Origin: Planctomycetota bacterium
GTDB lineage: Bacteria; Planctomycetota; Planctomycetia; Planctomycetales; Planctomycetaceae
DNA length: 64,000 bases
Reading direction: 5' to 3'
Assembly: GCA_027623235.1 (NCBI GenBank)
Contig: JAQBVJ010000017.1
Location: forward strand, 1 to 64,000
The notes under the pieces are model-generated. The model made no database searches, was not told the origin of the DNA, and was given only the letters and a program-made list of their open reading frames with translations. Position numbers and translations under genes: made by a program. Positions 1-64,000 of the stretch are shown one piece after another (within the stretch, counting starts at the first letter, position 1; the number at the start of each line of letters is the position of its first letter).

Positions 1-276
1 CGGCCAATGGACCTCCGTCTGGCCAACTCCCGACACCGCAAAAACTTAACCCCGCCAGGATTCGTTGCCACACCCATCGACACTCAACGCTTCGCCGTCA
101 CTGGTGCCTGTCGGAGTTTCTGCGTCCATTCCCGACTGATATCAGATTCCCTGCCCTGCGCCTGGCCCAGTTTTCAATTTCAAAATTGGACAGCTACCGG
201 CCGGACCCGCACTCGGTGTAGTAAAGTGTAGCTAATACCCCCGATTTCCCATGAATTCGCCTGAGACAACGGCGAT
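1..276. other. unassigned sequence at window start
   Basis: No convincing gene is seen here. A forward open frame at 7-231 encodes a Cys/Arg/Ser-rich peptide without recognisable motifs and is probably chance. The stretch next to the broken sulfatase (about 230-350) is noticeably more A+T-rich than its surroundings, which would fit inserted or rearranged DNA, but no transposase or terminal repeat is visible. Confidence 0.4.
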
Positions 277-465
277 TCAAAATTTCCCAGAAACACCAAC
301 AAAATATAGAAATTTGCAGCAATTCCCACCAATTGTCCACGATACCTGATCGTTGTCATCCGCCATGATGAAAACGATGTTCGGCGACGCAGCCTCGACT
401 CTGACCGCGTTCGAAAGAACCAGTGAGAAAGCAGCGATGGCGAGTGCAGAACGAAGCGTCGGCAT
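277..465 (-). pseudogene. N-terminal remnant of a secreted sulfatase
   Basis: From the ATG at 465 the reading frame gives a signal peptide (hydrophobic stretch ALAIAAFSLVLSN, cleavage near VEA-ASP) followed by PNIVFIMADD, the hallmark first strand of formylglycine-dependent sulfatases, whose aspartates bind the active-site calcium. After MADD the similarity stops at once: the next residues (NDQVSWTIGGNC) match no sulfatase and the frame ends 25 residues later in A+T-rich sequence. The CxPSR catalytic motif and the rest of the roughly 450-residue enzyme are absent. Sulfatases occur in many copies in Planctomycetota, so this is most simply the stump of a gene cut by a deletion or insertion near position 350. 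The stump keeps its start codon and could still be transcribed. Confidence 0.75.
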
Positions 466-635
466 GGTGCAAATCCAATGAGTCAGGTGCGGCCAGCGGA
501 CCGAAGCGAGCGACAGGTCCGAGAGTTTACTCTTCGTCAGCACGCGTCGCACAGCGGGCGAGATGACGCCTGCCTCCTCACGTGCGAATTCCCGCTTTAC
601 GATGCCGACGCCCGACTCCAACTGGATCCGCAGCA

Positions 636-1664
636 ATGATTCCCCGCACCGCGTTCTCAACCCTCAGCTGCCCGGACTGGTCGTTTCAGGACCTCATCCG
701 AAACGGCACAGCATTCGGATTTGACGGGGTCGAAATCCGCCTGCTGCAGCGGGAGACGGACCTGTTGAGCCTCCCCGACTTTCAGCCGAGCCAGCTCAAA
801 GACCGGCGGCGTGAACTTGCCGATGCGGGGTTTCAAATCTGCGGGTTGTCCTCGTCGGTCCAGTTGCAGTCGCCAGACAAGTTCGAGCGGCAACATCAGA
901 TCGAAACCGGGCGACGCTATCTTGAGCTCGCTGTTGAACTCGGGGCAGGCTTCGTGCGAGTCTTCGGCGATGTTCTACAGCCGACAGAACATGGATCCGT
1001 GCCCGTCGAGGATGTCTCGCCGGAGCAGCGGAGCCGAACGGTGTCACTCGTCGCAGAGGGACTCAATCAGCTCGGCGAACTTGCTGAGCGGCAGGCGATT
1101 GAGGTACTCATCGAGACGCACGGAGATTTTTCCAACACCGTCGTTATGGAAGAAACGATGCGGCAAGTGTCGAGCCCGGCCGCGGGAGTTCTCTGGGACA
1201 CGCATCACCCCTGGCGGTTCTTCGACGAAGAACTGTCGGCATCGTTCCAGCGGCTGAGGCCGTGGATCCGGCATACTCACTGGAAAGACTCGGTCAGACG
1301 GCGCCCGGCATCCCAGGGCGAAGAGAGTCCGGCCGACGACGCCGAAGCGGCCGCCACAAAAGCACACGACCTGATGAGCGGTCATCGGCACGCCGATTAT
1401 GTCCTCTTCCGCAGCGGCGAGTTTCCCGCGCAGGAGTGCATGAGGCTGCTGAAGGAAGACGGCTACTCCGGCTGGCACTGCCTTGAGTGGGAAAAAATGT
1501 GGCACCCGGAAATCGAATCTCCCGAGCTCGCGCTGCCGCTGTTTCCGCCGAAGATTCGTGAACTGTGGAAAGCGGCCGGTCCACTCGCCACGGGCAGAGC
1601 GAACGCGCGCTTACGGGAGGGCAAAGCTCCCGCAGATTACACAGATGGGTTTGGAGGGAAGTGA
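636..1664 (+). CDS. sugar phosphate isomerase/epimerase (xylose-isomerase-like TIM barrel)
   Basis: A 342-residue cytoplasmic protein of the AP-endonuclease-2/xylose-isomerase-like TIM-barrel superfamily (COG1082). Visible landmarks are FGFDGVEIRLL (first strand/helix), a mid-protein EVLIETHGDFSNT strand carrying the metal-ligand glutamate and histidine, GVLWDTHHPWRFF, the conserved RHTHWKD motif near residue 210 and the final WHCLEWEKMWHPE strand. Such enzymes isomerise or epimerise sugars, inositols or keto acids using a divalent metal; the substrate cannot be read here. The ATG at 636 is chosen because protein similarity begins directly there, although an in-frame ATG lies upstream at 582. 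The methyltransferase gene starts 3 nt after this stop, so the two are probably co-transcribed. Confidence 0.85.
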   Translation: MIPRTAFSTLSCPDWSFQDLIRNGTAFGFDGVEIRLLQRETDLLSLPDFQPSQLKDRRRELADAGFQICGLSSSVQLQSPDKFERQHQIETGRRYLELAVELGAGFVRVFGDVLQPTEHGSVPVEDVSPEQRSRTVSLVAEGLNQLGELAERQAIEVLIETHGDFSNTVVMEETMRQVSSPAAGVLWDTHHPWRFFDEELSASFQRLRPWIRHTHWKDSVRRRPASQGEESPADDAEAAATKAHDLMSGHRHADYVLFRSGEFPAQECMRLLKEDGYSGWHCLEWEKMWHPEIESPELALPLFPPKIRELWKAAGPLATGRANARLREGKAPADYTDGFGGK

Positions 1665-1667
1665 CAC

Positions 1668-2480
1668 ATGCCACTCATTCCGCTCAGCGATCTTGATGAC
1701 CCACGACTGGATCTGTTTCGCAATCTCAAGAAAACGAACTCGACTCGCTGGTCACCACACTTCATCACCGAGGGAAAAAAACCAACGCGGCGGCTGCTGG
1801 AGAGCGACTTCCCGGTGACGTCGATCCTGATCAGCGAGAAATTCGTCGACATGCTGCGGCCGCACTTGAGCGGCGACCGCAGCGATGTGCCGGTCTTCAT
1901 CCTGCCGCAGGCGGTCTGCCAGATGCTGGTGGGATACACGTTTCACTGCGGGATGCTGGGGTGCGGTCTCCGACAGAAGCCTCCGCAGCTCGCGGAACTG
2001 ATTCGTCCCGGAATTCGACAACTGTTCGTCGTCTGCCCGTCGACCGAAAACCAGGACAACCTGGGAGCCATCCTGAGAATTGCAGCCTCGTTCGGGGTTT
2101 CCGGATTGCTGCTCGGCAAAGGCTGCTGCGATCCGTTCTCCCGCCGAACGATCCGCGTTTCCATGGGCAATGCAATCAGAATTCCCATCATTGAAGCGGG
2201 TGAGGATCTACCGGACCTCGTCAGAGAGCTGCGTGATCAGCATAACGTCGAGCTGATCGCGTCAGTCCTCGACGAAGCCGCGGTACCGCTTGAACGAGCC
2301 ACGATTGCCCCACAAAGAAGTTGTGCACTTCTACTCGGCAATGAAGACGCTGGGCTCGATCGAAACTGGATTGAGCTTTGTCAGCGCGTCGTCACAATCC
2401 CGATGCACCACGGAACGGATTCGCTCAACGTTTCCGTCGCGGCCGGGATTCTGCTTCACCACTTTGCCAATCGATCATGA
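1668..2480 (+). CDS. TrmH/SpoU-family RNA 2'-O-methyltransferase
   Basis: A 270-residue SpoU-class methyltransferase. The three family motifs are present: NQDNLGAILRIAASFGVSGLLL (motif 1), ALLLGNEDAGLD (motif 2, trefoil-knot SAM site) and IPMHHGTDSLNVSVAAGILL (motif 3). Upstream, residues 1-100 resemble the substrate-binding domain seen in TrmH and RlmB relatives. It should transfer methyl from SAM to a ribose 2'-hydroxyl of tRNA or rRNA; which nucleotide is not predictable. The ribosome site GGAGGG lies inside the end of the preceding isomerase gene, 3 nt upstream, and the stop codon overlaps the ATG of the next gene in an ATGA arrangement, indicating translational coupling in a three-gene operon. 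Confidence 0.9.
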   Translation: MPLIPLSDLDDPRLDLFRNLKKTNSTRWSPHFITEGKKPTRRLLESDFPVTSILISEKFVDMLRPHLSGDRSDVPVFILPQAVCQMLVGYTFHCGMLGCGLRQKPPQLAELIRPGIRQLFVVCPSTENQDNLGAILRIAASFGVSGLLLGKGCCDPFSRRTIRVSMGNAIRIPIIEAGEDLPDLVRELRDQHNVELIASVLDEAAVPLERATIAPQRSCALLLGNEDAGLDRNWIELCQRVVTIPMHHGTDSLNVSVAAGILLHHFANRS

Positions 2481-2941
2481 CACGACTTCACCGGATAAAT
2501 CTGAAAGGCCCCTGGGACTACGAGTGGCTTGACGGTCCGCACGCTGCCTCTGATTCGAATGTCGACTTACCACCCGTCGCGGACAACGAGTTTCTGCTGG
2601 CTCACTCACGAGTTCGCATGCCGTCGTCCATCGAGGATGCCTGGGGCGCTGTCTCAGGTCGCGTCCAGTTTCAGCGTCGATTCCAGAAGCCGACGAATCT
2701 GGAACCGCACGAGCGGGTTCACATCGCCTTCGACGGTTTCGGAGGAACGGCGACTGTGACGCTCAATGGCGAACCGCTTGCCGAACTGAATGACGTCGAC
2801 TCGACGCAGACGTTCGACACGACCGACCGTCTCGGCCAGTCCAACATCCTGGCCGTGGAACTCACGTGGAACCCGCCCGGAAACGGTGCGGGCCGGGGCG
2901 GCCTGTGGGGAGCCGTCGCGATCGAGATTCACGACGCCTGA
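2477..2941 (+). CDS. small beta-sandwich protein resembling GH2 sugar-binding domain
   Basis: A 154-residue protein without signal peptide or membrane segment. The segment from about residue 10 (LKGPWDYEWLD) through FQRRFQKP, HIAFDGFGGTATVTLNGEPLAEL and the closing GGLWGAVAIEIHD follows the pattern of the jelly-roll sugar-binding domain found at the N-terminus of glycoside hydrolase family 2 enzymes, but no catalytic domain follows. It may be a stand-alone carbohydrate-binding or structural module; function is unknown. Its ATG overlaps the upstream methyltransferase stop (ATGA), so it belongs to that operon. Confidence 0.75.
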   Translation: MTRLHRINLKGPWDYEWLDGPHAASDSNVDLPPVADNEFLLAHSRVRMPSSIEDAWGAVSGRVQFQRRFQKPTNLEPHERVHIAFDGFGGTATVTLNGEPLAELNDVDSTQTFDTTDRLGQSNILAVELTWNPPGNGAGRGGLWGAVAIEIHDA

Positions 2942-2946
2942 CTGCC

Positions 2947-2979
2947 CGTAGGGTAGGCCGAGCGCAGCGAGCCCCACCA
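2947..2979. repeat. short dispersed repeat, GGCCGAGCGnAGCGAG type
   Basis: A single copy of a motif GTAGGGTAGGCCGAGCGCAG followed by CGAGCCCCACC. Near-identical copies form an inverted pair at 22820-22940, and a half copy occurs near 28785. It lies directly after a stop codon between convergent genes. Short G+C-rich dispersed repeats of this kind behave like REP-type elements; mobilisation is not shown. Confidence 0.6.
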
Positions 2980-3030
2980 GATGTCGGTCCGCAAGTTTCT
3001 CGCGGAGCCCTCGGTGTTCGGGACCGGATA

Positions 3031-3065
3031 CAAAAAAGACCCGGAGAGGATGTCCTCTCCGGGTC
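3031..3065 (-). terminator. rho-independent terminator of groEL
   Basis: On the reverse strand a perfect 13-bp stem (GACCCGGAGAGGA paired with TCCTCTCCGGGTC, 2-nt loop, 3038-3065) is followed by a run of six T residues (3032-3037 read in reverse). It sits about 30 nt beyond the groEL stop, the expected place for the end of the groESL transcript. Confidence 0.9.
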
Positions 3066-3093
3066 GCGACTTCAGTGGTCAATCATTGGCGAC

Positions 3094-4701
3094 TTAATAA
3101 AGATCTTCGCCGTGGCTGTGGCCGCCATCCTTCGGCTTTTCAGCGATCAGGGCGTCACTCGTCAGCAGCAGAGTCGCGACCGAAGACGCGTTCTGAAGAG
3201 CCGTTCGAGTCACCTTGGTCGGATCGATGATGCCGGCCTTGACCAGATCTTCGAACTTGTCGGTGGCGGCGTTGTAGCCATCGTTGCCAGACAGTTCGAG
3301 GACTTTCTCACAGATCACGCCACCGTCTTTGCCGGCGTTATTGGCGATCTGTGTGATTGGAGCACGGCAGGCACGCAGAATGATGTTGTACCCAACGTCT
3401 CCGTCGTGACTGAGCTTCTTGCCTTTGACGGCACCGGAAGCTCGCAGCAGAGCGACGCCACCACCCGGTAGAATTCCCTCTTCGACGGCGGCACGGGTTG
3501 CGTGCAGAGCATCTTCGACGCGGGCTTTCTTTTCTTTCATCTCGGATTCAGTCGCGGCTCCAACGTTAATCTGTGCCACTCCGCCGGACAGCTTCGCGAC
3601 CCGCTCGTTGAGCTTCTCTTTGTCGTAGTCGCTCGTCGAGTTTTCCAGCTCGCGTCGAATCTGATCGATGCGGGCCATGATGTCAGCTCGCTTGCCGCCA
3701 CCTTCGATGATCGTCGTGTTGTCCTTGTCAACGATGACTTTTGAAGCAACACCAAGCTCGCCCAGCTGGACGTTTTCAAGCTTGATGCCCAGGTCTTCGA
3801 AGATCGCCGTTCCGCCACACATGATGGCGATGTCCTGCAGCATGGCTTTGCGGCGATCGCCGTAGCCAGGGGCTTTGACAGCGACGCACTTGAACGTGCC
3901 ACGCATTTTGTTGATGACGAGCGTGGCGAGTGCTTCGCCTTCGACGTCTTCAGCAATGATCAGCAGCGGCTTGCCGCTCTGAACAACCTTTTCGAGGACC
4001 GGGACGAGGTCCTTGATGTTGTTGACTTTCTTTTCGTGAATCAGCACGTAGCAGTCCTCGTAGACGGCTTCCATGCTGTTCGGATCGGTCACGAAGTACG
4101 GCGAGAGGTAGCCTCGGTCGAACTGCAGGCCTTCCTTCTTGTCGTAGTCGGTGTGGAGGCTCTTGCCTTCTTCGACGGTGATGACGCCGTCTTTGCCGAC
4201 TTCGCTCATCGCCCTGGCGAGAATGTCGCCGATTTCTTTGTCACCGTTTGAGGCGACGGTTCCGACCTGAGCAACTTCCTTCTTGCCTTTGCACTCGGTC
4301 TTCATCTTGCCGAGCTCTTCGACGATGTCGGCCACGGCCTGTTCCATGCCGAGCTTCATCTCGATCGGGCTGACACCAGCAACGACGGCTTTGAGGCCTT
4401 CGTTGAAGATGGCTTCCGCCAGGATGGTTGCGGTTGTTGTGCCATCACCGGCGTTGTCAGACGTCTTGCTGGCGACTTCCTTGACGAGGCTGGCACCCAT
4501 GTTTTCGAACTTGTCAGACAGTTCGATTTCACGGGCCACGGTCACGCCGTCTTTTGTGACGGTCGGCGAGCCGAAGCTCTTTTCGAGGATGACGTTGCGG
4601 CCGCGTGGGCCAAGCGTGACTTTGACGGCTCGAGCCAGTTTGCTCACGCCGCGACGCATGGCTTCCTGAGCTTCCTGATCGAAGGCAATAATTTTTGCCA
4701 T
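3094..4701 (-). CDS. groEL: chaperonin GroEL (60 kDa)
   Basis: A 535-residue type I chaperonin that forms the double-ring ATP-dependent folding chamber with GroES in the cytoplasm. The diagnostic N-terminal sequence [17 protein letters not shown], the ATP-binding [10 protein letters not shown] loop (around residues 86-95), [12 protein letters not shown] and the C-terminal GGGVALLRA and [20 protein letters not shown] are all present, so length and order are normal. The tail is unusual: it ends [14 protein letters not shown] rather than in the flexible Gly-Gly-Met repeat of many GroELs. A strong AGGAGA ribosome site precedes the ATG. It follows groES by 102 nt on the same strand, and a strong hairpin terminator lies after the stop. 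No CIRCE operator was found upstream of groES. Confidence 0.98.
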
Positions 4702-4803
4702 GGGAGAGTTTCTCCTGTAGGAGTTCTGAATTCAGAAATGAGTCTTCGTTAAACCGGGTGTCGCCGGTCAATCTGACCTGGAATATCGGTATCGAGGCGA
4801 GCC

Positions 4804-5127
4804 TCAGAAAGTCGCAAGAATGTCACTCTCGCGGAGCAGCAGGTAATCATCGTCTCCGACTGAGATTTCTTCACCGCCGTATGACGTGAAGAGAACGGAG
4901 TCCCCTTCTTTAACTGTCAGCGGAATCTTCGTTCCATCGTTGCGAGTGTGTCCGTCGCCGACCGCGATCACGGTGCCACGCTGCGGTTTGTCGCGTGCCG
5001 AATCGGGGAGCACGATGCCGCCGGCTGTCTTTTCTTCAGCCGCGTCACGCTGCAGCACAACGCGATCGCCCAGCGGAACCAGATTTGTCTTCGCTTTCGC
5101 TTTTGACTTCGACTTTGCCTTCGCCAT
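4804..5127 (-). CDS. groES: co-chaperonin GroES
   Basis: A 107-residue GroES, slightly longer than the usual 95-97 because of a lysine/alanine/serine-rich N-terminal extension ([12 protein letters not shown]) before the conserved [11 protein letters not shown]. The mobile loop [12 protein letters not shown] that docks onto GroEL and the C-terminal [15 protein letters not shown] are intact, so it should form the heptameric lid of the folding chamber. The ribosome site AGGAGA stands directly upstream. The basic extension may add a nucleic-acid or membrane contact; that is speculation. It is the first gene of the groES-groEL pair. Confidence 0.96.
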
Positions 5128-5724
5128 TCCATTCTCCTGAGGTCAGCAGAAACGCGTCTCGAAAGCTCCTCAGGCACGTGCCCGTCCTTCCAGCCCGGAA
5201 GGCACCGCACTCAGCGGGATTGGGAGCGAGGGTGTTTGTTCGGCCAGTCCGGTTCCCTGTTTCCCCTTCGCGAGGACGTCAGGAAATCGCAACTGTTGTC
5301 CGCCCGAGCTCCGTCAGGGCGATTCCGCAGCGGACTGCCAGTTGGTCAATGCCACCATGACAGCCCACGACTCCATCCGTGCCGGGAAGTCACGACAGAC
5401 CGACAGCCGGGAATGGGACTCGATCAAAGCGAACTCTGTGCCAAAGACGGCCAGCGAATGCAAGTTACTTTTATTAAATGAGTTATGAAGATTGCCGGTC
5501 TTCAGTCCGGCTGCCATTTTCGAGCTGATTTCGGATTGAGGAGCGAATGCCTGCCACTCTGTCAGCCACGATCACTCAGACGGGCTTCCGAGAAAAACGC
5601 GGCAATATTTCAAAAAAGTGCCGCGGATCGCGGGATCGCTACGGGTCCGACCATGCCCTCGCGCTTGCGCTTCAAGCTACATTTGTCGCAGGCGGACAAA
5701 AACATCCGTCGAAGCCGAGCTGCG
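5128..5724. other. intergenic region between groES and glycosyltransferase (divergent)
   Basis: This divergent spacer must hold the groESL promoter on the reverse strand. No CIRCE inverted repeat (TTAGCACTC-N9-GAGTGCTAA) and no convincing sigma-70 boxes were found. On the forward strand a strong GAGGAG followed by an ATG at 5547 opens a frame that is not the glycosyltransferase frame. The glycosyltransferase frame itself is open back to 5485, so part of this region could be coding if an upstream start is used. Confidence 0.4.
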
Positions 5725-7506
5725 ATGCTCGACTCCCTGACGTATCCCCCAATGAGATCGCCACCGCTAGAGGATCCGCCGTTGAACGCAGCCACTCGCC
5801 CACCACTGAGGTCCCGCACCTGGTTCGGCCCGGCGGTCGCGGCTGCGCTGACTCTCTTTGCGGTCCTGGTCACGCTCGACCCGGCCGACTGTCGGCCAGG
5901 CATGCCGGAAGGGCCAGGCGTCGCGATCGACGAGTCCTTCAATGTCGAGATGGGGGTCTATCTGGTCGAGGCGTTCCGTTCGTACGGCATCGCGTCTCTT
6001 CACTCGGCAAGCCAGATCGAAATTTTCGAGGGCTACAACCCGGACCATCCCCCTCTCGGGCGAGCGTGGCTCGGCGTGTTTCACGCGGCGGCGCAGGCCG
6101 TCGCGCCGGCGGATGTCGAAGGCCCGTTCGTCACGGTCAGCGCGCGAGTTGGCTCAGCCTTCGCGTTCGCTCTGACGGTGCTCGCTGTTGGCTGGATGAC
6201 GGGAAGTCGTTTCGGAGCGATCGCCGGAACGCTCGCCGCGACGAGTCTCGCGTTGATGCCGCGACTTTTCGGGCACGCGCATCTGGCCTCGCTGGAGACG
6301 ATCACCGGTCTGACCTGGACTCTGACCGTGCTCTCCACGGGCCTGTTGTGGTCGCGCGAAGGCGGACCAACCGATCGAGTTGCCTTCGGAACCGGATTCC
6401 TGCTCGGCCTCGCGCTGCTGACGAAAATTCAGGCGATCATTCTTCCGCCGCTGGTCGTGCTGTGGGCACTCAGTCACTGGCGGAAGCAGGCGCTGAGGCC
6501 GCTGGCGATCTGGGGGCTCGTTGGCGGAGTCGTGTTCGTTGTCGGCTGGCCCTGGTTGTGGAGCGACCTGCCGGGCCGACTTGCCGACTACTTCGGGCGA
6601 ACGACCGGTCGAGTGCCCCTCAACGTCTGGTACATGGGCGAGAAAATTGCCGACCGGGACGTCGCCTGGCATTACCCGTGGATTCTGTTTCTGGTCACGG
6701 TCCCGCCGGGGCTCCAATTGTTCGCGGCGGCGGGAGTCCTGCGGTTCGGCCGGAAGTTTCAGCATCGGCCAGAGCTGACATTGCTGCTGGGTTCGGTGAT
6801 GGCTCCGCTGATCTTATTCAGCATGCCCGGCGTGGCCGTGTACGACGGGGTGAGACTTTTTCTCGTGAGCTTCCCCGGCTGGGCGGTCTTCGCGGGGCTT
6901 GGTGGTGCACTGCTTTACGAGTGGCTTTCGACGGAGCTCGCACTTCTTCCGGACGGAAGAACGAGTGACGCGACTTCCGCTCAAACGACCTCAGCGAAAC
7001 CCAAAGCGGTCAGACTCGCCGAGCGACTGAAGCTCACTCGAGTCCGGCATCCTGGCATCATTCTGGCCGCTGTCTTTTCCGGTCAGGCGATGGGCCTGGT
7101 TTGGACTCACCCCTACCAGCTGAGCTACTACAACGCTTTTGTGGGCGGGCCGAACGGAGCGGAGAAGCTCGGCTTCGAAACGACGTACTGGGGAGACTCG
7201 CTGTCGAGGTCACTGCTGCTGGAAGTCGCCCGGCGAGTCCCCGACGGCAGCACGATCGACCTCGCCCCCGTACTGCACCCGTTTCAGGTGGACGTCGTGC
7301 AGTCGCAGGCACCCGTGTTGAGGCGTCATAATCTCACGCTGCGAGCGTACGATCCGGAAAACAGCAACGGCGACTATCTGCTCGTCTTTCACCGCAAAGC
7401 CGACATGCCCCGGCCGAGTGACCTTAAGTCTGCCGGTTGGAAGATTCTTGTGGCCACTCACCGCCAGGGCACCATCCTGGCCTCGTTTTACCAGAGGACT
7501 GAGTAG
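5725..7506 (+). CDS. family 39-type membrane glycosyltransferase (PMT/ArnT-like)
   Basis: A polytopic membrane protein of about 593 residues of the GT39/GT83 superfamily (protein O-mannosyltransferase, ArnT), which move sugars from polyprenyl-phosphate donors onto acceptors at the periplasmic face. A first membrane helix (AVAAALTLFAVLVTL) is followed by a large loop with the acidic IDESFNVEMG motif and NPDHPPLG, both typical of the family, then roughly ten further hydrophobic segments and a soluble C-terminal part. Acceptor and sugar are unknown. The start is uncertain: in-frame ATGs lie at 5653, 5725 and 5752, and the frame is open from 5485; 5725 is chosen because the residues before it are not conserved-looking. 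The gene stands alone. Confidence 0.75.
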   Translation: MLDSLTYPPMRSPPLEDPPLNAATRPPLRSRTWFGPAVAAALTLFAVLVTLDPADCRPGMPEGPGVAIDESFNVEMGVYLVEAFRSYGIASLHSASQIEIFEGYNPDHPPLGRAWLGVFHAAAQAVAPADVEGPFVTVSARVGSAFAFALTVLAVGWMTGSRFGAIAGTLAATSLALMPRLFGHAHLASLETITGLTWTLTVLSTGLLWSREGGPTDRVAFGTGFLLGLALLTKIQAIILPPLVVLWALSHWRKQALRPLAIWGLVGGVVFVVGWPWLWSDLPGRLADYFGRTTGRVPLNVWYMGEKIADRDVAWHYPWILFLVTVPPGLQLFAAAGVLRFGRKFQHRPELTLLLGSVMAPLILFSMPGVAVYDGVRLFLVSFPGWAVFAGLGGALLYEWLSTELALLPDGRTSDATSAQTTSAKPKAVRLAERLKLTRVRHPGIILAAVFSGQAMGLVWTHPYQLSYYNAFVGGPNGAEKLGFETTYWGDSLSRSLLLEVARRVPDGSTIDLAPVLHPFQVDVVQSQAPVLRRHNLTLRAYDPENSNGDYLLVFHRKADMPRPSDLKSAGWKILVATHRQGTILASFYQRTE

Positions 7507-7562
7507 AGCGAGTTTCGCCATCGAAAATCGAGTCAGCAAAGGACGACTTAAGGACGACTTCC

Positions 7563-7654
7563 AGTAGTAACCCGAAGCGTGAGCGAGGGCGAACGTCGAC
7601 CGACGTCGGTCTCTCGAAAGACGTTCGCCCGCGCTCACACTTCGGGTTACTACT
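7563..7654. repeat. 35-bp near-perfect inverted repeat, CCCGAAGCGTGAGCGAGGG family
   Basis: Arms at 7563-7597 and 7620-7654 are inverted copies differing at two positions, each starting AGTAGTAACCCGAAGCG and ending in GGGCGAACGTC. They could fold into a long hairpin. The core GCGAGGGCGAACG recurs in the inverted pair at 24251-24308, and ACCCGAAG recurs near 8612. The location, between a stop codon and the next start on the same strand, fits a REP/BIME-like element or a terminator. Confidence 0.8.
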
Positions 7655-7710
7655 AATCCTCGCAAACAATTTCAGAGAGCCCAATTCGACACCCCAGCAA
7701 GGACCTCACC

Positions 7711-8583
7711 ATGACGAGCCGCGCCGCCACCGAGTACCGCTATGAAAAACTCACCTGGCCGGAAATTAACGAGGCCATCGAGCAGAACCAGGTCTGCATC
7801 GTTCCCTGCGGGGCCGTTGAGCAACACGGCGAGCACCTGCCGCTCGACGTCGATCTGGTCTGTCCGGGAGGAATCGCCCGCGGGGCGGGGGAGCTCATTC
7901 CGGACAAGATGCTCATCCTGCCAACGATCCAATACGGCTACACCGGGCACGTCATGGACTTTCCCGGGACGATCAACACGCACTACGAGACCTTCATCAA
8001 GCAGGTCCTCGACGTGACAAAGTCGCTGGCTTATCACGGCTTCAAGAAGGTCATCCTGCTGAACGGGCACGGGTCGAACATGCCGAACCTCGACCTGGCC
8101 GCCAGGCGACACAATCTGGAAACCGACGGCGAGTGCATCCTCGCCGCGTGGTGGCACCTGCTGACGATTGATCAAGAATTCCTTCGCAACTGGCGCGAGG
8201 GCGTCTACCCCGGCAGCTGTGCTCACGCCTGCGAACTGGAGACGTCGCTCTATCTGTACCTCGACGAAGACGGCGTCCGCAAAGACCGAATCAAAAACCA
8301 CATCAGCAATCTGAACGACGGCAACCCCTACATCTGGGGAGACCTGTTCGGTCACGGTGCGGGAGCACTGACGTCCTGGACGAGCAGCTATTCGGCGATG
8401 GGCGTGATCGGCCAGCCGGAGCTCGCCACCAAAGAAAAGGGCGAGCAGGTCTTCAACGAGGCGGTCAAACAACTGTGCGGAATGGTCGAGTTCTTCCGCG
8501 ACAGACCGAAGGATCAGCGGACCCGGCATCAGTCAAAGGAGCCAACGATGCCCATGCCCTGGGGCCAGCGCCACGAAATCTGA
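7711..8583 (+). CDS. creatininase-family amidohydrolase
   Basis: A 290-residue cytoplasmic metal-dependent amidohydrolase of the creatininase family (creatininase, formamide hydrolase of archaeal riboflavin synthesis, MftE). Metal-ligand motifs are clear: GAVEQHGEHLPLDVDLV near residue 33-49 (Glu, His, Asp ligands), YTGHVMDFPGTI, and the LLNGHGSNMPNLD loop near residue 114. GSCAHACELETSLYL provides the last conserved His/Glu. The family usually hydrolyses a cyclic or linear amide; the true substrate is not evident from neighbours. A weak AAGGA ribosome site lies upstream of the ATG. The gene converges on the cytochrome gene 118 bp downstream. Confidence 0.9.
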   Translation: MTSRAATEYRYEKLTWPEINEAIEQNQVCIVPCGAVEQHGEHLPLDVDLVCPGGIARGAGELIPDKMLILPTIQYGYTGHVMDFPGTINTHYETFIKQVLDVTKSLAYHGFKKVILLNGHGSNMPNLDLAARRHNLETDGECILAAWWHLLTIDQEFLRNWREGVYPGSCAHACELETSLYLYLDEDGVRKDRIKNHISNLNDGNPYIWGDLFGHGAGALTSWTSSYSAMGVIGQPELATKEKGEQVFNEAVKQLCGMVEFFRDRPKDQRTRHQSKEPTMPMPWGQRHEI

Positions 8584-8609
8584 CCGCCGCACAGCCCCTG
8601 CAATAAAAG

Positions 8610-8676
8610 AAACCCGAAGTGCCGGCGGGAGCATAGCGGACCCGGCAGAGTCTGCATCGCCGACACTCCGGGTGTT
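8610..8676. terminator. imperfect hairpin between convergent genes
   Basis: AACCCGAAGTGCCGGC (8611-8626) pairs with GCCGACACTCCGGGTGTT (8658-8675) with two or three mismatches, between the convergent creatininase and cytochrome genes. Read on the reverse strand, the stem is followed by TTTCTTTTATT, which fits termination of the cytochrome transcript. It also shares the ACCCGAAG core of the repeat at 7563. Confidence 0.5.
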
Positions 8677-8701
8677 TCGTCCGGAGCCAACAGTCGAGGG
8701 C

Positions 8702-11700
8702 TTACTTGTCCTTCAAGCGAAGCCGTAACCGGCTGTCTCCATAAAACTGTTCGATTTGAAGATGAAGCTGTTTCTCACGGTCTCGATCGTCGTCGACCTT
8801 CCAGTTGCGTTTCGGGTCGCGGACTTTCCAGACTTTGCCGTCGGAGTGACGGTACAGCTCCTCTTGTTCCACACGATTCATCGGGCGGGCGCCCACTCGA
8901 CCAAACACAGCCAGTTGACTTCCCGCTTCGTCGACAGCACGGTCACGGTCCACTCCCTTCGAGATTGCGTAGGCGTGACCACCGTGCGGAATGTGGAAGG
9001 ACGCGATCAATTTCGGCGTTGGGCGCGTCGCAAATCCATCATTTCCTGGCGTCTTCGGTGAAGTCAGTTGAACGACGTGCAGACCGTTGTGGCCGTCGGC
9101 GAGGTAGGCAAACTGGCTGACGTATGTCATACCCAGTTTCACGTCGTGCAGGTCGTTGATCTTGCCATCCGCTGTGTAGACCTGATCAATCTTCAAGTCC
9201 CTGGGATTTGTAATGTCGACGATGACCAGCCCGTCGTGTCCACCCGAAACGTAGGCGTAGGTTCGAGCCAGATAGATGTTGTGGGGCTCGTGCATCTCCA
9301 GATGGGAGACCGGCTGCGGGTCTTCCATGTCAGTCACATCGAAGACTTTGATGCCGTGATGGTCGCACACAAAGGCGTAGCGGAACTGCATCTCCACCGC
9401 GCCGGGATGGTGCAGCCACTCGCCGTCCGGAATGACCTTCACCACTTTGATCGAGCCAAGAAAGTCGCCGAGCTTCGAGAGGTCGTTGTCGTTCGGCTCA
9501 CCGAGCTTCACGATGACGATGCCGGCGTCGCAGCTGACCCAGGCATAGTTGCCGAAGATGCTGACCTTACGGGCTCCGTTCAGGATTCCGTCTGGATTAA
9601 AGACGAAGTCCTTTTTGAGGAAGTTGTTGTTCGGATCGCCATCGAGCAGCGTGCCGGCCGCGATCATGATGAGACCTTCGCACGTGTCTGTCGCGTAAAT
9701 GAAGGCGTACCGCAGTGGCACTTTCTCTTCGAAGTTTTCCGGCAGATGTGTTCGAGTCGGGTCCGGTGCGATTGTCGATGGCGCTTTGACATCAGTGCAG
9801 ATGCCGTCTGTTCGAACGTAGAACCTCTGTCCGAGCGGCGAGACGGGAGCCGTCGTGTATCGCTCAGCGAAGGCTTTGTCGTCCGTAAACGCGATGTCGT
9901 AGACGCGGAACCCGGCCTCACCACACGCCGCGTAGAGGTACTCGCCACGATGCTGAAGGGCCTTGATTTCGAGCTTCATTCGCGGGTGCAGAATGTTGTC
10001 AGCGATGTCCTTGCCGGGATGTTCGTACGCTGTCTGCAGTTCCTTGTCGTTCGCAATGTGCTCGGTGTACCGCTGCGGATACGCGTCGGCGTGCATTGTG
10101 CTGCCGATGATGGACTGCGGTTCGTCGCGTTCCTGGACGACCGGTGACCAGACGCCGTGATCGCCGGCCGCGATCCACACATAACGCCCGACGAAGTTCA
10201 GGTAATTTGTGCCGTGCATCAGCAGTTGAGCCATGATGGCGTTGTTGTCTTCGTTTTCTGACAGATGGCAATCGCTGCAGGTTTTGGTCTCGCCCTTGCC
10301 CCGGACTGTGTGAGGCACGTTCGTACTGAAGGCGATTCCGCTGAGGCCCTCGGCCGAGATCGTCTGCTGCTGATAGTAGATCGACTCGCGGTTTCCGTTG
10401 TACGAGCTGACGTGGATCGCACACGCCGATCGGACCGGGTTGATCCGGTTGCCGGTGACGTTGCCGTCTTTGGCCAGCATGAAGACCTCATCGCGCAGCG
10501 TCTGGAAGCAGTACGCGGTGTAGTTTTTCAGAGTGTCGCCCTCGTAATGCAGCTCCGGCATTTTCTTGTCGGCCTTCTGGGGAAGGTGACATCCAAAGCA
10601 GCTCGGGTTCCAGGACGAGTGGCAGGAAATGCAGTTCATACTTTTGATGGAGTGCGCACAGTTCTCGCGGCGGTCTCCGTCAGAGTCGATGGCCATCGGG
10701 ATGTCGCCCCACTCAAACTGACCGCTGTCGTCGAAGCGAACCGTTTTCGAGAGAGCCGAGGCCGCGTTGTAGTCGGGGTGGTTCGGGGTGATCGTGTCGC
10801 GAACCTGAGTGACCCTCCAGGAGATGTCCGGCTCCACCATCGAGTTCTGGACGATCGCACCGTTGGGCAGGTACTCGAACCGTCGTTTGCCGAACGGCGT
10901 CCGCATGGCGGCCAGATTACGGCCGACTGCCTTGCGTTCGGGATCGTTTCGCTGCGTGACCATTCCTTTCCACTGATTGCCCTTCGCGGACGGGCCGGAG
11001 GTCTTCAGCGGAGCGTACTCCGTGATCGTGCCGTGGCAGTCGGTGCAGGTGATCTCGATCGCCGCGCGGACTTCGCCATAGATGTTGCCGTCGCCGTGGT
11101 TGTCCTGAATGAAGTGACAGTCGACGCAGTGCATGCCCTTTTCCAGATGGATGTCGAGCATGTGAACCGGCACGGCTCCCTGCATTTTTCGCAGGGCGGC
11201 TTCTTTCTGACGGATCTTTTCGAGAGCTTCGCCATCCTCAACCCATGTTCGGTTCCGGTGAAGTTCCTTGTGAACCTCGGGGACTTTGACGCCCATGATT
11301 TTGTCTGTCGGCGAGACGTCGTACATCTTCTCGCCGAATTTGTTGACGTAGTGGCCCTGGCGGTCCTTCTTGAAGACGGCCCGGTAGCTCCAGCCGTGAC
11401 CGTGAAAATCGGCGAGCGTGTGCTGCAGTTCCGGGTTCAGTCGAATCACTTCGTCGAGGAATTCGTAATCGGTCAGCAGCATCTTCGAGTCGATGTCGTT
11501 CGGGTTCGCCATTTGAGCCCGTGTGAACTGCTCGGACGTCGGCTTCGCTTCGCTTTTCGGATAGAGCTTGTCGCCGTCCGTTTCCTGGTCGGTCCACATG
11601 TAGCCCAGGTAAGAGTTCATGACGGTCGTGCCAGGGTGCATGTGGCAGACGATGCACTGGCTGGTCGGGATGGCCGACGTGAATCGATGCGCGATCGGGT

Positions 11701-13579
11701 GCCCGGATTCCCCTTTGGGAATCGTCGGGTCGATGGCGGTCACGTAGCGGTAGATTTTGTTGCCGTGCTCATCAAATTCCGGATCGACCTGCGCCGCCGC
11801 CATGCCGCGATTTCCGTAGCGGCCGTACGGGCCGGAATGGACCGCCGAACGATCGTTCGCGTAGATGATGTGGCACGAGGTGCAGCCGCTCGAACGGTAG
11901 TCACCCGGATGGTCGTTGGTGCCGAGGAAGTTCAACGTCGGGTCGAGCAGTCGGGTCTTGGCGAGGCCGACGAACACGGGGTCGGTCCGGTTGAGCGTGC
12001 CGAATCCGCGCGAACTGAGTCGCTGTCGTGGCCGGCCAGGCTCCTCACCGCGTTCGGGAATGCCGAGTTCGATCGCGAACCTGCCGCCGCGTTCGAAGAT
12101 GCGCAGCGTGTTCCCGGGATGCGTGACTTGAAATCTCGTGAGCGGCTCCAGAAACGGCAGGATGCCCTTCAGGTTGGTGAGCTCCTGGCTCGGAGCCGGC
12201 ACGGTCTGAATTCGCTGCGGCGTGCCGTACATCGAGTAGCTCTCGCCGTAGCGCGACCATTTGTCCGGCACGGCACCGTTGTTGTAGAGAGCCGCCCCCC
12301 ACAGCATGCAGCCGTGAGTCATCATGCTCTTTTTGACGTGAAGCGTCTCCGGCTCGTGGCAGCCGCTCGTCCCGCAACTGAGCGAAGCGACTCGCAGATC
12401 GCCAGGATTCACGAAGCGAATGAACTCCGGGTTCTCATGGTTCAGCAGCGTGTAGGCGCGAACGGGATTTGCCGCGCTGCCGCTCCAGGAATCGGGAAAT
12501 CGCGGGCTCACGTGCCCGATTTCCTTCATCTTCGAGTTGGGGTTTCCGCCGTGGCAGTCGATGCAGCCCAGGTGGAACGCCGCCGTCTCATCCGCCCCGT
12601 AGTGAGGGTCGTGCGAGTTCTCGTGGCAATGCACGCAGCCCCAGCTCTTTGCCTGAGCTTCCTCAGGTGACTGCTTGATGAGGCTTCCGATATAGCGGCT
12701 TGATCCGGCCGGAGTCGTCTCTTCGTAAACCGGCTGAAGAATCACGCGATCACCAGTCGGGGTCGCGGTGCCGTCAGCCGTCGTTGCGACTGCTGGGACA
12801 ACTGCGCGGGGAGACTCGGAATCGACACTCGATGCGGCTTCGGAATTGGTCACGATGACGGTTGAGAAGCCGCCCCCCGGAAGTTGAGACCGCTCGCTCT
12901 GCGCAAGACGGGTGCCTGCGACGACGACTCGTTGAGCGACATTTCCGATCCCTTTCTCTGCGAGGATCTTCGCAATCACCAACCGTCGTGCCTCGTCGAG
13001 CTTCGCGTCGAGCTTCGCGTCGTCGACGTCACCTCCGGACGGCTCGATGAGAATCGGCCATGAACTGTTCGCCGCGGCCACCGACAGCTCGAGCACATGA
13101 TCGAGACCGGATTGGTTCAGTTCCGTTGTCCGGCCGAGGAATTCAGAACTGCGAACAACAAAGCTGACGGGGAATTCTTTGACCTCGTGAAACTGCTCTC
13201 TCTGGTCCTCTGGAAGATCTGAAAGCCGGGCCGGGCCGCGTCGAAGGCGACCTGAGTTCTCCGAAATCGGTGGCCGAACGATCTGTCCTTTGGGATCCGG
13301 TTTCTTTCCCGGTCGAACCCGCTCCCACACCCGCGTCGGACGAATGCCGTCCAGCAGTCGCGCGGCTCGAGATCGGATTGTTGGTTTATCGAGGTCTGTC
13401 GGCTCGCGGTTCGCGTCGTCATCGCCGCCAACGGTCGGAATCGGCGGCACGGCGGCAAACGCGACGCGGTTCGCCGCCGGATCGGATCCGGGGCTCACAA
13501 CGAACGTCACGATCCCGCCGAGAACGGCAACGGCCGCGACGCAACAGAATATCCCAATCGACTGCTGTCGCTGTGTCAT
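8702..13579 (-). CDS. decahaem c-type cytochrome with C-terminal LVIVD-repeat propeller
   Basis: A 1625-residue exported protein anchored by one N-terminal helix (IGIFCCVAAVAVLGGIVTFVV). Nine CXXCH haem-c motifs lie at about residues 315, 339, 566, 642, 818, 845, 983, 994 and 1101, and a tenth, CGTSGCH at 402, has four spacer residues. Residues 130-245 look like a non-haem alpha/beta domain. From about 1205 to 1515 there are at least five LVIVD-type repeats (for example HDGLVIVDITNP, HHGIKVFDVTD), predicting a beta-propeller. The protein should carry electrons in the periplasm or at the cell surface; donor and acceptor are unknown. A GGAGG ribosome site precedes the ATG. It is the last gene of a reverse-strand set that begins with a predicted outer-membrane barrel protein. 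Confidence 0.9.
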   Translation of the reverse strand: MTQRQQSIGIFCCVAAVAVLGGIVTFVVSPGSDPAANRVAFAAVPPIPTVGGDDDANREPTDLDKPTIRSRAARLLDGIRPTRVWERVRPGKKPDPKGQIVRPPISENSGRLRRGPARLSDLPEDQREQFHEVKEFPVSFVVRSSEFLGRTTELNQSGLDHVLELSVAAANSSWPILIEPSGGDVDDAKLDAKLDEARRLVIAKILAEKGIGNVAQRVVVAGTRLAQSERSQLPGGGFSTVIVTNSEAASSVDSESPRAVVPAVATTADGTATPTGDRVILQPVYEETTPAGSSRYIGSLIKQSPEEAQAKSWGCVHCHENSHDPHYGADETAAFHLGCIDCHGGNPNSKMKEIGHVSPRFPDSWSGSAANPVRAYTLLNHENPEFIRFVNPGDLRVASLSCGTSGCHEPETLHVKKSMMTHGCMLWGAALYNNGAVPDKWSRYGESYSMYGTPQRIQTVPAPSQELTNLKGILPFLEPLTRFQVTHPGNTLRIFERGGRFAIELGIPERGEEPGRPRQRLSSRGFGTLNRTDPVFVGLAKTRLLDPTLNFLGTNDHPGDYRSSGCTSCHIIYANDRSAVHSGPYGRYGNRGMAAAQVDPEFDEHGNKIYRYVTAIDPTIPKGESGHPIAHRFTSAIPTSQCIVCHMHPGTTVMNSYLGYMWTDQETDGDKLYPKSEAKPTSEQFTRAQMANPNDIDSKMLLTDYEFLDEVIRLNPELQHTLADFHGHGWSYRAVFKKDRQGHYVNKFGEKMYDVSPTDKIMGVKVPEVHKELHRNRTWVEDGEALEKIRQKEAALRKMQGAVPVHMLDIHLEKGMHCVDCHFIQDNHGDGNIYGEVRAAIEITCTDCHGTITEYAPLKTSGPSAKGNQWKGMVTQRNDPERKAVGRNLAAMRTPFGKRRFEYLPNGAIVQNSMVEPDISWRVTQVRDTITPNHPDYNAASALSKTVRFDDSGQFEWGDIPMAIDSDGDRRENCAHSIKSMNCISCHSSWNPSCFGCHLPQKADKKMPELHYEGDTLKNYTAYCFQTLRDEVFMLAKDGNVTGNRINPVRSACAIHVSSYNGNRESIYYQQQTISAEGLSGIAFSTNVPHTVRGKGETKTCSDCHLSENEDNNAIMAQLLMHGTNYLNFVGRYVWIAAGDHGVWSPVVQERDEPQSIIGSTMHADAYPQRYTEHIANDKELQTAYEHPGKDIADNILHPRMKLEIKALQHRGEYLYAACGEAGFRVYDIAFTDDKAFAERYTTAPVSPLGQRFYVRTDGICTDVKAPSTIAPDPTRTHLPENFEEKVPLRYAFIYATDTCEGLIMIAAGTLLDGDPNNNFLKKDFVFNPDGILNGARKVSIFGNYAWVSCDAGIVIVKLGEPNDNDLSKLGDFLGSIKVVKVIPDGEWLHHPGAVEMQFRYAFVCDHHGIKVFDVTDMEDPQPVSHLEMHEPHNIYLARTYAYVSGGHDGLVIVDITNPRDLKIDQVYTADGKINDLHDVKLGMTYVSQFAYLADGHNGLHVVQLTSPKTPGNDGFATRPTPKLIASFHIPHGGHAYAISKGVDRDRAVDEAGSQLAVFGRVGARPMNRVEQEELYRHSDGKVWKVRDPKRNWKVDDDRDREKQLHLQIEQFYGDSRLRLRLKDK

Positions 13580-13635
13580 GGGTGACTGACCTCCATGTCA
13601 GTGAGTGTCGTGTTAAATGTGGAAGCAGCGACTGG

Positions 13636-13842
13636 TCAGGAAATCGCGTCCTGCGAATTCTCATCCAGTTCAATTTCAAACGGATCGACCTCGGCAACGG
13701 CACCGTCCTTCCAGACGATGAGTTTGTGTCCGAGTTTTCTCGCGCGGATCACGGTGTCGACCGCCGTCTGACGAAGTGCTTCATCGATCTTGCGGCCATC
13801 CCGCATGAGTTCTCTGATCGTTTGTTGAGATGGTTCTGTCAT
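13636..13842 (-). CDS. small protein coupled to zeta-toxin-like kinase (possible antitoxin)
   Basis: A 68-residue acidic protein (helical first half IRELMRDGRKIDEALRQTAVDTVIRARKLG, then HKLIVWKDGAVAEVDPFEIE). I do not recognise a named family. Its ATG (13842-13840) overlaps the TGA of the kinase frame as ATGA, so the two are translationally coupled in the ancestral reading. Size, coupling and partner suggest a toxin-antitoxin-like or regulatory partner of the kinase, but the order (kinase first) differs from epsilon-zeta systems, where the antitoxin comes first. The cytochrome gene starts 57 nt further on. Confidence 0.7.
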   Translation of the reverse strand: MTEPSQQTIRELMRDGRKIDEALRQTAVDTVIRARKLGHKLIVWKDGAVAEVDPFEIELDENSQDAIS

Positions 13843-14422
13843 TTTCGAAACTCCTGAAGGCTCTGCCAGATCGCTGGTTGAGGAACATTGACATCCCCCT
13901 CGGCCCCATCGGCAATCAGCATCGGCTCTGGAGAAATCGAATTATCGTAGATGCGCCATGTTGTTGCGAACGGCTGGTAGAGTTCGAAGAAGTTTCGTAA
14001 CCTGCTGTGTACCGACGGTGAACAGTCTCCTCAGGTACCGAGTGTCCACCCTCGCGAATTCGCTGTTGCACTCTCTGAAAGGCCATTTCGGAAGACGGAA
14101 GCCACAGAAAAACCAGGTGGTACTCGTAGCCGGATTCAACAAGCGATTTCAGATACGGCGCGAACGACCGGCTGGCCAGCGTGGTTTCAAACGCGAAGCT
14201 CGACCTCTGGTCCGAAAGATGTCGCAGTTGCTTCAACATGATTCGACCTGCCGCCAGTGCTGCCTGGTCCGGTTCGAAGCCAGACAGGCCGCGTGCAATC
14301 GTGTCAGCATTTACGAATGTGGCTACTTTCATCGTGTCTCTCAGAATTCTCTCAGCCGATGTCGACTTCCCTGCGCCATTTGGACCAGGAATTACAACGA
14401 CGTTGGGAGTGTCTTCAGTCAT
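13839..14422 (-). pseudogene. zeta-toxin-like P-loop kinase, one-base frameshift near codon 141
   Basis: The frame from 14422 shows a P-loop kinase of the zeta toxin/AAA type: Walker A GPNGAGKST (residues 13-21), FVNADTIARGLSGFEPD, FAFETTLAS and the RVQQRIREGGHSVPEETVHRRY helix. After residue 141 this frame gives unrelated Ser/Gln-rich residues and stops at 13916. Stepping back one base near position 14000 restores the family C-terminus, LRNFFELYQPFATTWRIYDN and then PMLIADG, for about 53 residues up to a TGA at 13841-13839 that overlaps the next gene. So a single base has been lost, or the assembly has a one-base error. No slippery heptamer is seen that would support programmed frameshifting. 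Restored length is about 194 residues. Zeta toxins phosphorylate UDP-N-acetylglucosamine; the substrate of this branch is unknown. Confidence 0.85.
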
Positions 14423-14434
14423 CGTGAAACCGGA

Positions 14435-17008
14435 TCAGTAAGTCAGAATCATCTCGAAGAACGATGCGAACAGCGTTTCGGTGTCGCCGTCGTTGAATTC
14501 CGCGTAGAGGTCTTTGAAGCCCTCGTCCGGAATCAGAGCGGACGCGCCAAACAGCATGATCGTGTTGTCGTTGTGGAACGGTCGCCATTCGAAGCCGCAG
14601 CTCAGATCGACGCCGATCTTTTTGTCGATGCTCCCCTGAAACGTGAATGTCTCCAGGGATTCTGTCTTGTCGAACATGAGGTAATTCGCGTTCATGATCA
14701 TTCGCAGTTTCGGCGTCAGGTCCATATCCATGCCGAGGTTGAACAGCAGCAGACCGGGATTCGTAAAGTTACTTTGTCCCTGAACGCGGCTTGAACGAAG
14801 GTTCGGGACCAGGCTGCGATCGTTCACGAGCCTCACACCAAACAGCTGGATGGCCTGCCGCTGCCAGAACGAGAACTCGCCACCAGCGAACGCCGGGTTG
14901 TCGATGATCGAATCAAATCCGTTTCCGTCGCTGTCGTTTGGATCGTCGTCACCGGAAGCAAAGAAAAACGATGCCCGGAAGCGGGCCCAGTCGCGGTCGT
15001 ACGAGAGCTCAAGAGCACCCATGAACGCGTTGATGTCAATTGGCTGGCCAGCGATCGGGTTGAGACCGTCCCGACCGGTCACCCAGTAAAACGCGTTGTT
15101 GACATTGATGCGGCCCATGTGGCCGTCGCCAGCGATACCGAAGTAGTACGACTCGACGCGGTGCTTCTGAAAAACGCCGGCGGGGTCGGGACGGACCAGA
15201 AAGTCATTCCGGTCAAACTTCATGCTGGGCTGGTCGTTATTCCAGTGAAAACTGGTCTGGAACGTGTAGCCGGGAAACACGAAATCCTGAATGTAGTAGT
15301 TGGCGATCAGCACGTTCTGGTGCCTGTCGCTGGTCGTGTTGAGCTGGCTGTTCGTTTCCTTCTCCACCATGTCGAAAAACAGCAGGTTGAATTGATGCCG
15401 GTTGGACAGCCGCGACCCGAACAGCCGAACGGCGCGATTCGTGTCGAAGAAGATGAAGCCGCGGAAGTCTGAGTTGAAAAACTGATTCCCCGCCCGCACA
15501 GAAGCAAAGTCGTAATCCGGACTGATGTCCGCGATCTTCGCCTCCGCAAAGTACTCTTGAAGAACAAAGTGGTCGCGATGCCGCGTTCGTCCGTAGCGGA
15601 CGTCAGGGTTGACGAGAGCCAGCTCATCGACGTGCAGCTGATTCATGTTGACCGTCGGCGTGATGCGAAGCATCCAGTCGATCGGCTTGAACCCGGCCTG
15701 GTTTCCGTGGAACAGGTCCATCCGCAGAAACAGCGTCTCGTTCATGAATGTCGAATTGTTGTTGCCGAAGAATTCCTGCTGATTCGAAGCTCGCGTGGAT
15801 TCAAACGGAGTCGTTCCCGCCGGCGACTGGCGATAGTCGAATGAAAACAGATTCGTCGCCGTCAGGTTGAAGAACGTGTGCTGTCCGATGATCGGGTAGT
15901 CGCCCTTCAGTACGTTCTGGTTGTACGGATCCCACCAGTGACCTTCGACACCGGGATAGTCATCGACCCAGGGATGATCCTTGCCGTAGCGGTCCCACTT
16001 GTCGTAGCCGTTTCGCCAGCGGTCTTCCTGCGGGACAAAGTGAGCACTCTCCTGACCTTCGGCCGGCAGGATGCCGGACGGCCCGCTGAATCCGTATGGC
16101 GCCTGCGGTTCGGGAGTCACCCAGCCACCGGCCTGCTCAATGAAACCTGGTTGGGTTTCTCTTGTGAGCGAACCGTCGAGCGGGCGGTCGAGAATTTCGG
16201 GATTGCGGCCGGGTACGCGCTGCGGCTTGCCAGACTGCGGAAGCGGAGCAAGCGTCTCTTCCGCAAACAATTCGTCAATGCTGAGCGCCGGGCCGGCAGG
16301 TTCCGGCAGGCTTGAACTGGCCCCCGGTGCGGGCGGAGTTCCCAGGCCACTGGCCGAGGTCTGTTGAATGACTGGTCGCGCGGCATCCTCAAGCGGGCTT
16401 GCCTGTCGAGGCGACGCCGGCCGGCTCGGACCAGACTCAAACTCAATCGGAAGCATCCGCAATTCTGAATCACTCTCAACGCTCAACGGAGCTGAACGAG
16501 TGGCCGGCTCACGACCGAGCAGCTGTTGAATCTTCTCCCGGACGAGCGGATCGCGTTCGGTCTTCCGCAGCTCCTTCAGTCGCTCGGCCACGGCTCCCGT
16601 GTTCTGCTCCTGGGAAAGAGCTCCGATCACGGCGACTCGAATGCGAGGTTCCGGATCAACCATCAGCTCCGTGCAAAGGTCGGTCTGAAGCGGCTCGGGG
16701 ATTTCGTTGAGCTGGGTGGCGAGCTGCAGGCGGGCGGCTTGATCCGGATGCTTGAGCAGTCTTGCAAATTTCAGCCGATCTTCGTCGATGCCGTAGTCGG
16801 CGAGTTCCCGTTCGGCTGCCTGTCGCGTTTCGTAGTTTGTGCTGTGGATTTCAGAGAGGAGCCGCAGGATTCGCTCGCGGACAGTCTCTTCCCCGCGCAG
16901 CAGATGCGGAACGAAACACGCAATCGAAACGGCAGCCAGCGCGAGCACCAGTGCGCCCGTCCGGCTCGCTGTCCCGCGAGCAGATTGTGTGAATTGCGGA
17001 AGTCCCAC
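14435..17008 (-). CDS. HEAT-like/outer-membrane beta-barrel protein (putative porin)
   Basis: An 857-residue exported protein. After a signal or anchor helix (GALVLALAAVSIACFVPHLL) residues 40-170 form short helical HEAT-like repeats (for example IPEPLQTDLCTELMVDPEPRIR without break), followed by a Pro/Ser-rich linker to about 340. The rest, about 370-857, is rich in alternating aromatic/polar strands, Asn/Asp/Gly turns and repeated FFxxxxR patterns (NLFSFDYRQSP, RFRASFFFASGDDDPND, FEWRPFHND) and ends in a phenylalanine/tyrosine-rich strand, EMILTY, as outer-membrane barrels do. The start is a GTG; no good ATG exists nearby. It heads the reverse-strand set with the kinase 12 nt downstream and the decahaem cytochrome last, which suggests a porin-cytochrome partnership. 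Confidence 0.75.
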   Translation of the reverse strand: MGLPQFTQSARGTASRTGALVLALAAVSIACFVPHLLRGEETVRERILRLLSEIHSTNYETRQAAERELADYGIDEDRLKFARLLKHPDQAARLQLATQLNEIPEPLQTDLCTELMVDPEPRIRVAVIGALSQEQNTGAVAERLKELRKTERDPLVREKIQQLLGREPATRSAPLSVESDSELRMLPIEFESGPSRPASPRQASPLEDAARPVIQQTSASGLGTPPAPGASSSLPEPAGPALSIDELFAEETLAPLPQSGKPQRVPGRNPEILDRPLDGSLTRETQPGFIEQAGGWVTPEPQAPYGFSGPSGILPAEGQESAHFVPQEDRWRNGYDKWDRYGKDHPWVDDYPGVEGHWWDPYNQNVLKGDYPIIGQHTFFNLTATNLFSFDYRQSPAGTTPFESTRASNQQEFFGNNNSTFMNETLFLRMDLFHGNQAGFKPIDWMLRITPTVNMNQLHVDELALVNPDVRYGRTRHRDHFVLQEYFAEAKIADISPDYDFASVRAGNQFFNSDFRGFIFFDTNRAVRLFGSRLSNRHQFNLLFFDMVEKETNSQLNTTSDRHQNVLIANYYIQDFVFPGYTFQTSFHWNNDQPSMKFDRNDFLVRPDPAGVFQKHRVESYYFGIAGDGHMGRINVNNAFYWVTGRDGLNPIAGQPIDINAFMGALELSYDRDWARFRASFFFASGDDDPNDSDGNGFDSIIDNPAFAGGEFSFWQRQAIQLFGVRLVNDRSLVPNLRSSRVQGQSNFTNPGLLLFNLGMDMDLTPKLRMIMNANYLMFDKTESLETFTFQGSIDKKIGVDLSCGFEWRPFHNDNTIMLFGASALIPDEGFKDLYAEFNDGDTETLFASFFEMILTY

Positions 17009-17245
17009 TGCACAGCCCCGGTGCTGGATTGAACAGACCCGTCGAAAGACCGGCCACGGCGTGCGCGCAGCACCCGTGGACGGGTCGTATCGGTGGTATC
17101 GGTCCCGGGGTTGTGTGAACTTTTTCCGTTTCTACAGATTGAGCCGGAAATACCGGTTGTTTGACAGCAGACCACCCAGACCAGTTCAACGCAAAGCCGC
17201 CTGCTTACCCAGTCTTCGTAGTTGGCGTGCAGATCCCGCAACTCG

Positions 17246-18514
17246 TCAGTGACCGATGCCGACCGCCGCCAGGTTTCCGTTTTCGTCGAACGGCATTTCG
17301 AAGGGGCCGTCGATGACCTCCAGGTCGTCGCGATCGGCGACTTCGGCAAGGCATGCTTCACTCACCAGGACCTCGCCTAGATGGAGTGTGTCCGCGATCT
17401 GGACGACTCGCGCGTTTTCCGGTTCGACAAAGCCGACGGTCGCCAGGGCATTCTCGATGACCTCGCGGTCTGAATCGAAGTGGCAGGGGATGCCGGCGGC
17501 CGACGGGTGCCCGCCGGTCAGCGAGTTGATGGCCGTGATTTTTTTGTCGACGGCCTGAGCCGTCCGCGTGTTCGTGAATTCGGCCATGCCCAGCCCACAC
17601 GCGTTGCCGTGAGTCGCCTCGGTCAGCCCGCGAACGAAAATGCGTCGCACCTTGACTTTGTCTTTTTCTGTCGCGGCATGATCGTTGTATTTTCGGCCGA
17701 TGATGTTTGTGTCCATGCCACTGCCGCTGATGTTCTTGCCGATCTCGTCAATGATCAGCAGTTGGACCGAATCGAACGGCAGCTTCGGCATCGCCTCGAC
17801 AGAGAGCTTGAGGAGCTCGCATTCGCGCTCGTAGAAGTTCCCGGGAGCAACCGCCTCGATGGTTCGAGTTTCGTCGTAAGCGTTTTCGACGATCGCGACT
17901 CCGCACAGGATGTCGCACTTTCGGAGCACAGATTCGGCGACGGCCTGAATGATCTCGGTGAAGCTGTAATCCAGAATCGCGCGGTGATAAATCTTCGCGC
18001 CGGCGTGCTTGCCCAGGCCGATGAGCATCATCTTGTGCAGCCCGGATTCGATCGGCCCCACGAAGCTGGTGTGCGGTTTGACTCGGCCACAGACAATGAC
18101 GTGGTCGCACTCGAAGGCCACTTTGTCGAAGTGGACCGGGATGCCGTGCGACGTTTCGTCAACGACCACGGTCTCCATGCTCGCCCGGATTTCCGCTCCG
18201 GTAAATTCCTCTGTGACTCCGTAGCCCTCGATGATGGCCCGTTGTCCTTCCGCGGTTCCTCCGCCGTGGCTGCCCATCGCCGGCACGATGATCGGCACGC
18301 CGCCCACCGACTTCACGTGATCGCAGATCGATTTGATGATGAGGGCGATGTTGGCGATGCCGCGGCTGCCGGCCGTGATGGCGATAGTTTGTCCGCTGTG
18401 AACCTTCTCACCGAGATTCAACGCGGCCATCTGCGATTCGACCTCAGCGGGAATGTCGTCGATTTTCGGAGCGTGAAACTTCTGCCGAACGCGAGCCATC
18501 CGCGGAAAAGCCAT
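17246..18514 (-). CDS. LarA-like (DUF2088) nickel-dependent racemase family protein
   Basis: A 422-residue cytoplasmic protein with the DUF2088 N-terminal domain of lactate racemase LarA and relatives. Conserved pieces include AITAGSRGIANI near residue 50, VPAMGSHGGGTAEGQ, and VCGRVKPHTSFVGPIESGLHK, where the His and Lys match the region that in LarA holds the nickel-pincer cofactor. LarA interconverts lactate enantiomers; relatives in this family act on other 2-hydroxyacids, so the substrate is open. The cofactor-making genes larB, larC and larE are not in the window. The ATG at 18514 is supported by an AGGAG site 9 nt upstream; the frame is open further upstream without a better start. Confidence 0.8.
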   Translation of the reverse strand: MAFPRMARVRQKFHAPKIDDIPAEVESQMAALNLGEKVHSGQTIAITAGSRGIANIALIIKSICDHVKSVGGVPIIVPAMGSHGGGTAEGQRAIIEGYGVTEEFTGAEIRASMETVVVDETSHGIPVHFDKVAFECDHVIVCGRVKPHTSFVGPIESGLHKMMLIGLGKHAGAKIYHRAILDYSFTEIIQAVAESVLRKCDILCGVAIVENAYDETRTIEAVAPGNFYERECELLKLSVEAMPKLPFDSVQLLIIDEIGKNISGSGMDTNIIGRKYNDHAATEKDKVKVRRIFVRGLTEATHGNACGLGMAEFTNTRTAQAVDKKITAINSLTGGHPSAAGIPCHFDSDREVIENALATVGFVEPENARVVQIADTLHLGEVLVSEACLAEVADRDDLEVIDGPFEMPFDENGNLAAVGIGH

Positions 18515-18648
18515 CGTGTATCTCCTGAGGACGAAGCGGGAAGATCGCTTCGGGAAGTCTTCGTTGTGAACCGCCGAACTGGCAGATTCGAGACCGCAGG
18601 TTATTCCGGAGAGCTCGAAACGGGAAATCAACGCTCCCCGAAACCGGT

Positions 18649-19608
18649 CTACAGCCAGCCGCCACGTTTCATGAAGAACGACAGGCCGCCAACGATCATC
18701 ACCACAAGGCACCAGAACCCACCGTATCCGTAAGGAAGCTGAAGCTCGGGCATGTATCGAAAATTCATCCCGTAAACACCGACCAGAAACGACAGCGGCA
18801 GAAACAGCGCGCTGATCACTGTCAATCGCGTTACGAAATGATTCGTCCGGTGAGTAACGATCCCCATGTAGAGGTTCAGCGATTCGGACAGCACTTCCCG
18901 CTCGGTCGTAATGTCGGCACTCATCCGGTCCAGCAGTCCGGCTTTCTTTTCGAGGAACGGTTGAGTGGTCTGCGGGATGAACGGCGACAGCCGGGTCGAC
19001 ATATCGTGAAAGACCTCTCGGGCGCCGATCACAATTTTGGAAAACTCAAGGATCGTGCGCATCAGTGTCGCGACTTCGCCAAAGATTGCGTCATCCGTGT
19101 TGCCAAACAGTTTCGTTTCGATCTGCTCAGTTCGATTGGCGACCTGTTGCTGGGCGTTGCTGTAACACCGCGTGAGGTGGTCGACCAGTTCGAAGTGCAG
19201 AAATCCTGGTGACTTTGCAACGTACCGGAAATTTCGGCTGTAGGACTCCTGCATCCCTCGAATTACCAATGACTCATGCCGGTGCACAGTCAGAATGAAG
19301 CCGTCGCCGAAGAAGACGTCGATTGGACCGACCGTGAGGTGGTTGCCGTCGACTGCCGCGTCACTGACCTGGAAGTGCATCCAGTCGTCGGCATCGTTGA
19401 CCCGGGCGATGTTACGCTCGAGTTGAGCGGCGATTGGTTCCTTCGGGTTGGCGCAGTATTCGGACAACACGGCTTCTGTTGAGGTGACATCCTCTGCGGA
19501 AAGGTCGATCCAGCAGAACAGGTCTTTCTGATGCGACCTGGTGAGCTCGTCCAGCGTCACAGTCCGCTCTGTCTTCGTTTCGAAATTCAGCTCGACTGCA
19601 AAGAACAT
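18649..19608 (-). CDS. corA: CorA-family magnesium/cobalt transporter
   Basis: A 319-residue CorA-type divalent cation channel. A long soluble, largely helical N-terminal domain leads to two C-terminal membrane helices: the first (LTVISALFLPLSFLVGVYGMNF) ends in the signature YGMNF that forms the selectivity mouth, the second is FWCLVVMIVGGLSFFM, followed by a short basic tail. Homopentamers in the inner membrane conduct Mg2+ (also Co2+ or Ni2+). The ATG at 19608 is preferred; a TTG six codons upstream is less likely. The neighbouring LarA-like gene may use nickel, but co-function is not implied. Confidence 0.93.
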   Translation of the reverse strand: MFFAVELNFETKTERTVTLDELTRSHQKDLFCWIDLSAEDVTSTEAVLSEYCANPKEPIAAQLERNIARVNDADDWMHFQVSDAAVDGNHLTVGPIDVFFGDGFILTVHRHESLVIRGMQESYSRNFRYVAKSPGFLHFELVDHLTRCYSNAQQQVANRTEQIETKLFGNTDDAIFGEVATLMRTILEFSKIVIGAREVFHDMSTRLSPFIPQTTQPFLEKKAGLLDRMSADITTEREVLSESLNLYMGIVTHRTNHFVTRLTVISALFLPLSFLVGVYGMNFRYMPELQLPYGYGGFWCLVVMIVGGLSFFMKRGGWL

Positions 19609-19694
19609 GGAGGGCCCTCGGGTCAATCTCGGTGCCCTGCCAGCTTACACAGAAGAGGACCTTTGTGCAGCAAGTCGGTCTGTCTGAGTCGACT

Positions 19695-20057
19695 TCATTT
19701 CCCGCTTAGCGCTTCGATGGCTTCCTGTTGAGTCTCGTAGATGCCCCAGAGTTTTTCGACATTCGTGACTCTGAGCACGTCGACGCAAACTCCCGACGCA
19801 CAGCACATCGCGATTGTTCCGCCACGCTGGGAAAGCCGGTTCCAGACACGGAAGACGACGCCAAGAAATCCCGAAGCAAAGAAACGAGTCCGCGACAGGT
19901 CGAAGACCAGTTTCGGCGGATCGATCGTCTTTGCCAGACTCAGAAGTCGGTCCGACGCGGCAGTGAGATGTTCTTCATCCAGGTTGTCGTACTCAATGCC
20001 AAGTACGGCAATGGTCACGCCATCGACTTCGAGGACTTCAATGTCAGATTGTTTCAT
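19695..20057 (-). CDS. STAS-domain protein (anti-sigma factor antagonist-like)
   Basis: A 120-residue single-domain STAS protein. It shows the fold's pattern of strands and helices: VDGVTIAVLGIEYDNLDEEH, PPKLVFDLSRTRFFASGFLGVVFRVWNRL, GGTIAMCCASGVCVDVLRVTNVEKL. At the position where SpoIIAA-like antagonists carry the phosphorylatable serine (D-x-S-G-x-x-x-L) this protein has FFASGFLG, so the serine is conserved. It could therefore take part in a partner-switching signalling pathway, but no anti-sigma kinase or PP2C phosphatase lies nearby. Confidence 0.85.
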   Translation of the reverse strand: MKQSDIEVLEVDGVTIAVLGIEYDNLDEEHLTAASDRLLSLAKTIDPPKLVFDLSRTRFFASGFLGVVFRVWNRLSQRGGTIAMCCASGVCVDVLRVTNVEKLWGIYETQQEAIEALSGK

Positions 20058-20367
20058 CAATGCCCCTTGCTTGCGAACAGCGGCCCACTGTTTTTCGAAT
20101 TGGACGTTTCAAATTTGCCCGTGTTGCATTTTGGAATGCTGCGTCCCAGTGAGCAGGATCATACGAAAAGTGAGTCGCGTCGTCTCGCCATCGATCACCG
20201 ATGCGGGAAACCGCCGTTCCTGGACGATGTGCTGCTTTGCAACCCGTTGAAAAAGTAGCGGGACGGAGCAAGCCGTCAGGTCAGAACGCATTTTTCCATG
20301 CAAAACCGGGCGGCTCGCGACGCTCCGCTACATGGCTCGGACTGTTTCACCGGGCTGATAGACCGTC
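20058..20367. other. intergenic region upstream of STAS gene
   Basis: No gene is supported here. It holds an imperfect inverted repeat: GTAGCGGGACGGAGC around 20255-20270 faces GCGACGCTCCGCTAC around 20316-20331, which could be a terminator for transcripts entering from either side or another dispersed repeat. The promoter of the STAS gene should also lie here but is not identifiable. Confidence 0.4.
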
Positions 20368-21798
20368 TTAGACCTTCTTCCGTTTCCATCGGCCTCGATG
20401 AAAGTAGATCATCAAACCGGCGGCTCGCAGAATGACGTCGATCCCCATTCCGGCCCAGGCTCCGGTCAGGCCGAACCCCATCTCGACGGCCAGCCAGTAA
20501 CTGACCGTCAGTCGAACACAGTAAATGCCCAGGACGTTGGCAATCAGAGGCGGCATCGTATCACCGGCTCCCCGGATCGCGATCGAATAAACAATCGAGA
20601 AGGTGAGCGGCAGTTCGAATAACGCGAGCAGCCTCATCGCGGGGACGCCGGCTGCCGACACGGCCGGATCCTCATGCATGAATCCGTAAATCGAGGCGGC
20701 TCCGAAGTAAAAGAACAGACCGGTCAAGCACGCAATCAGGCTGGCCTGGAGAGCCGCTTCGTGTGCCCCGCGAGTCGCCCGGGCCGGCTGGTTCGCTCCC
20801 AGGCACTGTCCAATCAGTGTCGCGGCTGCGATTCCGAACGCTGACGCTGGCAGATAATTCAGAGCCTCCACCTGAATGCCGATGATGTGAGCCGCGAAAA
20901 TCGCGCTGCTGCCTCCGTCCTGATCCAGGCTGGCGATGATCTTCAGAAACAGAAAATGGCCTCCCCACAAAAGAAGCCCGTCCGCGGCAGCCGGTGCTCC
21001 GATGCGAAGAATTCGTCGAGCTGTTTCCGTGTCAGCCCACGTCGCTTTACTGAGCGACGTTTTGAGACCCCAGCTTCCTCGACACAGCACAAAAACCATG
21101 ATGCACGCACCGACGAATCGAGCGGCGATCGTCCCATAAGCAAGGCCGTCCACGCCGAGCGACCAGAACCGCGGGTCTTCATCGCCGAGCACAAGCACGC
21201 CCGAGAAGACGATGTTCAACGCACTCACCAGGCCGAGAATCATCATCGGCGTCCACGTGTTTCCGGCTCCGCGCAGGGCTGCTCCGCCGATCAGCAGGAT
21301 GCTCGAAAAAACGTGTCCGAAACAGGCCAGCTGCAGGTATCGCGTCGACAGAGCCCGACTGGTCGCGTCCGTTCCCAGCATCCCGGTCAACAAGGCGGCC
21401 GAGCAGTAAACGGCGAGGATGCCAAGCACTCCTATCACCAGTGACAGAGCCAGCGCGCAACTGGCGGCGCGACTGGACTGGTCTTTCTCACCCGCGCCCC
21501 AGTGTCGAGCGACCAGCGCGGTGGCCCCGGTGCCGATCAGCGAAAACAACAGCTCGACCAGCCAGTTGACGTAGTTGCCCGTGCCGACGGCAGAGGTGGG
21601 AGCCGCGCTCAACTCGCCACTCACTCTCACCCGTCCGGACAGCCACGTATCGGTGAGACCGACCATCGAATTCAGCAGCTGCTCAGCGATGATCGGCGCC
21701 GCAAGGATCAGCACCGCCCAACGCAGGTTCCCGTGCAGCAACCGTTCGGTCCGGATGTCGAGCGTCGCGTCCTGCGGACCGGAATCAGGCTCGGGCAT
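20368..21798 (-). CDS. MATE-family multidrug/Na+ antiporter
   Basis: A 476-residue inner-membrane protein with about 12 hydrophobic helices in two similar halves, as in MATE transporters, which export drugs or metabolites in exchange for Na+ or H+. The N-terminal half carries AAPIIAEQLLNSMVGLTDTW and the second half PASAFGIAAATLIGQCLGANQPARA, matching the conserved MATE motifs. The C-terminus is basic (HRGRWKRKKV), fitting a cytoplasmic end. It is followed by the STAS gene over 300 nt downstream, so probably a single-gene unit. Confidence 0.92.
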   Translation of the reverse strand: MPEPDSGPQDATLDIRTERLLHGNLRWAVLILAAPIIAEQLLNSMVGLTDTWLSGRVRVSGELSAAPTSAVGTGNYVNWLVELLFSLIGTGATALVARHWGAGEKDQSSRAASCALALSLVIGVLGILAVYCSAALLTGMLGTDATSRALSTRYLQLACFGHVFSSILLIGGAALRGAGNTWTPMMILGLVSALNIVFSGVLVLGDEDPRFWSLGVDGLAYGTIAARFVGACIMVFVLCRGSWGLKTSLSKATWADTETARRILRIGAPAAADGLLLWGGHFLFLKIIASLDQDGGSSAIFAAHIIGIQVEALNYLPASAFGIAAATLIGQCLGANQPARATRGAHEAALQASLIACLTGLFFYFGAASIYGFMHEDPAVSAAGVPAMRLLALFELPLTFSIVYSIAIRGAGDTMPPLIANVLGIYCVRLTVSYWLAVEMGFGLTGAWAGMGIDVILRAAGLMIYFHRGRWKRKKV

Positions 21799-21994
21799 GG
21801 GGAGAATTCAAGGCAGGAGAGTCGCCACGGGAGTTTGTTTCCTCGTGACAGAGGCGTCAGTACAGAGGCAGTCAGTCTTGAGCATCAATTGTGACCGCGC
21901 GACCGGCAGTCGTCGAGCTGCCCAGCCTGCACGCGATGTCGCGACACAAGTGCTCCCTCATCCTTTTCTCGTCCGGAAGGAAAGGGGATGTGAC

Positions 21995-22804
21995 TCAGCT
22001 CGGCGGAGTCCAGATGAGGCTCGGCCCAGGGTCGTCTGCGCTGGATGCGCGAGGCAGTCGCCTCGCCTTCATTCGAACATAAGGCGCAATGAATCGGCCG
22101 CGGTGGCGGAAGTGGCCGGGCTTTGCGTTCGGGTCGCCGCGGTACGGTTCGCGGAAATCCTCGATCACGAACCCCGCTCGACACAGTTCGCCGACCAGTT
22201 GATCCCAGCGGTGCATGTACTCCGTCGTGCCCGATTCGCGGTACGACGTGTCCGTCGCGGCCGGCAGCGGACCCTCGTGGTAGTAGTCGACTCCGATGAC
22301 GTAGTTGTCGCGCTGGTCGCGGCGGACGATCTGCAGGCTGGTCGGCTGCTTGTGCTGGCTGATGTAGGTGGAGTTGTCTTTCGCAACGCGGGCAATCTCG
22401 CGGTAGACCTTGCCGATGTCCGCGACGTAGCACGTGCTGACCGGCTGGTGGACGATGTCAAAGCTGGCTTCCGGCAGAGCGGAGAGATCGTCCATCGAGG
22501 CTTCGACCGCTGTGACTTTCACTCCGCGTCGCTCCGCTTCGCGCCGGTCGAGCTTCAGCATGGAGGGACTCAAATCGACAACGGTGACGTTGGCTCCGGC
22601 AGCGGCGTAGAGGATCGACTGCCAGCCACCTCCGCCGGCCAGGCACAGCACGTTCAGGCCGCTCACCGAAAGCGGCAGCCAGCCTCGTCCGTCGAGCGTT
22701 CGCAACGGGTCGCGAAGTTCCTCGTCAGTCGCGACTTTTGCAAACTGACTGCCGGTGTCGGCAAGTCGGTTCCAGGCGACGCGGTTCTGGCTGAGGTCGG
22801 TCAT
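21995..22804 (-). CDS. class I SAM-dependent methyltransferase
   Basis: A 269-residue cytoplasmic methyltransferase of the Rossmann-fold class I type. SAM-binding motif I is VLCLAGGGGWQSILYAAAGA near residue 50, then VTVVDLSPSMLKLDRREAE (acidic residue binding ribose) and the late SFDIVHQPVSTCYVADIGKVYREIARV, where the usual catalytic strand is. A short His/Tyr-rich segment near residue 150 (YVIGVDYYHEGPLP) is particular to this type. Similar proteins methylate small molecules; the substrate is unknown. Upstream of the ATG lies the paired repeat at 22820-22940. Confidence 0.85.
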   Translation of the reverse strand: MTDLSQNRVAWNRLADTGSQFAKVATDEELRDPLRTLDGRGWLPLSVSGLNVLCLAGGGGWQSILYAAAGANVTVVDLSPSMLKLDRREAERRGVKVTAVEASMDDLSALPEASFDIVHQPVSTCYVADIGKVYREIARVAKDNSTYISQHKQPTSLQIVRRDQRDNYVIGVDYYHEGPLPAATDTSYRESGTTEYMHRWDQLVGELCRAGFVIEDFREPYRGDPNAKPGHFRHRGRFIAPYVRMKARRLPRASSADDPGPSLIWTPPS

Positions 22805-22819
22805 GGAATCTGCCGTAGG

Positions 22820-22940
22820 GTGGGCCGAGCGAAGCGAGTCTCACCGGAAAGGCGGCGTGCAAACAGCCAGGTCGAGTCAACGATCAGAACAAACACGCCT
22901 CGCGTGTGTCGACTGGTGAGGCTCGCTTCGCTCGGCCCAC
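22820..22940. repeat. inverted pair of the GGCCGAGCGAAGCGAG repeat
   Basis: Arm 22820-22845 (GTGGGCCGAGCGAAGCGAGT then CTCACC) and arm 22915-22940 are inverted copies with a single mismatch in 26 bp, 69 bp apart. The arrangement of two inverted arms around a short unique core with GTAG just outside looks like a miniature non-autonomous element or a BIME. A third copy is at 2947-2979. It lies in the spacer between two reverse-strand genes. Confidence 0.8.
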
Positions 22941-22960
22941 CGTGGATTCATCCAGTCAAA

Positions 22961-24106
22961 TCAGCTTTGAACCAGGGCTGCGGCGTAGCCGACCAGGTCA
23001 CCACTTTCCTTGGCGGCAGCGGCCCACTTGTCTGGTTTCCCGGCTTTCTGACACAGCTCAGCAAACGAGAAAACCTGCTCATCGACGAAGCGAAGGTGCT
23101 TTGACGCCAGCTCAACGGCGGCGTCCATTCGCTCACACTTCAGAAGCAGGTCGACCATGACATAGGCAATGAGCTGCTGGTCCGGTTCGTCCGGTTCGTG
23201 TTCGAGCTTCTGTTCGAAATACTTAAGGCCCTCGTCGATGTCGCGACCGGTGAGCACTTTGAAAAACGCCTGGTGAGCCGGATAAAACTCCTCGAATGGC
23301 GGCTCGCCGGGGTATTGAAACTGCGGGTCGAGCTGGCAGCCGTACTCGCACAATTGAATGGCGAGGTCCATCTCTTTGCTTTGCGGATCGATGAACCGGG
23401 CAAATCGCACGACCGAGTTCAAATGCGAAACGTCAACGTGGTAGTTGCCTTCCTGGAAGAGCCACTCGCGGCCCATGATCATTTCGCGAAGCGTCTTCGG
23501 CCCGGCTCCCGGCGGCAGCGTCATTCGCTTGTCGACTTCTGACTTCACCGTCTGGCACAGCTCATCATAAAGATGCCGCACCATCATCGCGGCCGCCTTC
23601 TTTCGGTCATCTTCGGGGAACTGACCGATCGCCTGATCGAGAGCGGTGATCGTGTTGCAGGTTCCATTTGAGCTGAGCAGAAACTCCAGGCCGCGAACCG
23701 GATTCGCTCCTTCGTACAGCGCGATATTGATCAGAGCCTGCGACTTTTCGTAATCGTCCGGAAGGGTTGTTTCGTCGAGCTTCTTCGCGACGGCTTCCGG
23801 CTCGCCGATCGTGCGGAAGTAAACCCAGGCGTCCTGAAGTTTGCCTTCATCAAGAAGGGCCGTGCCGACTTCCCGAGCCGACTGGATGTAGCAGTTTTCA
23901 AATTCGGCTCGCTGTTCTTCCGGAACGTCCTGAAGCGATGTCGGGTTGACCGTCGGCAGGCCGAGCTCGCATTTCTTTTTCAGCAGCAGTGCGTCGAACA
24001 GCTTGTGGTAGTTCTTTTCGCTGCGAAGCGTCTCGACGAGGAAGTCGAGAGCCGCTCCCGGGCCGTCTGCAGCTTTGAGTTCGGCGATTCGGTCGAAGGT
24101 GGACAT
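22961..24106 (-). CDS. hypothetical helical-repeat protein
   Basis: A 381-residue soluble protein without signal peptide. I recognise no catalytic motif. The sequence is almost entirely helical with TPR-like pairs (LEFLLSSNGTC, QDAWVYFRTIGEPEAVAKKL, EGLKYFEQKLEHEPDEPDQQ, AVELASKHLRFVDEQVFSFAEL). It is a probable scaffold or interaction protein found in planctomycetes. The ATG at 24106 is chosen because the residues before it (basic and proline-rich) do not fit the start of a soluble helical domain. It is transcribed divergently from the RraA-like gene across 380 nt. Confidence 0.75.
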   Translation of the reverse strand: MSTFDRIAELKAADGPGAALDFLVETLRSEKNYHKLFDALLLKKKCELGLPTVNPTSLQDVPEEQRAEFENCYIQSAREVGTALLDEGKLQDAWVYFRTIGEPEAVAKKLDETTLPDDYEKSQALINIALYEGANPVRGLEFLLSSNGTCNTITALDQAIGQFPEDDRKKAAAMMVRHLYDELCQTVKSEVDKRMTLPPGAGPKTLREMIMGREWLFQEGNYHVDVSHLNSVVRFARFIDPQSKEMDLAIQLCEYGCQLDPQFQYPGEPPFEEFYPAHQAFFKVLTGRDIDEGLKYFEQKLEHEPDEPDQQLIAYVMVDLLLKCERMDAAVELASKHLRFVDEQVFSFAELCQKAGKPDKWAAAAKESGDLVGYAAALVQS

Positions 24107-24486
24107 GGAGAATCTCGGTGGGAATCTGCGAGGAGTGAGGCGACGCGGAATTCGGTCGCAGGCGGTCAATTTGAGCCGCTTAGTATGCGGAGCCGCATCC
24201 TGGATTGCAAAAGACGCAAGAAACCGTGGATCAGGAAGTCACCCGACGCGTCAGCGAGGGCGAACGTTTTTCGGGATAGCGACCTTGCTCGACTTTCGCC
24301 CTCGCTGAAGCTTCGAGGTTGTGTTTTTCAAACGCGAGTGACCAGCGGGAGCGGGCCACTCCACCCGAGCGGAAGCTCGAATAGACCGCCGGCGGCGGCC
24401 TCACACACGCTTCGGGTTATGAATCAATCGAGCTATGATTCCCCGCTTCTCGCCAACTCACCTCAATTCAACCCGCCGAGGAACCA
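24107..24486. other. divergent intergenic region with repeat-derived hairpin
   Basis: No gene is supported in this stretch. At 24251-24267 (TCAGCGAGGGCGAACGT) and 24292-24308 lie inverted copies, one mismatch in 17 bp, related to the repeat at 7563. A CTTCGGGTTATGA remnant of the same family is at 24409-24421. Promoters for the two divergent genes must lie here but no clear boxes are seen. Confidence 0.5.
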
Positions 24487-25221
24487 ATGAGCGACATTCA
24501 GGGCGTCTCCGCCGAGATTCTGGAACGACTGGGAAAATACGACACGCCGACCGTCTGCAACGTCGTCGAACTGTGGGATCTGTACCCGCGAAATACCGGC
24601 TACATGGACGGCAGCATCAAAGCGTGCTTCCCGAAAATGCCCCCGATGGTCGGCTACGCGTTGACCTCAACGTTCCGCAGCATGGGCCCGCCTCGCGGAG
24701 GCGACGTGTACTCCAGCATGGGCGATCAGATCGACGCGATCCCCAGCCTGCCCGGCCCGCCGGTCATCGTTTACCAGGACCTCGACAGCCCGTGTGCCTC
24801 CGCCACGTTCGGCGAGGTCATGTGTACGACTTATAAAACGTTCGGGGCAAAAGGCATCATCACGTCCGGCACCGGCCGCGACCTCGATCAGGTTGAGGCG
24901 ATCGATTTTCCCGCGTTCACAAACGGAACGATCTGTGCCCACGGCTTCTGCCACACGCTGCAGGTGGGAGTACCGGTCACGGTCGGCGGGATGGTCATTT
25001 ACCCGAGCGACCTGCTGCACGGCGACCTCAACGGAGTGACGCGGATTCCTCACGAAATTGCCTCGGAAATTCCCGATGCCTGCGAGGAGCTGATGAAGGC
25101 CGAGCAGATCATTCTCGACTATCTGAAGAAAGGCGATCCCAATTCCGCCGGTTTCACCGAAGCCCGCGGTGCGTGTGGAGCGGCGGTTCAGGCTCTCGCA
25201 AAAAGACTCAAAGGCGGTTAG
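24487..25221 (+). CDS. RraA-family protein (HMG-type aldolase/decarboxylase-like)
   Basis: A 244-residue member of the RraA/4-hydroxy-4-methyl-2-oxoglutarate aldolase family. Typical landmarks are LGKYDTPTVCNVVELW at the N-terminus, FGEVMCTTYKTFGAKGIITSGTGRDLDQVEA (the central strand with the GxxRD motif; Asp and Arg bind metal and substrate) and IPVTVGG-like VTVGGMVIYPSDLLHGDLNGV. Members are class II pyruvate aldolases, oxaloacetate decarboxylases or RNase E inhibitors; in planctomycetes an aldolase role in sugar-acid breakdown is more likely than RNase E control. A GAGGAA ribosome site lies 6 nt before the ATG. Confidence 0.88.
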   Translation: MSDIQGVSAEILERLGKYDTPTVCNVVELWDLYPRNTGYMDGSIKACFPKMPPMVGYALTSTFRSMGPPRGGDVYSSMGDQIDAIPSLPGPPVIVYQDLDSPCASATFGEVMCTTYKTFGAKGIITSGTGRDLDQVEAIDFPAFTNGTICAHGFCHTLQVGVPVTVGGMVIYPSDLLHGDLNGVTRIPHEIASEIPDACEELMKAEQIILDYLKKGDPNSAGFTEARGACGAAVQALAKRLKGG

Positions 25222-25267
25222 TCAGAAACGTCTGTCATTCGACCCGTTCTAAAGAGAGACCTCGCGA

Positions 25268-26272
25268 ATGCGTGACTTGAGTTGCTACCTCAGCAGCGTC
25301 TCGCTTCACGCATTCGCGGTTGCGCTGGTCACGGCGGCGGGCCTATTCGAGCCGCCTGATTTCACCGTGACGAGCGGGGGTGTTTCGATTGCCGGATCTC
25401 AGGCGAGCGTCGCGATCGACACGCGAGTCGATTTCTCAGAAACACCGCCAGTCGAGCTCGCGGAGAATTCGCCGGCGACGAATCCATTTCAGGTGGCCCT
25501 GTCTGACACAGCGACGGCTGCTGTGGCCGAGCGAAGACCGGCGCCACCGAAGGTCGACGCTCCGGCCGCTCCCGAGCGGCCGCTTGCCGCAACGCTCCCT
25601 CGCGCCATCGTTGAGCCGCTTTTGATTCCGCACGACGGATTGCTTGAGCGAATCGGCTTGCTTGAGCGAATCGGCGAGGAATCACCACAGCCGGAGCCGT
25701 CACCGCAGACCGCTGTGATCGATCCCCCGAAAACCTCCGGAAATCCGGAGACCGTCGATTCGCCCACCGAACCGTCGGCAAAGCCAGTTCCTCAACCTGC
25801 TCAAAAACCGAAACCCCCGGCCGAAAAGACGCCTCCGGCGAAACACCTCGCAGAAACAAAATCCGCGACCTCTGCGCCTCTGAGTGAAGCTCAAAAAACG
25901 AAAACGGAATCAACACCAGAACAGGAATCAACACAGCAGAGCTCCGCCAACGCAGCGGCCCCCTCTTCCAACGAGCCGACGGGAGCGAAAGTCGAACAGC
26001 AGCCGAAAAAGCTCGCGACGAATGCCAGTCCGGCTTACCCGCTCGACGCGTGGCAGCAACAGCAGGAAGGCTTGGTGTATCTGCTCGTCCGGGTTTCCAC
26101 CAGCGGCCTGGCGGACAGCGTGACGGTTCACCGGTCCTCGGGCTTCAAGTCGCTCGACGAGGCCGCCCGGAAGACGGTTCGCGGCTGGAAATTTCAGCCC
26201 GCTCTGCAAGCCGGAAAGCCGGTCGCGGCTCCCGTCGTCGTGCCGGTTCGGTTCCAGATTCAGAAGCAGTAG
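25268..26272 (+). CDS. tonB: TonB-family energy transducer
   Basis: A 334-residue TonB-type protein. One N-terminal membrane helix (SLHAFAVALVTAAGLF), a long Pro/Lys/Glu/Ala-rich periplasmic spacer (about residues 80-250), and a C-terminal TonB domain (NASPAYPLDAWQQQQEGLVYLLVRV to VRGWKFQPALQAGKPV) are seen in order. The domain should bind TonB-box receptors and pass on proton-motive energy from ExbB/ExbD. No receptor is adjacent; ExbD genes lie about 6 kb downstream on the other strand. A repeated GLLERIG peptide occurs in the spacer (IGLLERIG twice over). Confidence 0.88.
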   Translation: MRDLSCYLSSVSLHAFAVALVTAAGLFEPPDFTVTSGGVSIAGSQASVAIDTRVDFSETPPVELAENSPATNPFQVALSDTATAAVAERRPAPPKVDAPAAPERPLAATLPRAIVEPLLIPHDGLLERIGLLERIGEESPQPEPSPQTAVIDPPKTSGNPETVDSPTEPSAKPVPQPAQKPKPPAEKTPPAKHLAETKSATSAPLSEAQKTKTESTPEQESTQQSSANAAAPSSNEPTGAKVEQQPKKLATNASPAYPLDAWQQQQEGLVYLLVRVSTSGLADSVTVHRSSGFKSLDEAARKTVRGWKFQPALQAGKPVAAPVVVPVRFQIQKQ

Positions 26273-26369
26273 CCGAAGACCGCCGGTTCATCTGGCGTCG
26301 TTTTGCGAGCCCGCCTACAAACCGAGCCGTTTGTGACGTCGCCCCTGGCCTCTTTCGAATCGCAGCTTC

Positions 26370-26858
26370 ATGTCAGACGGATTTCTGGGTTACCGCACGT
26401 CGTTCATGCTGGACGCCGTTGTCTGCGCACTGGTGCTGGTCGTGCCGGCGATCATTTTCAGCATCTACCTCGTGAAGGTGAAGAAGAATTACGTCGCCCA
26501 TCGCAACCTGCAGATCGGGCTCGCCGTTGTGCTGCTCTTTGCGGTGACGGCCTTTGAAATCGACATCCAGCAGATCCAGGGCGGCTGGGAAAAAGTCGTC
26601 GCCAAACGCGAAGTGAAGCTCACCGCCGATCAACTTGAGACGGCCCGGCACGTGTTGTGGGTCCATCTGGTCTTTGCGGTTTCCAGCCCGCTGCTATGGC
26701 TGGTCACGATCGTGCTGGCCGTGAAGCGAATGCCCAGACCGCCCGGCCCGTGCGAGCACAGCGAGCTCCACAAGAAGCTCGGCTGGGCCTCGACGATCGA
26801 CCTCGTTCTGACGGCGGTGACCGGGCTGTGGTTTTACTACGTCGGCTTCGTGCGGTGA
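26370..26858 (+). CDS. DUF420-family membrane protein
   Basis: A 162-residue protein with four predicted membrane helices (VVCALVLVVPAIIFSIYLV, IGLAVVLLFAVTAFEI, HVLWVHLVFAVSSPLLWLVTIVL, LGWASTIDLVLTAVTGLWFYYVG). The HRNLQIGLAV and HSELHKKLGW motifs and the conserved histidines near helix ends match the DUF420 (YozB-like) family, members of which often sit near cytochrome oxidase genes, although none is here. Function is unknown; a role in haem or copper handling has been suggested for relatives. Confidence 0.75.
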   Translation: MSDGFLGYRTSFMLDAVVCALVLVVPAIIFSIYLVKVKKNYVAHRNLQIGLAVVLLFAVTAFEIDIQQIQGGWEKVVAKREVKLTADQLETARHVLWVHLVFAVSSPLLWLVTIVLAVKRMPRPPGPCEHSELHKKLGWASTIDLVLTAVTGLWFYYVGFVR

Positions 26859-27027
26859 GCTCTGCCGTCGGCAGAGACTTTCAACTGACCCGAAGAGGCT
26901 GCGATTTTTCAGCAGGTCGCAAGGCGTAATCTCAAGAAAAGAGGCTCAACTTCCTCAAACTGGATTCGCGCACCGTTTGGCGTTATGACCGAACGGTTGT
27001 CTGACTCCTCGACTTGATTTGCTCCTC

Positions 27028-27930
27028 ATGCCCGAAGCCGTTCCCATCACTGACCCGACTGCTCTGGCGAAATTCGGCCGGCTGGAGGTCGTCGCGAAAC
27101 TGCTGGTCGAGGGTGACATCATCGGGCAGCACAAAAGCCCGTTCAAAGGGGCGAGCGTCGAGTTCGTCGAGCATCGCGACTACTACCCCGGCGACGAGAT
27201 TCGCCACATCGACTGGCGGGCCTTCGGCAAAACCGGCAAGTACTACGTCAAAGAATTTGAAGACGAGACCAACCTGCGCTGCTGCCTGATGGTCGACCTG
27301 TCCGGCAGCATGGCGTACGGGCAGAGCACTCTGCCGAAGATCGACTACGCACGACAACTGGCCGCCGCGTTCGGCTATCTGCTGACGGCTCAGCGGGACG
27401 CCGTCGGCTTGATCACGTTCGACACGAAAGTCCGCGAGCAGCTTCAGCCTGGCACCAGCCCGCAGAACTTTCGCAAACTGATCGCCGCTTTGCACTCCGG
27501 TGAGCCCGGCGACGAAACAAGCATTGCCGAGGTCATCAACCGAGTCGTGCCGACATTCAAACGCCGCTCACTGGTTGTCCTGATCAGTGACTGCTTCGAC
27601 GATGTCGAAGCGCTGTGCGAGTCGCTCAAACGTCTTCGTCATGCGCGGCACGAGGTGATCCTCATGCAGGTTGTCGCGCCGGAAGAAAAGGATTTCCCCT
27701 TCCAGAGCCCGACGCAGTTCCGCAGCCTGGAGCGCAAACAGCGACTGCTCGTCGACCCGCATCGGCTCAGGAAAATCTATCTCCAGCAGTTCGCGGCGTT
27801 TCAGGAAGAACTCTCCCGCCGCTGCGGAGGCATGGGTGTTGACCTCGTGCAGATGACGACCGCCGATCCGTATCAGAAAGCGCTGGGAGCGTTTCTCGAC
27901 TCGCGATCCCGCAGCCGCAAGAAACGCTGA
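27028..27930 (+). CDS. DUF58-domain protein with von Willebrand A-like fold
   Basis: A 300-residue DUF58 protein. The DUF58 signature EFVEHRDYYPGDEIRHIDWRAFGK lies near residues 43-66, followed by the MIDAS-like DLSGSMAYG, and then a vWA-type fold (RQLAAAFGYLLTAQRDAVGLITFDT; SLVVLISDCFDD). DUF58 proteins are usually encoded next to a MoxR AAA+ ATPase and together act in protein or complex maturation; no MoxR gene is in this window. ATG 27028 is preferred to the TTG at 27019. The stop lies 20 nt from the convergent flavin-type gene. Confidence 0.88.
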   Translation: MPEAVPITDPTALAKFGRLEVVAKLLVEGDIIGQHKSPFKGASVEFVEHRDYYPGDEIRHIDWRAFGKTGKYYVKEFEDETNLRCCLMVDLSGSMAYGQSTLPKIDYARQLAAAFGYLLTAQRDAVGLITFDTKVREQLQPGTSPQNFRKLIAALHSGEPGDETSIAEVINRVVPTFKRRSLVVLISDCFDDVEALCESLKRLRHARHEVILMQVVAPEEKDFPFQSPTQFRSLERKQRLLVDPHRLRKIYLQQFAAFQEELSRRCGGMGVDLVQMTTADPYQKALGAFLDSRSRSRKKR

Positions 27931-27950
27931 GCCGGCGTTGGATCACGCAG

Positions 27951-28400
27951 TCACGATGGAAGTGGCACGTCGTGATACTCGAGTGCCCACTCCCGCATGA
28001 AGCGAACCTGTTTTGGCCGGATGCAGTACACAATGAGCTGTGGGTTATCGACGCTGCCCAGGTACTGCCTCATCAGTGGATTGGCATCCCAGATTTCCTG
28101 AAGCAGAGATCGGTCGTCGACGATCTCGGCCACACCCGTGATTCTGACCTGGTCGTGGCCCTCATCGAGATAACACAGCTCAACGTTCGGGTTGGCTTCG
28201 ATCTCCGCCGTCTTGTGGTAGCTCCGCAGGTTGGCAACGTAGACCGTAAACCCGTCGGTCCGGACAGGCGACACCGGCCTGACTCGCGGTTGGTCGCCAT
28301 CGATCGAGGCGAGATACGGAAAGCGGTCTTTACGAATGACATCGGAGGCGAGCTCGGGAAGCTTCGCCAGGTCAATCGGCTCGGGGGCGGGTCGATTCAT
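27951..28400 (-). CDS. pyridoxamine 5'-phosphate oxidase-like FMN-binding split barrel protein
   Basis: A 149-residue split beta-barrel protein of the PNPOx-like superfamily. RFPYLASIDGDQPRVRPVSPV at the start, FTVYVANLRSYHKTAEIEANPNVELCYLD in the centre and ITGVAEIVDD later are the usual strands lining the FMN (or F420) pocket. Such proteins reduce or oxidise small molecules or simply bind flavin/haem; the substrate is unknown. The start ATG at 28400 is the only good one. Convergent with the DUF58 gene. Confidence 0.82.
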   Translation of the reverse strand: MNRPAPEPIDLAKLPELASDVIRKDRFPYLASIDGDQPRVRPVSPVRTDGFTVYVANLRSYHKTAEIEANPNVELCYLDEGHDQVRITGVAEIVDDRSLLQEIWDANPLMRQYLGSVDNPQLIVYCIRPKQVRFMREWALEYHDVPLPS

Positions 28401-28486
28401 GGTTGAGTCCGTTTCGAAAAATGATCGCGGCCGGATCCTAATTCATTGAGGCTCAACATTTGAGTTCGTCCCCTCTGACCGCGCAT

Positions 28487-28512
28487 GAAAAAGCCCGACA
28501 GTTGCCGGGCTG
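28487..28512 (-). terminator. rho-independent terminator of 59-residue gene
   Basis: Read on the reverse strand, AGCCCGGCAACTGTCGGGCT (8-bp stem allowing one mismatch) is followed by five T residues (28488-28492). It stands 20 nt beyond the stop of the small reverse-strand gene at 28533-28712, supporting that gene as a separate transcript. Confidence 0.8.
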
Positions 28513-28532
28513 ATTGTGATTCGAGGCAGGAC

Positions 28533-28712
28533 TCAAACGGTCTCGGTATCCCGGCGCCGCATCTCATCGAGAATGATGGGATGCCACTTGCGGTTTCGTT
28601 CTTCGGGCGAGTGATAGTTGAGCCGTGCCCAGGTACGGAGTCGGACTTCTTCAATGACGTCGACAAGACCGGTGGTGTCAATGTACTCGTCGAACGGACC
28701 GTGGCTGCTCAT
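28533..28712 (-). CDS. 59-residue conserved-looking small protein
   Basis: A short reverse-strand gene, ATG at 28712 and TGA at 28535, encoding MSSHGPFDEYIDTTGLVDVI, then a helix EEVRLRTWARLNYHSPEERN and RKWHPIILDEMRRRD. Its composition is that of a real soluble protein (balanced acidic/basic residues, few Ser/Arg runs). It is followed by a strong terminator and sits between a gene on the same strand and a spacer. No known domain is recognised. The ribosome site (GGGAAT) is weak, so translation is not certain. It is easily missed because of its size. Confidence 0.7.
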   Translation of the reverse strand: MSSHGPFDEYIDTTGLVDVIEEVRLRTWARLNYHSPEERNRKWHPIILDEMRRRDTETV

Positions 28713-28892
28713 GTCGATTCCCGGGTCAATCGGTGGCCCCGGCAGCGGGATGCCGCAGGAGTCTCAAAGTGGCTTTTCGTATCGCGAGCCACCCTACCCG
28801 GATTCGATGAAGAATCTCAAGCAAACACCGGCATGAGGATGCCGTTTCAACTGAACTGCGTGACTAATCCGTAAAATCGGAAACATTACCAG

Positions 28893-30500
28893 TCATTCAT
28901 CCTTGGCTCCGCCGAGCGTCACGCTGATCTTGTACTTGTTCTGCAGATGCGCGTGAGCCGTGCTGGCGTAACCGCTCTTCGGGAACCGCTTGCAGACCTG
29001 TTGAAACGCCTGAATGGCCTGCTCTTTGCTTTCGGCTTCTTCCTGGGTGTAACCGATCTGCAGGATGGCCCACGGGGCGAGGCTTTCGGAGCCGCCCTGG
29101 ATCTGGACGTACAGGATCACGGCCTCTTTGTAGTTCTTGAGTCTCCGCTGGCAATCGGCCATCTGCTGGTAATTCGACGGAAAATTGTTGCACTGCTTGT
29201 ACCAGGCGACCGCTTCTTTGTAGTTGCCCGAGTCGCGGTGAGTATTGGCCATTTCCCACAGCCACTTATCGGTATTATCAACATCCGATTTGAGCAGCTC
29301 GGTGTAGACGGCAATGGCCAGGGGATACTTCCGCGCCTCACGATGCGTCATCGCGATTTCGCCATTCCAGCGAGCCTGATTCTCAGAGTCAGCGGAAACG
29401 TTCGCCAGATACGCCGCGGCCGCTTCGTCGTAGCGTCTCTGCTGGCGGAAGCTGTAGGCGACCTGATTTTGACCTTCGACCTTGTCTAAATACTTGCGGA
29501 ATTCGGCGCGAGCTTCGTCGTACTTGTCCTGCGTCTTCAACCAGTTGGCCAGGCGGCCGAACAAATCGTCGCTGGCTCCAAACTGCTTCTGAATCAGAGA
29601 GTACGTCTCCACGACTTTCGTTGGCCGTCGAGAGGCGGCGTGTACGTCGGCAATCAGAAACCAGGTATTTCGTGCGGCGGTTTTTTCTTCTTCCGTGGTG
29701 CCGGTCGGGACTTTTTCGCGAATCCACGCAGCGGCCTGGTCGGCGGTTTTTTCGCCCTGAGCCTTCGTCTCAGCGACTGCGGTGAGGTTGATAATCGGCT
29801 GGCGAGCGTACGCAGAAACCTGCACCGGGGCTCCTTCCAGGTAGGTTGTTTCGAGAGCCTTTGCTCCTTCACCGAACGCGTCATTCGTGAAGCAGTAAAC
29901 CGCGAGGTTGCGGGAAGCGGCCTGACAGATGGCCGCTGACTCGCGAGTTCGTTCGACGTCGAAAGTGAGCTTTCGCCACGCGGCAACCTGGGCCGCTTCG
30001 TCTTTCGTGATCGATGCGAGGTCCGCCATATCGGACAGCGAATACGCGGCGACCAGATGCTTCGGATGGTTTTTCAGGACGTCCTGGTAGGCTTTCTTTG
30101 CCTTCCGGGTCTCACCGTTCTCCTTATAACACTGGCCGATGTAATACGCGGCGGCTGTCGCTTCAGGGGACTCGGGCCAGTAATCGATGACCGATTGAAA
30201 ACCGTCACTGACCGCCGTGTTGAGCTTCCTCAAATGAACGAGGCAGAGGCTCCACTTGAGCTGCGAATACGGGGCTCCCTCGCTGCTTTCGTAAAGGGTG
30301 AGGAATTTTTCGTACTCAGAGAGCGCGACCTTGTAGTCCTTTTCGCGATAAAATTTTTCGGCAATGTTGAGCTGGTATCGCTCGACTTCGCGTAGCTTGG
30401 CCCACCGTTCGAGTGACATTTCTTCGAGGCTTGCCGCCTGAGTGTCCGCTGCGAGGCCCAGAACGAAGGTCGCGATCAAAGTCAGCAGAGTCGTCCTCAT
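28893..30500 (-). CDS. periplasmic tetratricopeptide-repeat protein
   Basis: A 535-residue exported protein: signal peptide (LTLIATFVLGLAADTQA) and then a long array of TPR-like helix pairs from about residue 35 to the end (AEKFYREKDYKVALSEYEKFL, GQCYKENGETRKAKKAYQDVL, EYRKYLDKVEG-like, ANTHRDSGNYKEAVAWYKQC, EQAIQAFQQVCKRFPKSGYA). TPR proteins bind peptides and act as scaffolds. It is the last gene of the reverse-strand ExbD-ExbD-membrane protein-DUF4159 set, 29 nt after DUF4159, so it probably helps assemble or regulate that envelope complex. The ATG at 30500 gives the signal peptide; an upstream alternative adds eight residues. Confidence 0.85.
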   Translation of the reverse strand: MRTTLLTLIATFVLGLAADTQAASLEEMSLERWAKLREVERYQLNIAEKFYREKDYKVALSEYEKFLTLYESSEGAPYSQLKWSLCLVHLRKLNTAVSDGFQSVIDYWPESPEATAAAYYIGQCYKENGETRKAKKAYQDVLKNHPKHLVAAYSLSDMADLASITKDEAAQVAAWRKLTFDVERTRESAAICQAASRNLAVYCFTNDAFGEGAKALETTYLEGAPVQVSAYARQPIINLTAVAETKAQGEKTADQAAAWIREKVPTGTTEEEKTAARNTWFLIADVHAASRRPTKVVETYSLIQKQFGASDDLFGRLANWLKTQDKYDEARAEFRKYLDKVEGQNQVAYSFRQQRRYDEAAAAYLANVSADSENQARWNGEIAMTHREARKYPLAIAVYTELLKSDVDNTDKWLWEMANTHRDSGNYKEAVAWYKQCNNFPSNYQQMADCQRRLKNYKEAVILYVQIQGGSESLAPWAILQIGYTQEEAESKEQAIQAFQQVCKRFPKSGYASTAHAHLQNKYKISVTLGGAKDE

Positions 30501-30529
30501 TTTGATTTCTCCCGCCGGACACATGCCGG

Positions 30530-31984
30530 CTACTCTTTTTCCCGTTGAGCCTCACGCCACATGGCGTGCTCGTTGTAGGCGTAGTTGATGATGTTGGCCC
30601 CGAGGGCGTAGCAGGCCTGCCAGATTTCGGCGTCGATGCCCGCGTGCCCGTTGGCCCAGGCGTCGCCGATGTCTCCCGGATGGTAGTAGCAGACCCAGCG
30701 GCCATCGACTTTCCACCCCATCGGCCGGTCGCCTCCGTGTGGGACCACGTACGGAAAGAAGTTGAGCGGAACCGGGATGCGGTGGATCGGGTCGTCGAGC
30801 GAAATCGGAACCGGCCGAATTTCCGGCAGCACCTTGGTCATCATGGCAAAAAACTGGTTATGCCAGCCTCGCGAACCGCCGTTGTCTGCGAAAATCATTC
30901 CATGCTTTTCAAGCAGGTACTCACGCAGGATCCGGGTTTCCGAAGTGGAGAGCGTGATGTTTTTCTGACCGGTCATGTAGACCATCGGCGGCGCGGCAAT
31001 CCGGTCAAAGCGTTTCAATTGAGCGACCGTGCGTGATTCGGTTTTCTTCTCGAATTTGTGACCCGGCATAAATGACGGGAGTTCGATCAGCAGGTTCTCG
31101 TCGTCGCCGGGGCCGTAGCCCTGGTTCCAGTCTCCACCCTGATATTCGAGACGGATGAAGCGAATCTTGACGTTGCGTTTTCCGCCATAGCCCGCGCCTT
31201 GCCCCTTGCCGTACCCGACGGTGTAGGCATGCTTGGTGATTTCTTCGAGCTGCAGTTTGATTTCGTCGAGCGGCGGCACCTCAAAGAGGATCGCGCTGAA
31301 CGGGTTCACGACGAATTTCTTGCGGATGATTTTCTGAATCTTGATCTGTTGAGCGATCGGTTTCTGCTCGCCTCCGCCGGCAGGTAGGTCGAAGACCTCG
31401 CTGCAGCCTCCCACATTGGACATGAAGTAAAACGCGAGAATAAACAGCACCGAGTAACTGCAGAACGCGCTGAGTGACTGGTTGAGTTTTTTCTGCCGGC
31501 CGTAGTACCGCGCGTCCGGGTCGAGCGGATTGAGGGTTGCCGGCACGTATTCGCCCGTGTCTTCTCCGGCGAGGCGGCGGATGCGGAATTGGCGGGCTCC
31601 CTGTTCCAGTCCCCACACGACCCAGCAGAGGCCGCCGATGTACGTGATCCCGGTGCCAAGCTGAGCCATCGAAACCCGCACGGTGTCCCAGCCAAACAGG
31701 TCGGCCAGAAAAACATCGAACTGCCACCAGGGGAAAAAGGCGATCGACGAAATCAGAAAGAAGCGGACCCGGCGGGCTTTGTAGTCAACCCACGCCTTGC
31801 TCCAGATGGCCAGGGTCACGGCCGCGGCCAGTCCAAACACGGCACTGTGAATCCACGCGGCAAACCGCTCTACGTGAAGAAACCTCAGCATCCCGGAGCC
31901 CAGCCAGTCGAAGACGCACAAAGTCCACACGACGACCAGCGTCGTCAGCAGAATCGTGCGTTTGTCTTTCAACCAGGCCGGCAT
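30530..31984 (-). CDS. DUF4159-domain membrane protein
   Basis: A 484-residue protein with four or five N-terminal membrane helices (ILLTTLVVVWTLCVFDWLG, AVFGLAAAVTLAIW, FFLISSIAFFPWWQ, YIGGLCWVVWGLE, FCSYSVLFILAFYFM) and a periplasmic C-terminal DUF4159 domain starting near residue 265. That domain has a Rossmann-like core (FIRLEYQGGDWNQ, APPMVYMTGQKNITLSTSETRIL, GMIFADNGG) similar to glutamine-amidotransferase-like folds without obvious catalytic residues. Usually found beside ExbB/ExbD and TPR genes in planctomycetes, where its function is unknown. The gene follows the small membrane protein by 9 nt. Confidence 0.85.
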   Translation of the reverse strand: MPAWLKDKRTILLTTLVVVWTLCVFDWLGSGMLRFLHVERFAAWIHSAVFGLAAAVTLAIWSKAWVDYKARRVRFFLISSIAFFPWWQFDVFLADLFGWDTVRVSMAQLGTGITYIGGLCWVVWGLEQGARQFRIRRLAGEDTGEYVPATLNPLDPDARYYGRQKKLNQSLSAFCSYSVLFILAFYFMSNVGGCSEVFDLPAGGGEQKPIAQQIKIQKIIRKKFVVNPFSAILFEVPPLDEIKLQLEEITKHAYTVGYGKGQGAGYGGKRNVKIRFIRLEYQGGDWNQGYGPGDDENLLIELPSFMPGHKFEKKTESRTVAQLKRFDRIAAPPMVYMTGQKNITLSTSETRILREYLLEKHGMIFADNGGSRGWHNQFFAMMTKVLPEIRPVPISLDDPIHRIPVPLNFFPYVVPHGGDRPMGWKVDGRWVCYYHPGDIGDAWANGHAGIDAEIWQACYALGANIINYAYNEHAMWREAQREKE

Positions 31985-31993
31985 GATGGTGCG

Positions 31994-32482
31994 TCAGTCT
32001 TTGAGTTCGAGCAGATTGTTCAGCGAGTTGTCGAGCGGGTCGACCGCCGCGTTGGCCGGTTTGACTTCGTCCTCGCCCATTGCCTTGATCGCGGCTGCGG
32101 GGTCCACTTGACCTGGTTTCGCTGCGGCTACCGTGCCCGTGCCCGTTGCGGGAGTCTCTGCCCCGCTGGTTGCCGGCGCCTGCGGCGCAGCGGCAGTCTC
32201 GACCGGCTTCTCGGGTTTTTCATCGGCGAAGGCCCAGGGAAGTACGGTCAAAGCGGCGATGAGGACAACGCAGCCGACGGTTGCCTGGACAACACCCCGG
32301 AAGAGCCCCGTCTCGGACACGATGCCGAGCACCTCCTGGGGGCTGCGACCTTTGAGGCCGGCGACGAATGCACGCAACTCATCCGCGGTCGCGGTGGAGT
32401 TGGCCTTCAGACGCTGGACGTCCCCTTTGAGTCCCTTGCCTGGCGTGATCTGTGGCTCGGCCTGTTCTCTGGTTTTTTCCAT
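31994..32482 (-). CDS. single-pass membrane protein of ExbD/DUF4159 operon
   Basis: A 162-residue protein with a soluble N-terminal half (residues 1-60, helical), one membrane helix (GVVQATVGCVVLIAALTVLPWAF) and an Ala/Pro/Thr-rich periplasmic tail that ends in a short helix (NSLNNLLELKD). No family name can be given. Its place between two ExbD genes and DUF4159 suggests a structural subunit of the same envelope complex. It is not an ExbB: that family has three helices and a much larger cytoplasmic domain. Confidence 0.75.
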   Translation of the reverse strand: MEKTREQAEPQITPGKGLKGDVQRLKANSTATADELRAFVAGLKGRSPQEVLGIVSETGLFRGVVQATVGCVVLIAALTVLPWAFADEKPEKPVETAAAPQAPATSGAETPATGTGTVAAAKPGQVDPAAAIKAMGEDEVKPANAAVDPLDNSLNNLLELKD

Positions 32483-32513
32483 GGGTGATCTCCGGTCTCT
32501 CTATTCGAAAGAA

Positions 32514-32918
32514 CTATTTCTTGTCTTCCTCAACGATGTGAACGAGCTCGCCGCCCGCTTCGCTGATGGACTCGATGACGGGTTCAAACGTTTGTGCCGT
32601 GACTTCGCGATGAACTTTCAAGAGCACGGTCCGGTCGCCGGCTGGCCGGCCGCCGAGCATTTCCTCAATCATGGCTGCGAGGCCCGGTTGTCCGGTCTCC
32701 TGCCCGTTCAGATAAACGTCGTTTTCATTATCGATGACGATGCTGACCAGCGAGTTCCCCGCACTTTCCAGGTTCTTCGCTTCGGCCGGAGTCCACTGCA
32801 GGTGGCTGTCGTCCTGAGCCTTCGCGAGGATCACGAAAAAGATCAGCAGATTAAACGCAATGTCCCCCATCGCCATGCTCGGCACTTCAGCTCGGGATGT
32901 CTTGCGTTTGATTTTCAT
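32514..32918 (-). CDS. exbD: ExbD/TolR-family protein (second copy)
   Basis: A 134-residue ExbD/TolR protein: short basic cytoplasmic N-terminus, a single membrane helix near residues 16-32 (MGDIAFNLLIFFVILAKA) and a periplasmic domain. At the helix start the conserved aspartate of ExbD (D18-type) is present as GDIAFNLLIF, the proton-accepting residue. These proteins pair with ExbB/TolQ to turn proton flow into mechanical work on TonB or TolA. It follows the first ExbD by 23 nt. Confidence 0.88.
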   Translation of the reverse strand: MKIKRKTSRAEVPSMAMGDIAFNLLIFFVILAKAQDDSHLQWTPAEAKNLESAGNSLVSIVIDNENDVYLNGQETGQPGLAAMIEEMLGGRPAGDRTVLLKVHREVTAQTFEPVIESISEAGGELVHIVEEDKK

Positions 32919-32941
32919 GATCTCAGCTTAGCTCGCGTCAA

Positions 32942-33370
32942 CTACGGGACGGTGACGGTCTGTTCTTCTTCCAGTTGCAGTGTGATGATGCCTCCCGCAT
33001 CTTCGATCTGACTGGTGATGGCAATCCAGTGAGCGTACTGGACATCGTCGCCGCTCTTGACGATGACGATTTTTTCTTCCTGAGTCCGTTTGGCGTCCAG
33101 CTTCACTTTGATCCTTGCGCTGAACTCCGGGATGCGGACGGCGTCTCCGTTGATCAGCACGGCGTTGCGTTTGAGCTCGACCTGAATGTTCTCGTCGTTT
33201 TTCTTCTCTTTGTTTTCCGTCTGCTCGGCGCGAGGAATCGTCTGCTTGCGTCCTGAGTCCGGCTGCACTGAAGCGCAGACCAGAAAGAACACGATCAGGT
33301 TGAACGCGATGTCGCCGGTGGCGCTCGCGGGTGGTTCAACCATCAGATTGTTTTTGCGGCGAAGTCTCAT
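32942..33370 (-). CDS. exbD: ExbD/TolR-family protein (first copy)
   Basis: A 142-residue ExbD/TolR protein with the same plan as its neighbour: N-terminal basic stretch RRKNN, then ASATGDIAFNLIVFFLVCASV (membrane helix carrying the essential aspartate) and a periplasmic domain with QVELKRNAVLINGDAVRI. ATG 33370 is preferred to a GTG four codons upstream because membrane helix spacing then matches the second copy. It is the first gene of the set; a divergent symporter starts about 350 nt away. No ExbB/TolQ gene adjoins it. Confidence 0.88.
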   Translation of the reverse strand: MRLRRKNNLMVEPPASATGDIAFNLIVFFLVCASVQPDSGRKQTIPRAEQTENKEKKNDENIQVELKRNAVLINGDAVRIPEFSARIKVKLDAKRTQEEKIVIVKSGDDVQYAHWIAITSQIEDAGGIITLQLEEEQTVTVP

Positions 33371-33722
33371 CGCGGAGGGCACGATCAGGCGGGGGAGTCA
33401 AGGACGGCAGCAGTGGGGGGCTGGAATCCGGGGCAAGTAGAACGGACGCCCACGTCCGTCTGGCCCGCGAAAATCAATCGGTCACTCAGACGAATGTGGG
33501 CATCCGTCCTACGGGCCAGTGCTCTGTTGCGGCAAGCCGCGTGCGAACGGCCAGTGTACCACGAATCCCCCGGCAACAGGCAACCCGCAAGGCACTTTGA
33601 GCTTGGTTGTGAGGCCTGATGAGAGGACCTATCCTCGCCGGTTCCGCCTGCAATTCTCTGCACGCGGCTTCCGGTTTTTGGAAAACAAATCCCGCTCCAA
33701 CGCGACACAGGGCCGGCAACTC
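33371..33722. other. divergent intergenic region with inverted repeat
   Basis: An imperfect inverted repeat pairs 33437-33462 (GTAGAACGGACGCCCACGTC onward) with 33487-33512 (CAGACGAATGTGGGCATCCG onward), mismatching at about five of 26 positions. It lies between the divergent ExbD operon and the symporter and may be one more dispersed element. No gene is supported here; promoters for both directions must lie in it. Confidence 0.6.
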
Positions 33723-35741
33723 ATGGGCGAAATCTTCACCACGCTTGATTATGTCCTCTTTTTTGCAGCCCTGATTGGGGTCATGGTCATCGGACTGATC
33801 GCCGGGCGCAAAGAGGAATCTTCTGAGGACTACTTCCTCGCCGGACGGTCGATTCCGTGGTGGGCTGTCGCCGGTTCGATTTACGGTTCGAACGTCAGCG
33901 CCAACCACATGGTCGGCATGATGGGAGTCGGTTTCAGCATCGGGTTCTTCCAGAGCCACTTTGAAATAGGAGCCATCCTCGGGCTGATGGTTCTGTGTTA
34001 TGGCTTTCTGCCGGTCTACCGAAAGCTCGGCGTCTACACGCTCAGCGAGTACCTCGGCAGACGCTACGACGACCGCAGCCGGGTCAGCTACGCGATCATC
34101 ATGGTCATCATCATGGCCGTCGTGCAGATGGTTCCAGGCCTCTACATCGGAGCGAGGACGATCTGCGTGCTGCTTGGCGGAGACGCAATCGAAGAGGTTG
34201 TCGACGCCGCCTCACCGGCCGCCGACGGAGCCGCCGCAGGGAACGGAGCCGCCGCAGAGAATGTTGAAGGGGCAGAAGCCGCTCCTGCTGTCAAAGAGAA
34301 AAAGGAGAAGGTCAAGTTCAGTTATTACGCGTTGTTTGTGATTCTTCTCGCCCTGATTTCCGCGGCGTACACGATCTTTGGCGGACTGAAGGCAGTCATC
34401 TGGACAGACTTCCTGCAGTCGATGCTGCTTCTGGTGGCCGGAATCGCGGTCGCCTGGCTGGCATTCAGCAAGCTGGGAGACGTCGGCGTCGGGGACGCCG
34501 AACTGGATGCGAACTCTGATCGGAACGGCTGGACCCGCATGATGGAATTCGACCAGGCGGAAGAACGCAGCCAGCAGCGGATGCATATTTACCAGCCGAC
34601 GAACCATCCTCAGCTGCCGTGGACCGGCGTGCTGACCGGCCTGTTCGCGATGCACTGTTTTTACTGGGGCACAAATCAGTTCATCGTCCAGCGGGCTCTT
34701 GGGGCGAGGTCCGACACGGACGCGAAGCTGGGCATTATCGCAGCGGGATTCCTCAAACTGCTGATCCCGTTCTTCGCGATCGCGCCCGGAGTCGCTGCGT
34801 TCTACCTCTTCCGTGAGAAGATGCCCGAACGAACCATCGCCCCTGACGCCGTGTTCCCGGAGCTCGTCAAGTATGTCATCCCGGCCGGATACGGCCTGAT
34901 CGGAATCATCGGTGCCGGACTCATTGGAGCGATCCTTTCCTCGATCGACTCGATGATGAACTCGGCCGCGACGATCGTCACGATGGACATCTACAAGAAG
35001 TACATGAACCCGGACGCGACCGATGCGCAGCTTATTCGGGCCGGTCGGATTTCAATCATCGGCTTCGTGCTGCTCGCGACTTTTCTCGCTCTGTTCATCA
35101 TGGACCCAAACTCGGAGAAGAACTTCTTCCTGCAGATTGCCGACTACCAGAACTATTTGACGCCAGGCATCCTCGTGGCTTTTTTCATGGGCATGTTCTG
35201 GCCGCGAGGCAACGGGAACGGCGCGTTCTGCGCAATTCTCAGCGGGATCTTTTTCTCATGGCTGGCTGAGACGCTTTACAACTCGAACATCGAGTCCTGG
35301 CCGGCCGCGCTGGAAATGTTTGGTGCGAAGCTGAACTTCTTCCATCGAGTTGTCTTCGTGCTGCCACTTTCCGCAGCGTTGCACGTCGTCGTCAGTCTGA
35401 TGACCGAACCAGACGAAGAAAAAGGTCGGCTCAACTGGACGGACCTCGGCGGCCACAAGACGGAAGACTTGAAGAAACTTGTCGCGCGAATCGGCGTCAC
35501 GCTGGCGACGTTTGTGATCCTCGCCGTCCTGATGGTCTACGAGAAAATCACGCCGGGAGCTGCCGCGTGTCTGGGAGCACTCGCCACTTTCCTGGCGTTC
35601 CAGCGTCACATTCACCAGACCCGTCGATTTGATGTGGACGAGTCCGGTGTGGAGTCCAGAGTGCCGCTGCCGCGCGACGACCGGTTCTGGGCCAGCTTTT
35701 TGTGCTCAGCCGCCGTATTCATGCATTACTACTACTATTAG
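33723..35741 (+). CDS. sodium:solute symporter (SSS family)
   Basis: A 672-residue inner-membrane Na+/solute symporter of the SSS family with about 13-14 helices. Signature regions: EDYFLAGRSIPWWAVAGSIYGSNVSA (residues 35-60, sodium site of helix 1), YIGARTICVLLGG, and SVMMNSAATIVTMDIYKK-like SSIDSMMNSAATIV in helix 8 around residue 415. Between helices 4 and 5 is a charged and Ala-rich insert (residues about 156-198) not usual in the family. The substrate (sugar, amino acid, vitamin) cannot be predicted. ATG 33723 is chosen since the helix-1 motif follows it in the normal distance. Confidence 0.9.
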   Translation: MGEIFTTLDYVLFFAALIGVMVIGLIAGRKEESSEDYFLAGRSIPWWAVAGSIYGSNVSANHMVGMMGVGFSIGFFQSHFEIGAILGLMVLCYGFLPVYRKLGVYTLSEYLGRRYDDRSRVSYAIIMVIIMAVVQMVPGLYIGARTICVLLGGDAIEEVVDAASPAADGAAAGNGAAAENVEGAEAAPAVKEKKEKVKFSYYALFVILLALISAAYTIFGGLKAVIWTDFLQSMLLLVAGIAVAWLAFSKLGDVGVGDAELDANSDRNGWTRMMEFDQAEERSQQRMHIYQPTNHPQLPWTGVLTGLFAMHCFYWGTNQFIVQRALGARSDTDAKLGIIAAGFLKLLIPFFAIAPGVAAFYLFREKMPERTIAPDAVFPELVKYVIPAGYGLIGIIGAGLIGAILSSIDSMMNSAATIVTMDIYKKYMNPDATDAQLIRAGRISIIGFVLLATFLALFIMDPNSEKNFFLQIADYQNYLTPGILVAFFMGMFWPRGNGNGAFCAILSGIFFSWLAETLYNSNIESWPAALEMFGAKLNFFHRVVFVLPLSAALHVVVSLMTEPDEEKGRLNWTDLGGHKTEDLKKLVARIGVTLATFVILAVLMVYEKITPGAAACLGALATFLAFQRHIHQTRRFDVDESGVESRVPLPRDDRFWASFLCSAAVFMHYYYY

Positions 35742-35924
35742 CCGCCCGATGAAAATGGCGAATCGATTTAGCGGAGCGTTGCAAGCCGCCTGGTTCTGCA
35801 TGGGAAAACGCGCTCTGACCGGACGGCTTTCGCCGTGCCGCTACCTGATTCAACGCTCTGGCAGAGAGGGTATCGCAACCCGATACGACGCAAGGCGTTC
35901 CACCGTAGAGACTTAAGGAGCACG

Positions 35925-35953
35925 TTGACAGTATTTCGCAGGGCTCCAATAAT
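35925..35953 (+). promoter_or_regulatory. sigma-70-type promoter of thioredoxin gene
   Basis: TTGACA at 35925-35930, a 17-bp spacer, and AATAAT at 35948-35953 (five of six matches to TATAAT). The trxA start codon lies 84 bp downstream. The best promoter match noticed in the window. Confidence 0.7.
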
Positions 35954-36036
35954 CCGTCCCGGACAAAGCTGCCAACAATTGAAACTTTCCCCGGTGAGGC
36001 ATTCAGCCTCCCGACAGAACTACTGGAGATTTCACG

Positions 36037-36369
36037 ATGGGTGCTGCCACTGCTGAATTTACTGATGCGTCTTTTGCAGCCGATGTTCTTGCGAGCTCGG
36101 TGCCGGTTCTGGTCGATTTCTGGGCTCCGTGGTGCGGACCGTGCCGAATGCTGGCTCCGACGATTGATGCGATCGCCGAGGAATACGGCGACAAGATCAA
36201 GGTCGGCAAAGTGAACACGGACGAAAACCCCGGCATTGCGACTCAGCATCAGATTCAATCGATCCCCACACTGATGGTTTTCAAAGGGGGAGAAGTGGTC
36301 GACCGAATGATGGGTGCGATGCCCAAAGACGCCATCACCGAACGAATTAACAAACAGTTGGATGCCTGA
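36037..36369 (+). CDS. trxA: thioredoxin
   Basis: A 110-residue thioredoxin with the active site [10 protein letters not shown] (Cys-Gly-Pro-Cys), the preceding VLVDFWA strand and the later cis-proline site [11 protein letters not shown]. It reduces protein disulfides in the cytoplasm using thioredoxin reductase. Length, motif order and the lack of signal peptide are canonical. A GGAG ribosome site stands about 10 nt before the ATG, and a near-consensus promoter is 84 bp upstream, so it is probably a single-gene transcript. Confidence 0.96.
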
Positions 36370-36377
36370 AGTCATCG

Positions 36378-36457
36378 CCTGAAGCGCAAGCGAGGGGGCT
36401 CAGTCTGACGTGACAAATTTCTGCACGTCCGGTGACGCCCGCTTGCTCGCGCCTGGG
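36378..36457. repeat. imperfect inverted repeat after trxA
   Basis: GAAGCGCAAGCGAGGGGGCT (36381 on) faces CGCCCGCTTGCTCGCGCCTG, with a better inner stem GACGTG/CACGTC (36408-36413, 36425-36430). Possibly a trxA terminator or relic of the GCGAGGG repeat family; the pairing is imperfect. Confidence 0.4.
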
Positions 36458-36565
36458 CTTTCTGGATAACGAACCGATTTCGAGAGATGCGTCTTTCCGC
36501 AGGCCAGTTGGACCGGCCGGCCGACGGAACAGACTTCACTACTCGCCAGGGAAAGGACTCCCGGC

Positions 36566-38458
36566 ATGAGCGAGAATCTGCCAGTTTCTTCGGGCGATGA
36601 ATTGCCCGAGCCGACGACGCTGCCGCCTGTTGCTGCGTCGGACTCTTCCACAGAGCCCGATCTCGATCTGCTTGAGGACGACCTGCTTGCGCAGACGGCT
36701 CAAGTCGTGCAGCAGGTCCAGACACAACTGGCCGACCTCGCCCGGCGCGAAGAGGGATTTCGAACGCAGCTCGGGCAGCTCGATCAGGAGCGACGTGCCT
36801 TCCGGTTTGAACGGCAGCAGTTTGAGTCGGACACGGCGCGGACGCGCGAGTCGCTTGAGTCGCGGCGCAGAGAGCTTGCCATCGAGAGCGACCAGCTTCG
36901 GCAGGAGCGGGCACAACTTGGTGCTGAGCGGGAAGCGGTCGCCACGGAAAATCGCCGCCTCCAGGCCGATCGCGCACGGTACCGGCAGGAGCTTCAGGCC
37001 GAGCTGCACAACGACCGCACCGAACTTCAGCAGACAATCGCCCGGGTCGACGAGCTTCAAGCCAGCCTCACCGAACGCGAAGAAGCCCTCCGCGCAGAAC
37101 GAAGAGAGTTCGAATCCTCATTCGACACCGCGCGGGCATTGCTCGATGAGGAGCTTGCGAGCCGGCGCAGTGAATTTCAGCAACAGCTCGCGACCGAACG
37201 CGCGCGGATGGAGGCGGAAGTCAACGAGGAGGCACTGACCGAGGAACTGAGAACAGACCGGCAGCGACTGGAACAGGAACGCGCGCGGTTTCAGCAGACC
37301 GCGCAGGACTGGGAACAGCGGAAAGAACAGGACGTCGCCGATCAACAGCGCCGGCGGAAACAGATCGACGAAGAACAGCGCCGCGCGGAGCACGAGATCG
37401 ACGAACTCCGCCGTCGCGTGTGGGACGAAATCGACACGGAACGGACCGAACATCAAAGCCGGCTGCAGGCGGAACTTCTGCGTGCGACCACGGAATGGGA
37501 TCAGTCTCAGGCCGAAAGCCGCAAGCAGTCCGCACTCGAACAAAGCCGCCTCCGGTTCCAGCAGGATCATCTGCAGCGGACGCGGGACGAAGTCGAGACG
37601 GCGCAGAACCAACTTCGTGTCGAGTACCAGAAATCGCGGCAGCGGCTGGAGGACATGCTCGACATTCAGCGACTCCGCGACCGGCAGCTCGACCGTCGGC
37701 GAGCCATGTACGAGCACATCGAACGATCCCTCGCCCGCCGCCAGGACACGATCGTCAAGCTGCACCAGTCGGTTGAGTCTCACAGTGCGCGGGAACGGGA
37801 ACGACTTTCGGCCGAACGCGAATCGTGGGAGCTGAAACTGCAGAGTCAGTCGGCCGAGAACCGGCGGCAGACAGACATCCTCGCGCTGCACGCTGAGAAC
37901 CTGGAGAAACGCCGCACGCGACTCGACACGCTGCGTACCGAGATCGAATCGCGACACAGCGAGCTGCTCGAAACACAGCTCGCTGTCGATGAAGGGTGGG
38001 CCCAGCTCTCGCAGGTCACCGGCGACGACGGCGTCCAGGACCGTGTCGACGAGACGCGCGAACAACTCTCAACATTTTACACATCGCTTCGTCAGGGGCT
38101 GTCCTCGCAACAGACCGACCTTGAAGAAGCCCGCGACCAACTCGCCCAGCACCGACAGGAATTCCACCTCGAACGACAGCAGCTCACCGAGGCGTTCGCC
38201 GATCAGGAACAGCAGCTCCGTCGGCGCGGCGAGTCTTTGCGGGTACAGCTCGGCCAGGTCGAGCAGCAGGAAGCCGAGTGGCAGCGTGCCCGCGACGCGT
38301 GGATTCGTGAACGGCTTGAGGCCGAGGAGATCATTCGCGACCTGCTCGCCGAACTGGCAGAAGCCCCCGAGCGACTCGAGCAGAACCCGCTGCCGGCCGA
38401 TCTGATGAGCCTGCCTGGACTGCTCGGCCTTTCGAATCTGCACGGCGATGCCGCATGA
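36566..38458 (+). CDS. long coiled-coil protein
   Basis: A 630-residue cytoplasmic protein that is almost wholly coiled coil: from about residue 40 to 600 it is dominated by Glu, Gln, Arg, Leu and Ala in heptads (QLDQERRAFRFERQQFESDT; EVETAQNQLRVEYQKSRQRL; EQQLRRRGESLRVQLGQVEQ). No membrane segment or signal. The N-terminus (about 40 residues) is acidic and Pro/Ser-rich, the C-terminus has a short Pro/Leu-rich end (NPLPADLMSLPGLLGLSNLH). No enzymatic domain is seen, so a structural or scaffold role is inferred. Its stop overlaps the ATG of the next gene as ATGA, so it is coupled to a small membrane protein, a possible membrane anchor for it. Confidence 0.8.
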   Translation: MSENLPVSSGDELPEPTTLPPVAASDSSTEPDLDLLEDDLLAQTAQVVQQVQTQLADLARREEGFRTQLGQLDQERRAFRFERQQFESDTARTRESLESRRRELAIESDQLRQERAQLGAEREAVATENRRLQADRARYRQELQAELHNDRTELQQTIARVDELQASLTEREEALRAERREFESSFDTARALLDEELASRRSEFQQQLATERARMEAEVNEEALTEELRTDRQRLEQERARFQQTAQDWEQRKEQDVADQQRRRKQIDEEQRRAEHEIDELRRRVWDEIDTERTEHQSRLQAELLRATTEWDQSQAESRKQSALEQSRLRFQQDHLQRTRDEVETAQNQLRVEYQKSRQRLEDMLDIQRLRDRQLDRRRAMYEHIERSLARRQDTIVKLHQSVESHSARERERLSAERESWELKLQSQSAENRRQTDILALHAENLEKRRTRLDTLRTEIESRHSELLETQLAVDEGWAQLSQVTGDDGVQDRVDETREQLSTFYTSLRQGLSSQQTDLEEARDQLAQHRQEFHLERQQLTEAFADQEQQLRRRGESLRVQLGQVEQQEAEWQRARDAWIRERLEAEEIIRDLLAELAEAPERLEQNPLPADLMSLPGLLGLSNLHGDAA

Positions 38459-38811
38459 CAGACACGGTCGCCCGCACCGGAACAACTCCGCCCTCGTGGT
38501 CTACGAGAAAGTTTCATGCGGTCGTCTGGACGGTCGCCGTCACCATCGGATTCGAACTGGTGACGATCTATCTGCGATTCCGAACCGGCATCAGCGCGAC
38601 GCAATTCAACGAAACGGCACCGCTTTTGCTTCAGGTGCACCACATGTTCTGGAGCCTGCCACTGTTGGTCGTGCTGCCATTTCTGTGGAAAACTCCGAAG
38701 CTCAGCGGCGCGATTCTCGGCACCGGACTCGGCTTCATCCTGAGCGACCTCGCTCACCATTTCATCGTGCTCCCGCTGACCGTCGGCAACACCGGCTGGC
38801 ACTGGCCATAA
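38455..38811 (+). CDS. small four-helix-type membrane protein
   Basis: A 118-residue membrane protein with about three hydrophobic segments (HAVVWTVAVTIGFELVTIYL, MFWSLPLLVVLPFLW, LSGAILGTGLGFILSDLAHHFIVLPLTV). The second and third carry HH and DLAHHF histidines near helix ends. Function unknown; I recognise no family with confidence. Its ATG overlaps the coiled-coil stop, so translation is coupled. A perfect palindrome follows after 41 nt. Confidence 0.75.
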   Translation: MTDTVARTGTTPPSWSTRKFHAVVWTVAVTIGFELVTIYLRFRTGISATQFNETAPLLLQVHHMFWSLPLLVVLPFLWKTPKLSGAILGTGLGFILSDLAHHFIVLPLTVGNTGWHWP

Positions 38812-38852
38812 CCAGTCGCCAGCCCAATGGTCCCAGAGCTGTGTCGGCTGAA

Positions 38853-38906
38853 TGTCGCCTTTCGCTCTGCGAAAGTAGCGCTACTTTCGCAGAGCGAAAG
38901 GCGACA
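38853..38906. repeat. perfect 54-bp palindrome between convergent genes
   Basis: The two 27-bp arms 38853-38879 and 38880-38906 are exact reverse complements with no loop (centre GTAGC|GCTAC). Each arm begins TGTCGCCTTTCGCTCTGCGA. It lies between the stop of the small membrane protein and the stop of the reverse-strand quinone reductase-like gene, so it can act as a bidirectional hairpin terminator. Its perfection and length exceed what termination needs, so it may be a mobile or dispersed element. Confidence 0.95.
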
Positions 38907-38968
38907 ATCAGCGCAACTCCGGGGCGATTGGGAGCCTCCTTTCCCGGAGCAACATCACGTGTCACCGA

Positions 38969-39964
38969 CTACGGGGTGACGATGATCTTTCCGGAGAGCG
39001 TTCCCTGGCCGCCGAGGGTGTTGTCTTCCTGCAGCTGATGAGCCGCCGCCGCTTCTGACAGCGGGAACGTTCGGCCGATCTGCGGCGACCAGCCGCCGTT
39101 TCCGGACAGCTCGTTGATCGCCGTTGCGCAGGCACGCTGCTCGTCGGGGCTCGCGTTGAACATGGCGAACCCGAACAGACGCAGATCCTTGACGTAAAAC
39201 GGTCCGACGGGGAATTCCGGTCGAGCCGTTCGACCGGCCATGAAGATGATCCGGCCTCGCTTTGACATGAGCTCGACCGTGCGATCGGGCGTGGGTTCAC
39301 GCTGAGTTTCGAACCAGACGTGAAGACCGTTCGCCTCGGCAAACGCACGGATCTGATCGTCGCAGTTTTCGTCGCGATAGTTCACGGCGAGATCCGCGCC
39401 GATGGTCTCGCAAAGAGTTTTCTTTTCTTCGCTGCCGACGGTGGCGATGACTCGAGCTCCGACTGACTTCGCCAACTGGATGACCGCTGTGCCGACTCCG
39501 CCGGTTCCGCCGTTGACGAAAACGGTCTCACCTTTCTGCAGGCTGGCATTCAGGAAGAGGCCCAGGTGAGCCGTGATCCCGACGAGAGCTCCGGCCGCGG
39601 CCACATCGTCGGTCATCTCGTCGGGCGTCGGGTAGAGCCACTCTTCGTCGACGGCCGCGTACTCGGCGAACGTCCCCTGGCGACCGAAGAGACTTTGATT
39701 GCTGCCCCACACTCGGTCGCCGACCGCAAAGCGTGAGACACCTTTTCCAACGGCCTCGACGGTACCGGCCAGGTCGCAGCCGACGACGTAGGGGAATTTG
39801 ATTGGCAGCGCGACGGCCCCGCTTCGGATGTAGGTGTCAATCGGGTTGAGCGCGGCCGCGCCGACTTTGACGAGCACCTCGCCAGAGCCAGGCTCCGGAG
39901 TCGGCAGCTCGCCGTATTGAAGGACGTTCGGTTCGCCGGTTTCGTGAATGAATGCCGCTTTCAT
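38969..39964 (-). CDS. NADPH:quinone reductase-like zinc-type alcohol dehydrogenase family protein
   Basis: A 331-residue member of the medium-chain dehydrogenase/reductase family, quinone reductase branch. The N-terminal GroES-like fold (EVLVKVGAAALNPIDTYIRSG, then GNLVGCDLAGTVEAVGKGV-like VVGCDLAGTVEAVG) lacks the structural-zinc cysteine cluster, typical for quinone reductases. The NADPH-binding VFVNGGTGGVGTAVIQLAKSVGA is around residue 150. ATG 39964 is chosen over 39976 because its AGGA site is better spaced. The gene is convergent with the membrane protein and divergent from the FAD oxidoreductase. Confidence 0.9.
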   Translation of the reverse strand: MKAAFIHETGEPNVLQYGELPTPEPGSGEVLVKVGAAALNPIDTYIRSGAVALPIKFPYVVGCDLAGTVEAVGKGVSRFAVGDRVWGSNQSLFGRQGTFAEYAAVDEEWLYPTPDEMTDDVAAAGALVGITAHLGLFLNASLQKGETVFVNGGTGGVGTAVIQLAKSVGARVIATVGSEEKKTLCETIGADLAVNYRDENCDDQIRAFAEANGLHVWFETQREPTPDRTVELMSKRGRIIFMAGRTARPEFPVGPFYVKDLRLFGFAMFNASPDEQRACATAINELSGNGGWSPQIGRTFPLSEAAAAHQLQEDNTLGGQGTLSGKIIVTP

Positions 39965-40321
39965 AAGAGATCGCATCCTGTCATTTTCAGAAGGTGAGCA
40001 GGGCTTCCCGTTCGGAGGCCCGCAGAACAGATCGTTAGTCGTGTGGTTCCTGGTCTTTTGGCTGGCCGATGTCTGATTGTCAACGGTTTCAGAATATGTG
40101 ACGGGATTGACTTTGAGCTGGCTGGAATTTAGGACGGCGACGTCAGCCTGCGGGAATTCGTCGGGCGAGACGGAAAATTGGCAAGATAGCGCGGCGCGTA
40201 CGCGTGCTCGCCCTGGAAGCGAAGCCGGGCAGGCGTCCCTGCCCTGCTTTCTTTGTTTCCGTGCAGACTATTAACATGGCCGGTCATCCGCAGAGCTACC
40301 TCGATTCGGAGTTTGCTGAAT
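39965..40321. other. divergent intergenic region
   Basis: No gene is supported. TTGACT at 40107-40112 has no convincing -10 partner. A GGGCAGG/CCTGCCC hairpin (40227-40244, 4-nt loop) followed by TGCTTTCTTTG looks like a forward-strand terminator or attenuator about 80 nt before the FAD oxidoreductase start, but could also be a repeat. Confidence 0.4.
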
Positions 40322-42583
40322 ATGAACGCGTCTCGTTTTTGCATCCTTGCCCTCCTGTTGGCCGCTTCCCCGGCGTTTGCTCAGTCCGTTCTTGTGGAGG
40401 CCGAGAGCTTTGACTCTCACGGCGGCTGGAAACTCGACACGCAGTTCATCGACACGATGGGCTCGCCGTACCTGCTGGCTCACGGGCTGGGGACTCCGGT
40501 CAAAGACGCGGCAACGACGGTGACCTTTCCGGAAACGGGTGAGTACAAAGTCTTTGTCCGGACCAAGGACTGGGTCGCCCGCTGGAAGGCGACCGGTACT
40601 CCGGGCCGGTTCCAGCTGCTGATTGCCGGCTCACCTTTAAAGACCGAGTTCGGCACGACCGGAGCTGACTGGCACTGGCAGCCAGGCGGCACGGTGACGA
40701 TCACCGAAAAGAAAACGGACCTCGCCCTGCGGGACCTGACCGGCTTCTGTGGCCGCTGCGATGCGATCCTGTTTACGAAGGGCGACGTTCCGCCGAACGA
40801 CGACACGATTCTGCCGAAGTGGCGGCGCGAACTGCTCGGCCTGGCCGAGAAGCCGACTGAGAAATCCGGCTACGATCTGGTTGTGGTCGGCGGCGGCTAC
40901 GCCGGAATGGGAGCGGCTCTTTCTGCCGCGAGAATGGGCTGCAAGGTGGCACTCATTCAGAACCGCCCGGTGCTGGGTGGAAACGGATCGAGCGAAGTCC
41001 GTGTCTGGGCGATGGGCCTCATTCGGCGAGGCAAGTACCCGCGCATTGGCGAGATCATCGAAGAGTTCTGCGATCACGCCAAGAAATCGCCGGGCACCTA
41101 CGAGGAGTTCGGCGACGCCCTCAAAGAAAAGGTTGTCCGGGACGAGCCGAACATCGACCTGTTTCTGAATCACCATGCCTACCGGGTCGAGACCGCAGAC
41201 AACCGGATCACCGCCGTCCACGCGTTTGACACTCGCACCAGCGAGCACAAGCGGTTTGGCGGAAAGCTGTTTTCTGACTGCACCGGACACGGCACGGTCG
41301 GGTTTCTGGCGAACGCCGATTCGGACATGACTGACAAAGGCCGCATGGGCATGAGCAATATGTGGGCGTGGGGCGAGGGCGAGAAACCGGCGACGTACCC
41401 GCAGACTCCGTGGGCTCTCGACCTGGAGATGAAAGACTTTCCCTACCCGCGCGAGCATCACGGACAGTGGTTCTGGGAAAGCGGCTTCGACAAAGACGCG
41501 CTCGGCGACGCCGAAGGCATTCGCGACTGGAATCTGCGAGCCGTGTTCGGCGCGTTTAACGCGATGAAAAATCGCGACGGCGCGGACCAGCACAAAACGG
41601 CCTTCCTCACCTGGGTGGCCTACATCGGCGGCCCGCGCGAATCGCGGCGACTGCTGGGCGACATCGTGCTCGAACAGAGCGACATCGTCGATAAGAAAGA
41701 ATTTCCCGATGGCTGCGTGCCGAGCACCTGGTCCATCGACCTGCACTACCCCAAGCAGCAGTACGCGGAAAAGTTTCCCGACAACCCGTTCATCGCGATC
41801 GCCGTTCACGACCGGCGGATCGATCGGCTCTATGGCTACCCCGTGCCGTACCGCTGTTTCTATTCGCGAAACATCGAAAACCTGTTCATGGCCGGCCGAA
41901 ACATCAGTGTGACTCACCAGGCTCTGGGGACGACGCGCGTCATGAAGACCTGCGGAATGATGGGAGAGGTTGTCGGCAAGGCTGCCTCGATCTGCACGCT
42001 GCAGACCTGCACTCCGCGCGACGTTTACGAGCGGTACCTCGATGACCTGAAGAAGCTGCTTGAGTTGCCCGGCAAAGCACGCCGCGAAACCGTTTCGTCC
42101 GAGATCATCATCCCCAAAGATGCTCTGCCGCTGGCTGGACAGTTCGGGCCGCCGACCGGTCTCGATCCGGAAAAACTGGACGGAGTCATTATTGACGACG
42201 CAGACGCGAAACAAACCGGCAAGTGGACCAGCGGCTCCGGCCTCAAAGGTTATGTCGGCTACAACTACCTTTACGCAGGCGCGAATTCCGGAGCGAAAAT
42301 CGCCTTCGAGTACAAAGCGGAGAAAGCCGGCTCGCACGAGATTCGCCTCGCCTACTGCCCGCACGAAAACCGCGGCAAAACAGTTCCGGTCACGGTCAAA
42401 ACGAAGGCGGGCGAGAAGTCGCTGAAGATCGACATGACAAAATCGCCTCCGATCGACGAGACGTTTATCTCACTGGGAAGCCTGAATCTTGCGAAGGGAG
42501 AATCGGTCACCGTGACAATCTCGACCGAGGACGCCGGAGGCAATGCTCACGCCGACGCGATTCAGATTCTGCCGGCTGACTGA
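40322..42583 (+). CDS. exported FAD-dependent oxidoreductase with golvesin-like C-terminal domain
   Basis: A 753-residue exported protein: signal peptide FCILALLLAASPAFAQS, an N-terminal carbohydrate-binding-like domain (SVLVEAESFDSHGGWKLDT to about residue 165), a FAD oxidoreductase core starting at DLVVVGGGYAGMGAALSAAR (dinucleotide-binding GxGxxG) with GGNGSSEVRVW, and a C-terminal golvesin/xanthan-lyase-like domain (VIIDDADAKQTGKWTSGSG to the end) that probably binds sugar polymers. Proteins of this plan are abundant in planctomycetes and probably oxidise polysaccharide-derived substrates in the periplasm. The ATG at 40322 gives the signal peptide. The flavin protein downstream starts 8 nt later, suggesting an operon. 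Confidence 0.88.
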   Translation: MNASRFCILALLLAASPAFAQSVLVEAESFDSHGGWKLDTQFIDTMGSPYLLAHGLGTPVKDAATTVTFPETGEYKVFVRTKDWVARWKATGTPGRFQLLIAGSPLKTEFGTTGADWHWQPGGTVTITEKKTDLALRDLTGFCGRCDAILFTKGDVPPNDDTILPKWRRELLGLAEKPTEKSGYDLVVVGGGYAGMGAALSAARMGCKVALIQNRPVLGGNGSSEVRVWAMGLIRRGKYPRIGEIIEEFCDHAKKSPGTYEEFGDALKEKVVRDEPNIDLFLNHHAYRVETADNRITAVHAFDTRTSEHKRFGGKLFSDCTGHGTVGFLANADSDMTDKGRMGMSNMWAWGEGEKPATYPQTPWALDLEMKDFPYPREHHGQWFWESGFDKDALGDAEGIRDWNLRAVFGAFNAMKNRDGADQHKTAFLTWVAYIGGPRESRRLLGDIVLEQSDIVDKKEFPDGCVPSTWSIDLHYPKQQYAEKFPDNPFIAIAVHDRRIDRLYGYPVPYRCFYSRNIENLFMAGRNISVTHQALGTTRVMKTCGMMGEVVGKAASICTLQTCTPRDVYERYLDDLKKLLELPGKARRETVSSEIIIPKDALPLAGQFGPPTGLDPEKLDGVIIDDADAKQTGKWTSGSGLKGYVGYNYLYAGANSGAKIAFEYKAEKAGSHEIRLAYCPHENRGKTVPVTVKTKAGEKSLKIDMTKSPPIDETFISLGSLNLAKGESVTVTISTEDAGGNAHADAIQILPAD

Positions 42584-42591
42584 GCGACGTC

Positions 42592-44469
42592 ATGACCGAC
42601 TCGTCAGCACCCTTGCCGAATCCGGAGTTTCAGTTGCCGGTGATCACGCCGCCGACCGGGTCCGGTGAGCGTGCGACTCCTGTCCCGCGCCGCAGAGGTC
42701 GCGCGGTGCTGCTGCATCTGCTGCGGGTGGCACTCTTCGTCACCACGCTGGCAATGATCCGCGTCCACTCGCAACGACAGGCTGAGAACACGAACGACGG
42801 CACGGCGCCAACGGTGACGCTGTTCGACGTCTGGAACTTCTATCCAGAGTCAACTGCGATCTCAGCGGATGATTCGGGCAGGAACCTGTTGACCGTTCGG
42901 AACGCCGATGGCGATCCGCTTGGCTACGTCGTACAGACCTCACCCGCGTCGGATTCGATCGTCGGTTTTTCCGGCCCGACCAACGTGCTGGTGGCGTTCG
43001 ACAGAGATGACCGCGTTGTCGGCGCGGAGATTCTGTGGAGTCGCGACACGCGAGAGCACGTCGACATGATTCTTGCCGACGGGCGACTACTTGCCGCCTG
43101 GAAAGGCAAAACCTGGAACGAGCTCGCCAGACATTTGTCGCGGCGGGAGTCCGTGCTCGTCGACGCTGTCTCCGGAGCAACGCTGACCAGCTTCGCCATC
43201 GCCGAGTCTGTCGCGCTCCGCCTGACTGGGGAACGTCCGACGTCGCTGAAGTTTCCTGACGAATTGCGGATCGAAGAGGTCAAGGAGTTTTTCAACAGCG
43301 GCGACGTGCTCAAGCCGTCCGACCGGATTCCGGGACTCGTCGAGGTACTGCATGAAAAAGGAATGTGCCAAGGCTATGTCCTACGGACATCACCCGCCGC
43401 CGACAACATCGCTGGTTACCAGGGGCCGACCGATACTCTGATCGCGTTTGACGATCCAGCCGATCGAAGCCTGGACGTTCCAAAGGTCCTCGGCATCCGC
43501 CTTCGCAGCTCGTTCGACAACGAGGACCCGGACAATCCTGGCAGCGACTACGTCGGCTACGTGCGGCAGGACGCGTACTTCCTCAAACTGTTCAACGGAA
43601 AAACGCTGGCGGAACTCGCCGCGCTGGACCTGGTTGAGGATCGCGTCGAGGGCGTTTCGGGAGCCACCATGACCAGCATGGCGGTCGCCGAGGGGGTCAT
43701 CGCGGCCGCGAAATTCGCCGAACGTCAACGGGTTGAGGCAGCCGCGGCCGGCGAAACCGGGAATAAAAGGTCTCCCGAAGGACTGGTCCACTGGACGTGG
43801 CGGACTGTCGTTTCCGGAGTCATCGTCGCGCTGGGAATCAGCATTGGATTTTTCTCCGGCCCGTTTCGGCGAGGCTGGCCGCGCAGGTTGTTTCAGCTCG
43901 CGGTGATCGGTCTGCTCGGCATCGTCAACGGTGATCTGCTGTCGCAGGCGGTGCTGGCGGGATGGGCTCAGAATGGAGTTCCGTGGCGGCTCGCGCCGGG
44001 ACTGGTCCTGGTGGTTGCTTCGACTCTGCTGGTGCCGATGTTCAGCCGGCAGCAGCCGTACTGTCAGCATCTGTGTCCGCACGGAGCCGTTCAGCAGATT
44101 CTGATTCGGCGAGTCCGCTGGCAGTGGAAAGTCCCGCGGCGAGTCCACCTGGCACTTTCGACTCTTCCGTTTCTGCTGCTGCTCGCCGTCGTCGTGATCG
44201 CGATGAGCGCTCTGCCGGTCAGCCTGGTGGACCTGGAACCATTTGACGCATGGGTGATTGGCCTGGCCGGAGTCGCCGCGGCAACGATCGCGATCGTCGG
44301 ACTCGTCGCGTCACTGTTCGTGCCGATGGCCTATTGCCGATACGGCTGTCCGACGGGAGCTCTGCTGCAGTTCCTGAGGTTCCACGGACGCAGCGATCGC
44401 GTCTCGGTCCAGGACGTCGCGGCAGTTCTGCTGACAGCAGTCTCAGTCACCTTCGTGCTGGCGGGTTAG
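42592..44469 (+). CDS. NosR-like flavoprotein with two FMN-binding domains and ferredoxin-like cysteine pairs
   Basis: A 625-residue membrane protein. An N-terminal helix (residues 44-57) is followed by two periplasmic FMN-binding domains, ending in the flavinylation motifs SGATLTS (194-200) and SGATMTS (356-362), where ApbE would attach FMN to Thr199 and Thr361. Then comes a membrane domain of about six helices with two CX3CP pairs, C491-C495 (YCQHLCPHG) and C582-C586 (YCRYGCPTG), as in NosR and related RnfG/NqrC-like electron carriers. It should move electrons across the membrane to a periplasmic partner. It follows the exported FAD oxidoreductase by 8 nt. No nitrous oxide reductase gene is present, so NosR itself is unlikely. 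Confidence 0.85.
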   Translation: MTDSSAPLPNPEFQLPVITPPTGSGERATPVPRRRGRAVLLHLLRVALFVTTLAMIRVHSQRQAENTNDGTAPTVTLFDVWNFYPESTAISADDSGRNLLTVRNADGDPLGYVVQTSPASDSIVGFSGPTNVLVAFDRDDRVVGAEILWSRDTREHVDMILADGRLLAAWKGKTWNELARHLSRRESVLVDAVSGATLTSFAIAESVALRLTGERPTSLKFPDELRIEEVKEFFNSGDVLKPSDRIPGLVEVLHEKGMCQGYVLRTSPAADNIAGYQGPTDTLIAFDDPADRSLDVPKVLGIRLRSSFDNEDPDNPGSDYVGYVRQDAYFLKLFNGKTLAELAALDLVEDRVEGVSGATMTSMAVAEGVIAAAKFAERQRVEAAAAGETGNKRSPEGLVHWTWRTVVSGVIVALGISIGFFSGPFRRGWPRRLFQLAVIGLLGIVNGDLLSQAVLAGWAQNGVPWRLAPGLVLVVASTLLVPMFSRQQPYCQHLCPHGAVQQILIRRVRWQWKVPRRVHLALSTLPFLLLLAVVVIAMSALPVSLVDLEPFDAWVIGLAGVAAATIAIVGLVASLFVPMAYCRYGCPTGALLQFLRFHGRSDRVSVQDVAAVLLTAVSVTFVLAG

Positions 44470-44482
44470 CCAGCAGTCATCG

Positions 44483-45445
44483 CTATTCGTCAGGCGCGCG
44501 ATACGGCGCGACAATTTCCTTCAGCGTCGCCTGCTGGACTCCGTCTTCTCTCAGCGAACGCTTGCGGCTGGCGATGAAGATTCGCGCGGACATGTTGAGC
44601 AGCTCTTCTTTCTGCTTCGGTGTGACACCTTCGAGCCGCGTTGTCAGCTGCTCGACCCAGCCCGGTTGCTTCTGCATCGCGACGGACATGAATCGAACGA
44701 ACAGACTGAGCTCTCTGAAGTTTCGATCGGCAATCATGTTGCTGACCGGCGAAATCACCTTCACGACATTCTCAACCGTTTGAGACGGGAACGCGACGAA
44801 CAGATCCAGTCCGTGCGTCACGTGATTCTCGCCGCTGGGCGTCTTTGAGAACTGCGTTTGAAGATGCATCATCGCTGTCGCCTGAATCGGGCGGGTGAGC
44901 AATGGCGTCTTGTATTCGCCGGTGCAGAGAATCAGCTGAGAATTCGGCGAGCGATGCAGCACTTCGATCCGGCCGCGAGAGCCGTCCTGAGCCTGTCCGT
45001 TCCACACGTTGCCACCAACAGGTGAGAGCTCGAACTCAGAGATTTTCAAAACCCGCCAGGTGCTGACGGCAACTTCGGGATTCTGGATGAACCAGTGATA
45101 AACATCCGGCTCCGCATCGAAATCGATCTGAGGCAGCCGGCGGAAGATGCTGTTATTCGCAAGGACCGCGTTGACTCGGGCCAGCTGCTCGTCGTTCAGT
45201 GCTTTAAACGGCAGACGATTTCGAGCGTCCAGCAGGGCCTCTTTCGTCGATGTCCCTTTCATGGTGACATCGACTTTCATCGGCGGGTAACTGCTGTCCT
45301 CCTCGCCCTGTGCTGCAGGCTGATCAGCCCCCGGTGGCGCGCCGATCGGCACACGCGGATCCTGCGACCTGGCTTCGGAGCTCACCAGGAAGGCGGCTGC
45401 CAGCGCAATCGCTGCTGGGCCGATTCGGAGTCGAAATCGAGGCAT
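44483..45445 (-). CDS. exported hypothetical protein
   Basis: A 320-residue protein with a signal peptide (IGPAAIALAAAFLVSSEARSQ, ATG at 45445 chosen as the first ATG before it). Mature part: Pro/Gly-rich start, a helical stretch LDARNRLPFKALNDEQLARVNAVL, and mixed strands with WHWFIQNPE-like VYHWFIQNPEVAVSTWRVL. No domain is recognised; probably a planctomycete-specific periplasmic protein. It is convergent with the NosR-like gene (13 nt apart). Confidence 0.7.
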   Translation of the reverse strand: MPRFRLRIGPAAIALAAAFLVSSEARSQDPRVPIGAPPGADQPAAQGEEDSSYPPMKVDVTMKGTSTKEALLDARNRLPFKALNDEQLARVNAVLANNSIFRRLPQIDFDAEPDVYHWFIQNPEVAVSTWRVLKISEFELSPVGGNVWNGQAQDGSRGRIEVLHRSPNSQLILCTGEYKTPLLTRPIQATAMMHLQTQFSKTPSGENHVTHGLDLFVAFPSQTVENVVKVISPVSNMIADRNFRELSLFVRFMSVAMQKQPGWVEQLTTRLEGVTPKQKEELLNMSARIFIASRKRSLREDGVQQATLKEIVAPYRAPDE

Positions 45446-45742
45446 CCGGACGTCCTGAGTGTAAGGATGGGAAATCTGAGACAACTAGGAAGTACGCAGG
45501 TGCGCAGCGCGCCGTCCGACAAACCCGCACAGACTGCTTCATCGGCAAAGTCCCCGCATCGCCATCAGGCGAAACCCGGCAGAAGGTCGATCGTCGACAT
45601 GGAGAGTCCGCACGCCCGAGGATTCGATCGTTGACTGTTCAATTCATTCCTGACCGTTTACAGGTTCCTTCCGCCCAGCATGCAGAACGGAACCGACTGT
45701 CGTCTCAAATTTCCGTCAACAACTCCTGGCGAAGGGACTACC

Positions 45743-46873
45743 GTGTCAGATCAACCTCTCTCTCGACGTGATCTTCTGAAACTGGCTGGCGGTGCGGTCG
45801 CCTCGGCGGTCTGCCTTCCGACCTTCGCGGCGCCGGCGGAGCAGAAGACGTTTCGAATCGGTGTCGTGTCGGCTGCGATTCTCGGCAAGCCTCAGACACG
45901 AAACGGACACACCTGGCACTTCGGGCAGTACCTGCATCCGGAGTGCGACTTTGACGCGCTGAAGAAGCACTATCCGCAGGTCGTCGATGGCTGGCAGAAG
46001 GTGTATCGAAATCCCAGGCTGCACTTTGACCTGCTGCCGCTTCCCGACACGAAAATCACGCACTACTACGACGCGGACCCGACCGTTTCCGAAGCGTTCG
46101 CCGCTGTGTTCCCTGGAGTCCAGGTTGCGACGAACCTCGAGAAAATGGCGGGAGAAGTGGATGCAATCTGGATGGGCGACGCGTCTGGCCAGGGAGAAGA
46201 TCACTTCGACCTGGTCGCGCCGGGCCTGGCTCGCGGCCTGCCAACGTTCTGCGACAAGCCGATCGGCGGAACCGTTGAGGGAACTCGCAAAATCCTGGAC
46301 TTCGCCCGCAAGCACAAAGCTCCGCTGATGTCCGGCAGCATTTTCAATCACGAATGGGGCATGGAAGCGGCGAAGCGAATGCGCGACTCGGGCGAGTTCG
46401 GCGACATCGAACACGTCTCGGCCCGGCTGCACAGTCGATACCAGCTTTCAGGCTGGATGATCTACGGACAGCACCCGGTCTGGACGGTGATGAGCCTGAT
46501 GGGAGCTGGCGTCGATGCCGTGAGCATGTACGAATACAAGGACACCTGCCACGCTCAGATTACCTACGAGGACCGATATCCGTGCCACGTCTGGTACGGA
46601 CAGCCCTTTGAAAGATTCGAATACAACCGCACCGACGTGTACTTCAAAAAGAAACTTTACACATTCACTCCGTCAATCGAGGGTGACTTCGCGGTCGGAC
46701 ATAAATACGAAATGGTCCGCATGGCGGCTGCGTTTCGAGACATGCTGCATTCGGGCGAGGAGCCAAACTCACATCAGGAAATCCTCGAAGTGACCGCCAT
46801 CGTCCACGCGGCTGCAAAGTCGCTCAAGGAGAAAAGCCGGCTCATCAAGCTGGCCGAAGTCCTCGACGCGTGA
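45743..46873 (+). CDS. Tat-exported Gfo/Idh/MocA-family oxidoreductase
   Basis: A 376-residue protein with a twin-arginine signal (SRRDLLKLAGG) and a Rossmann NAD(P)-binding N-terminal domain (FRIGVVSAAIL), followed by CDKPIGGTVEGTRKILDFAR, where the conserved EKP-type motif (here CDKPIG) sits, and an alpha/beta C-terminal domain. The family oxidises or epimerises sugars, inositols and glycosides. GTG at 45743 is preferred as start: it is preceded by a good GAAGGGA ribosome site and directly yields the Tat peptide; an ATG at 45680 would add 21 residues. Confidence 0.82.
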   Translation: MSDQPLSRRDLLKLAGGAVASAVCLPTFAAPAEQKTFRIGVVSAAILGKPQTRNGHTWHFGQYLHPECDFDALKKHYPQVVDGWQKVYRNPRLHFDLLPLPDTKITHYYDADPTVSEAFAAVFPGVQVATNLEKMAGEVDAIWMGDASGQGEDHFDLVAPGLARGLPTFCDKPIGGTVEGTRKILDFARKHKAPLMSGSIFNHEWGMEAAKRMRDSGEFGDIEHVSARLHSRYQLSGWMIYGQHPVWTVMSLMGAGVDAVSMYEYKDTCHAQITYEDRYPCHVWYGQPFERFEYNRTDVYFKKKLYTFTPSIEGDFAVGHKYEMVRMAAAFRDMLHSGEEPNSHQEILEVTAIVHAAAKSLKEKSRLIKLAEVLDA

Positions 46874-46971
46874 GACCTCTGGCGGGCTCTGGTCGACGCG
46901 GAAGTGTCGTGATGAGAGCGCCAGCGGCGACATGTTGATTCAGACACAAGTGCGCAGGCACGGAGGCATCG

Positions 46972-48354
46972 TTGAGTTCAAACGCGGACAGGACAGCCAG
47001 CACGTCAGCAGAAACGCCGCGGGAGCAAAGTCAGTCCCTTCGGCTGCGCGGTGACCTTCGTGCCAGCATTCTCGACGGAGCCGCGTTTGGCGGAATGGTT
47101 GGCTTCGGCGAGACGTATTTCCCAGCGTTCGCTCTGGCCGTTGGGCTCGGAGAGATGGCGGCTGGAATGGTCAGCAGCGTGCCGCTTGTCGCTGGCGGCC
47201 TCATGCAGTTAGCGTCTCCGCTGGCGGTCAAGCTGCTGCGATCTCACCGGCGATGGGTCGTGATCTGTGCGGTCATCCAGGCTCTCAGCTTCGTTCCGCT
47301 GCTGATCGCGGCGCTCGCCGGCTCGATCGGCACGACAACGTTGCTGCTGGTCGCCGCCGTCTATTGGGGAGCCGGGCTCGCCACCGGCCCGGCATGGAAT
47401 ACCTGGATTGGAACCCTCGTCCCACCTTCCATCAGACCCCGCTTCTTCGCGAATCGAACACGCATTTCCCAGGCGGGTGTCTTTGCGGGATTCCTGATTG
47501 GTGGAATCCTGCTTCAGTACGCCTCCACAAACGGTCGCAGCCTGCATGCCTTTGCGATTCTGTTCGGAGTCGCCGGCGTTTGCCGGGTTGTGTCTGCGTG
47601 GATGTTGCAGCGGCACAGCGAGCCCGTACCGCTGCCAGCCAACATGCGACAGATTCCCTGGAAACGAGTCCGGCATCATCTTCACGCGAGCAGTGGCGGA
47701 CGGCTGCTGGTTTATCTCGTCGCCGTCCAGGCAGCCGCTCAGATGGCTGGCCCGTTCTTCACGCCGTTCATGTTGATGAAGCTGAATTTCTCCTACGGAG
47801 ATCTGGTGGGGCTGTTCTCGGTGGCGTTCTTTTCCAAAGTCATCTCGCTGCCAGCGTGGGGACGAGTGGCAAAGAAAATCGGCGCGAGACAACTGCTTTG
47901 GATCGGCGGCATCGGCATTGTGCCGTTGAGCGGTGGCTGGCTGGTGTCTCAGAATTTCGCCTGGCTGATGTTCCTGCAGGTTCTTGGCGGAATCGCCTGG
48001 GCAGCGTATGAGCTGGCGTTCTTTCTGCTGTTTTTCGAGTCGATCGCCGAAGAAGAACGGACGAGTGTCCTGACGATTTACAATCTGCTCAACACGGCGG
48101 CCTGGGTGGCGGGTTCGCTGGTCGGAGGCCTTGTCCTGTCGTGCCTCGACATGAGCTTCCGCGGCTATCTGATCGTCTTCGGAAGTTCGAGCTTGGGTCG
48201 CCTGTTCGCGTTGCTGCTGCTGGCAAGAATCCCCCGCATCGTCGTCGATTCCGGTGAAGTCGGTGTTCGAACTGCCGCCGTTCGACCTGGCGGCTCGTCC
48301 CTCGACACACCGGTCCTGCCGAGCCTTCCCGACCAGATTCGAGACGGCCATTGA
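46972..48354 (+). CDS. major facilitator superfamily transporter
   Basis: A 460-residue inner-membrane protein with 12 predicted helices in two six-helix halves, as in MFS transporters. The first helices are GAAFGGMVGFGETYFPAFALAVGLGEMAAGMV-like segments after residue 35, with a helix-rich centre and a soluble C-terminal tail of about 35 residues. Substrate unknown. The first codon is TTG at 46972, supported by GGAGG six bases upstream; no ATG lies near the N-terminus before the first helix, so TTG is the most likely start. Confidence 0.82.
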   Translation: MSSNADRTASTSAETPREQSQSLRLRGDLRASILDGAAFGGMVGFGETYFPAFALAVGLGEMAAGMVSSVPLVAGGLMQLASPLAVKLLRSHRRWVVICAVIQALSFVPLLIAALAGSIGTTTLLLVAAVYWGAGLATGPAWNTWIGTLVPPSIRPRFFANRTRISQAGVFAGFLIGGILLQYASTNGRSLHAFAILFGVAGVCRVVSAWMLQRHSEPVPLPANMRQIPWKRVRHHLHASSGGRLLVYLVAVQAAAQMAGPFFTPFMLMKLNFSYGDLVGLFSVAFFSKVISLPAWGRVAKKIGARQLLWIGGIGIVPLSGGWLVSQNFAWLMFLQVLGGIAWAAYELAFFLLFFESIAEEERTSVLTIYNLLNTAAWVAGSLVGGLVLSCLDMSFRGYLIVFGSSSLGRLFALLLLARIPRIVVDSGEVGVRTAAVRPGGSSLDTPVLPSLPDQIRDGH

Positions 48355-48411
48355 AGCCTGCCAGGTTTCGCCGGTGGCACGCTCCCCAACAGCACTCACG
48401 CGAACTGGCTT

Positions 48412-49164
48412 TCAGTCGAAAAGCCACTTCGGTTTTTCATCGGCACCGGGGGCGAGCGAGTCGAGCGACTTGTTTCGCGGCAGCACGCTCAGGAGTGCTT
48501 CCGCCATTTTCAGATCGTCCTGCGTCGTGATTTTGATGTTCAGCGGAGATCCCGGGACGACGGACACCACGTGGCCGAGCCGCTCGACGAGCTGTGCTTC
48601 GTCGGTCGGTTGAAAGTCGCCGCGCTTCGAAAACGCTTCGACGAGAATCTCACGCGAAAACACCTGCGGAGTCTGTGCAGCGAACAGGCCGGTGCGGGGA
48701 ACGGTTTCCTTGATGACTCCGGAATCAACTCGTTTGATGGTGCTCGAAATCGGGCTGGCTGGAATCGCGGCACCGGATTCTCTGGCGGCGGCGAAAACCT
48801 CTTCGATCCCGTCGGCCGTCATCATCGGTCGTGCGGCGTCGTGGACGGCAACGAAGTCGATCTCACTTCGCACTCGTGACAAAGCGTTCTCGACGGAATC
48901 TGCCCGTTCCTCACCGCCAGCGACGATTTCGAGCTCCATGAACGTGATGTTCGGCCTGAACTTCTCCTGAAACCACTCGATGTCTTCCGGAGCAAGCACC
49001 ACGAGCATCTGCTCAACATCGGGGCGAGCATGAAACAGTTCAGCCGCGCGCAGCCATATCGCACGGCCGCTGAGCTCTCGAAACGTTTTCTTGTCCCGAG
49101 TCGAATCTGCCCCGAACCGCGAACTCCGTCCGGCTGCGGCAAGGATCACGGCGAACTTTGCCAT
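48412..49164 (-). CDS. ispD: 2-C-methyl-D-erythritol 4-phosphate cytidylyltransferase
   Basis: A 250-residue IspD, the third enzyme of the non-mevalonate isoprenoid pathway, joining MEP and CTP to CDP-ME in the cytoplasm. The N-terminal loop VILAAAGRSSRFG (residues 6-18) holds CTP, and DFVAVHDAARPMM (around residue 105) and the late PTDEAQLVERLG (about 197-208) are the other conserved segments. Length 250 is somewhat longer than the usual 230 because of a tail after MAEALL. ATG 49164 matches the family start directly. The gene follows an exported hypothetical by 74 nt on the same strand. Confidence 0.92.
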   Translation of the reverse strand: MAKFAVILAAAGRSSRFGADSTRDKKTFRELSGRAIWLRAAELFHARPDVEQMLVVLAPEDIEWFQEKFRPNITFMELEIVAGGEERADSVENALSRVRSEIDFVAVHDAARPMMTADGIEEVFAAARESGAAIPASPISSTIKRVDSGVIKETVPRTGLFAAQTPQVFSREILVEAFSKRGDFQPTDEAQLVERLGHVVSVVPGSPLNIKITTQDDLKMAEALLSVLPRNKSLDSLAPGADEKPKWLFD

Positions 49165-49238
49165 GTTGAAGCGGCCTCCTCTGCCCGGGTCCAATGCGAT
49201 CGCAAGCCTGCGATCGCCCAAGCCACTGCGGCTGGAAA

Positions 49239-49871
49239 TCAAAGTTCGACAGGCTCCTCTTTTTTCTCGTCAGCATCGATCGCGATTCGTAATGCCTTCG
49301 CCGCTTCTTTGACGGTCTTCGAGGGGCCTGCCATTTTCAGATAGTACGGCGCCCGACCTTCCTTCGTCAGAATCAGCGTCACCATCGCACCATCCTCCAG
49401 CGGCTCTGGCCGTGGGGCGAAGGACGACCCGACGTGTGTCCCGGTCAGCTCGGTGATTGTGTACTCGCCCTGCGGACATTTGCCCGTATGAGCTTTCACC
49501 TTGAGGGTGCCGGATTTGAATTCGCCGGTCCAACGCGGCAGATTCTGTGTGAATGAGCCGCCGCCTGGCATGACGAACACAGCCAGCTCCGTCCCGACAG
49601 TGTCGCCCTCGGCTTTCGGAATCGCGAACTGAGCAGCCCGCATCCGGCTCGTCGGCTCTTCCTCTTTCCAGCCTTCCGGAATTTTGAGCACGACATCTTT
49701 GATTTTCACGTCGCGCAGTTTCGGCTTCTTCTCCTCTTTCTTGTCGTCCTTTTTCTCGACCTTCGCGTCGTCATCTTTTGTTTCTTTTTTGTCCTCGGCG
49801 GAAAGCGGACTGACAACGAAACCGAAAACGGCGGCGAGGCACAACACGTGTGCGGCACGGGTCAGCGTCAT
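49239..49871 (-). CDS. exported hypothetical protein
   Basis: A 210-residue protein with a signal peptide (AHVLCLAAVFGFVVSPLSA, cleaved before EDKK) and a very Lys/Asp/Glu-rich linker (residues 25-52) before a compact domain (LRDVKIKDVVLKIPEGWKEE, FVMPGGGSFTQNLPRWTGEF, YYLKMAGPSKTVKEAAKAL). No known family is recognised, although the domain resembles small exported proteins annotated in planctomycetes. A GGAG ribosome site precedes the ATG. Same strand as ispD, 74 nt upstream. Confidence 0.75.
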   Translation of the reverse strand: MTLTRAAHVLCLAAVFGFVVSPLSAEDKKETKDDDAKVEKKDDKKEEKKPKLRDVKIKDVVLKIPEGWKEEEPTSRMRAAQFAIPKAEGDTVGTELAVFVMPGGGSFTQNLPRWTGEFKSGTLKVKAHTGKCPQGEYTITELTGTHVGSSFAPRPEPLEDGAMVTLILTKEGRAPYYLKMAGPSKTVKEAAKALRIAIDADEKKEEPVEL

Positions 49872-50054
49872 GGCAGAATCTCCAGAGGAATGATTGAGTT
49901 TGGGGAGTTATCCGTTTCCGGAATCATAGTCGGCCACGAATCAGATCCACAGGCTGGGCCGAGCGGCCGTCACCTGGCAGGCACTTTCACACTCGCACCT
50001 CTGCTCGTAGAGTTTTCCAAAGACACAGCCTCCGCATCAGACAGGACGGACACA

Positions 50055-50816
50055 ATGATCCTCGACCTCTTCAAACTCGACGGCCGCGCAGCACTTGTGA
50101 CAGGAGCCAGCCGCGGAATCGGCCAGGCTCTGGCTTATGGGCTCGCCCAGGCCGGAGCGGACATTGCCTGCGTCACTCGATCCGGCGAGGCAGGCGAGAC
50201 GCGGCGACTTGTGGAGTCCTGCGGCCGCCGGTTCGTGGATCTGAAGGCCGACCTGGGAAAGCCCGAAGAACGAACCGGCCTCGCACAGAAAGTCGTCGAC
50301 GAACTCGGTCGGCTCGATATCCTGGTGAACAATGCCGGCGTGACTCACCGACACCTGCCCGAAGAATACCCCATTGAAGAGTGGCGGTACCTCCTGGAAG
50401 TCCACCTCCACGCGGCGTTCGAACTGGCCGTCCAGGCCGCCGAATTCATGGCCGAGCGTGGCCGGGGAAAGATCATCAACATTGGCTCGTTGATGTGTTA
50501 CGAAGCGGGGCTCAACGTGTCAGCCTACGCTGCGGCCAAGCACGCGCTGGCCGGTCTGACGAAATCGCTCGCCGTGTCGTGGGCTCCGCGCGGAATCAAT
50601 GTGAACTGCATCGCGCCGGGCTACATCGAGACGGAACTGTCCGGTGTGCTGCAGGACGACCCTGTGCGAGGCCCGCAGATCCTCGAACGAATCCCGCTGG
50701 GCCGCTGGGCTCAGCCGGACGAACTGGCCGGGCTGTGCGTCTACCTCGCATCGGACGCCTGCAGCTACATGCACGGAAGCGTCATCCCGATCGACGGTGG
50801 CTGGCTATCACGGTAG
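50055..50816 (+). CDS. short-chain dehydrogenase/reductase (KduD-like)
   Basis: A 253-residue cytoplasmic SDR. The cofactor motif is TGASRGIGQAL, NNAG occurs as LVNNAGVTHR, and the catalytic Ser-Tyr-Lys set is SLMCYEAGLNVSAYAAAKHAL (Ser in IGSL, then Tyr-x3-Lys). PGYIETEL and GWLSR close the domain. It is similar in layout to KduD, 2-deoxy-D-gluconate 3-dehydrogenase, so the substrate is probably a sugar acid; not certain. ATG 50055 is chosen by family start; an earlier in-frame codon extends the frame upstream without similarity. The stop is followed at once by a hairpin. Confidence 0.88.
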   Translation: MILDLFKLDGRAALVTGASRGIGQALAYGLAQAGADIACVTRSGEAGETRRLVESCGRRFVDLKADLGKPEERTGLAQKVVDELGRLDILVNNAGVTHRHLPEEYPIEEWRYLLEVHLHAAFELAVQAAEFMAERGRGKIINIGSLMCYEAGLNVSAYAAAKHALAGLTKSLAVSWAPRGINVNCIAPGYIETELSGVLQDDPVRGPQILERIPLGRWAQPDELAGLCVYLASDACSYMHGSVIPIDGGWLSR

Positions 50817-50836
50817 GTCAGGCTCTGCCTGACGAA
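50814..50836. terminator. hairpin GTCAGGCTCTGCCTGAC overlapping both stop codons
   Basis: GTCAGG at 50817-50822 and CCTGAC at 50828-50833 form an 6-bp stem with an inner CT/TG loop, directly at the point where the SDR and the fusion gene converge (stops at 50816 and 50818). The same motif, GTAG(G/T)TCAGGC-n-TGCCTGACGAA, is found twice at 55046-55134. So it is a dispersed repeat used as a bidirectional terminator. Confidence 0.7.
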
Positions 50837-52518
50837 GTCGCACCGCGTCGCCTCGCCACAAACAACTTCGGAGCCGCGGGCACTCCCTCGACGGCCTCCA
50901 CGTCGACTTCGAACGACGCCTCGTCGAGCGAACGGAACAGCGCCTTAACAGCGAGCGTTTCCTCGTCGCCTCCAGCATGACCCGGATAGGCGAGCACGGT
51001 CACGACTCCACCAGGTCGAATCATCGCCAGCGAGACTCGCAGCGCGATGATCGTTGACCCGGTCTGAGTGATGACGGATTTGTCGCCACCCGGCAGGTAG
51101 CCCAGGTTGAACATCACCGTGGCGATTGTTCCGTGATGCCACTCCGGAATCTCCGCGTTCAGACCCGAGTGGTCGCACTCCCGCAGAGTCGCGTTGGTCA
51201 GCCCGCCTTTGGCGAGCCGTTGCCGGGTCTGTTCGATCGCCGCAGGTTGTCGGTCGAAGGCGAAAACAGTTCCCTCGCTGCCGACCAGCTCTGCCAGAAA
51301 ACAGGTGTCATGCCCGTTGCCGGCCGTGGCATCGACAGCCGTCTCGCCTGGCTTCACGACCGCTCGAACAATCTCGTGAGCTCGCTCGGTCAACCGTTTC
51401 CCACGCTGGCGGCGAGGAGCCGATGACGCAGCCAGCGTTGAAACCGGATCCGCCTGGAGCGAAAACCGGCTGACCACATCCACTTCCTGGTCGAGCGGCG
51501 TCCCATCAAGTAGCAGCTTCGTCATTTGCTCGGAAAGAAGCGGCGCCTGCAGCGATCCCTTTGAGCCGAGCCCGTTGAAGATTCCGATCTGAGGGTGTTC
51601 CGGATGAAAGCCGAGCACCGGGTGGCGGCCGACAACGATCGGTCGCACCCCGGCAGAATGCTCGACGACTTCAAACGGCAGGCGAAGGAATCGGCGAAGC
51701 CGCTCACAAATTTCCTCGCGGCCCAAGTCGGTCGGTCCGGCATCGAGGCAATTCCAGTCGTAGGTGGCGCCCGCCCGAAAAAGCTCATCCCCAAGCGGAA
51801 CGAGCCAGACCCCGCCATTGACGATGCGCGTTTCACTCAAACCGGGAATCCGCAACGTGAGAATCTCACCGCGTGTCGCGTCAAACTGAACCTTTTCAAA
51901 CCAGCCGTTTCTTGAACCAGCGAACCCCTGGCAGAAGACGACTCGCTTCGTTGTGTAGTTTTGCGGGGTCAACTTGACGAGACCGGATTCGATCTCGATG
52001 TCGCCGGTCGAGTCGACTTCACCCGTGAGGTAAATGCCCAGGCGTTGAAAATGGCTGCGCGACGACGTCAAAAACGAAGCAACGTTGAGCCGCGCGGCCA
52101 GTGGGATCTCAAAGCTGCCGTATTCGACGTTAAAGGCTTGTTGACTGACAGGTGGCGCAGGTTCGCGAATCCAGTCCGCCGCTTCGACTGGGTCGCGTTT
52201 TTGAAATCGCTGACGCTCGACTTCACTGGCGAGAATTCGCACCTGGCCCGGCTCCGCAAAGAAAGCCGCTCCCGTTTCGGCTTCGACCCGGCGATAGAAT
52301 GACGCCGCTGTCGGCCAGAAATCGGCGAGTCTCCAGGTCGGAACGAGCCGTTGTCCGGTGACAGGTGTCATCAGACCGGCCGCAATCCGTGAGGCGGAAT
52401 GCACGTCTTCCCGATCGATGACCAGAACGCGAGCTCCCCGCCAGAGCAGCTGCCAGGCGAGCGTTGTCCCGGCAAGGCCCTGGCCGATGACCACACAGTC
52501 ATAGGTGTCGTCGGTCAT
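50818..52518 (-). CDS. fusion of FAD-dependent oxidoreductase (MnmC(o)/MnmL-like) with MnmM/YtqB-type methyltransferase
   Basis: A 566-residue two-domain cytoplasmic protein. Residues 1-345 are a DAO-type FAD oxidoreductase (FAD motif CVVIGQGLAGTTLAW, 8-22; IAAGLMTPVTGQRLVPTW, typical of MnmC(o)-like relatives). After a basic linker (around 367-376) residues 377-566 are a SAM methyltransferase of the YtqB type, with VDATAGNGHD (395-404) and NLGYLPGGDK (471-480). YtqB has been reported to be MnmM, which methylates nm5s2U to mnm5s2U in tRNA; FAD-domain relatives of MnmC and MnmL strip the carboxymethyl group to give nm5. So the fusion may do both steps. MnmC has the methyltransferase first and is from another methyltransferase family. 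ATG 52518; 8 nt after the EF-hand gene. Confidence 0.85.
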   Translation of the reverse strand: MTDDTYDCVVIGQGLAGTTLAWQLLWRGARVLVIDREDVHSASRIAAGLMTPVTGQRLVPTWRLADFWPTAASFYRRVEAETGAAFFAEPGQVRILASEVERQRFQKRDPVEAADWIREPAPPVSQQAFNVEYGSFEIPLAARLNVASFLTSSRSHFQRLGIYLTGEVDSTGDIEIESGLVKLTPQNYTTKRVVFCQGFAGSRNGWFEKVQFDATRGEILTLRIPGLSETRIVNGGVWLVPLGDELFRAGATYDWNCLDAGPTDLGREEICERLRRFLRLPFEVVEHSAGVRPIVVGRHPVLGFHPEHPQIGIFNGLGSKGSLQAPLLSEQMTKLLLDGTPLDQEVDVVSRFSLQADPVSTLAASSAPRRQRGKRLTERAHEIVRAVVKPGETAVDATAGNGHDTCFLAELVGSEGTVFAFDRQPAAIEQTRQRLAKGGLTNATLRECDHSGLNAEIPEWHHGTIATVMFNLGYLPGGDKSVITQTGSTIIALRVSLAMIRPGGVVTVLAYPGHAGGDEETLAVKALFRSLDEASFEVDVEAVEGVPAAPKLFVARRRGATSSGRA

Positions 52519-52526
52519 CGCTGCCG

Positions 52527-53432
52527 CTAGCGGGCTTTCCTGAGCGCGATGTAGAGCGCACCAAACTGTTCGAGGTTGGCCGGCAGAGTCGGCGTCAAAT
52601 TTTTCTTCTCGAAATCGCGGCGAGTACTCTGGCTTCGTTCCCATTCTTCTTTCGTGAGCGAGCCATCCTTGTCTCGATCGAGCGAGCGGAAGACGTACGA
52701 AGCTCGCCGCCCGTCGGAACTGTCCGGATCAAACGCTTCCGGCGTGATCGTTGCTGCGCCGGACGGCTTCGGCGAAGCAGCGGAAGTCGCCACACCCGGA
52801 CCGGATGGTGCGGTCCGCGACGAGGTCGTTCGTGGCGCTGGTGTCGCGCCGGAACTGGCCATTAATTCGATTGGAGTCAGAAGCCCATCGCCATCCCGGT
52901 CCAGTTCGAAAAACTCACGGAACTTCGCGCGGTCCCATTCGTAGAGCCCGATCTGGCCGTCTTTGTTCTGGTCCACTTCCGAAAATTTGGTCGGCAGGTC
53001 AACCGTAAGTCGGGGCTGCTCTTTTCGTTTCGGCGGTCGCTTGGAACTGGATTTTGCTTTCGCTTCCTGACGAGGTTCCGCAGGCCGCTGGTAACCACTG
53101 AAACCGTTGCCACCGTAACCTCTGCTGTCTCCGCCTCGATCGTCGCGCCGGCTGGCGTCGCGATCACGCTGAGCTCTCATCTCTCCGGTCAACTGTGGCC
53201 AGGCCCGCACGAACGTGGCCTCGTCAACGCCGCTGCGAAAGTCGAGTCGCACACTCCGAACGGCTCCCTTCAGATCATCCGAGAACCGTTCATATTCGCC
53301 ACCGTCGAGCTTGCCATTCTTGTCCCGATCGTAGTAAGCGAAAACCCGATCCGGCGGATACCGGTCCGTTTGAGCGTCGGCGAGGCCGGCCATCGATGAG
53401 AGCAGCAGTGCCGCGAATAGTGCGCGTTGCAT
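52527..53432 (-). CDS. exported EF-hand calcium-binding protein
   Basis: A 301-residue exported protein. Signal peptide ALFAALLLSSMAGLADA; four EF-hand loops: DRDKNGKLDGGE (35-46), DQNKDGQIGLYE (154-165), DRDGDGLLTPIE (178-189) and DRDKDGSLTKEE (252-263). Between the first two is a Gly/Arg/Ser-rich and then basic linker (RRDDRGGDSRGYGGNGFS; SSSKRPPKRKEQP). Thus a calcium-binding, likely extracytoplasmic protein. The ATG at 53432 is supported by GGAGA upstream. It follows the GspL-like gene by 56 nt on the same strand and may belong to the Gsp operon; secretion substrates or calcium-dependent pseudopilus regulation would both fit. Confidence 0.85.
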   Translation of the reverse strand: MQRALFAALLLSSMAGLADAQTDRYPPDRVFAYYDRDKNGKLDGGEYERFSDDLKGAVRSVRLDFRSGVDEATFVRAWPQLTGEMRAQRDRDASRRDDRGGDSRGYGGNGFSGYQRPAEPRQEAKAKSSSKRPPKRKEQPRLTVDLPTKFSEVDQNKDGQIGLYEWDRAKFREFFELDRDGDGLLTPIELMASSGATPAPRTTSSRTAPSGPGVATSAASPKPSGAATITPEAFDPDSSDGRRASYVFRSLDRDKDGSLTKEEWERSQSTRRDFEKKNLTPTLPANLEQFGALYIALRKAR

Positions 53433-53488
53433 CACAAATTCTCCGTTCAGTTTCCAGAATCGACTATCACATCGATCGGGGGAGTGTA

Positions 53489-54952
53489 TCAGGATTTCTG
53501 ATCGTCTTTCTTCAAAGTGACGTCCAGTTTGAATTGAAAACCGTACTGGCTGTCTCGCCCGGACCGGTTGTTTTCTTTCGATTGAACATCGACGTTTTTC
53601 CGTTCGAGCAGTTCCGCGTTGAGCGTTTGCGCGTCCGCCCGCTCCTTCGCGTACCCGGTCAGAGTGACGTTGCCCTTCTTCGTGCTGTTTCCGCCGGTCA
53701 GGCGAATCTGCGTCAGGTACTGTCGATCGGTCCCCCGGATCGTTTCGGTAAGCCACATCGATTCGTCGAGCCAGTTGACATTCTGGTCGGCCCAGCCATC
53801 AACGGTTTTTGCAATGTCGACCTGCGGGCCAAGTTCCTTCAGCAGCTCCTTCTGCGAGTTTGTCTCAGCCTGCGCTGCTGTTGTCGCCTTTTCCAGTGCG
53901 GCCACCTGCATGCCACGGTAGACGTAGAATCCGAAGATGACGATGAGCCCCGCAGCGACGGCGGCGATTCGTTTGATCTGCTTGAGGTCCCGCTTGACGG
54001 CGGCGCGTCTCGGGTTGAGGAAGTCGAGTGTCCGCGACGACTCGTAACGACGACCGAGCAGCATGCCGATCGGGCCTGCGTAGGCCGCGTGAGATTCGTC
54101 ACCGGGTTCCGTGCTGACCGTCATGCCCTGAGCGGTGAAGGGGTCGACACGGTTCAGGATACAGCGGAAGCGCTCGTGAATCGCGGCCGCAAGGTCTGAA
54201 TCTTCACCGGGCGATCCGAGGATCCAGGCGCGAGCGATTCGAGCGTCCGGGAGCCGCTTTTGAAGAGCGATCATCGAACGGCTGATATCTGCCAGAATCG
54301 ACGACTGCGACTGAGCCGCGTTATTGGAGTCGACCTGAGTTGAGTGCGAGAAGTAAAGATTTCCCTGGCCGAGGATTGACAGTTCAATGCGGTCACCGTG
54401 CCGGGCGATGATCAGGCTCAGCTCGCCCGCCCTGGCAGACTTCTCTTCGGGTGTCTCGGACACCAGATGAGTCGCGGCGATCGACGACACTCCGACGGCA
54501 CTCAGGTCGAGCCCGGCCGCGGCGAACGTCGTCCGCGTGTCTCGAATCTTCTTGCGATTGATGCTCGCCACAAGAACTTCCCGCCCCTGAAACCCCTCGC
54601 GAGGAGTCATCGGCAGATAGTCAAGAGCCAGCTGGTCCAGCGGAATCGTCGACCGCGAGGCGGCCTGAAAGCGGACGAGTTCCGGCAGTTCGTTATCGCT
54701 GACTGGCGGCAGTTCGAGGTGCCGCACGACGACATCTTCCCGAGGCACGGTCAGGTACACGCTCTTCGCGGAAATCCGCGCACGCTGGAATTCGCCTTTC
54801 AGCCATGCGCCGACCTCAGCCGGATCACTCAGCGTCGCAGGAACGTCGAAACTGAAGCTGGAATGAATCTTCAGCGAGCCAGCGGCCAGGTCGGCCTGCA
54901 CGCCGCAGACGCGGTGCGAATTCCAGTCAATTGCAAGTACATCAGCCATCAT
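53489..54952 (-). CDS. gspL: PilM/PilN fusion (GspL-like) assembly platform protein
   Basis: A 487-residue protein with an actin-like PilM domain (VLAIDWNSHRVCGVQADL at the start, nucleotide-binding pocket motifs SLIIARHGDRIELSILGQG) up to about residue 320, a single membrane helix (RIAAVAAGLIVIFGFYVYRG) and a periplasmic coiled-coil/ferredoxin-like region, i.e. the GspL plan (PilM cytoplasmic plus PilN-like). GspL recruits the GspE ATPase to the inner membrane. The gene sits after GspK. No separate GspM gene is seen. Two adjacent ATGs at 54952 and 54949 are equally possible. Confidence 0.85.
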   Translation of the reverse strand: MMADVLAIDWNSHRVCGVQADLAAGSLKIHSSFSFDVPATLSDPAEVGAWLKGEFQRARISAKSVYLTVPREDVVVRHLELPPVSDNELPELVRFQAASRSTIPLDQLALDYLPMTPREGFQGREVLVASINRKKIRDTRTTFAAAGLDLSAVGVSSIAATHLVSETPEEKSARAGELSLIIARHGDRIELSILGQGNLYFSHSTQVDSNNAAQSQSSILADISRSMIALQKRLPDARIARAWILGSPGEDSDLAAAIHERFRCILNRVDPFTAQGMTVSTEPGDESHAAYAGPIGMLLGRRYESSRTLDFLNPRRAAVKRDLKQIKRIAAVAAGLIVIFGFYVYRGMQVAALEKATTAAQAETNSQKELLKELGPQVDIAKTVDGWADQNVNWLDESMWLTETIRGTDRQYLTQIRLTGGNSTKKGNVTLTGYAKERADAQTLNAELLERKNVDVQSKENNRSGRDSQYGFQFKLDVTLKKDDQKS

Positions 54953-55045
54953 CAGGCCTCATCGTCGATTGACGTCTCAGCGGCTCCAACCGTGTTTCGT
55001 GCTGTTCCCTGCGTAATACCGTTTTCGGGCGATGATCGCCCACCC

Positions 55046-55134
55046 GTAGTTCAGGCTTTGCCTGACGAAATCCCTGCTTGAATGCGGACCACCCGTCGAT
55101 CCGCTTTCACTTCGTCAGGCACAGCCTGACCTAC
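55046..55134. repeat. inverted pair of the TCAGGC-n-GCCTGA repeat overlapping gspK stop
   Basis: GTAGTTCAGGCTTTGCCTGACG (55046-55067) and the inverted CGTCAGGCACAGCCTGACCTAC (55113-55134) flank about 45 bp. The motif also occurs at 50814. The second arm includes the gspK stop codon (55131-55133). Each arm can fold by itself and with the other. Confidence 0.75.
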
Positions 55135-56819
55135 TTACTACTCGCTCCGGAGAGCTGTTCGCTGGTGTATCCTCGCCCGAGTTCCGTCAGGTCGCTGACG
55201 GAGAGAATTCTCGCGGGATACTCGGTCGCGTCAATTGTTGCTTCCAGACGAGTATACCCCCCTCCTTCGCCAAAATAGCCAAGAACTTGAGCTCGATAAA
55301 CCTGCCCGCGTCCTGTGACATACCGGTCCAGTGTGACCATCGTCGGGATGTCGACGATCCCCTGGCTAAGCATCCAGCCGGCAGTCGCTCGAATCGGACT
55401 CGTATCATCCATCATGGAATTCTGAGAAATCGCGACAGCCGCGGCTTCCGTCATGTTTGGAATTCCCAGCAGCGTTTCCAGACGAGCCTGATTGACGTTA
55501 ATCCGACCGGGAATCGAACTCTCATCAAGCGTGGTCAGTCGATCGAGGATGTCCGGCAGGTACGACTCCATGTCGCCGGAGTTGTTGGCCCAGGGACTGT
55601 CGAGCAGAACCAACTGTCCGTCGATCGCGATTTCGACCCGGGCTCCAATCATTTCGTAAATCGAAACGAGGTCGCCCGCGGCGCCTTTCGAGAGGTCCAT
55701 GCCGCCCCGAGTCACCGTGCCTCCGCCACCAGCCACCGCGTTGGCAACTCCTTCCGCGATGTCCGAAACGATTCCCTGTGTGGCTCGATTCACCGCCTCT
55801 GCGTTTGCTGTTTCCGCTTCGGCGTCGCTTAACGTGGCACCGTTCGTCGCGGAATTGAGGGCCGCGATCAGATCACTGTCCTCATCGGTAAACAGCGGCT
55901 CGTAAGGTCCGTTGAGCCGAAATGCGACGACAAAACGTGCGACGTCTTCGTCGAACTCTTCGAGCAGCATGTCGTACAGGTCGGTGAGAACACCGTTGTT
56001 GACGTTGATCTTTTCCGACCCGTCCAGCCGCTTGTTGAGCTCTTTCGCGTCGACGGTCAGGTAAGCGGCCCAGCCGGGATTCAGAATCCCGTCGGCATTG
56101 TCGAGCGGCAGCGAAGCGTCGCCGTCGTTCTCATTCGGATCGAGCAGCCCGTTCCGGTTCGTGTCCTCACCGTACAGCAAGTCAGGAGTGACTCCCGCAA
56201 CAAGCAGCAGTTCCTCGAGCGACTCCAGCGGTCCGTCCTTCGCAGCGTGTGGCGGGTCCTGGTCGAGGTAGTAGTCGCTCTCGACACCGAATTCGCGAAT
56301 CGACGTGTCTTCGTCAATGTAGTCGAGAATGGCGTCCGCAAGCTCTTCCGTCATATTCGGCAGATACATGAGCATGCCGCGAGTGTCTTCGTCGCTCATT
56401 TCCCTGGCGACGATCGCGTTGAGATTGATCCGGCCCGACTCGTCCATCAGACCAAACCGGATTCCGCCGTTGCCCGACGCGGACTCAATCGCCGCGACCA
56501 CCGCGAAGTAGCCCTGCCCGCGTTCGGACTCTCCCTCGCGCATCAACTGAGCCTGGAACCGTGCCGGATTGTTGTACGAGAACTCGTCACTTGAGGATTC
56601 CGGCGCACCGATCGTGGCGGCAGCAAGTTCAAGACCAGACTCGGCAAACGCACGGCTCTCCGCCTGGCGACCGTACATTGAGGTCGCTTCAATTTCCGAA
56701 ATCATCAACTCGGAAAATGTGTAAGCCCCCAGAGTCAGCGCCGCCACAACGATCAGAACGAGGATCAGAACGGTTCCCCGCCGCGTCGCGTTCTGGTTTG
56801 AGGTGAGTGTGTTTTTCAT
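55131..56819 (-). CDS. gspK: GspK minor pseudopilin-like protein
   Basis: A 562-residue GspK: N-terminal prepilin-like helix (RRGTVLILVLIVVAALTLGAYTFSELM), then a long exported domain with many Asp/Asn-rich metal-binding-looking loops (EDTNRNGLLDPNENDGDA and IREFGVESDYYLDQDPP) and a C-terminal helix-hairpin-helix-like stretch (VNQARLETLLGIPNMTEAAA), as is known for GspK. GspK caps the pseudopilus with GspI and GspJ. The usual prepilin Gly-Phe site is less clear (RRGTVL). The start ATG at 56819 is followed by a typical basic leader. A repeat overlaps the stop. Confidence 0.88.
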   Translation of the reverse strand: MKNTLTSNQNATRRGTVLILVLIVVAALTLGAYTFSELMISEIEATSMYGRQAESRAFAESGLELAAATIGAPESSSDEFSYNNPARFQAQLMREGESERGQGYFAVVAAIESASGNGGIRFGLMDESGRINLNAIVAREMSDEDTRGMLMYLPNMTEELADAILDYIDEDTSIREFGVESDYYLDQDPPHAAKDGPLESLEELLLVAGVTPDLLYGEDTNRNGLLDPNENDGDASLPLDNADGILNPGWAAYLTVDAKELNKRLDGSEKINVNNGVLTDLYDMLLEEFDEDVARFVVAFRLNGPYEPLFTDEDSDLIAALNSATNGATLSDAEAETANAEAVNRATQGIVSDIAEGVANAVAGGGGTVTRGGMDLSKGAAGDLVSIYEMIGARVEIAIDGQLVLLDSPWANNSGDMESYLPDILDRLTTLDESSIPGRINVNQARLETLLGIPNMTEAAAVAISQNSMMDDTSPIRATAGWMLSQGIVDIPTMVTLDRYVTGRGQVYRAQVLGYFGEGGGYTRLEATIDATEYPARILSVSDLTELGRGYTSEQLSGASSK

Positions 56820-56861
56820 GACGATTCCGCTGGCATGTCGCATCTCAGAGGTAACCCGCCT

Positions 56862-57749
56862 TCAAAACGCGAGTGCTTCAAACGGGTTGGCTGCAGAAAG
56901 TGGCACGACAAGGTTGTACTCACGAGTCATCTCGCTGGCCGATCGCCGAGTAATCGACTGCTCGTCCAGCGATTCGTCACGAAACCGAATCTTGATTCCG
57001 ACCGCGTTGGGTAAACGCCCTTCCGCCTGGCTGTCCCACTCGGAAAGCCACTCGTAACCATCGTGATACTCGAACTGAAGCGACTCGATTTCTGTCGCGA
57101 TCAGGCGAGCTTCGGACGTCATCGTTGCGGCTTCGGATGGGTCTTCCATCAGCGACAGCGAGAGCGGGCTGCCAATCATCCGGGCGACGCCAGTCGGGCC
57201 TTCCTTCAAACCTGACAGCCGTGAGCCGGGATCAATCAGGTCGCCATAAGTTGCAGCCATGGAACCTGCACCGCCAACCAGAAAGTACGAAACGGTCTGC
57301 AGGTTGCCGACCGGCGCTGCCACGCCAGTCGCAGAACCAGCGGACGGGCGCCGAGGCCGGTTGATGTGAATGACGATCGATTCGCTGTCGCCAAACAAGC
57401 CGAGGCTTCCGCCGGCGAACGCGAGATCGGGATCTGTGTAGACGATCTCTGGTTCGACGGTTGTTGTTTCCTCCTCGGCCGCTGTGGCGTCGTCTGTTTC
57501 TTCTTCCTCTGGGACCTCTTCCGGACGGTAGACAGTCGAGCGGATGTCGGCTGCCATCTGACTCAGCAGAGACCGCGCGATCTGGCTTCGCTCGACCTCA
57601 ATCTGCCCCATCGTTGAAAATCGATAGTGCAGATCCATCGCCGTGTAGAGCATCGTCATCAGCGTCAGCGTTAAGGCCATCGCGAGAAGCAGTTCAACGA
57701 GCGTGAAGCCCCGGTTCGGGATCCTGACAGGAGAAGAAGCGTTCCGCAT
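56862..57749 (-). CDS. gspJ: GspJ minor pseudopilin-like protein
   Basis: A 295-residue prepilin. The type IV prepilin-like leader RGFTLVELLLAMALTLTLMTML is at residues 12-33, with the cleavage site Gly-Phe-Thr-Leu-Val-Glu. A conserved Glu+5 is present. The later, acidic linker (PEEVPEEEETDDATAAEEE) is unusually long for GspJ. ATG 57749 is chosen; it shares its first base with the stop of gspI, giving a one-base overlap (TGATG). GspJ is a tip subunit of the pseudopilus. Confidence 0.88.
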   Translation of the reverse strand: MRNASSPVRIPNRGFTLVELLLAMALTLTLMTMLYTAMDLHYRFSTMGQIEVERSQIARSLLSQMAADIRSTVYRPEEVPEEEETDDATAAEEETTTVEPEIVYTDPDLAFAGGSLGLFGDSESIVIHINRPRRPSAGSATGVAAPVGNLQTVSYFLVGGAGSMAATYGDLIDPGSRLSGLKEGPTGVARMIGSPLSLSLMEDPSEAATMTSEARLIATEIESLQFEYHDGYEWLSEWDSQAEGRLPNAVGIKIRFRDESLDEQSITRRSASEMTREYNLVVPLSAANPFEALAF

Positions 57750-58186
57750 CACGGCGCGTCCTCCTCAACCGAGTCTTCAAACACCGCCGGATCACGGATC
57801 AGTTTCGAAAGCGAGACCGACGTTGAAGACAGATCGCTCTGTCCGTTGTAGGTAACCGTGACCGTGACAAAGAGGACGTCAGCGTGCGGCCCGCCGGAAG
57901 TCGCGAGCGACCATGTCCAGTTTTCGTCATCCTGAAACGACTGATCAGAGATGTCTTCGAGTGGCTCGATGGCCGCGGAAATTTCGGCCAGCTTCGACTC
58001 GCACCGCAGGATGGCCTGTGTGTCGAGCCGGCCTTTCACCGCAGCGGACATTCCATTCGTCGTGAGCTGGCTGAGAGCCGTGACCGCTCCCACAAAGATC
58101 GTGATCGACAAAACGACTTCCAACAACGAGAGCCCGGACCGCACGTTGCGGCTGCTGGCTTTCGAGGTGGTTCGAAGTCGACGCAT
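57749..58186 (-). CDS. gspI: GspI minor pseudopilin-like protein
   Basis: A 145-residue prepilin with leader RSGLSLLEVVLSITIFVGAV at residues 16-36. The cleavage site is G-L-S-L-L-E with the conserved glutamate at +5. The rest is a small alpha/beta domain with acidic C-terminus (VFEDSVEEDAP). GspI interacts with GspJ and GspK at the pseudopilus tip. It lies 27 nt after gspH and overlaps gspJ by one base. Confidence 0.88.
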   Translation of the reverse strand: MRRLRTTSKASSRNVRSGLSLLEVVLSITIFVGAVTALSQLTTNGMSAAVKGRLDTQAILRCESKLAEISAAIEPLEDISDQSFQDDENWTWSLATSGGPHADVLFVTVTVTYNGQSDLSSTSVSLSKLIRDPAVFEDSVEEDAP

Positions 58187-58213
58187 CAGATCTACCTGCA
58201 GTGTTTTGTCAGA

Positions 58214-58801
58214 CTATAGTTCTTCGTCGGCCGATTCCTGTTTCACGCTGACGGCGCCGGTGAGGTCTCGGACGGAGACGGTCATTTCGCCGGCCTGATC
58301 ATCAATGACCTGAAACATCACTTCGGTCGCGGTGCCGTCGGAATAAAACAGAATCGGCTGGGACCAGGGGAGTCCCGTCAGCTCGCCGGCATCTGCCAGC
58401 CCCTGGACGTCGAGCGCCGTCAGTGGTTCGGAGCGAGCGATCCCCGCCGAATTATTTTCACTGAATGTCATGCCTGCCGGCAGAATGAGACTCATTCGGC
58501 CGAAGACGACGGAAGTTCCCTCCGTCTCCGCCGTTTGATACGGAACCCGCACGAAGTGGTTGCCACCGGGCTCGTATCGAAACTGCCAGGTGGCGTCATT
58601 TTCCAGAGCCTGAATCCGCGTTCCGGCCAGCGTACTGCGAACGTCCTCGGTGGCCGCTTTGAGCCGATGATCGCCCCACGATCGCAGAAGTGGCGTCCAG
58701 GCGAGGCCGACCATCGTCATCATGATCGCCACAACGAGAAGGACCTCGATCAGCGTGAAACCGCTGCGAGGTCGTTCAGAGATGTGGCGATGTCGACGCA
58801 T
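58214..58801 (-). CDS. gspH: GspH minor pseudopilin-like protein
   Basis: A 195-residue prepilin, leader RSGFTLIEVLLVVAIMMTMV (residues 12-31), cleavage site G-F-T-L-I-E, followed by a beta-rich domain (WQFRYEPGGNHFVRVPYQ, SVVFGRMSLILPAGMTFSEN). The order G-H-I-J-K corresponds to classic type II secretion loci. GspH is a minor pseudopilin in the pseudopilus base or tip. Confidence 0.88.
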   Translation of the reverse strand: MRRHRHISERPRSGFTLIEVLLVVAIMMTMVGLAWTPLLRSWGDHRLKAATEDVRSTLAGTRIQALENDATWQFRYEPGGNHFVRVPYQTAETEGTSVVFGRMSLILPAGMTFSENNSAGIARSEPLTALDVQGLADAGELTGLPWSQPILFYSDGTATEVMFQVIDDQAGEMTVSVRDLTGAVSVKQESADEEL

Positions 58802-58840
58802 GGCTCAGTCCTGAGGATCGGTTGCCGAACCGAACCGGGA

Positions 58841-59308
58841 TTACAGATTCTGTTCCCAGTTCGTGATGTCGTCATCCGTGCCTTCCTGACCGTCGAGTCC
58901 GACCGACCAGATCGCTGGCTTGCCACCTGGTGTGGTCCGATTGCCGCTCGGCGGATATTCGTACAGAAGCGGGTTGCCCCAGGCATCTGTCGGGACCTCT
59001 TCCAGGTACGCCTGCTGTGGTCGACCGGTTTTGTCCTGACCCGGCTGAATCATTGCTGATACGACGGTGTCCTGGCTGCCATCCGGAAACCGGCCGTCAT
59101 GGTTCACGGCGTACCGTTTCACGGCATCTTCGAAACCTTTGATTTTGATTTTGGTCGCATCGACCATGGCTTTCTGCTGTTGCCCGATCAGATTCGGAAC
59201 GGCCAGGGCGGCGATGACCCCGATGATGGCCAGGACGAGCAGAACTTCGATCAGCGTAAACCCGCGACGGATCGATCGGGCTTTCCGGGAACAAGGAATC
59301 GCTTTCAT
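58841..59308 (-). CDS. gspG: GspG major pseudopilin
   Basis: A 155-residue major pseudopilin. Prepilin leader RRGFTLIEVLLVLAIIGVIAALAVPNLIG (cleaved before FTLIE), then the family's YAVNHDGRFPDGSQDTVVS, TGRPQQAYLEEVPTDAWGNPLLYEYP and the C-terminal calcium-binding loop EDGQEGTDDDI-like (SVGLDGQEGTDDDITNW). GspG forms the shaft of the type II secretion pseudopilus. It lies 70 nt after gspF (59378) and 40 nt before gspH. Confidence 0.93.
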   Translation of the reverse strand: MKAIPCSRKARSIRRGFTLIEVLLVLAIIGVIAALAVPNLIGQQQKAMVDATKIKIKGFEDAVKRYAVNHDGRFPDGSQDTVVSAMIQPGQDKTGRPQQAYLEEVPTDAWGNPLLYEYPPSGNRTTPGGKPAIWSVGLDGQEGTDDDITNWEQNL

Positions 59309-59377
59309 GGGTATTCTCCAAAACGCTTGAGTCGGGACTGGTCGGAACCAGCGAGGGGGGGTTGTCGGGTCTCAGAA

Positions 59378-60592
59378 CTATCCGCTGAGAACCGACGAAC
59401 TCTGCAGCACGGGCAGCAGCAGCCCGAGCAGCACGAACATCACAACGGCCGCCATCGCGACCAGCATGATTGGTTCGAGAAGTCGGATAAACAGTTCCAG
59501 ATATCGCCAGGTCCGTCGCTCCATGCCGTCGGCAATGTCGATCAAAACCTGTTCGAGATTATTGGCTTCTTCCGCGACCGCGATCATCTCAACAGTTTCT
59601 TCGGGAAACTCACCGCACGCGGCCAGGGGCTGAGCAAGTGTCTTACCGGCGGAGATATTGTCGCTGGCTCCCCCAATCGCAGCGGACAGAACGCGGTTGC
59701 CGGTCGCGTCTTTCGCAATCCGAATTGAGTTCAAAATCGGAACGCCGTTCTTCAGCAGTGTGCCGAGGATGCGGCAAAATCGGGCAATCGCCAGGCTGCG
59801 GTAAATTTTACCCGCTCCCGGTATCTTCAGACGAATCTTATCGAACATGAGGCGGCCTTCGTCGGTAGCCGCATAACGGACCACGAAGAAGCATCCACCG
59901 CCGATCACAAGCGGAATGAACATCCAGTAACTCGCAATGGAGTCGCTGATCGCTCTGACTGCCTTCGTCGCCCACGGCAGCGAGTCTCGCGCTTCCATCC
60001 GCTGGAAAATCGGATCGAACTTCGGCACGAACCAGACCATCATCGCCGTCACGATTCCGACGCCGAACAGAATCAGGAAAAACGGATACGCCATCGCACC
60101 GGTCACGCGACTCTTCAATTCTTCCTGGTGTTCGGTGAAGTCGGCAACGCGGCGGAGAACGTCCTCCATGAAGCTGCCTTCTTCACCGGCCCGCACCATG
60201 CTGACAGCCAGTTCGGAAAACGCGTGCGGATGCTTCCGCATCGCTTCCGCCAGTCGAGTTCCCTCAGCGACTTCTTCACGTACCGCTTCCAGGACGACTT
60301 TGAATGCCTGGCTGCGAGTCTGTTTTTCGAGCAGTTCGAGCGACCTCAGCAAAGGTACGCCGGAACGCAACAGATCGCTGAGCTGCGCGAAAAAGGTGGC
60401 GAGATCCCGCGACTTGACTCGACGGCCGAGTAATCGCGATTTGTTCTGCGAAGACTCGGCCAGTTCAATATGAATCGGAAACAACTGGCGCGTGGAAAGA
60501 GTCGAGACGACTTCCGTCTCGCTTCCGGCAGACAGCAGGCCTTTGACCTCCTGCCCGGACATTCCTCGGGCCACGTATTGAAATTCTGGCAT
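59378..60592 (-). CDS. gspF: GspF inner-membrane platform protein
   Basis: A 404-residue GspF/PilC protein. N-terminal cytoplasmic segment starting FQYVARGMSGQEVKGLLSAG, two homologous helical domains (LRSGVPLLRSLELLEKQT and the second FCRILGTLLKNGVPILNSI), and three membrane helices (YPFFLILFGVGIVTAMMVWFV, WMFIPLVIGGGCFFVV, ILVAMAAVVMFVLLGLLLP). It forms the inner-membrane platform on which GspE works. Length and motif order are normal. Follows gspE by 36 nt. Confidence 0.93.
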   Translation of the reverse strand: MPEFQYVARGMSGQEVKGLLSAGSETEVVSTLSTRQLFPIHIELAESSQNKSRLLGRRVKSRDLATFFAQLSDLLRSGVPLLRSLELLEKQTRSQAFKVVLEAVREEVAEGTRLAEAMRKHPHAFSELAVSMVRAGEEGSFMEDVLRRVADFTEHQEELKSRVTGAMAYPFFLILFGVGIVTAMMVWFVPKFDPIFQRMEARDSLPWATKAVRAISDSIASYWMFIPLVIGGGCFFVVRYAATDEGRLMFDKIRLKIPGAGKIYRSLAIARFCRILGTLLKNGVPILNSIRIAKDATGNRVLSAAIGGASDNISAGKTLAQPLAACGEFPEETVEMIAVAEEANNLEQVLIDIADGMERRTWRYLELFIRLLEPIMLVAMAAVVMFVLLGLLLPVLQSSSVLSG

Positions 60593-60628
60593 GGGATTTC
60601 AGCAGACGGAAAACGGAAAGTCGCAGCG

Positions 60629-62311
60629 TTATGTGATGTCGCCGCGGGTAATCCTCAGCACGTCCTCCACACTCGTAATACCGGTCAGCACGTGCATCCA
60701 TCCACACTGCCGCAGCGTCAGCATGCCCTTTTCAAGGCCGTATTTCCGAATGCGAGTCGCGCTGACACGTTCGGCACACAGCTCACGAACCTGGTCGTCA
60801 GCGACCAGCAGTTCAAAGACGCCCATCCGACCGGAGTAACCCGTCTCTTTGCACTCACGACAGCCGACCGCTCGATAGAGCGTCTCGATGTCACGGTTTG
60901 GAAAGTCACTGGGCAGCTCGTCCGGGTTGGGTTTGTACGGCTCGCGGCAATGCTTACAGAGCCGACGTACCAGCCGCTGAGCCATCACGCCTTCCACCGT
61001 ACTCGCGACGAGGAACGGCTCAACGCCCATGTCGGTCAGTCGAGTAAACGAGCCGGCCGAGTCGTTTGTGTGCAGCGTGCTGAACACGAGGTGGCCGGTG
61101 AGCGAGGATTGAATCGCCGCCTCAGCCGTTTCGAAGTCTCGAATTTCGCCGATGAGAATGATGTCCGGGTCATGACGCAGAATCGATCGCAGACCGGCAG
61201 CAAACGTGAGCCCGATTCGGCTGTGAACCTGAATCTGGCTGATCCCGTCGAGCTGGTATTCGACCGGATCTTCGACCGTGATGATCTTTGTGTTCGGGCT
61301 GCGGATCTCGCTGAGAGCGCTGTAAAGCGTCGTCGACTTACCACTTCCCGTCGGACCGGTCACAAGAACGATGCCGTGCGGCAGTTCGATGATCTGGCGG
61401 AACGGTTTGTAGACCCGATCCGGCATCCCCATGCTCGACAGATTAAAGACCATTCGGCCTTTGTCGAGAATTCGCAGCACGATGCCTTCGCCGTAGAGCA
61501 TCGGGATGATCGAAACTCGAACGTCGATGTCGCGTCCGGCCACCTTCAGCTCGATGCGGCCATCCTGCGGGAGTCGTTTCTCGGCGATATTGAGCCGCGA
61601 CATGATTTTCAGTCGAGTCACAATCGCCGCGTAAAACTGATTGATCTCCTGAGGCACCGACTGAACACGGAGAAGGCCGTCGACGCGGTAACGAATCTGC
61701 AGTCCACGCTCGCCGGGTTCAATGTGAACGTCACTCGCACCCTGTTCGAGCGCTTCCAGCAGCAGCTCATTCACCAGGCGGATGACGGACGCCTGCTGAG
61801 CCATCTCGGCCAGTTCGCCATCGGCCCGAGCCACTTCGGCCAGATAGTCGTCGTCCTCGTCGGTCTTCTGCTTGACGAGCTCGTTGATCGTGTCGCCGCC
61901 GACGCCAAGGTTCTGCTTGATCAGCGAGATGACGTCATCGTGCCGCGCGAGAACAGGCTCAACACGTAGACCGCTGAGCGAACTCAGTTCATCAATGGCT
62001 TCCAGGTCGAACGGGTCGCTTGTCGCCACCTCAACGCGACCGTTTTCCTCGGTCAGCGGAAGCAGCGAATGGCGGAAGATTGTCGACGTCGGAAACTTGT
62101 TCAACAGCTCGATGTTGACGTGGAAATCTTTCAGGTCGACGAACTTCATACCGAGCTCGTCAGCGAATGCCCGCAGCGTGGCTTCTTCCGTGACGAGGCC
62201 CATCTCGATGAGCGTCTGATCGAAGCGTTTGCCATTGGCCTGAGCCCGCGCGTTCACACACTGCTCATCCGAGATCAGTCCGCGTCGAACTAAAACGTCG
62301 CCGATTTCCAT
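60629..62311 (-). CDS. gspE: GspE type II secretion ATPase
   Basis: A 560-residue secretion ATPase. N-terminal N1E-like domain (about 1-160), then catalytic core with Walker [16 protein letters not shown] (about residue 326), Asp box [20 protein letters not shown], Walker [18 protein letters not shown], the His box STLHTNDS and a C-terminal tetracysteine CKHCREPY...[12 protein letters not shown] binding zinc. The ATPase drives pseudopilus assembly in the cytoplasm. Gene order upstream: 231-nt gap to the GspD-like gene. ATG 62311 is well placed. Confidence 0.96.
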
Positions 62312-62542
62312 GACTCACCATCTATCTGAAAAGTTGCCCGCCGTCTGCGAAAAGGCTCCTGCCAGGGTAAAGGATAATAGATCGCCAGGTTGTCGCTATC
62401 TGTTTCCCAAACTCCGCGGTTTTCACTCAATCCGTCGCCCGATGTTGAGCCGACGGCGACGGCTCGATCCCGGGAAATCGCCTCACATTCTGAAAATTCT
62501 GGCCGGACACTAATCAGGTTGATCCACCAGAGCGACGCAAAA

Positions 62543-64000
62543 TCAGCGACCGAATCCTCCACCCGTGCGACCACCACCCGTGCGACCACCACCAGGCTGG
62601 CCGCCGCGGCCTCCACCACCAGGCTGGCCGCCGCCGCCGAACGGGTTTCCGCCCTGTCCGCCGCCACCCTGCTGTAATCGCTGCTGGATCGCCTGGCGAA
62701 ACGCGTCTTCCTGAGCTTTCCGCTGGGCGTCAGCAGCGCCGTTGTCTCCTCCACTCTGCGGGTTATTGCCACCGGTGCTGCGACCACTGGTCGAGCTGCG
62801 GGTGACATGAACTCGCGGCATCAGCGAACCGAGTGTCTGCTGAAGTATCGCCGTGTTGGCATTTTCAAGAGGCACAACGCGAATCGTTCGCCGGGCAATC
62901 AAAGCAGCCTCGTCAAGATCCTCGACCATGACTTTAATCTGGTTAAAGAGCGGCTCGCTGGCAGAAACGATGAGGCGGCTTGACCGGGAATCGACGCCAA
63001 TCGTCAGTTTGACATTGGCGCGAGCACCGCCGCCTCCACCACCCATGAGTGCGGCAAGCGGGTTTCCACCACCTCCCCCGCCACCCCGCTGTTGTTGCTG
63101 CTGCGCTGGCGGGGTCATTTCTTCTTTGTAAACGTCTTCGATGATCTCTGCGACGTCGGCGATGTCGGCGTGCTTAACGACGATGTATCGCGGAGCCCGC
63201 TCGCGAAGCTGTTCCGGCAGCTCGCTGGCGTCGAGAATCTTGAGCATCTCTTCGCACTCGTTGACCAGGTGCGGAGGCCCCGTCACGAACAGCGAGTTCG
63301 AACGTGTGTCCGGAATGATCCGCAGTGTCGTCGCGCTGTTCATGAGCCCGTCGAGGCCCGACATGTTCATCACGCTTCGGCCCATTGACGAGATGCCGCT
63401 TGTCAGGTCGCCGAACATCCCGCCGCTGTTGGCCGACGATGCCGACGAAACTGAACTGGTCGGGAAGATGCGTTCCAGGATGGCGGCCGTTTCCGTCGCG
63501 TCTGAAGACTGCAGATAAAACACAGTCCAGTTGTTGCTAGGCGGAATCGCCTGCGAAAGAGACTGGACGAGTTCTTCGATTTCGTCGAGAGCTTTTTCGT
63601 CCTGTGAGATGACGACCAGGTTGCCGCCCTGAACGGTGATCAGGATTGGTGACTTGCCGTCTGTGCCAGCGTCCGAACCGCCGAGCCCAAGGACAGCTTC
63701 AAGATCAGTCTTCGCTCCAGCATCGGACGCGTCACCGGCGTCCTGCTGAAAATTTACGTTAAACAGTCCCGAGTTCTTCCGCAGTGCATCGAGGCTGGCT
63801 TCTGGCCCGCGACGATCGGATGCTGGTCGAACATTTTCGGTCGGCGTGCGGCCGGCTTCCCCACCGGCGGCTGGCTGACGATCCAGCGGTTCCGGGTCGA
63901 GCGGTCGAGACCGGAACGAAGGAACTCGCCGATCGGCTCCGGTGGCGGAGGGAACGACGATGCGAATCGGATTCTTGCTGCTGCGTTCGAACATGCCCTT
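62543..64000 (-). CDS. GspD-like protein with secretin N-domains and Gly-rich tail (partial at window edge)
   Basis: The C-terminal 485 residues of a secreted or outer-membrane protein; the frame is open to the window edge, so the start lies outside. Visible units: N-domain-like repeats of the secretin type (VQGGNLVVISQDEKALDEIE; NSATTLRIIPDTRSNSLFVT; RERAPRYIVVKHADIADVAE; KLTIGVDSRSSRLIVSASEP), separated by Gly/Gln/Ser-rich linkers, and a tail of Gly, Gln, Arg and Pro (QPGGGGRGGQPGGGRTGGGR). The multimerising secretin (beta-barrel channel) domain, which in GspD follows the N-domains, is absent, and the frame ends inside the window. It may work as a periplasmic adapter, or the channel is elsewhere. 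Confidence 0.8.
   Translation of the reverse strand, partial: KGMFERSSKNPIRIVVPSATGADRRVPSFRSRPLDPEPLDRQPAAGGEAGRTPTENVRPASDRRGPEASLDALRKNSGLFNVNFQQDAGDASDAGAKTDLEAVLGLGGSDAGTDGKSPILITVQGGNLVVISQDEKALDEIEELVQSLSQAIPPSNNWTVFYLQSSDATETAAILERIFPTSSVSSASSANSGGMFGDLTSGISSMGRSVMNMSGLDGLMNSATTLRIIPDTRSNSLFVTGPPHLVNECEEMLKILDASELPEQLRERAPRYIVVKHADIADVAEIIEDVYKEEMTPPAQQQQQRGGGGGGGNPLAALMGGGGGGARANVKLTIGVDSRSSRLIVSASEPLFNQIKVMVEDLDEAALIARRTIRVVPLENANTAILQQTLGSLMPRVHVTRSSTSGRSTGGNNPQSGGDNGAADAQRKAQEDAFRQAIQQRLQQGGGGQGGNPFGGGGQPGGGGRGGQPGGGRTGGGRTGGGFGR
62560..62634. repeat. short tandem repeats encoding the Gly-rich tail
   Basis: CACCCGTGCGACCAC is duplicated exactly at 62560-62574 and 62575-62589, and CACCACCAGGCTGGCCGCCGC is repeated at 62587-62607 and 62614-62634. 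They encode the repeated GGGRTGGGR and RGGQPGGG units at the end of the GspD-like protein and probably vary in copy number by slippage. Confidence 0.8.

Follow-up and report, generated by a model that had tools for sequence, protein, structure and literature searches.

The locus examined here raises the question of whether a single bacterial protein could complete the tRNA wobble nucleoside mnm5U by joining an FAD oxidoreductase to a methyltransferase of a kind different from that of MnmC. The window, meaning the whole 64,000-nucleotide stretch of planctomycetal DNA that was analyzed, carries on its minus strand a gene (50818..52518, 566 aa) that encodes an N-terminal DAO-type FAD oxidoreductase followed by a C-terminal MnmM methyltransferase. 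In the pathway proposed for this protein, MnmE and MnmG would make cmnm5U at tRNA wobble position 34, the FAD half would then oxidize the side chain derived from glycine at its N-CH2 bond so that glyoxylate is released and nm5U is left, and the MnmM half would methylate nm5U with SAM to give mnm5U.

The fused gene begins with an ATG at 52518 and ends with a stop at 50818, and only the minus strand has an open frame here; the first-pass annotation, made from the letters alone, gave the right coordinates and left out the strand. Only 9 bp separate the ATG from the stop of the upstream ORF on the same strand. The FAD half (residues 1-352; 51463..52518, minus strand) contains the FAD fingerprint VVIGQGLAGTTLAWQ at residues 8-22, an Arg292 that is invariant in its family and the motif FNGLGSKG at residues 314-321, and matches the Pfam DAO model at 7-334 with 93 bits. 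It is followed by a linker (residues 353-374, also delimited as 353-375; 51397..51462, minus strand) with the basic stretch PRRQRGKR. The MnmM/YtqB half (residues 375-560; 50839..51396, minus strand) carries VDATAGNGHD at residues 395-404 and NLGYLPGGDK at residues 471-480, and matches PF06962 at 418-540 with 116 bits. An AlphaFold model of the fused protein, built with 68 sequences, has a mean pLDDT of 93.1 and a disordered segment within the linker (residues 359-371, pLDDT < 50). The Pfam matches and motif positions confirm the original description of one 566-residue frame in which an FAD domain, a basic linker and a YtqB-type SAM domain succeed one another.

Because the window is part of a 253-contig assembly, the fusion could in principle be an artefact, of assembly or of frame, confined to a single metagenome bin. 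Fused homologues with 37-55% identity are present in dozens of other genomes, however, so the fusion of the window gene is not an assembly error. A check of 41 loci at the DNA level finds the identical architecture at 26 of them, including one in the single-contig genome G291, with MnmM adjoining the FAD gene at 14 loci and lying elsewhere at 1, and the fused architecture is also found in 17 named contigs. An artefact, which the 26 fused loci refute, retains practically no likelihood.

MnmM has been shown to convert nm5U to mnm5U with SAM in B. subtilis and S. aureus, and the residues essential in the B. subtilis enzyme are K11, D34, N101, Y104, K110, Y141 and H144 (PMC9976899). The methylase half resembles MnmM (YtqB) of B. 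subtilis, S. aureus and plants in family, fold and catalytic residues. Against NF053511, the NCBI-curated MnmM equivalog with a cut-off of 135 bits, the whole fused protein scores 173.8 bits and the domain alone 177.2 bits, and this model is matched by every one of 30 scanned methylases, of which 29 are encoded next to FAD genes and the other is that of the window. A Foldseek comparison of the methylase half of the model with B. subtilis MnmM (8h0s) gives a TM score of 0.93 and an rmsd of 1.7. Six of the seven essential residues are kept (D34 as D404, N101 as N471, Y104 as Y474, K110 as K480, Y141 as Y511 and H144 as H514), and K11 is replaced by His381, a substitution that is also usual among the relatives examined. 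The first-pass annotation had assigned the C-terminal domain to the MnmM/YtqB type and had made its reading depend on the presence of MnmM residues; the score above the cut-off, the kept residues and the fold match all agree with that assignment. The identification of this half as MnmM is thus well supported, and methylation of nm5(s2)U34 is its predicted activity. Known MnmM proteins stand alone, whereas here the enzyme either forms one chain with an FAD oxidase or shares an operon with it.

The histidine in place of K11, here and in most relatives, would suit a reading in which the resemblance to MnmM masks a changed specificity and the pair acts on another wobble side chain or on another RNA. 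Apart from K11, both the U34-contacting residues and the catalytically essential ones are nevertheless kept, and structure 3eey likewise has His at the K11 position. The same reading could draw on the failure to find MnmG in the window's own assembly (93.65% complete, 253 contigs), in which only a 23-bit fragment was detected. Against this, an MnmG match is present in 60 of 61 genomes of the window's family, and the match exceeds the cut-off in 56 of the 61, including the complete, fusion-bearing G291; for this reason the gap in the window's assembly probably reflects incompleteness, and loss of the whole pathway from this genome was discarded as an explanation. With MnmG nearly universal in the family, a different substrate is very improbable. 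Separately, a 776-aa ORF at 40253-42583 on the plus strand contains an internal FAD-binding motif and scores 23 bits to the first 30 MnmG positions; it is not MnmG.

For the FAD half, the choice lies between a relative of the MnmC1 oxidase and a glycine oxidase. All 30 members of its family that were scanned match the MnmC1 model TIGR03197, the window protein itself with 61.6 bits and therefore below the curated cut-off of 174.2 bits. Its highest NCBIfam score, 74.4 bits, is to the ThiO model TIGR02352, and the folds nearest to it in a Foldseek search with the AlphaFold model are iminodiacetate oxidase (6pxs) and glycine oxidases, with MnmC lower. These results would fit an FAD half that is a ThiO-like glycine oxidase of the thiamine pathway, or another amino-acid oxidase, joined to MnmM by chance; only the methylase would then act on tRNA, and nm5U would come directly from MnmEG and ammonium. 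The ThiO score, however, is far under the cut-off of 250.8 bits, and the GH[F/Y]RNG motif of ThiO is absent. In its place the FAD half has FNGLGSKG, as compared with LGSRG in MnmC1, so that a GS[K/R]G motif is common to the FAD family and MnmC1. Arg292 aligns with R567 of E. coli MnmC, and its equivalent in ThiO is presumably the carboxylate-binding arginine R302. An invariant arginine of this kind is consistent with a substrate that, like cmnm5U, bears an N-carboxymethyl group. Iminodiacetate is, like cmnm5U, an N-carboxymethyl secondary amine, and the fold match to 6pxs is for this reason also counted for a cmnm5U substrate. The FAD half is like ThiO and the iminodiacetate oxidase IdaA, which oxidize N-CH2-COO groups, in its fold and carboxylate-binding arginine, but ThiO and IdaA act on small molecules. 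Among the eight residues that are more than 98% conserved in MnmC (G271, G273, G287, G518, R567, G578, G619 and R653), seven are kept across the FAD family, with R653 outside the aligned region in most rows and several of the residues common to ThiO.

A tree of the FAD family with 7 MnmC1 sequences, 3 ThiO sequences and other DAO enzymes places the FAD family and MnmC1 together against ThiO and the other DAO enzymes with support of 98/92. The FAD family (100/100) and MnmC1 (100/98) form neighboring clades on long stems, and the FAD family is not nested within MnmC1. An AU test rejects a grouping of the FAD family with the ThiO-like enzymes (p 0.026) and does not reject a grouping of MnmC1 with them (p 0.071), which leaves the sister relation between the FAD family and MnmC1 less than firm. 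Cut-off, motif and tree all speak against ThiO/glycine oxidase as the identity of the FAD half, and a distinct clade that is sister to MnmC1 is the likely, though not proved, placement from these alignments. The first-pass description of a convergent MnmC therefore holds for the methylase half, which is a non-homologous replacement, and does not hold for the FAD half, which is probably a relative of MnmC1.

The pairing of this FAD family with MnmM is recurrent and not a one-off. The first-pass annotation had proposed a survey of the domain fusion across Planctomycetota, and the pairing recurs there as well as in Verrucomicrobiota and some other bacteria. In the window's family, 103 of 170 genomes have the gene or genes; about 49 of these 103 are fused by a hand count of the listed rows, and in most of the others the FAD and MnmM genes adjoin and often overlap. 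Scanning the FAD alignment against 84,980 species genomes finds at least 565 relatives. Among the best 80 of these, MnmM is part of the same gene in 17, follows immediately downstream in the same orientation in 44 and is not a neighbor in the remaining 19, so that 61 of the 80, from many genomes, are fused to MnmM or directly upstream of it. The record titles of the best 80 include Planctomycetota, Verrucomicrobiota, Acidobacteria bacterium Mor1 and Hyphomicrobiales, many of them metagenome bins for which single titles may be wrong. On the FAD gene tree the fused/unfused label switches at least 11 times, with 6 switches forced by well-supported branches, and these switches do not separate fusion from fission. 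An additional suspected fusion in G259 (locus L024), where MnmM lies inside an open frame of 720 aa, was rejected because that frame is simply long and GC-rich and contains no related domain.

For the 19 FAD genes without an MnmM neighbor among the best 80, MnmM lies elsewhere in 7 genomes, in 1 of them as two fragments under the cut-off. No MnmM over the cut-off was found in the other 12 (L101, L103, L104, L105, L106, L109, L112, L119, L123, L130, L153 and L158), which belong mostly to Gemmataceae and Isosphaeraceae and have at most marginal matches to PF05430, the canonical MnmC methylase. In these FAD-only genomes the modification either stops at nm5U or is completed by another methylase. 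A FAD gene without MnmM in this group is also what a glycine oxidase joined to MnmM by chance might lead one to expect, whereas the recurrence of the MnmM linkage across phyla speaks against a chance joining.

The remaining question is whether these genomes have another route to mnm5U. PF05430 was not found in the window's genome, as the first-pass annotation had suggested checking, and gives only marginal matches in 3 of 61 family genomes and in 4 of 36 other FAD-bearing genomes. PMC12548931, citing Jaroch 2024 as its reference 33, equates MnmL with YtqA. The FAD half is like MnmL in that it is predicted to carry out the cmnm5-to-nm5 step ahead of MnmM. MnmL (YtqA) is presumably a radical-SAM enzyme of the TIGR01212 family, and Jaroch 2024 (J Bacteriol), the abstract of which is said to mention fusion proteins, reportedly describes it as the radical-SAM partner of MnmM. 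The predicted FAD oxidation differs from radical-SAM chemistry, and the two folds are unrelated. The first-pass annotation had counted MnmL as an FAD-family enzyme; this was mistaken, since MnmL is the radical-SAM protein YtqA of TIGR01212 and is absent here, which leaves no FAD 'MnmL' to be fused. At a TIGR01212 cut-off of 180 bits, with E. coli positive as a control, the best score in the window's genome is 33.9 bits and none of the 61 family genomes has a match over the cut-off. Only 1 of 30 FAD-bearing genomes exceeds it, as compared with 3 of 5 planctomycetes that have MnmM and lack the FAD gene (Fisher p 0.006, in a small sample that is not corrected for kinship). TIGR01212 presumably also takes in E. 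coli YhcC-type proteins, so a match is no proof of MnmL and absence is the stronger statement. Genomes that carry the FAD gene thus almost always lack MnmL, and this anticorrelation likewise argues against a glycine oxidase joined to MnmM by chance, which on the whole is unlikely.

The preferred reading is that the fused protein finishes mnm5(s2)U34, the FAD half converting cmnm5U to nm5U and the MnmM half nm5U to mnm5U, and this is quite probable. What the FAD half acts on, and which nucleoside these organisms finally make, we infer from domain identities, residues, fold, linkage and absent alternatives. The first-pass proposal that a single protein performs both steps survives as a prediction on these grounds, without its identification of the FAD half as MnmL. 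The structure, domain order and activities of MnmC, in which the methylase comes first, are described in PMC3648344. Like the bifunctional MnmC (MnmC2-MnmC1) of E. coli and Yersinia, the fused protein has a DAO-type FAD domain and a SAM methylase in one chain, with the same two steps predicted and with the GS[K/R]G motif and invariant arginine retained. Unlike MnmC, it has a C-terminal PF06962/MnmM methylase instead of an N-terminal PF05430 domain, in agreement with the reversed domain order and different methylase family that the first-pass annotation proposed, and its FAD half is a clade separate from MnmC1 and under the MnmC1 cut-off. It would therefore be an MnmC-like finisher with reversed domain order and another methylase family. 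In Planctomycetota and Verrucomicrobiota the FAD clade would normally accompany MnmM as its gene partner and may there replace the radical-SAM MnmL, and the fusion would be a repeated rearrangement of the two-gene operon.

The pair-bearing genomes surveyed have MnmM without MnmC and almost always without MnmL, so the enzyme of the middle step is unnamed there; the FAD-MnmM pair is a candidate for it, and the fusion makes a one-gene test possible. On balance, the FAD half appears to represent a previously unrecognized family, sister to MnmC1, that gives MnmM its cmnm5U-to-nm5U step in Planctomycetota, Verrucomicrobiota and some other bacteria, forming a third mnm5U route beside MnmC and MnmL-MnmM with several fusion origins. 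If so, different methylases have been combined with different dealkylating enzymes to finish a near-universal wobble modification in the same two steps, and a fused bifunctional enzyme has arisen more than once. A literature search found no paper linking MnmM with Planctomycetes; Jaroch 2024, on alternate mnm5s2U routes, lay outside its coverage and may already note FAD-MnmM fusions in part.

On the same strand of the window as the fused gene, positions 53489-58186 hold a gene cluster of the type II secretion/type IV pilus type. It comprises a PilM-like protein (53489-54952), protein K (55131-56843), protein J (56862-57752) and an ORF adjoining protein J that has a prepilin-like N-terminus (57749-58186), all on the minus strand. 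On the other side of the fused gene, the minus strand also encodes IspD, 2-C-methyl-D-erythritol 4-phosphate cytidylyltransferase (48412-49242; PF01128, 191 bits).
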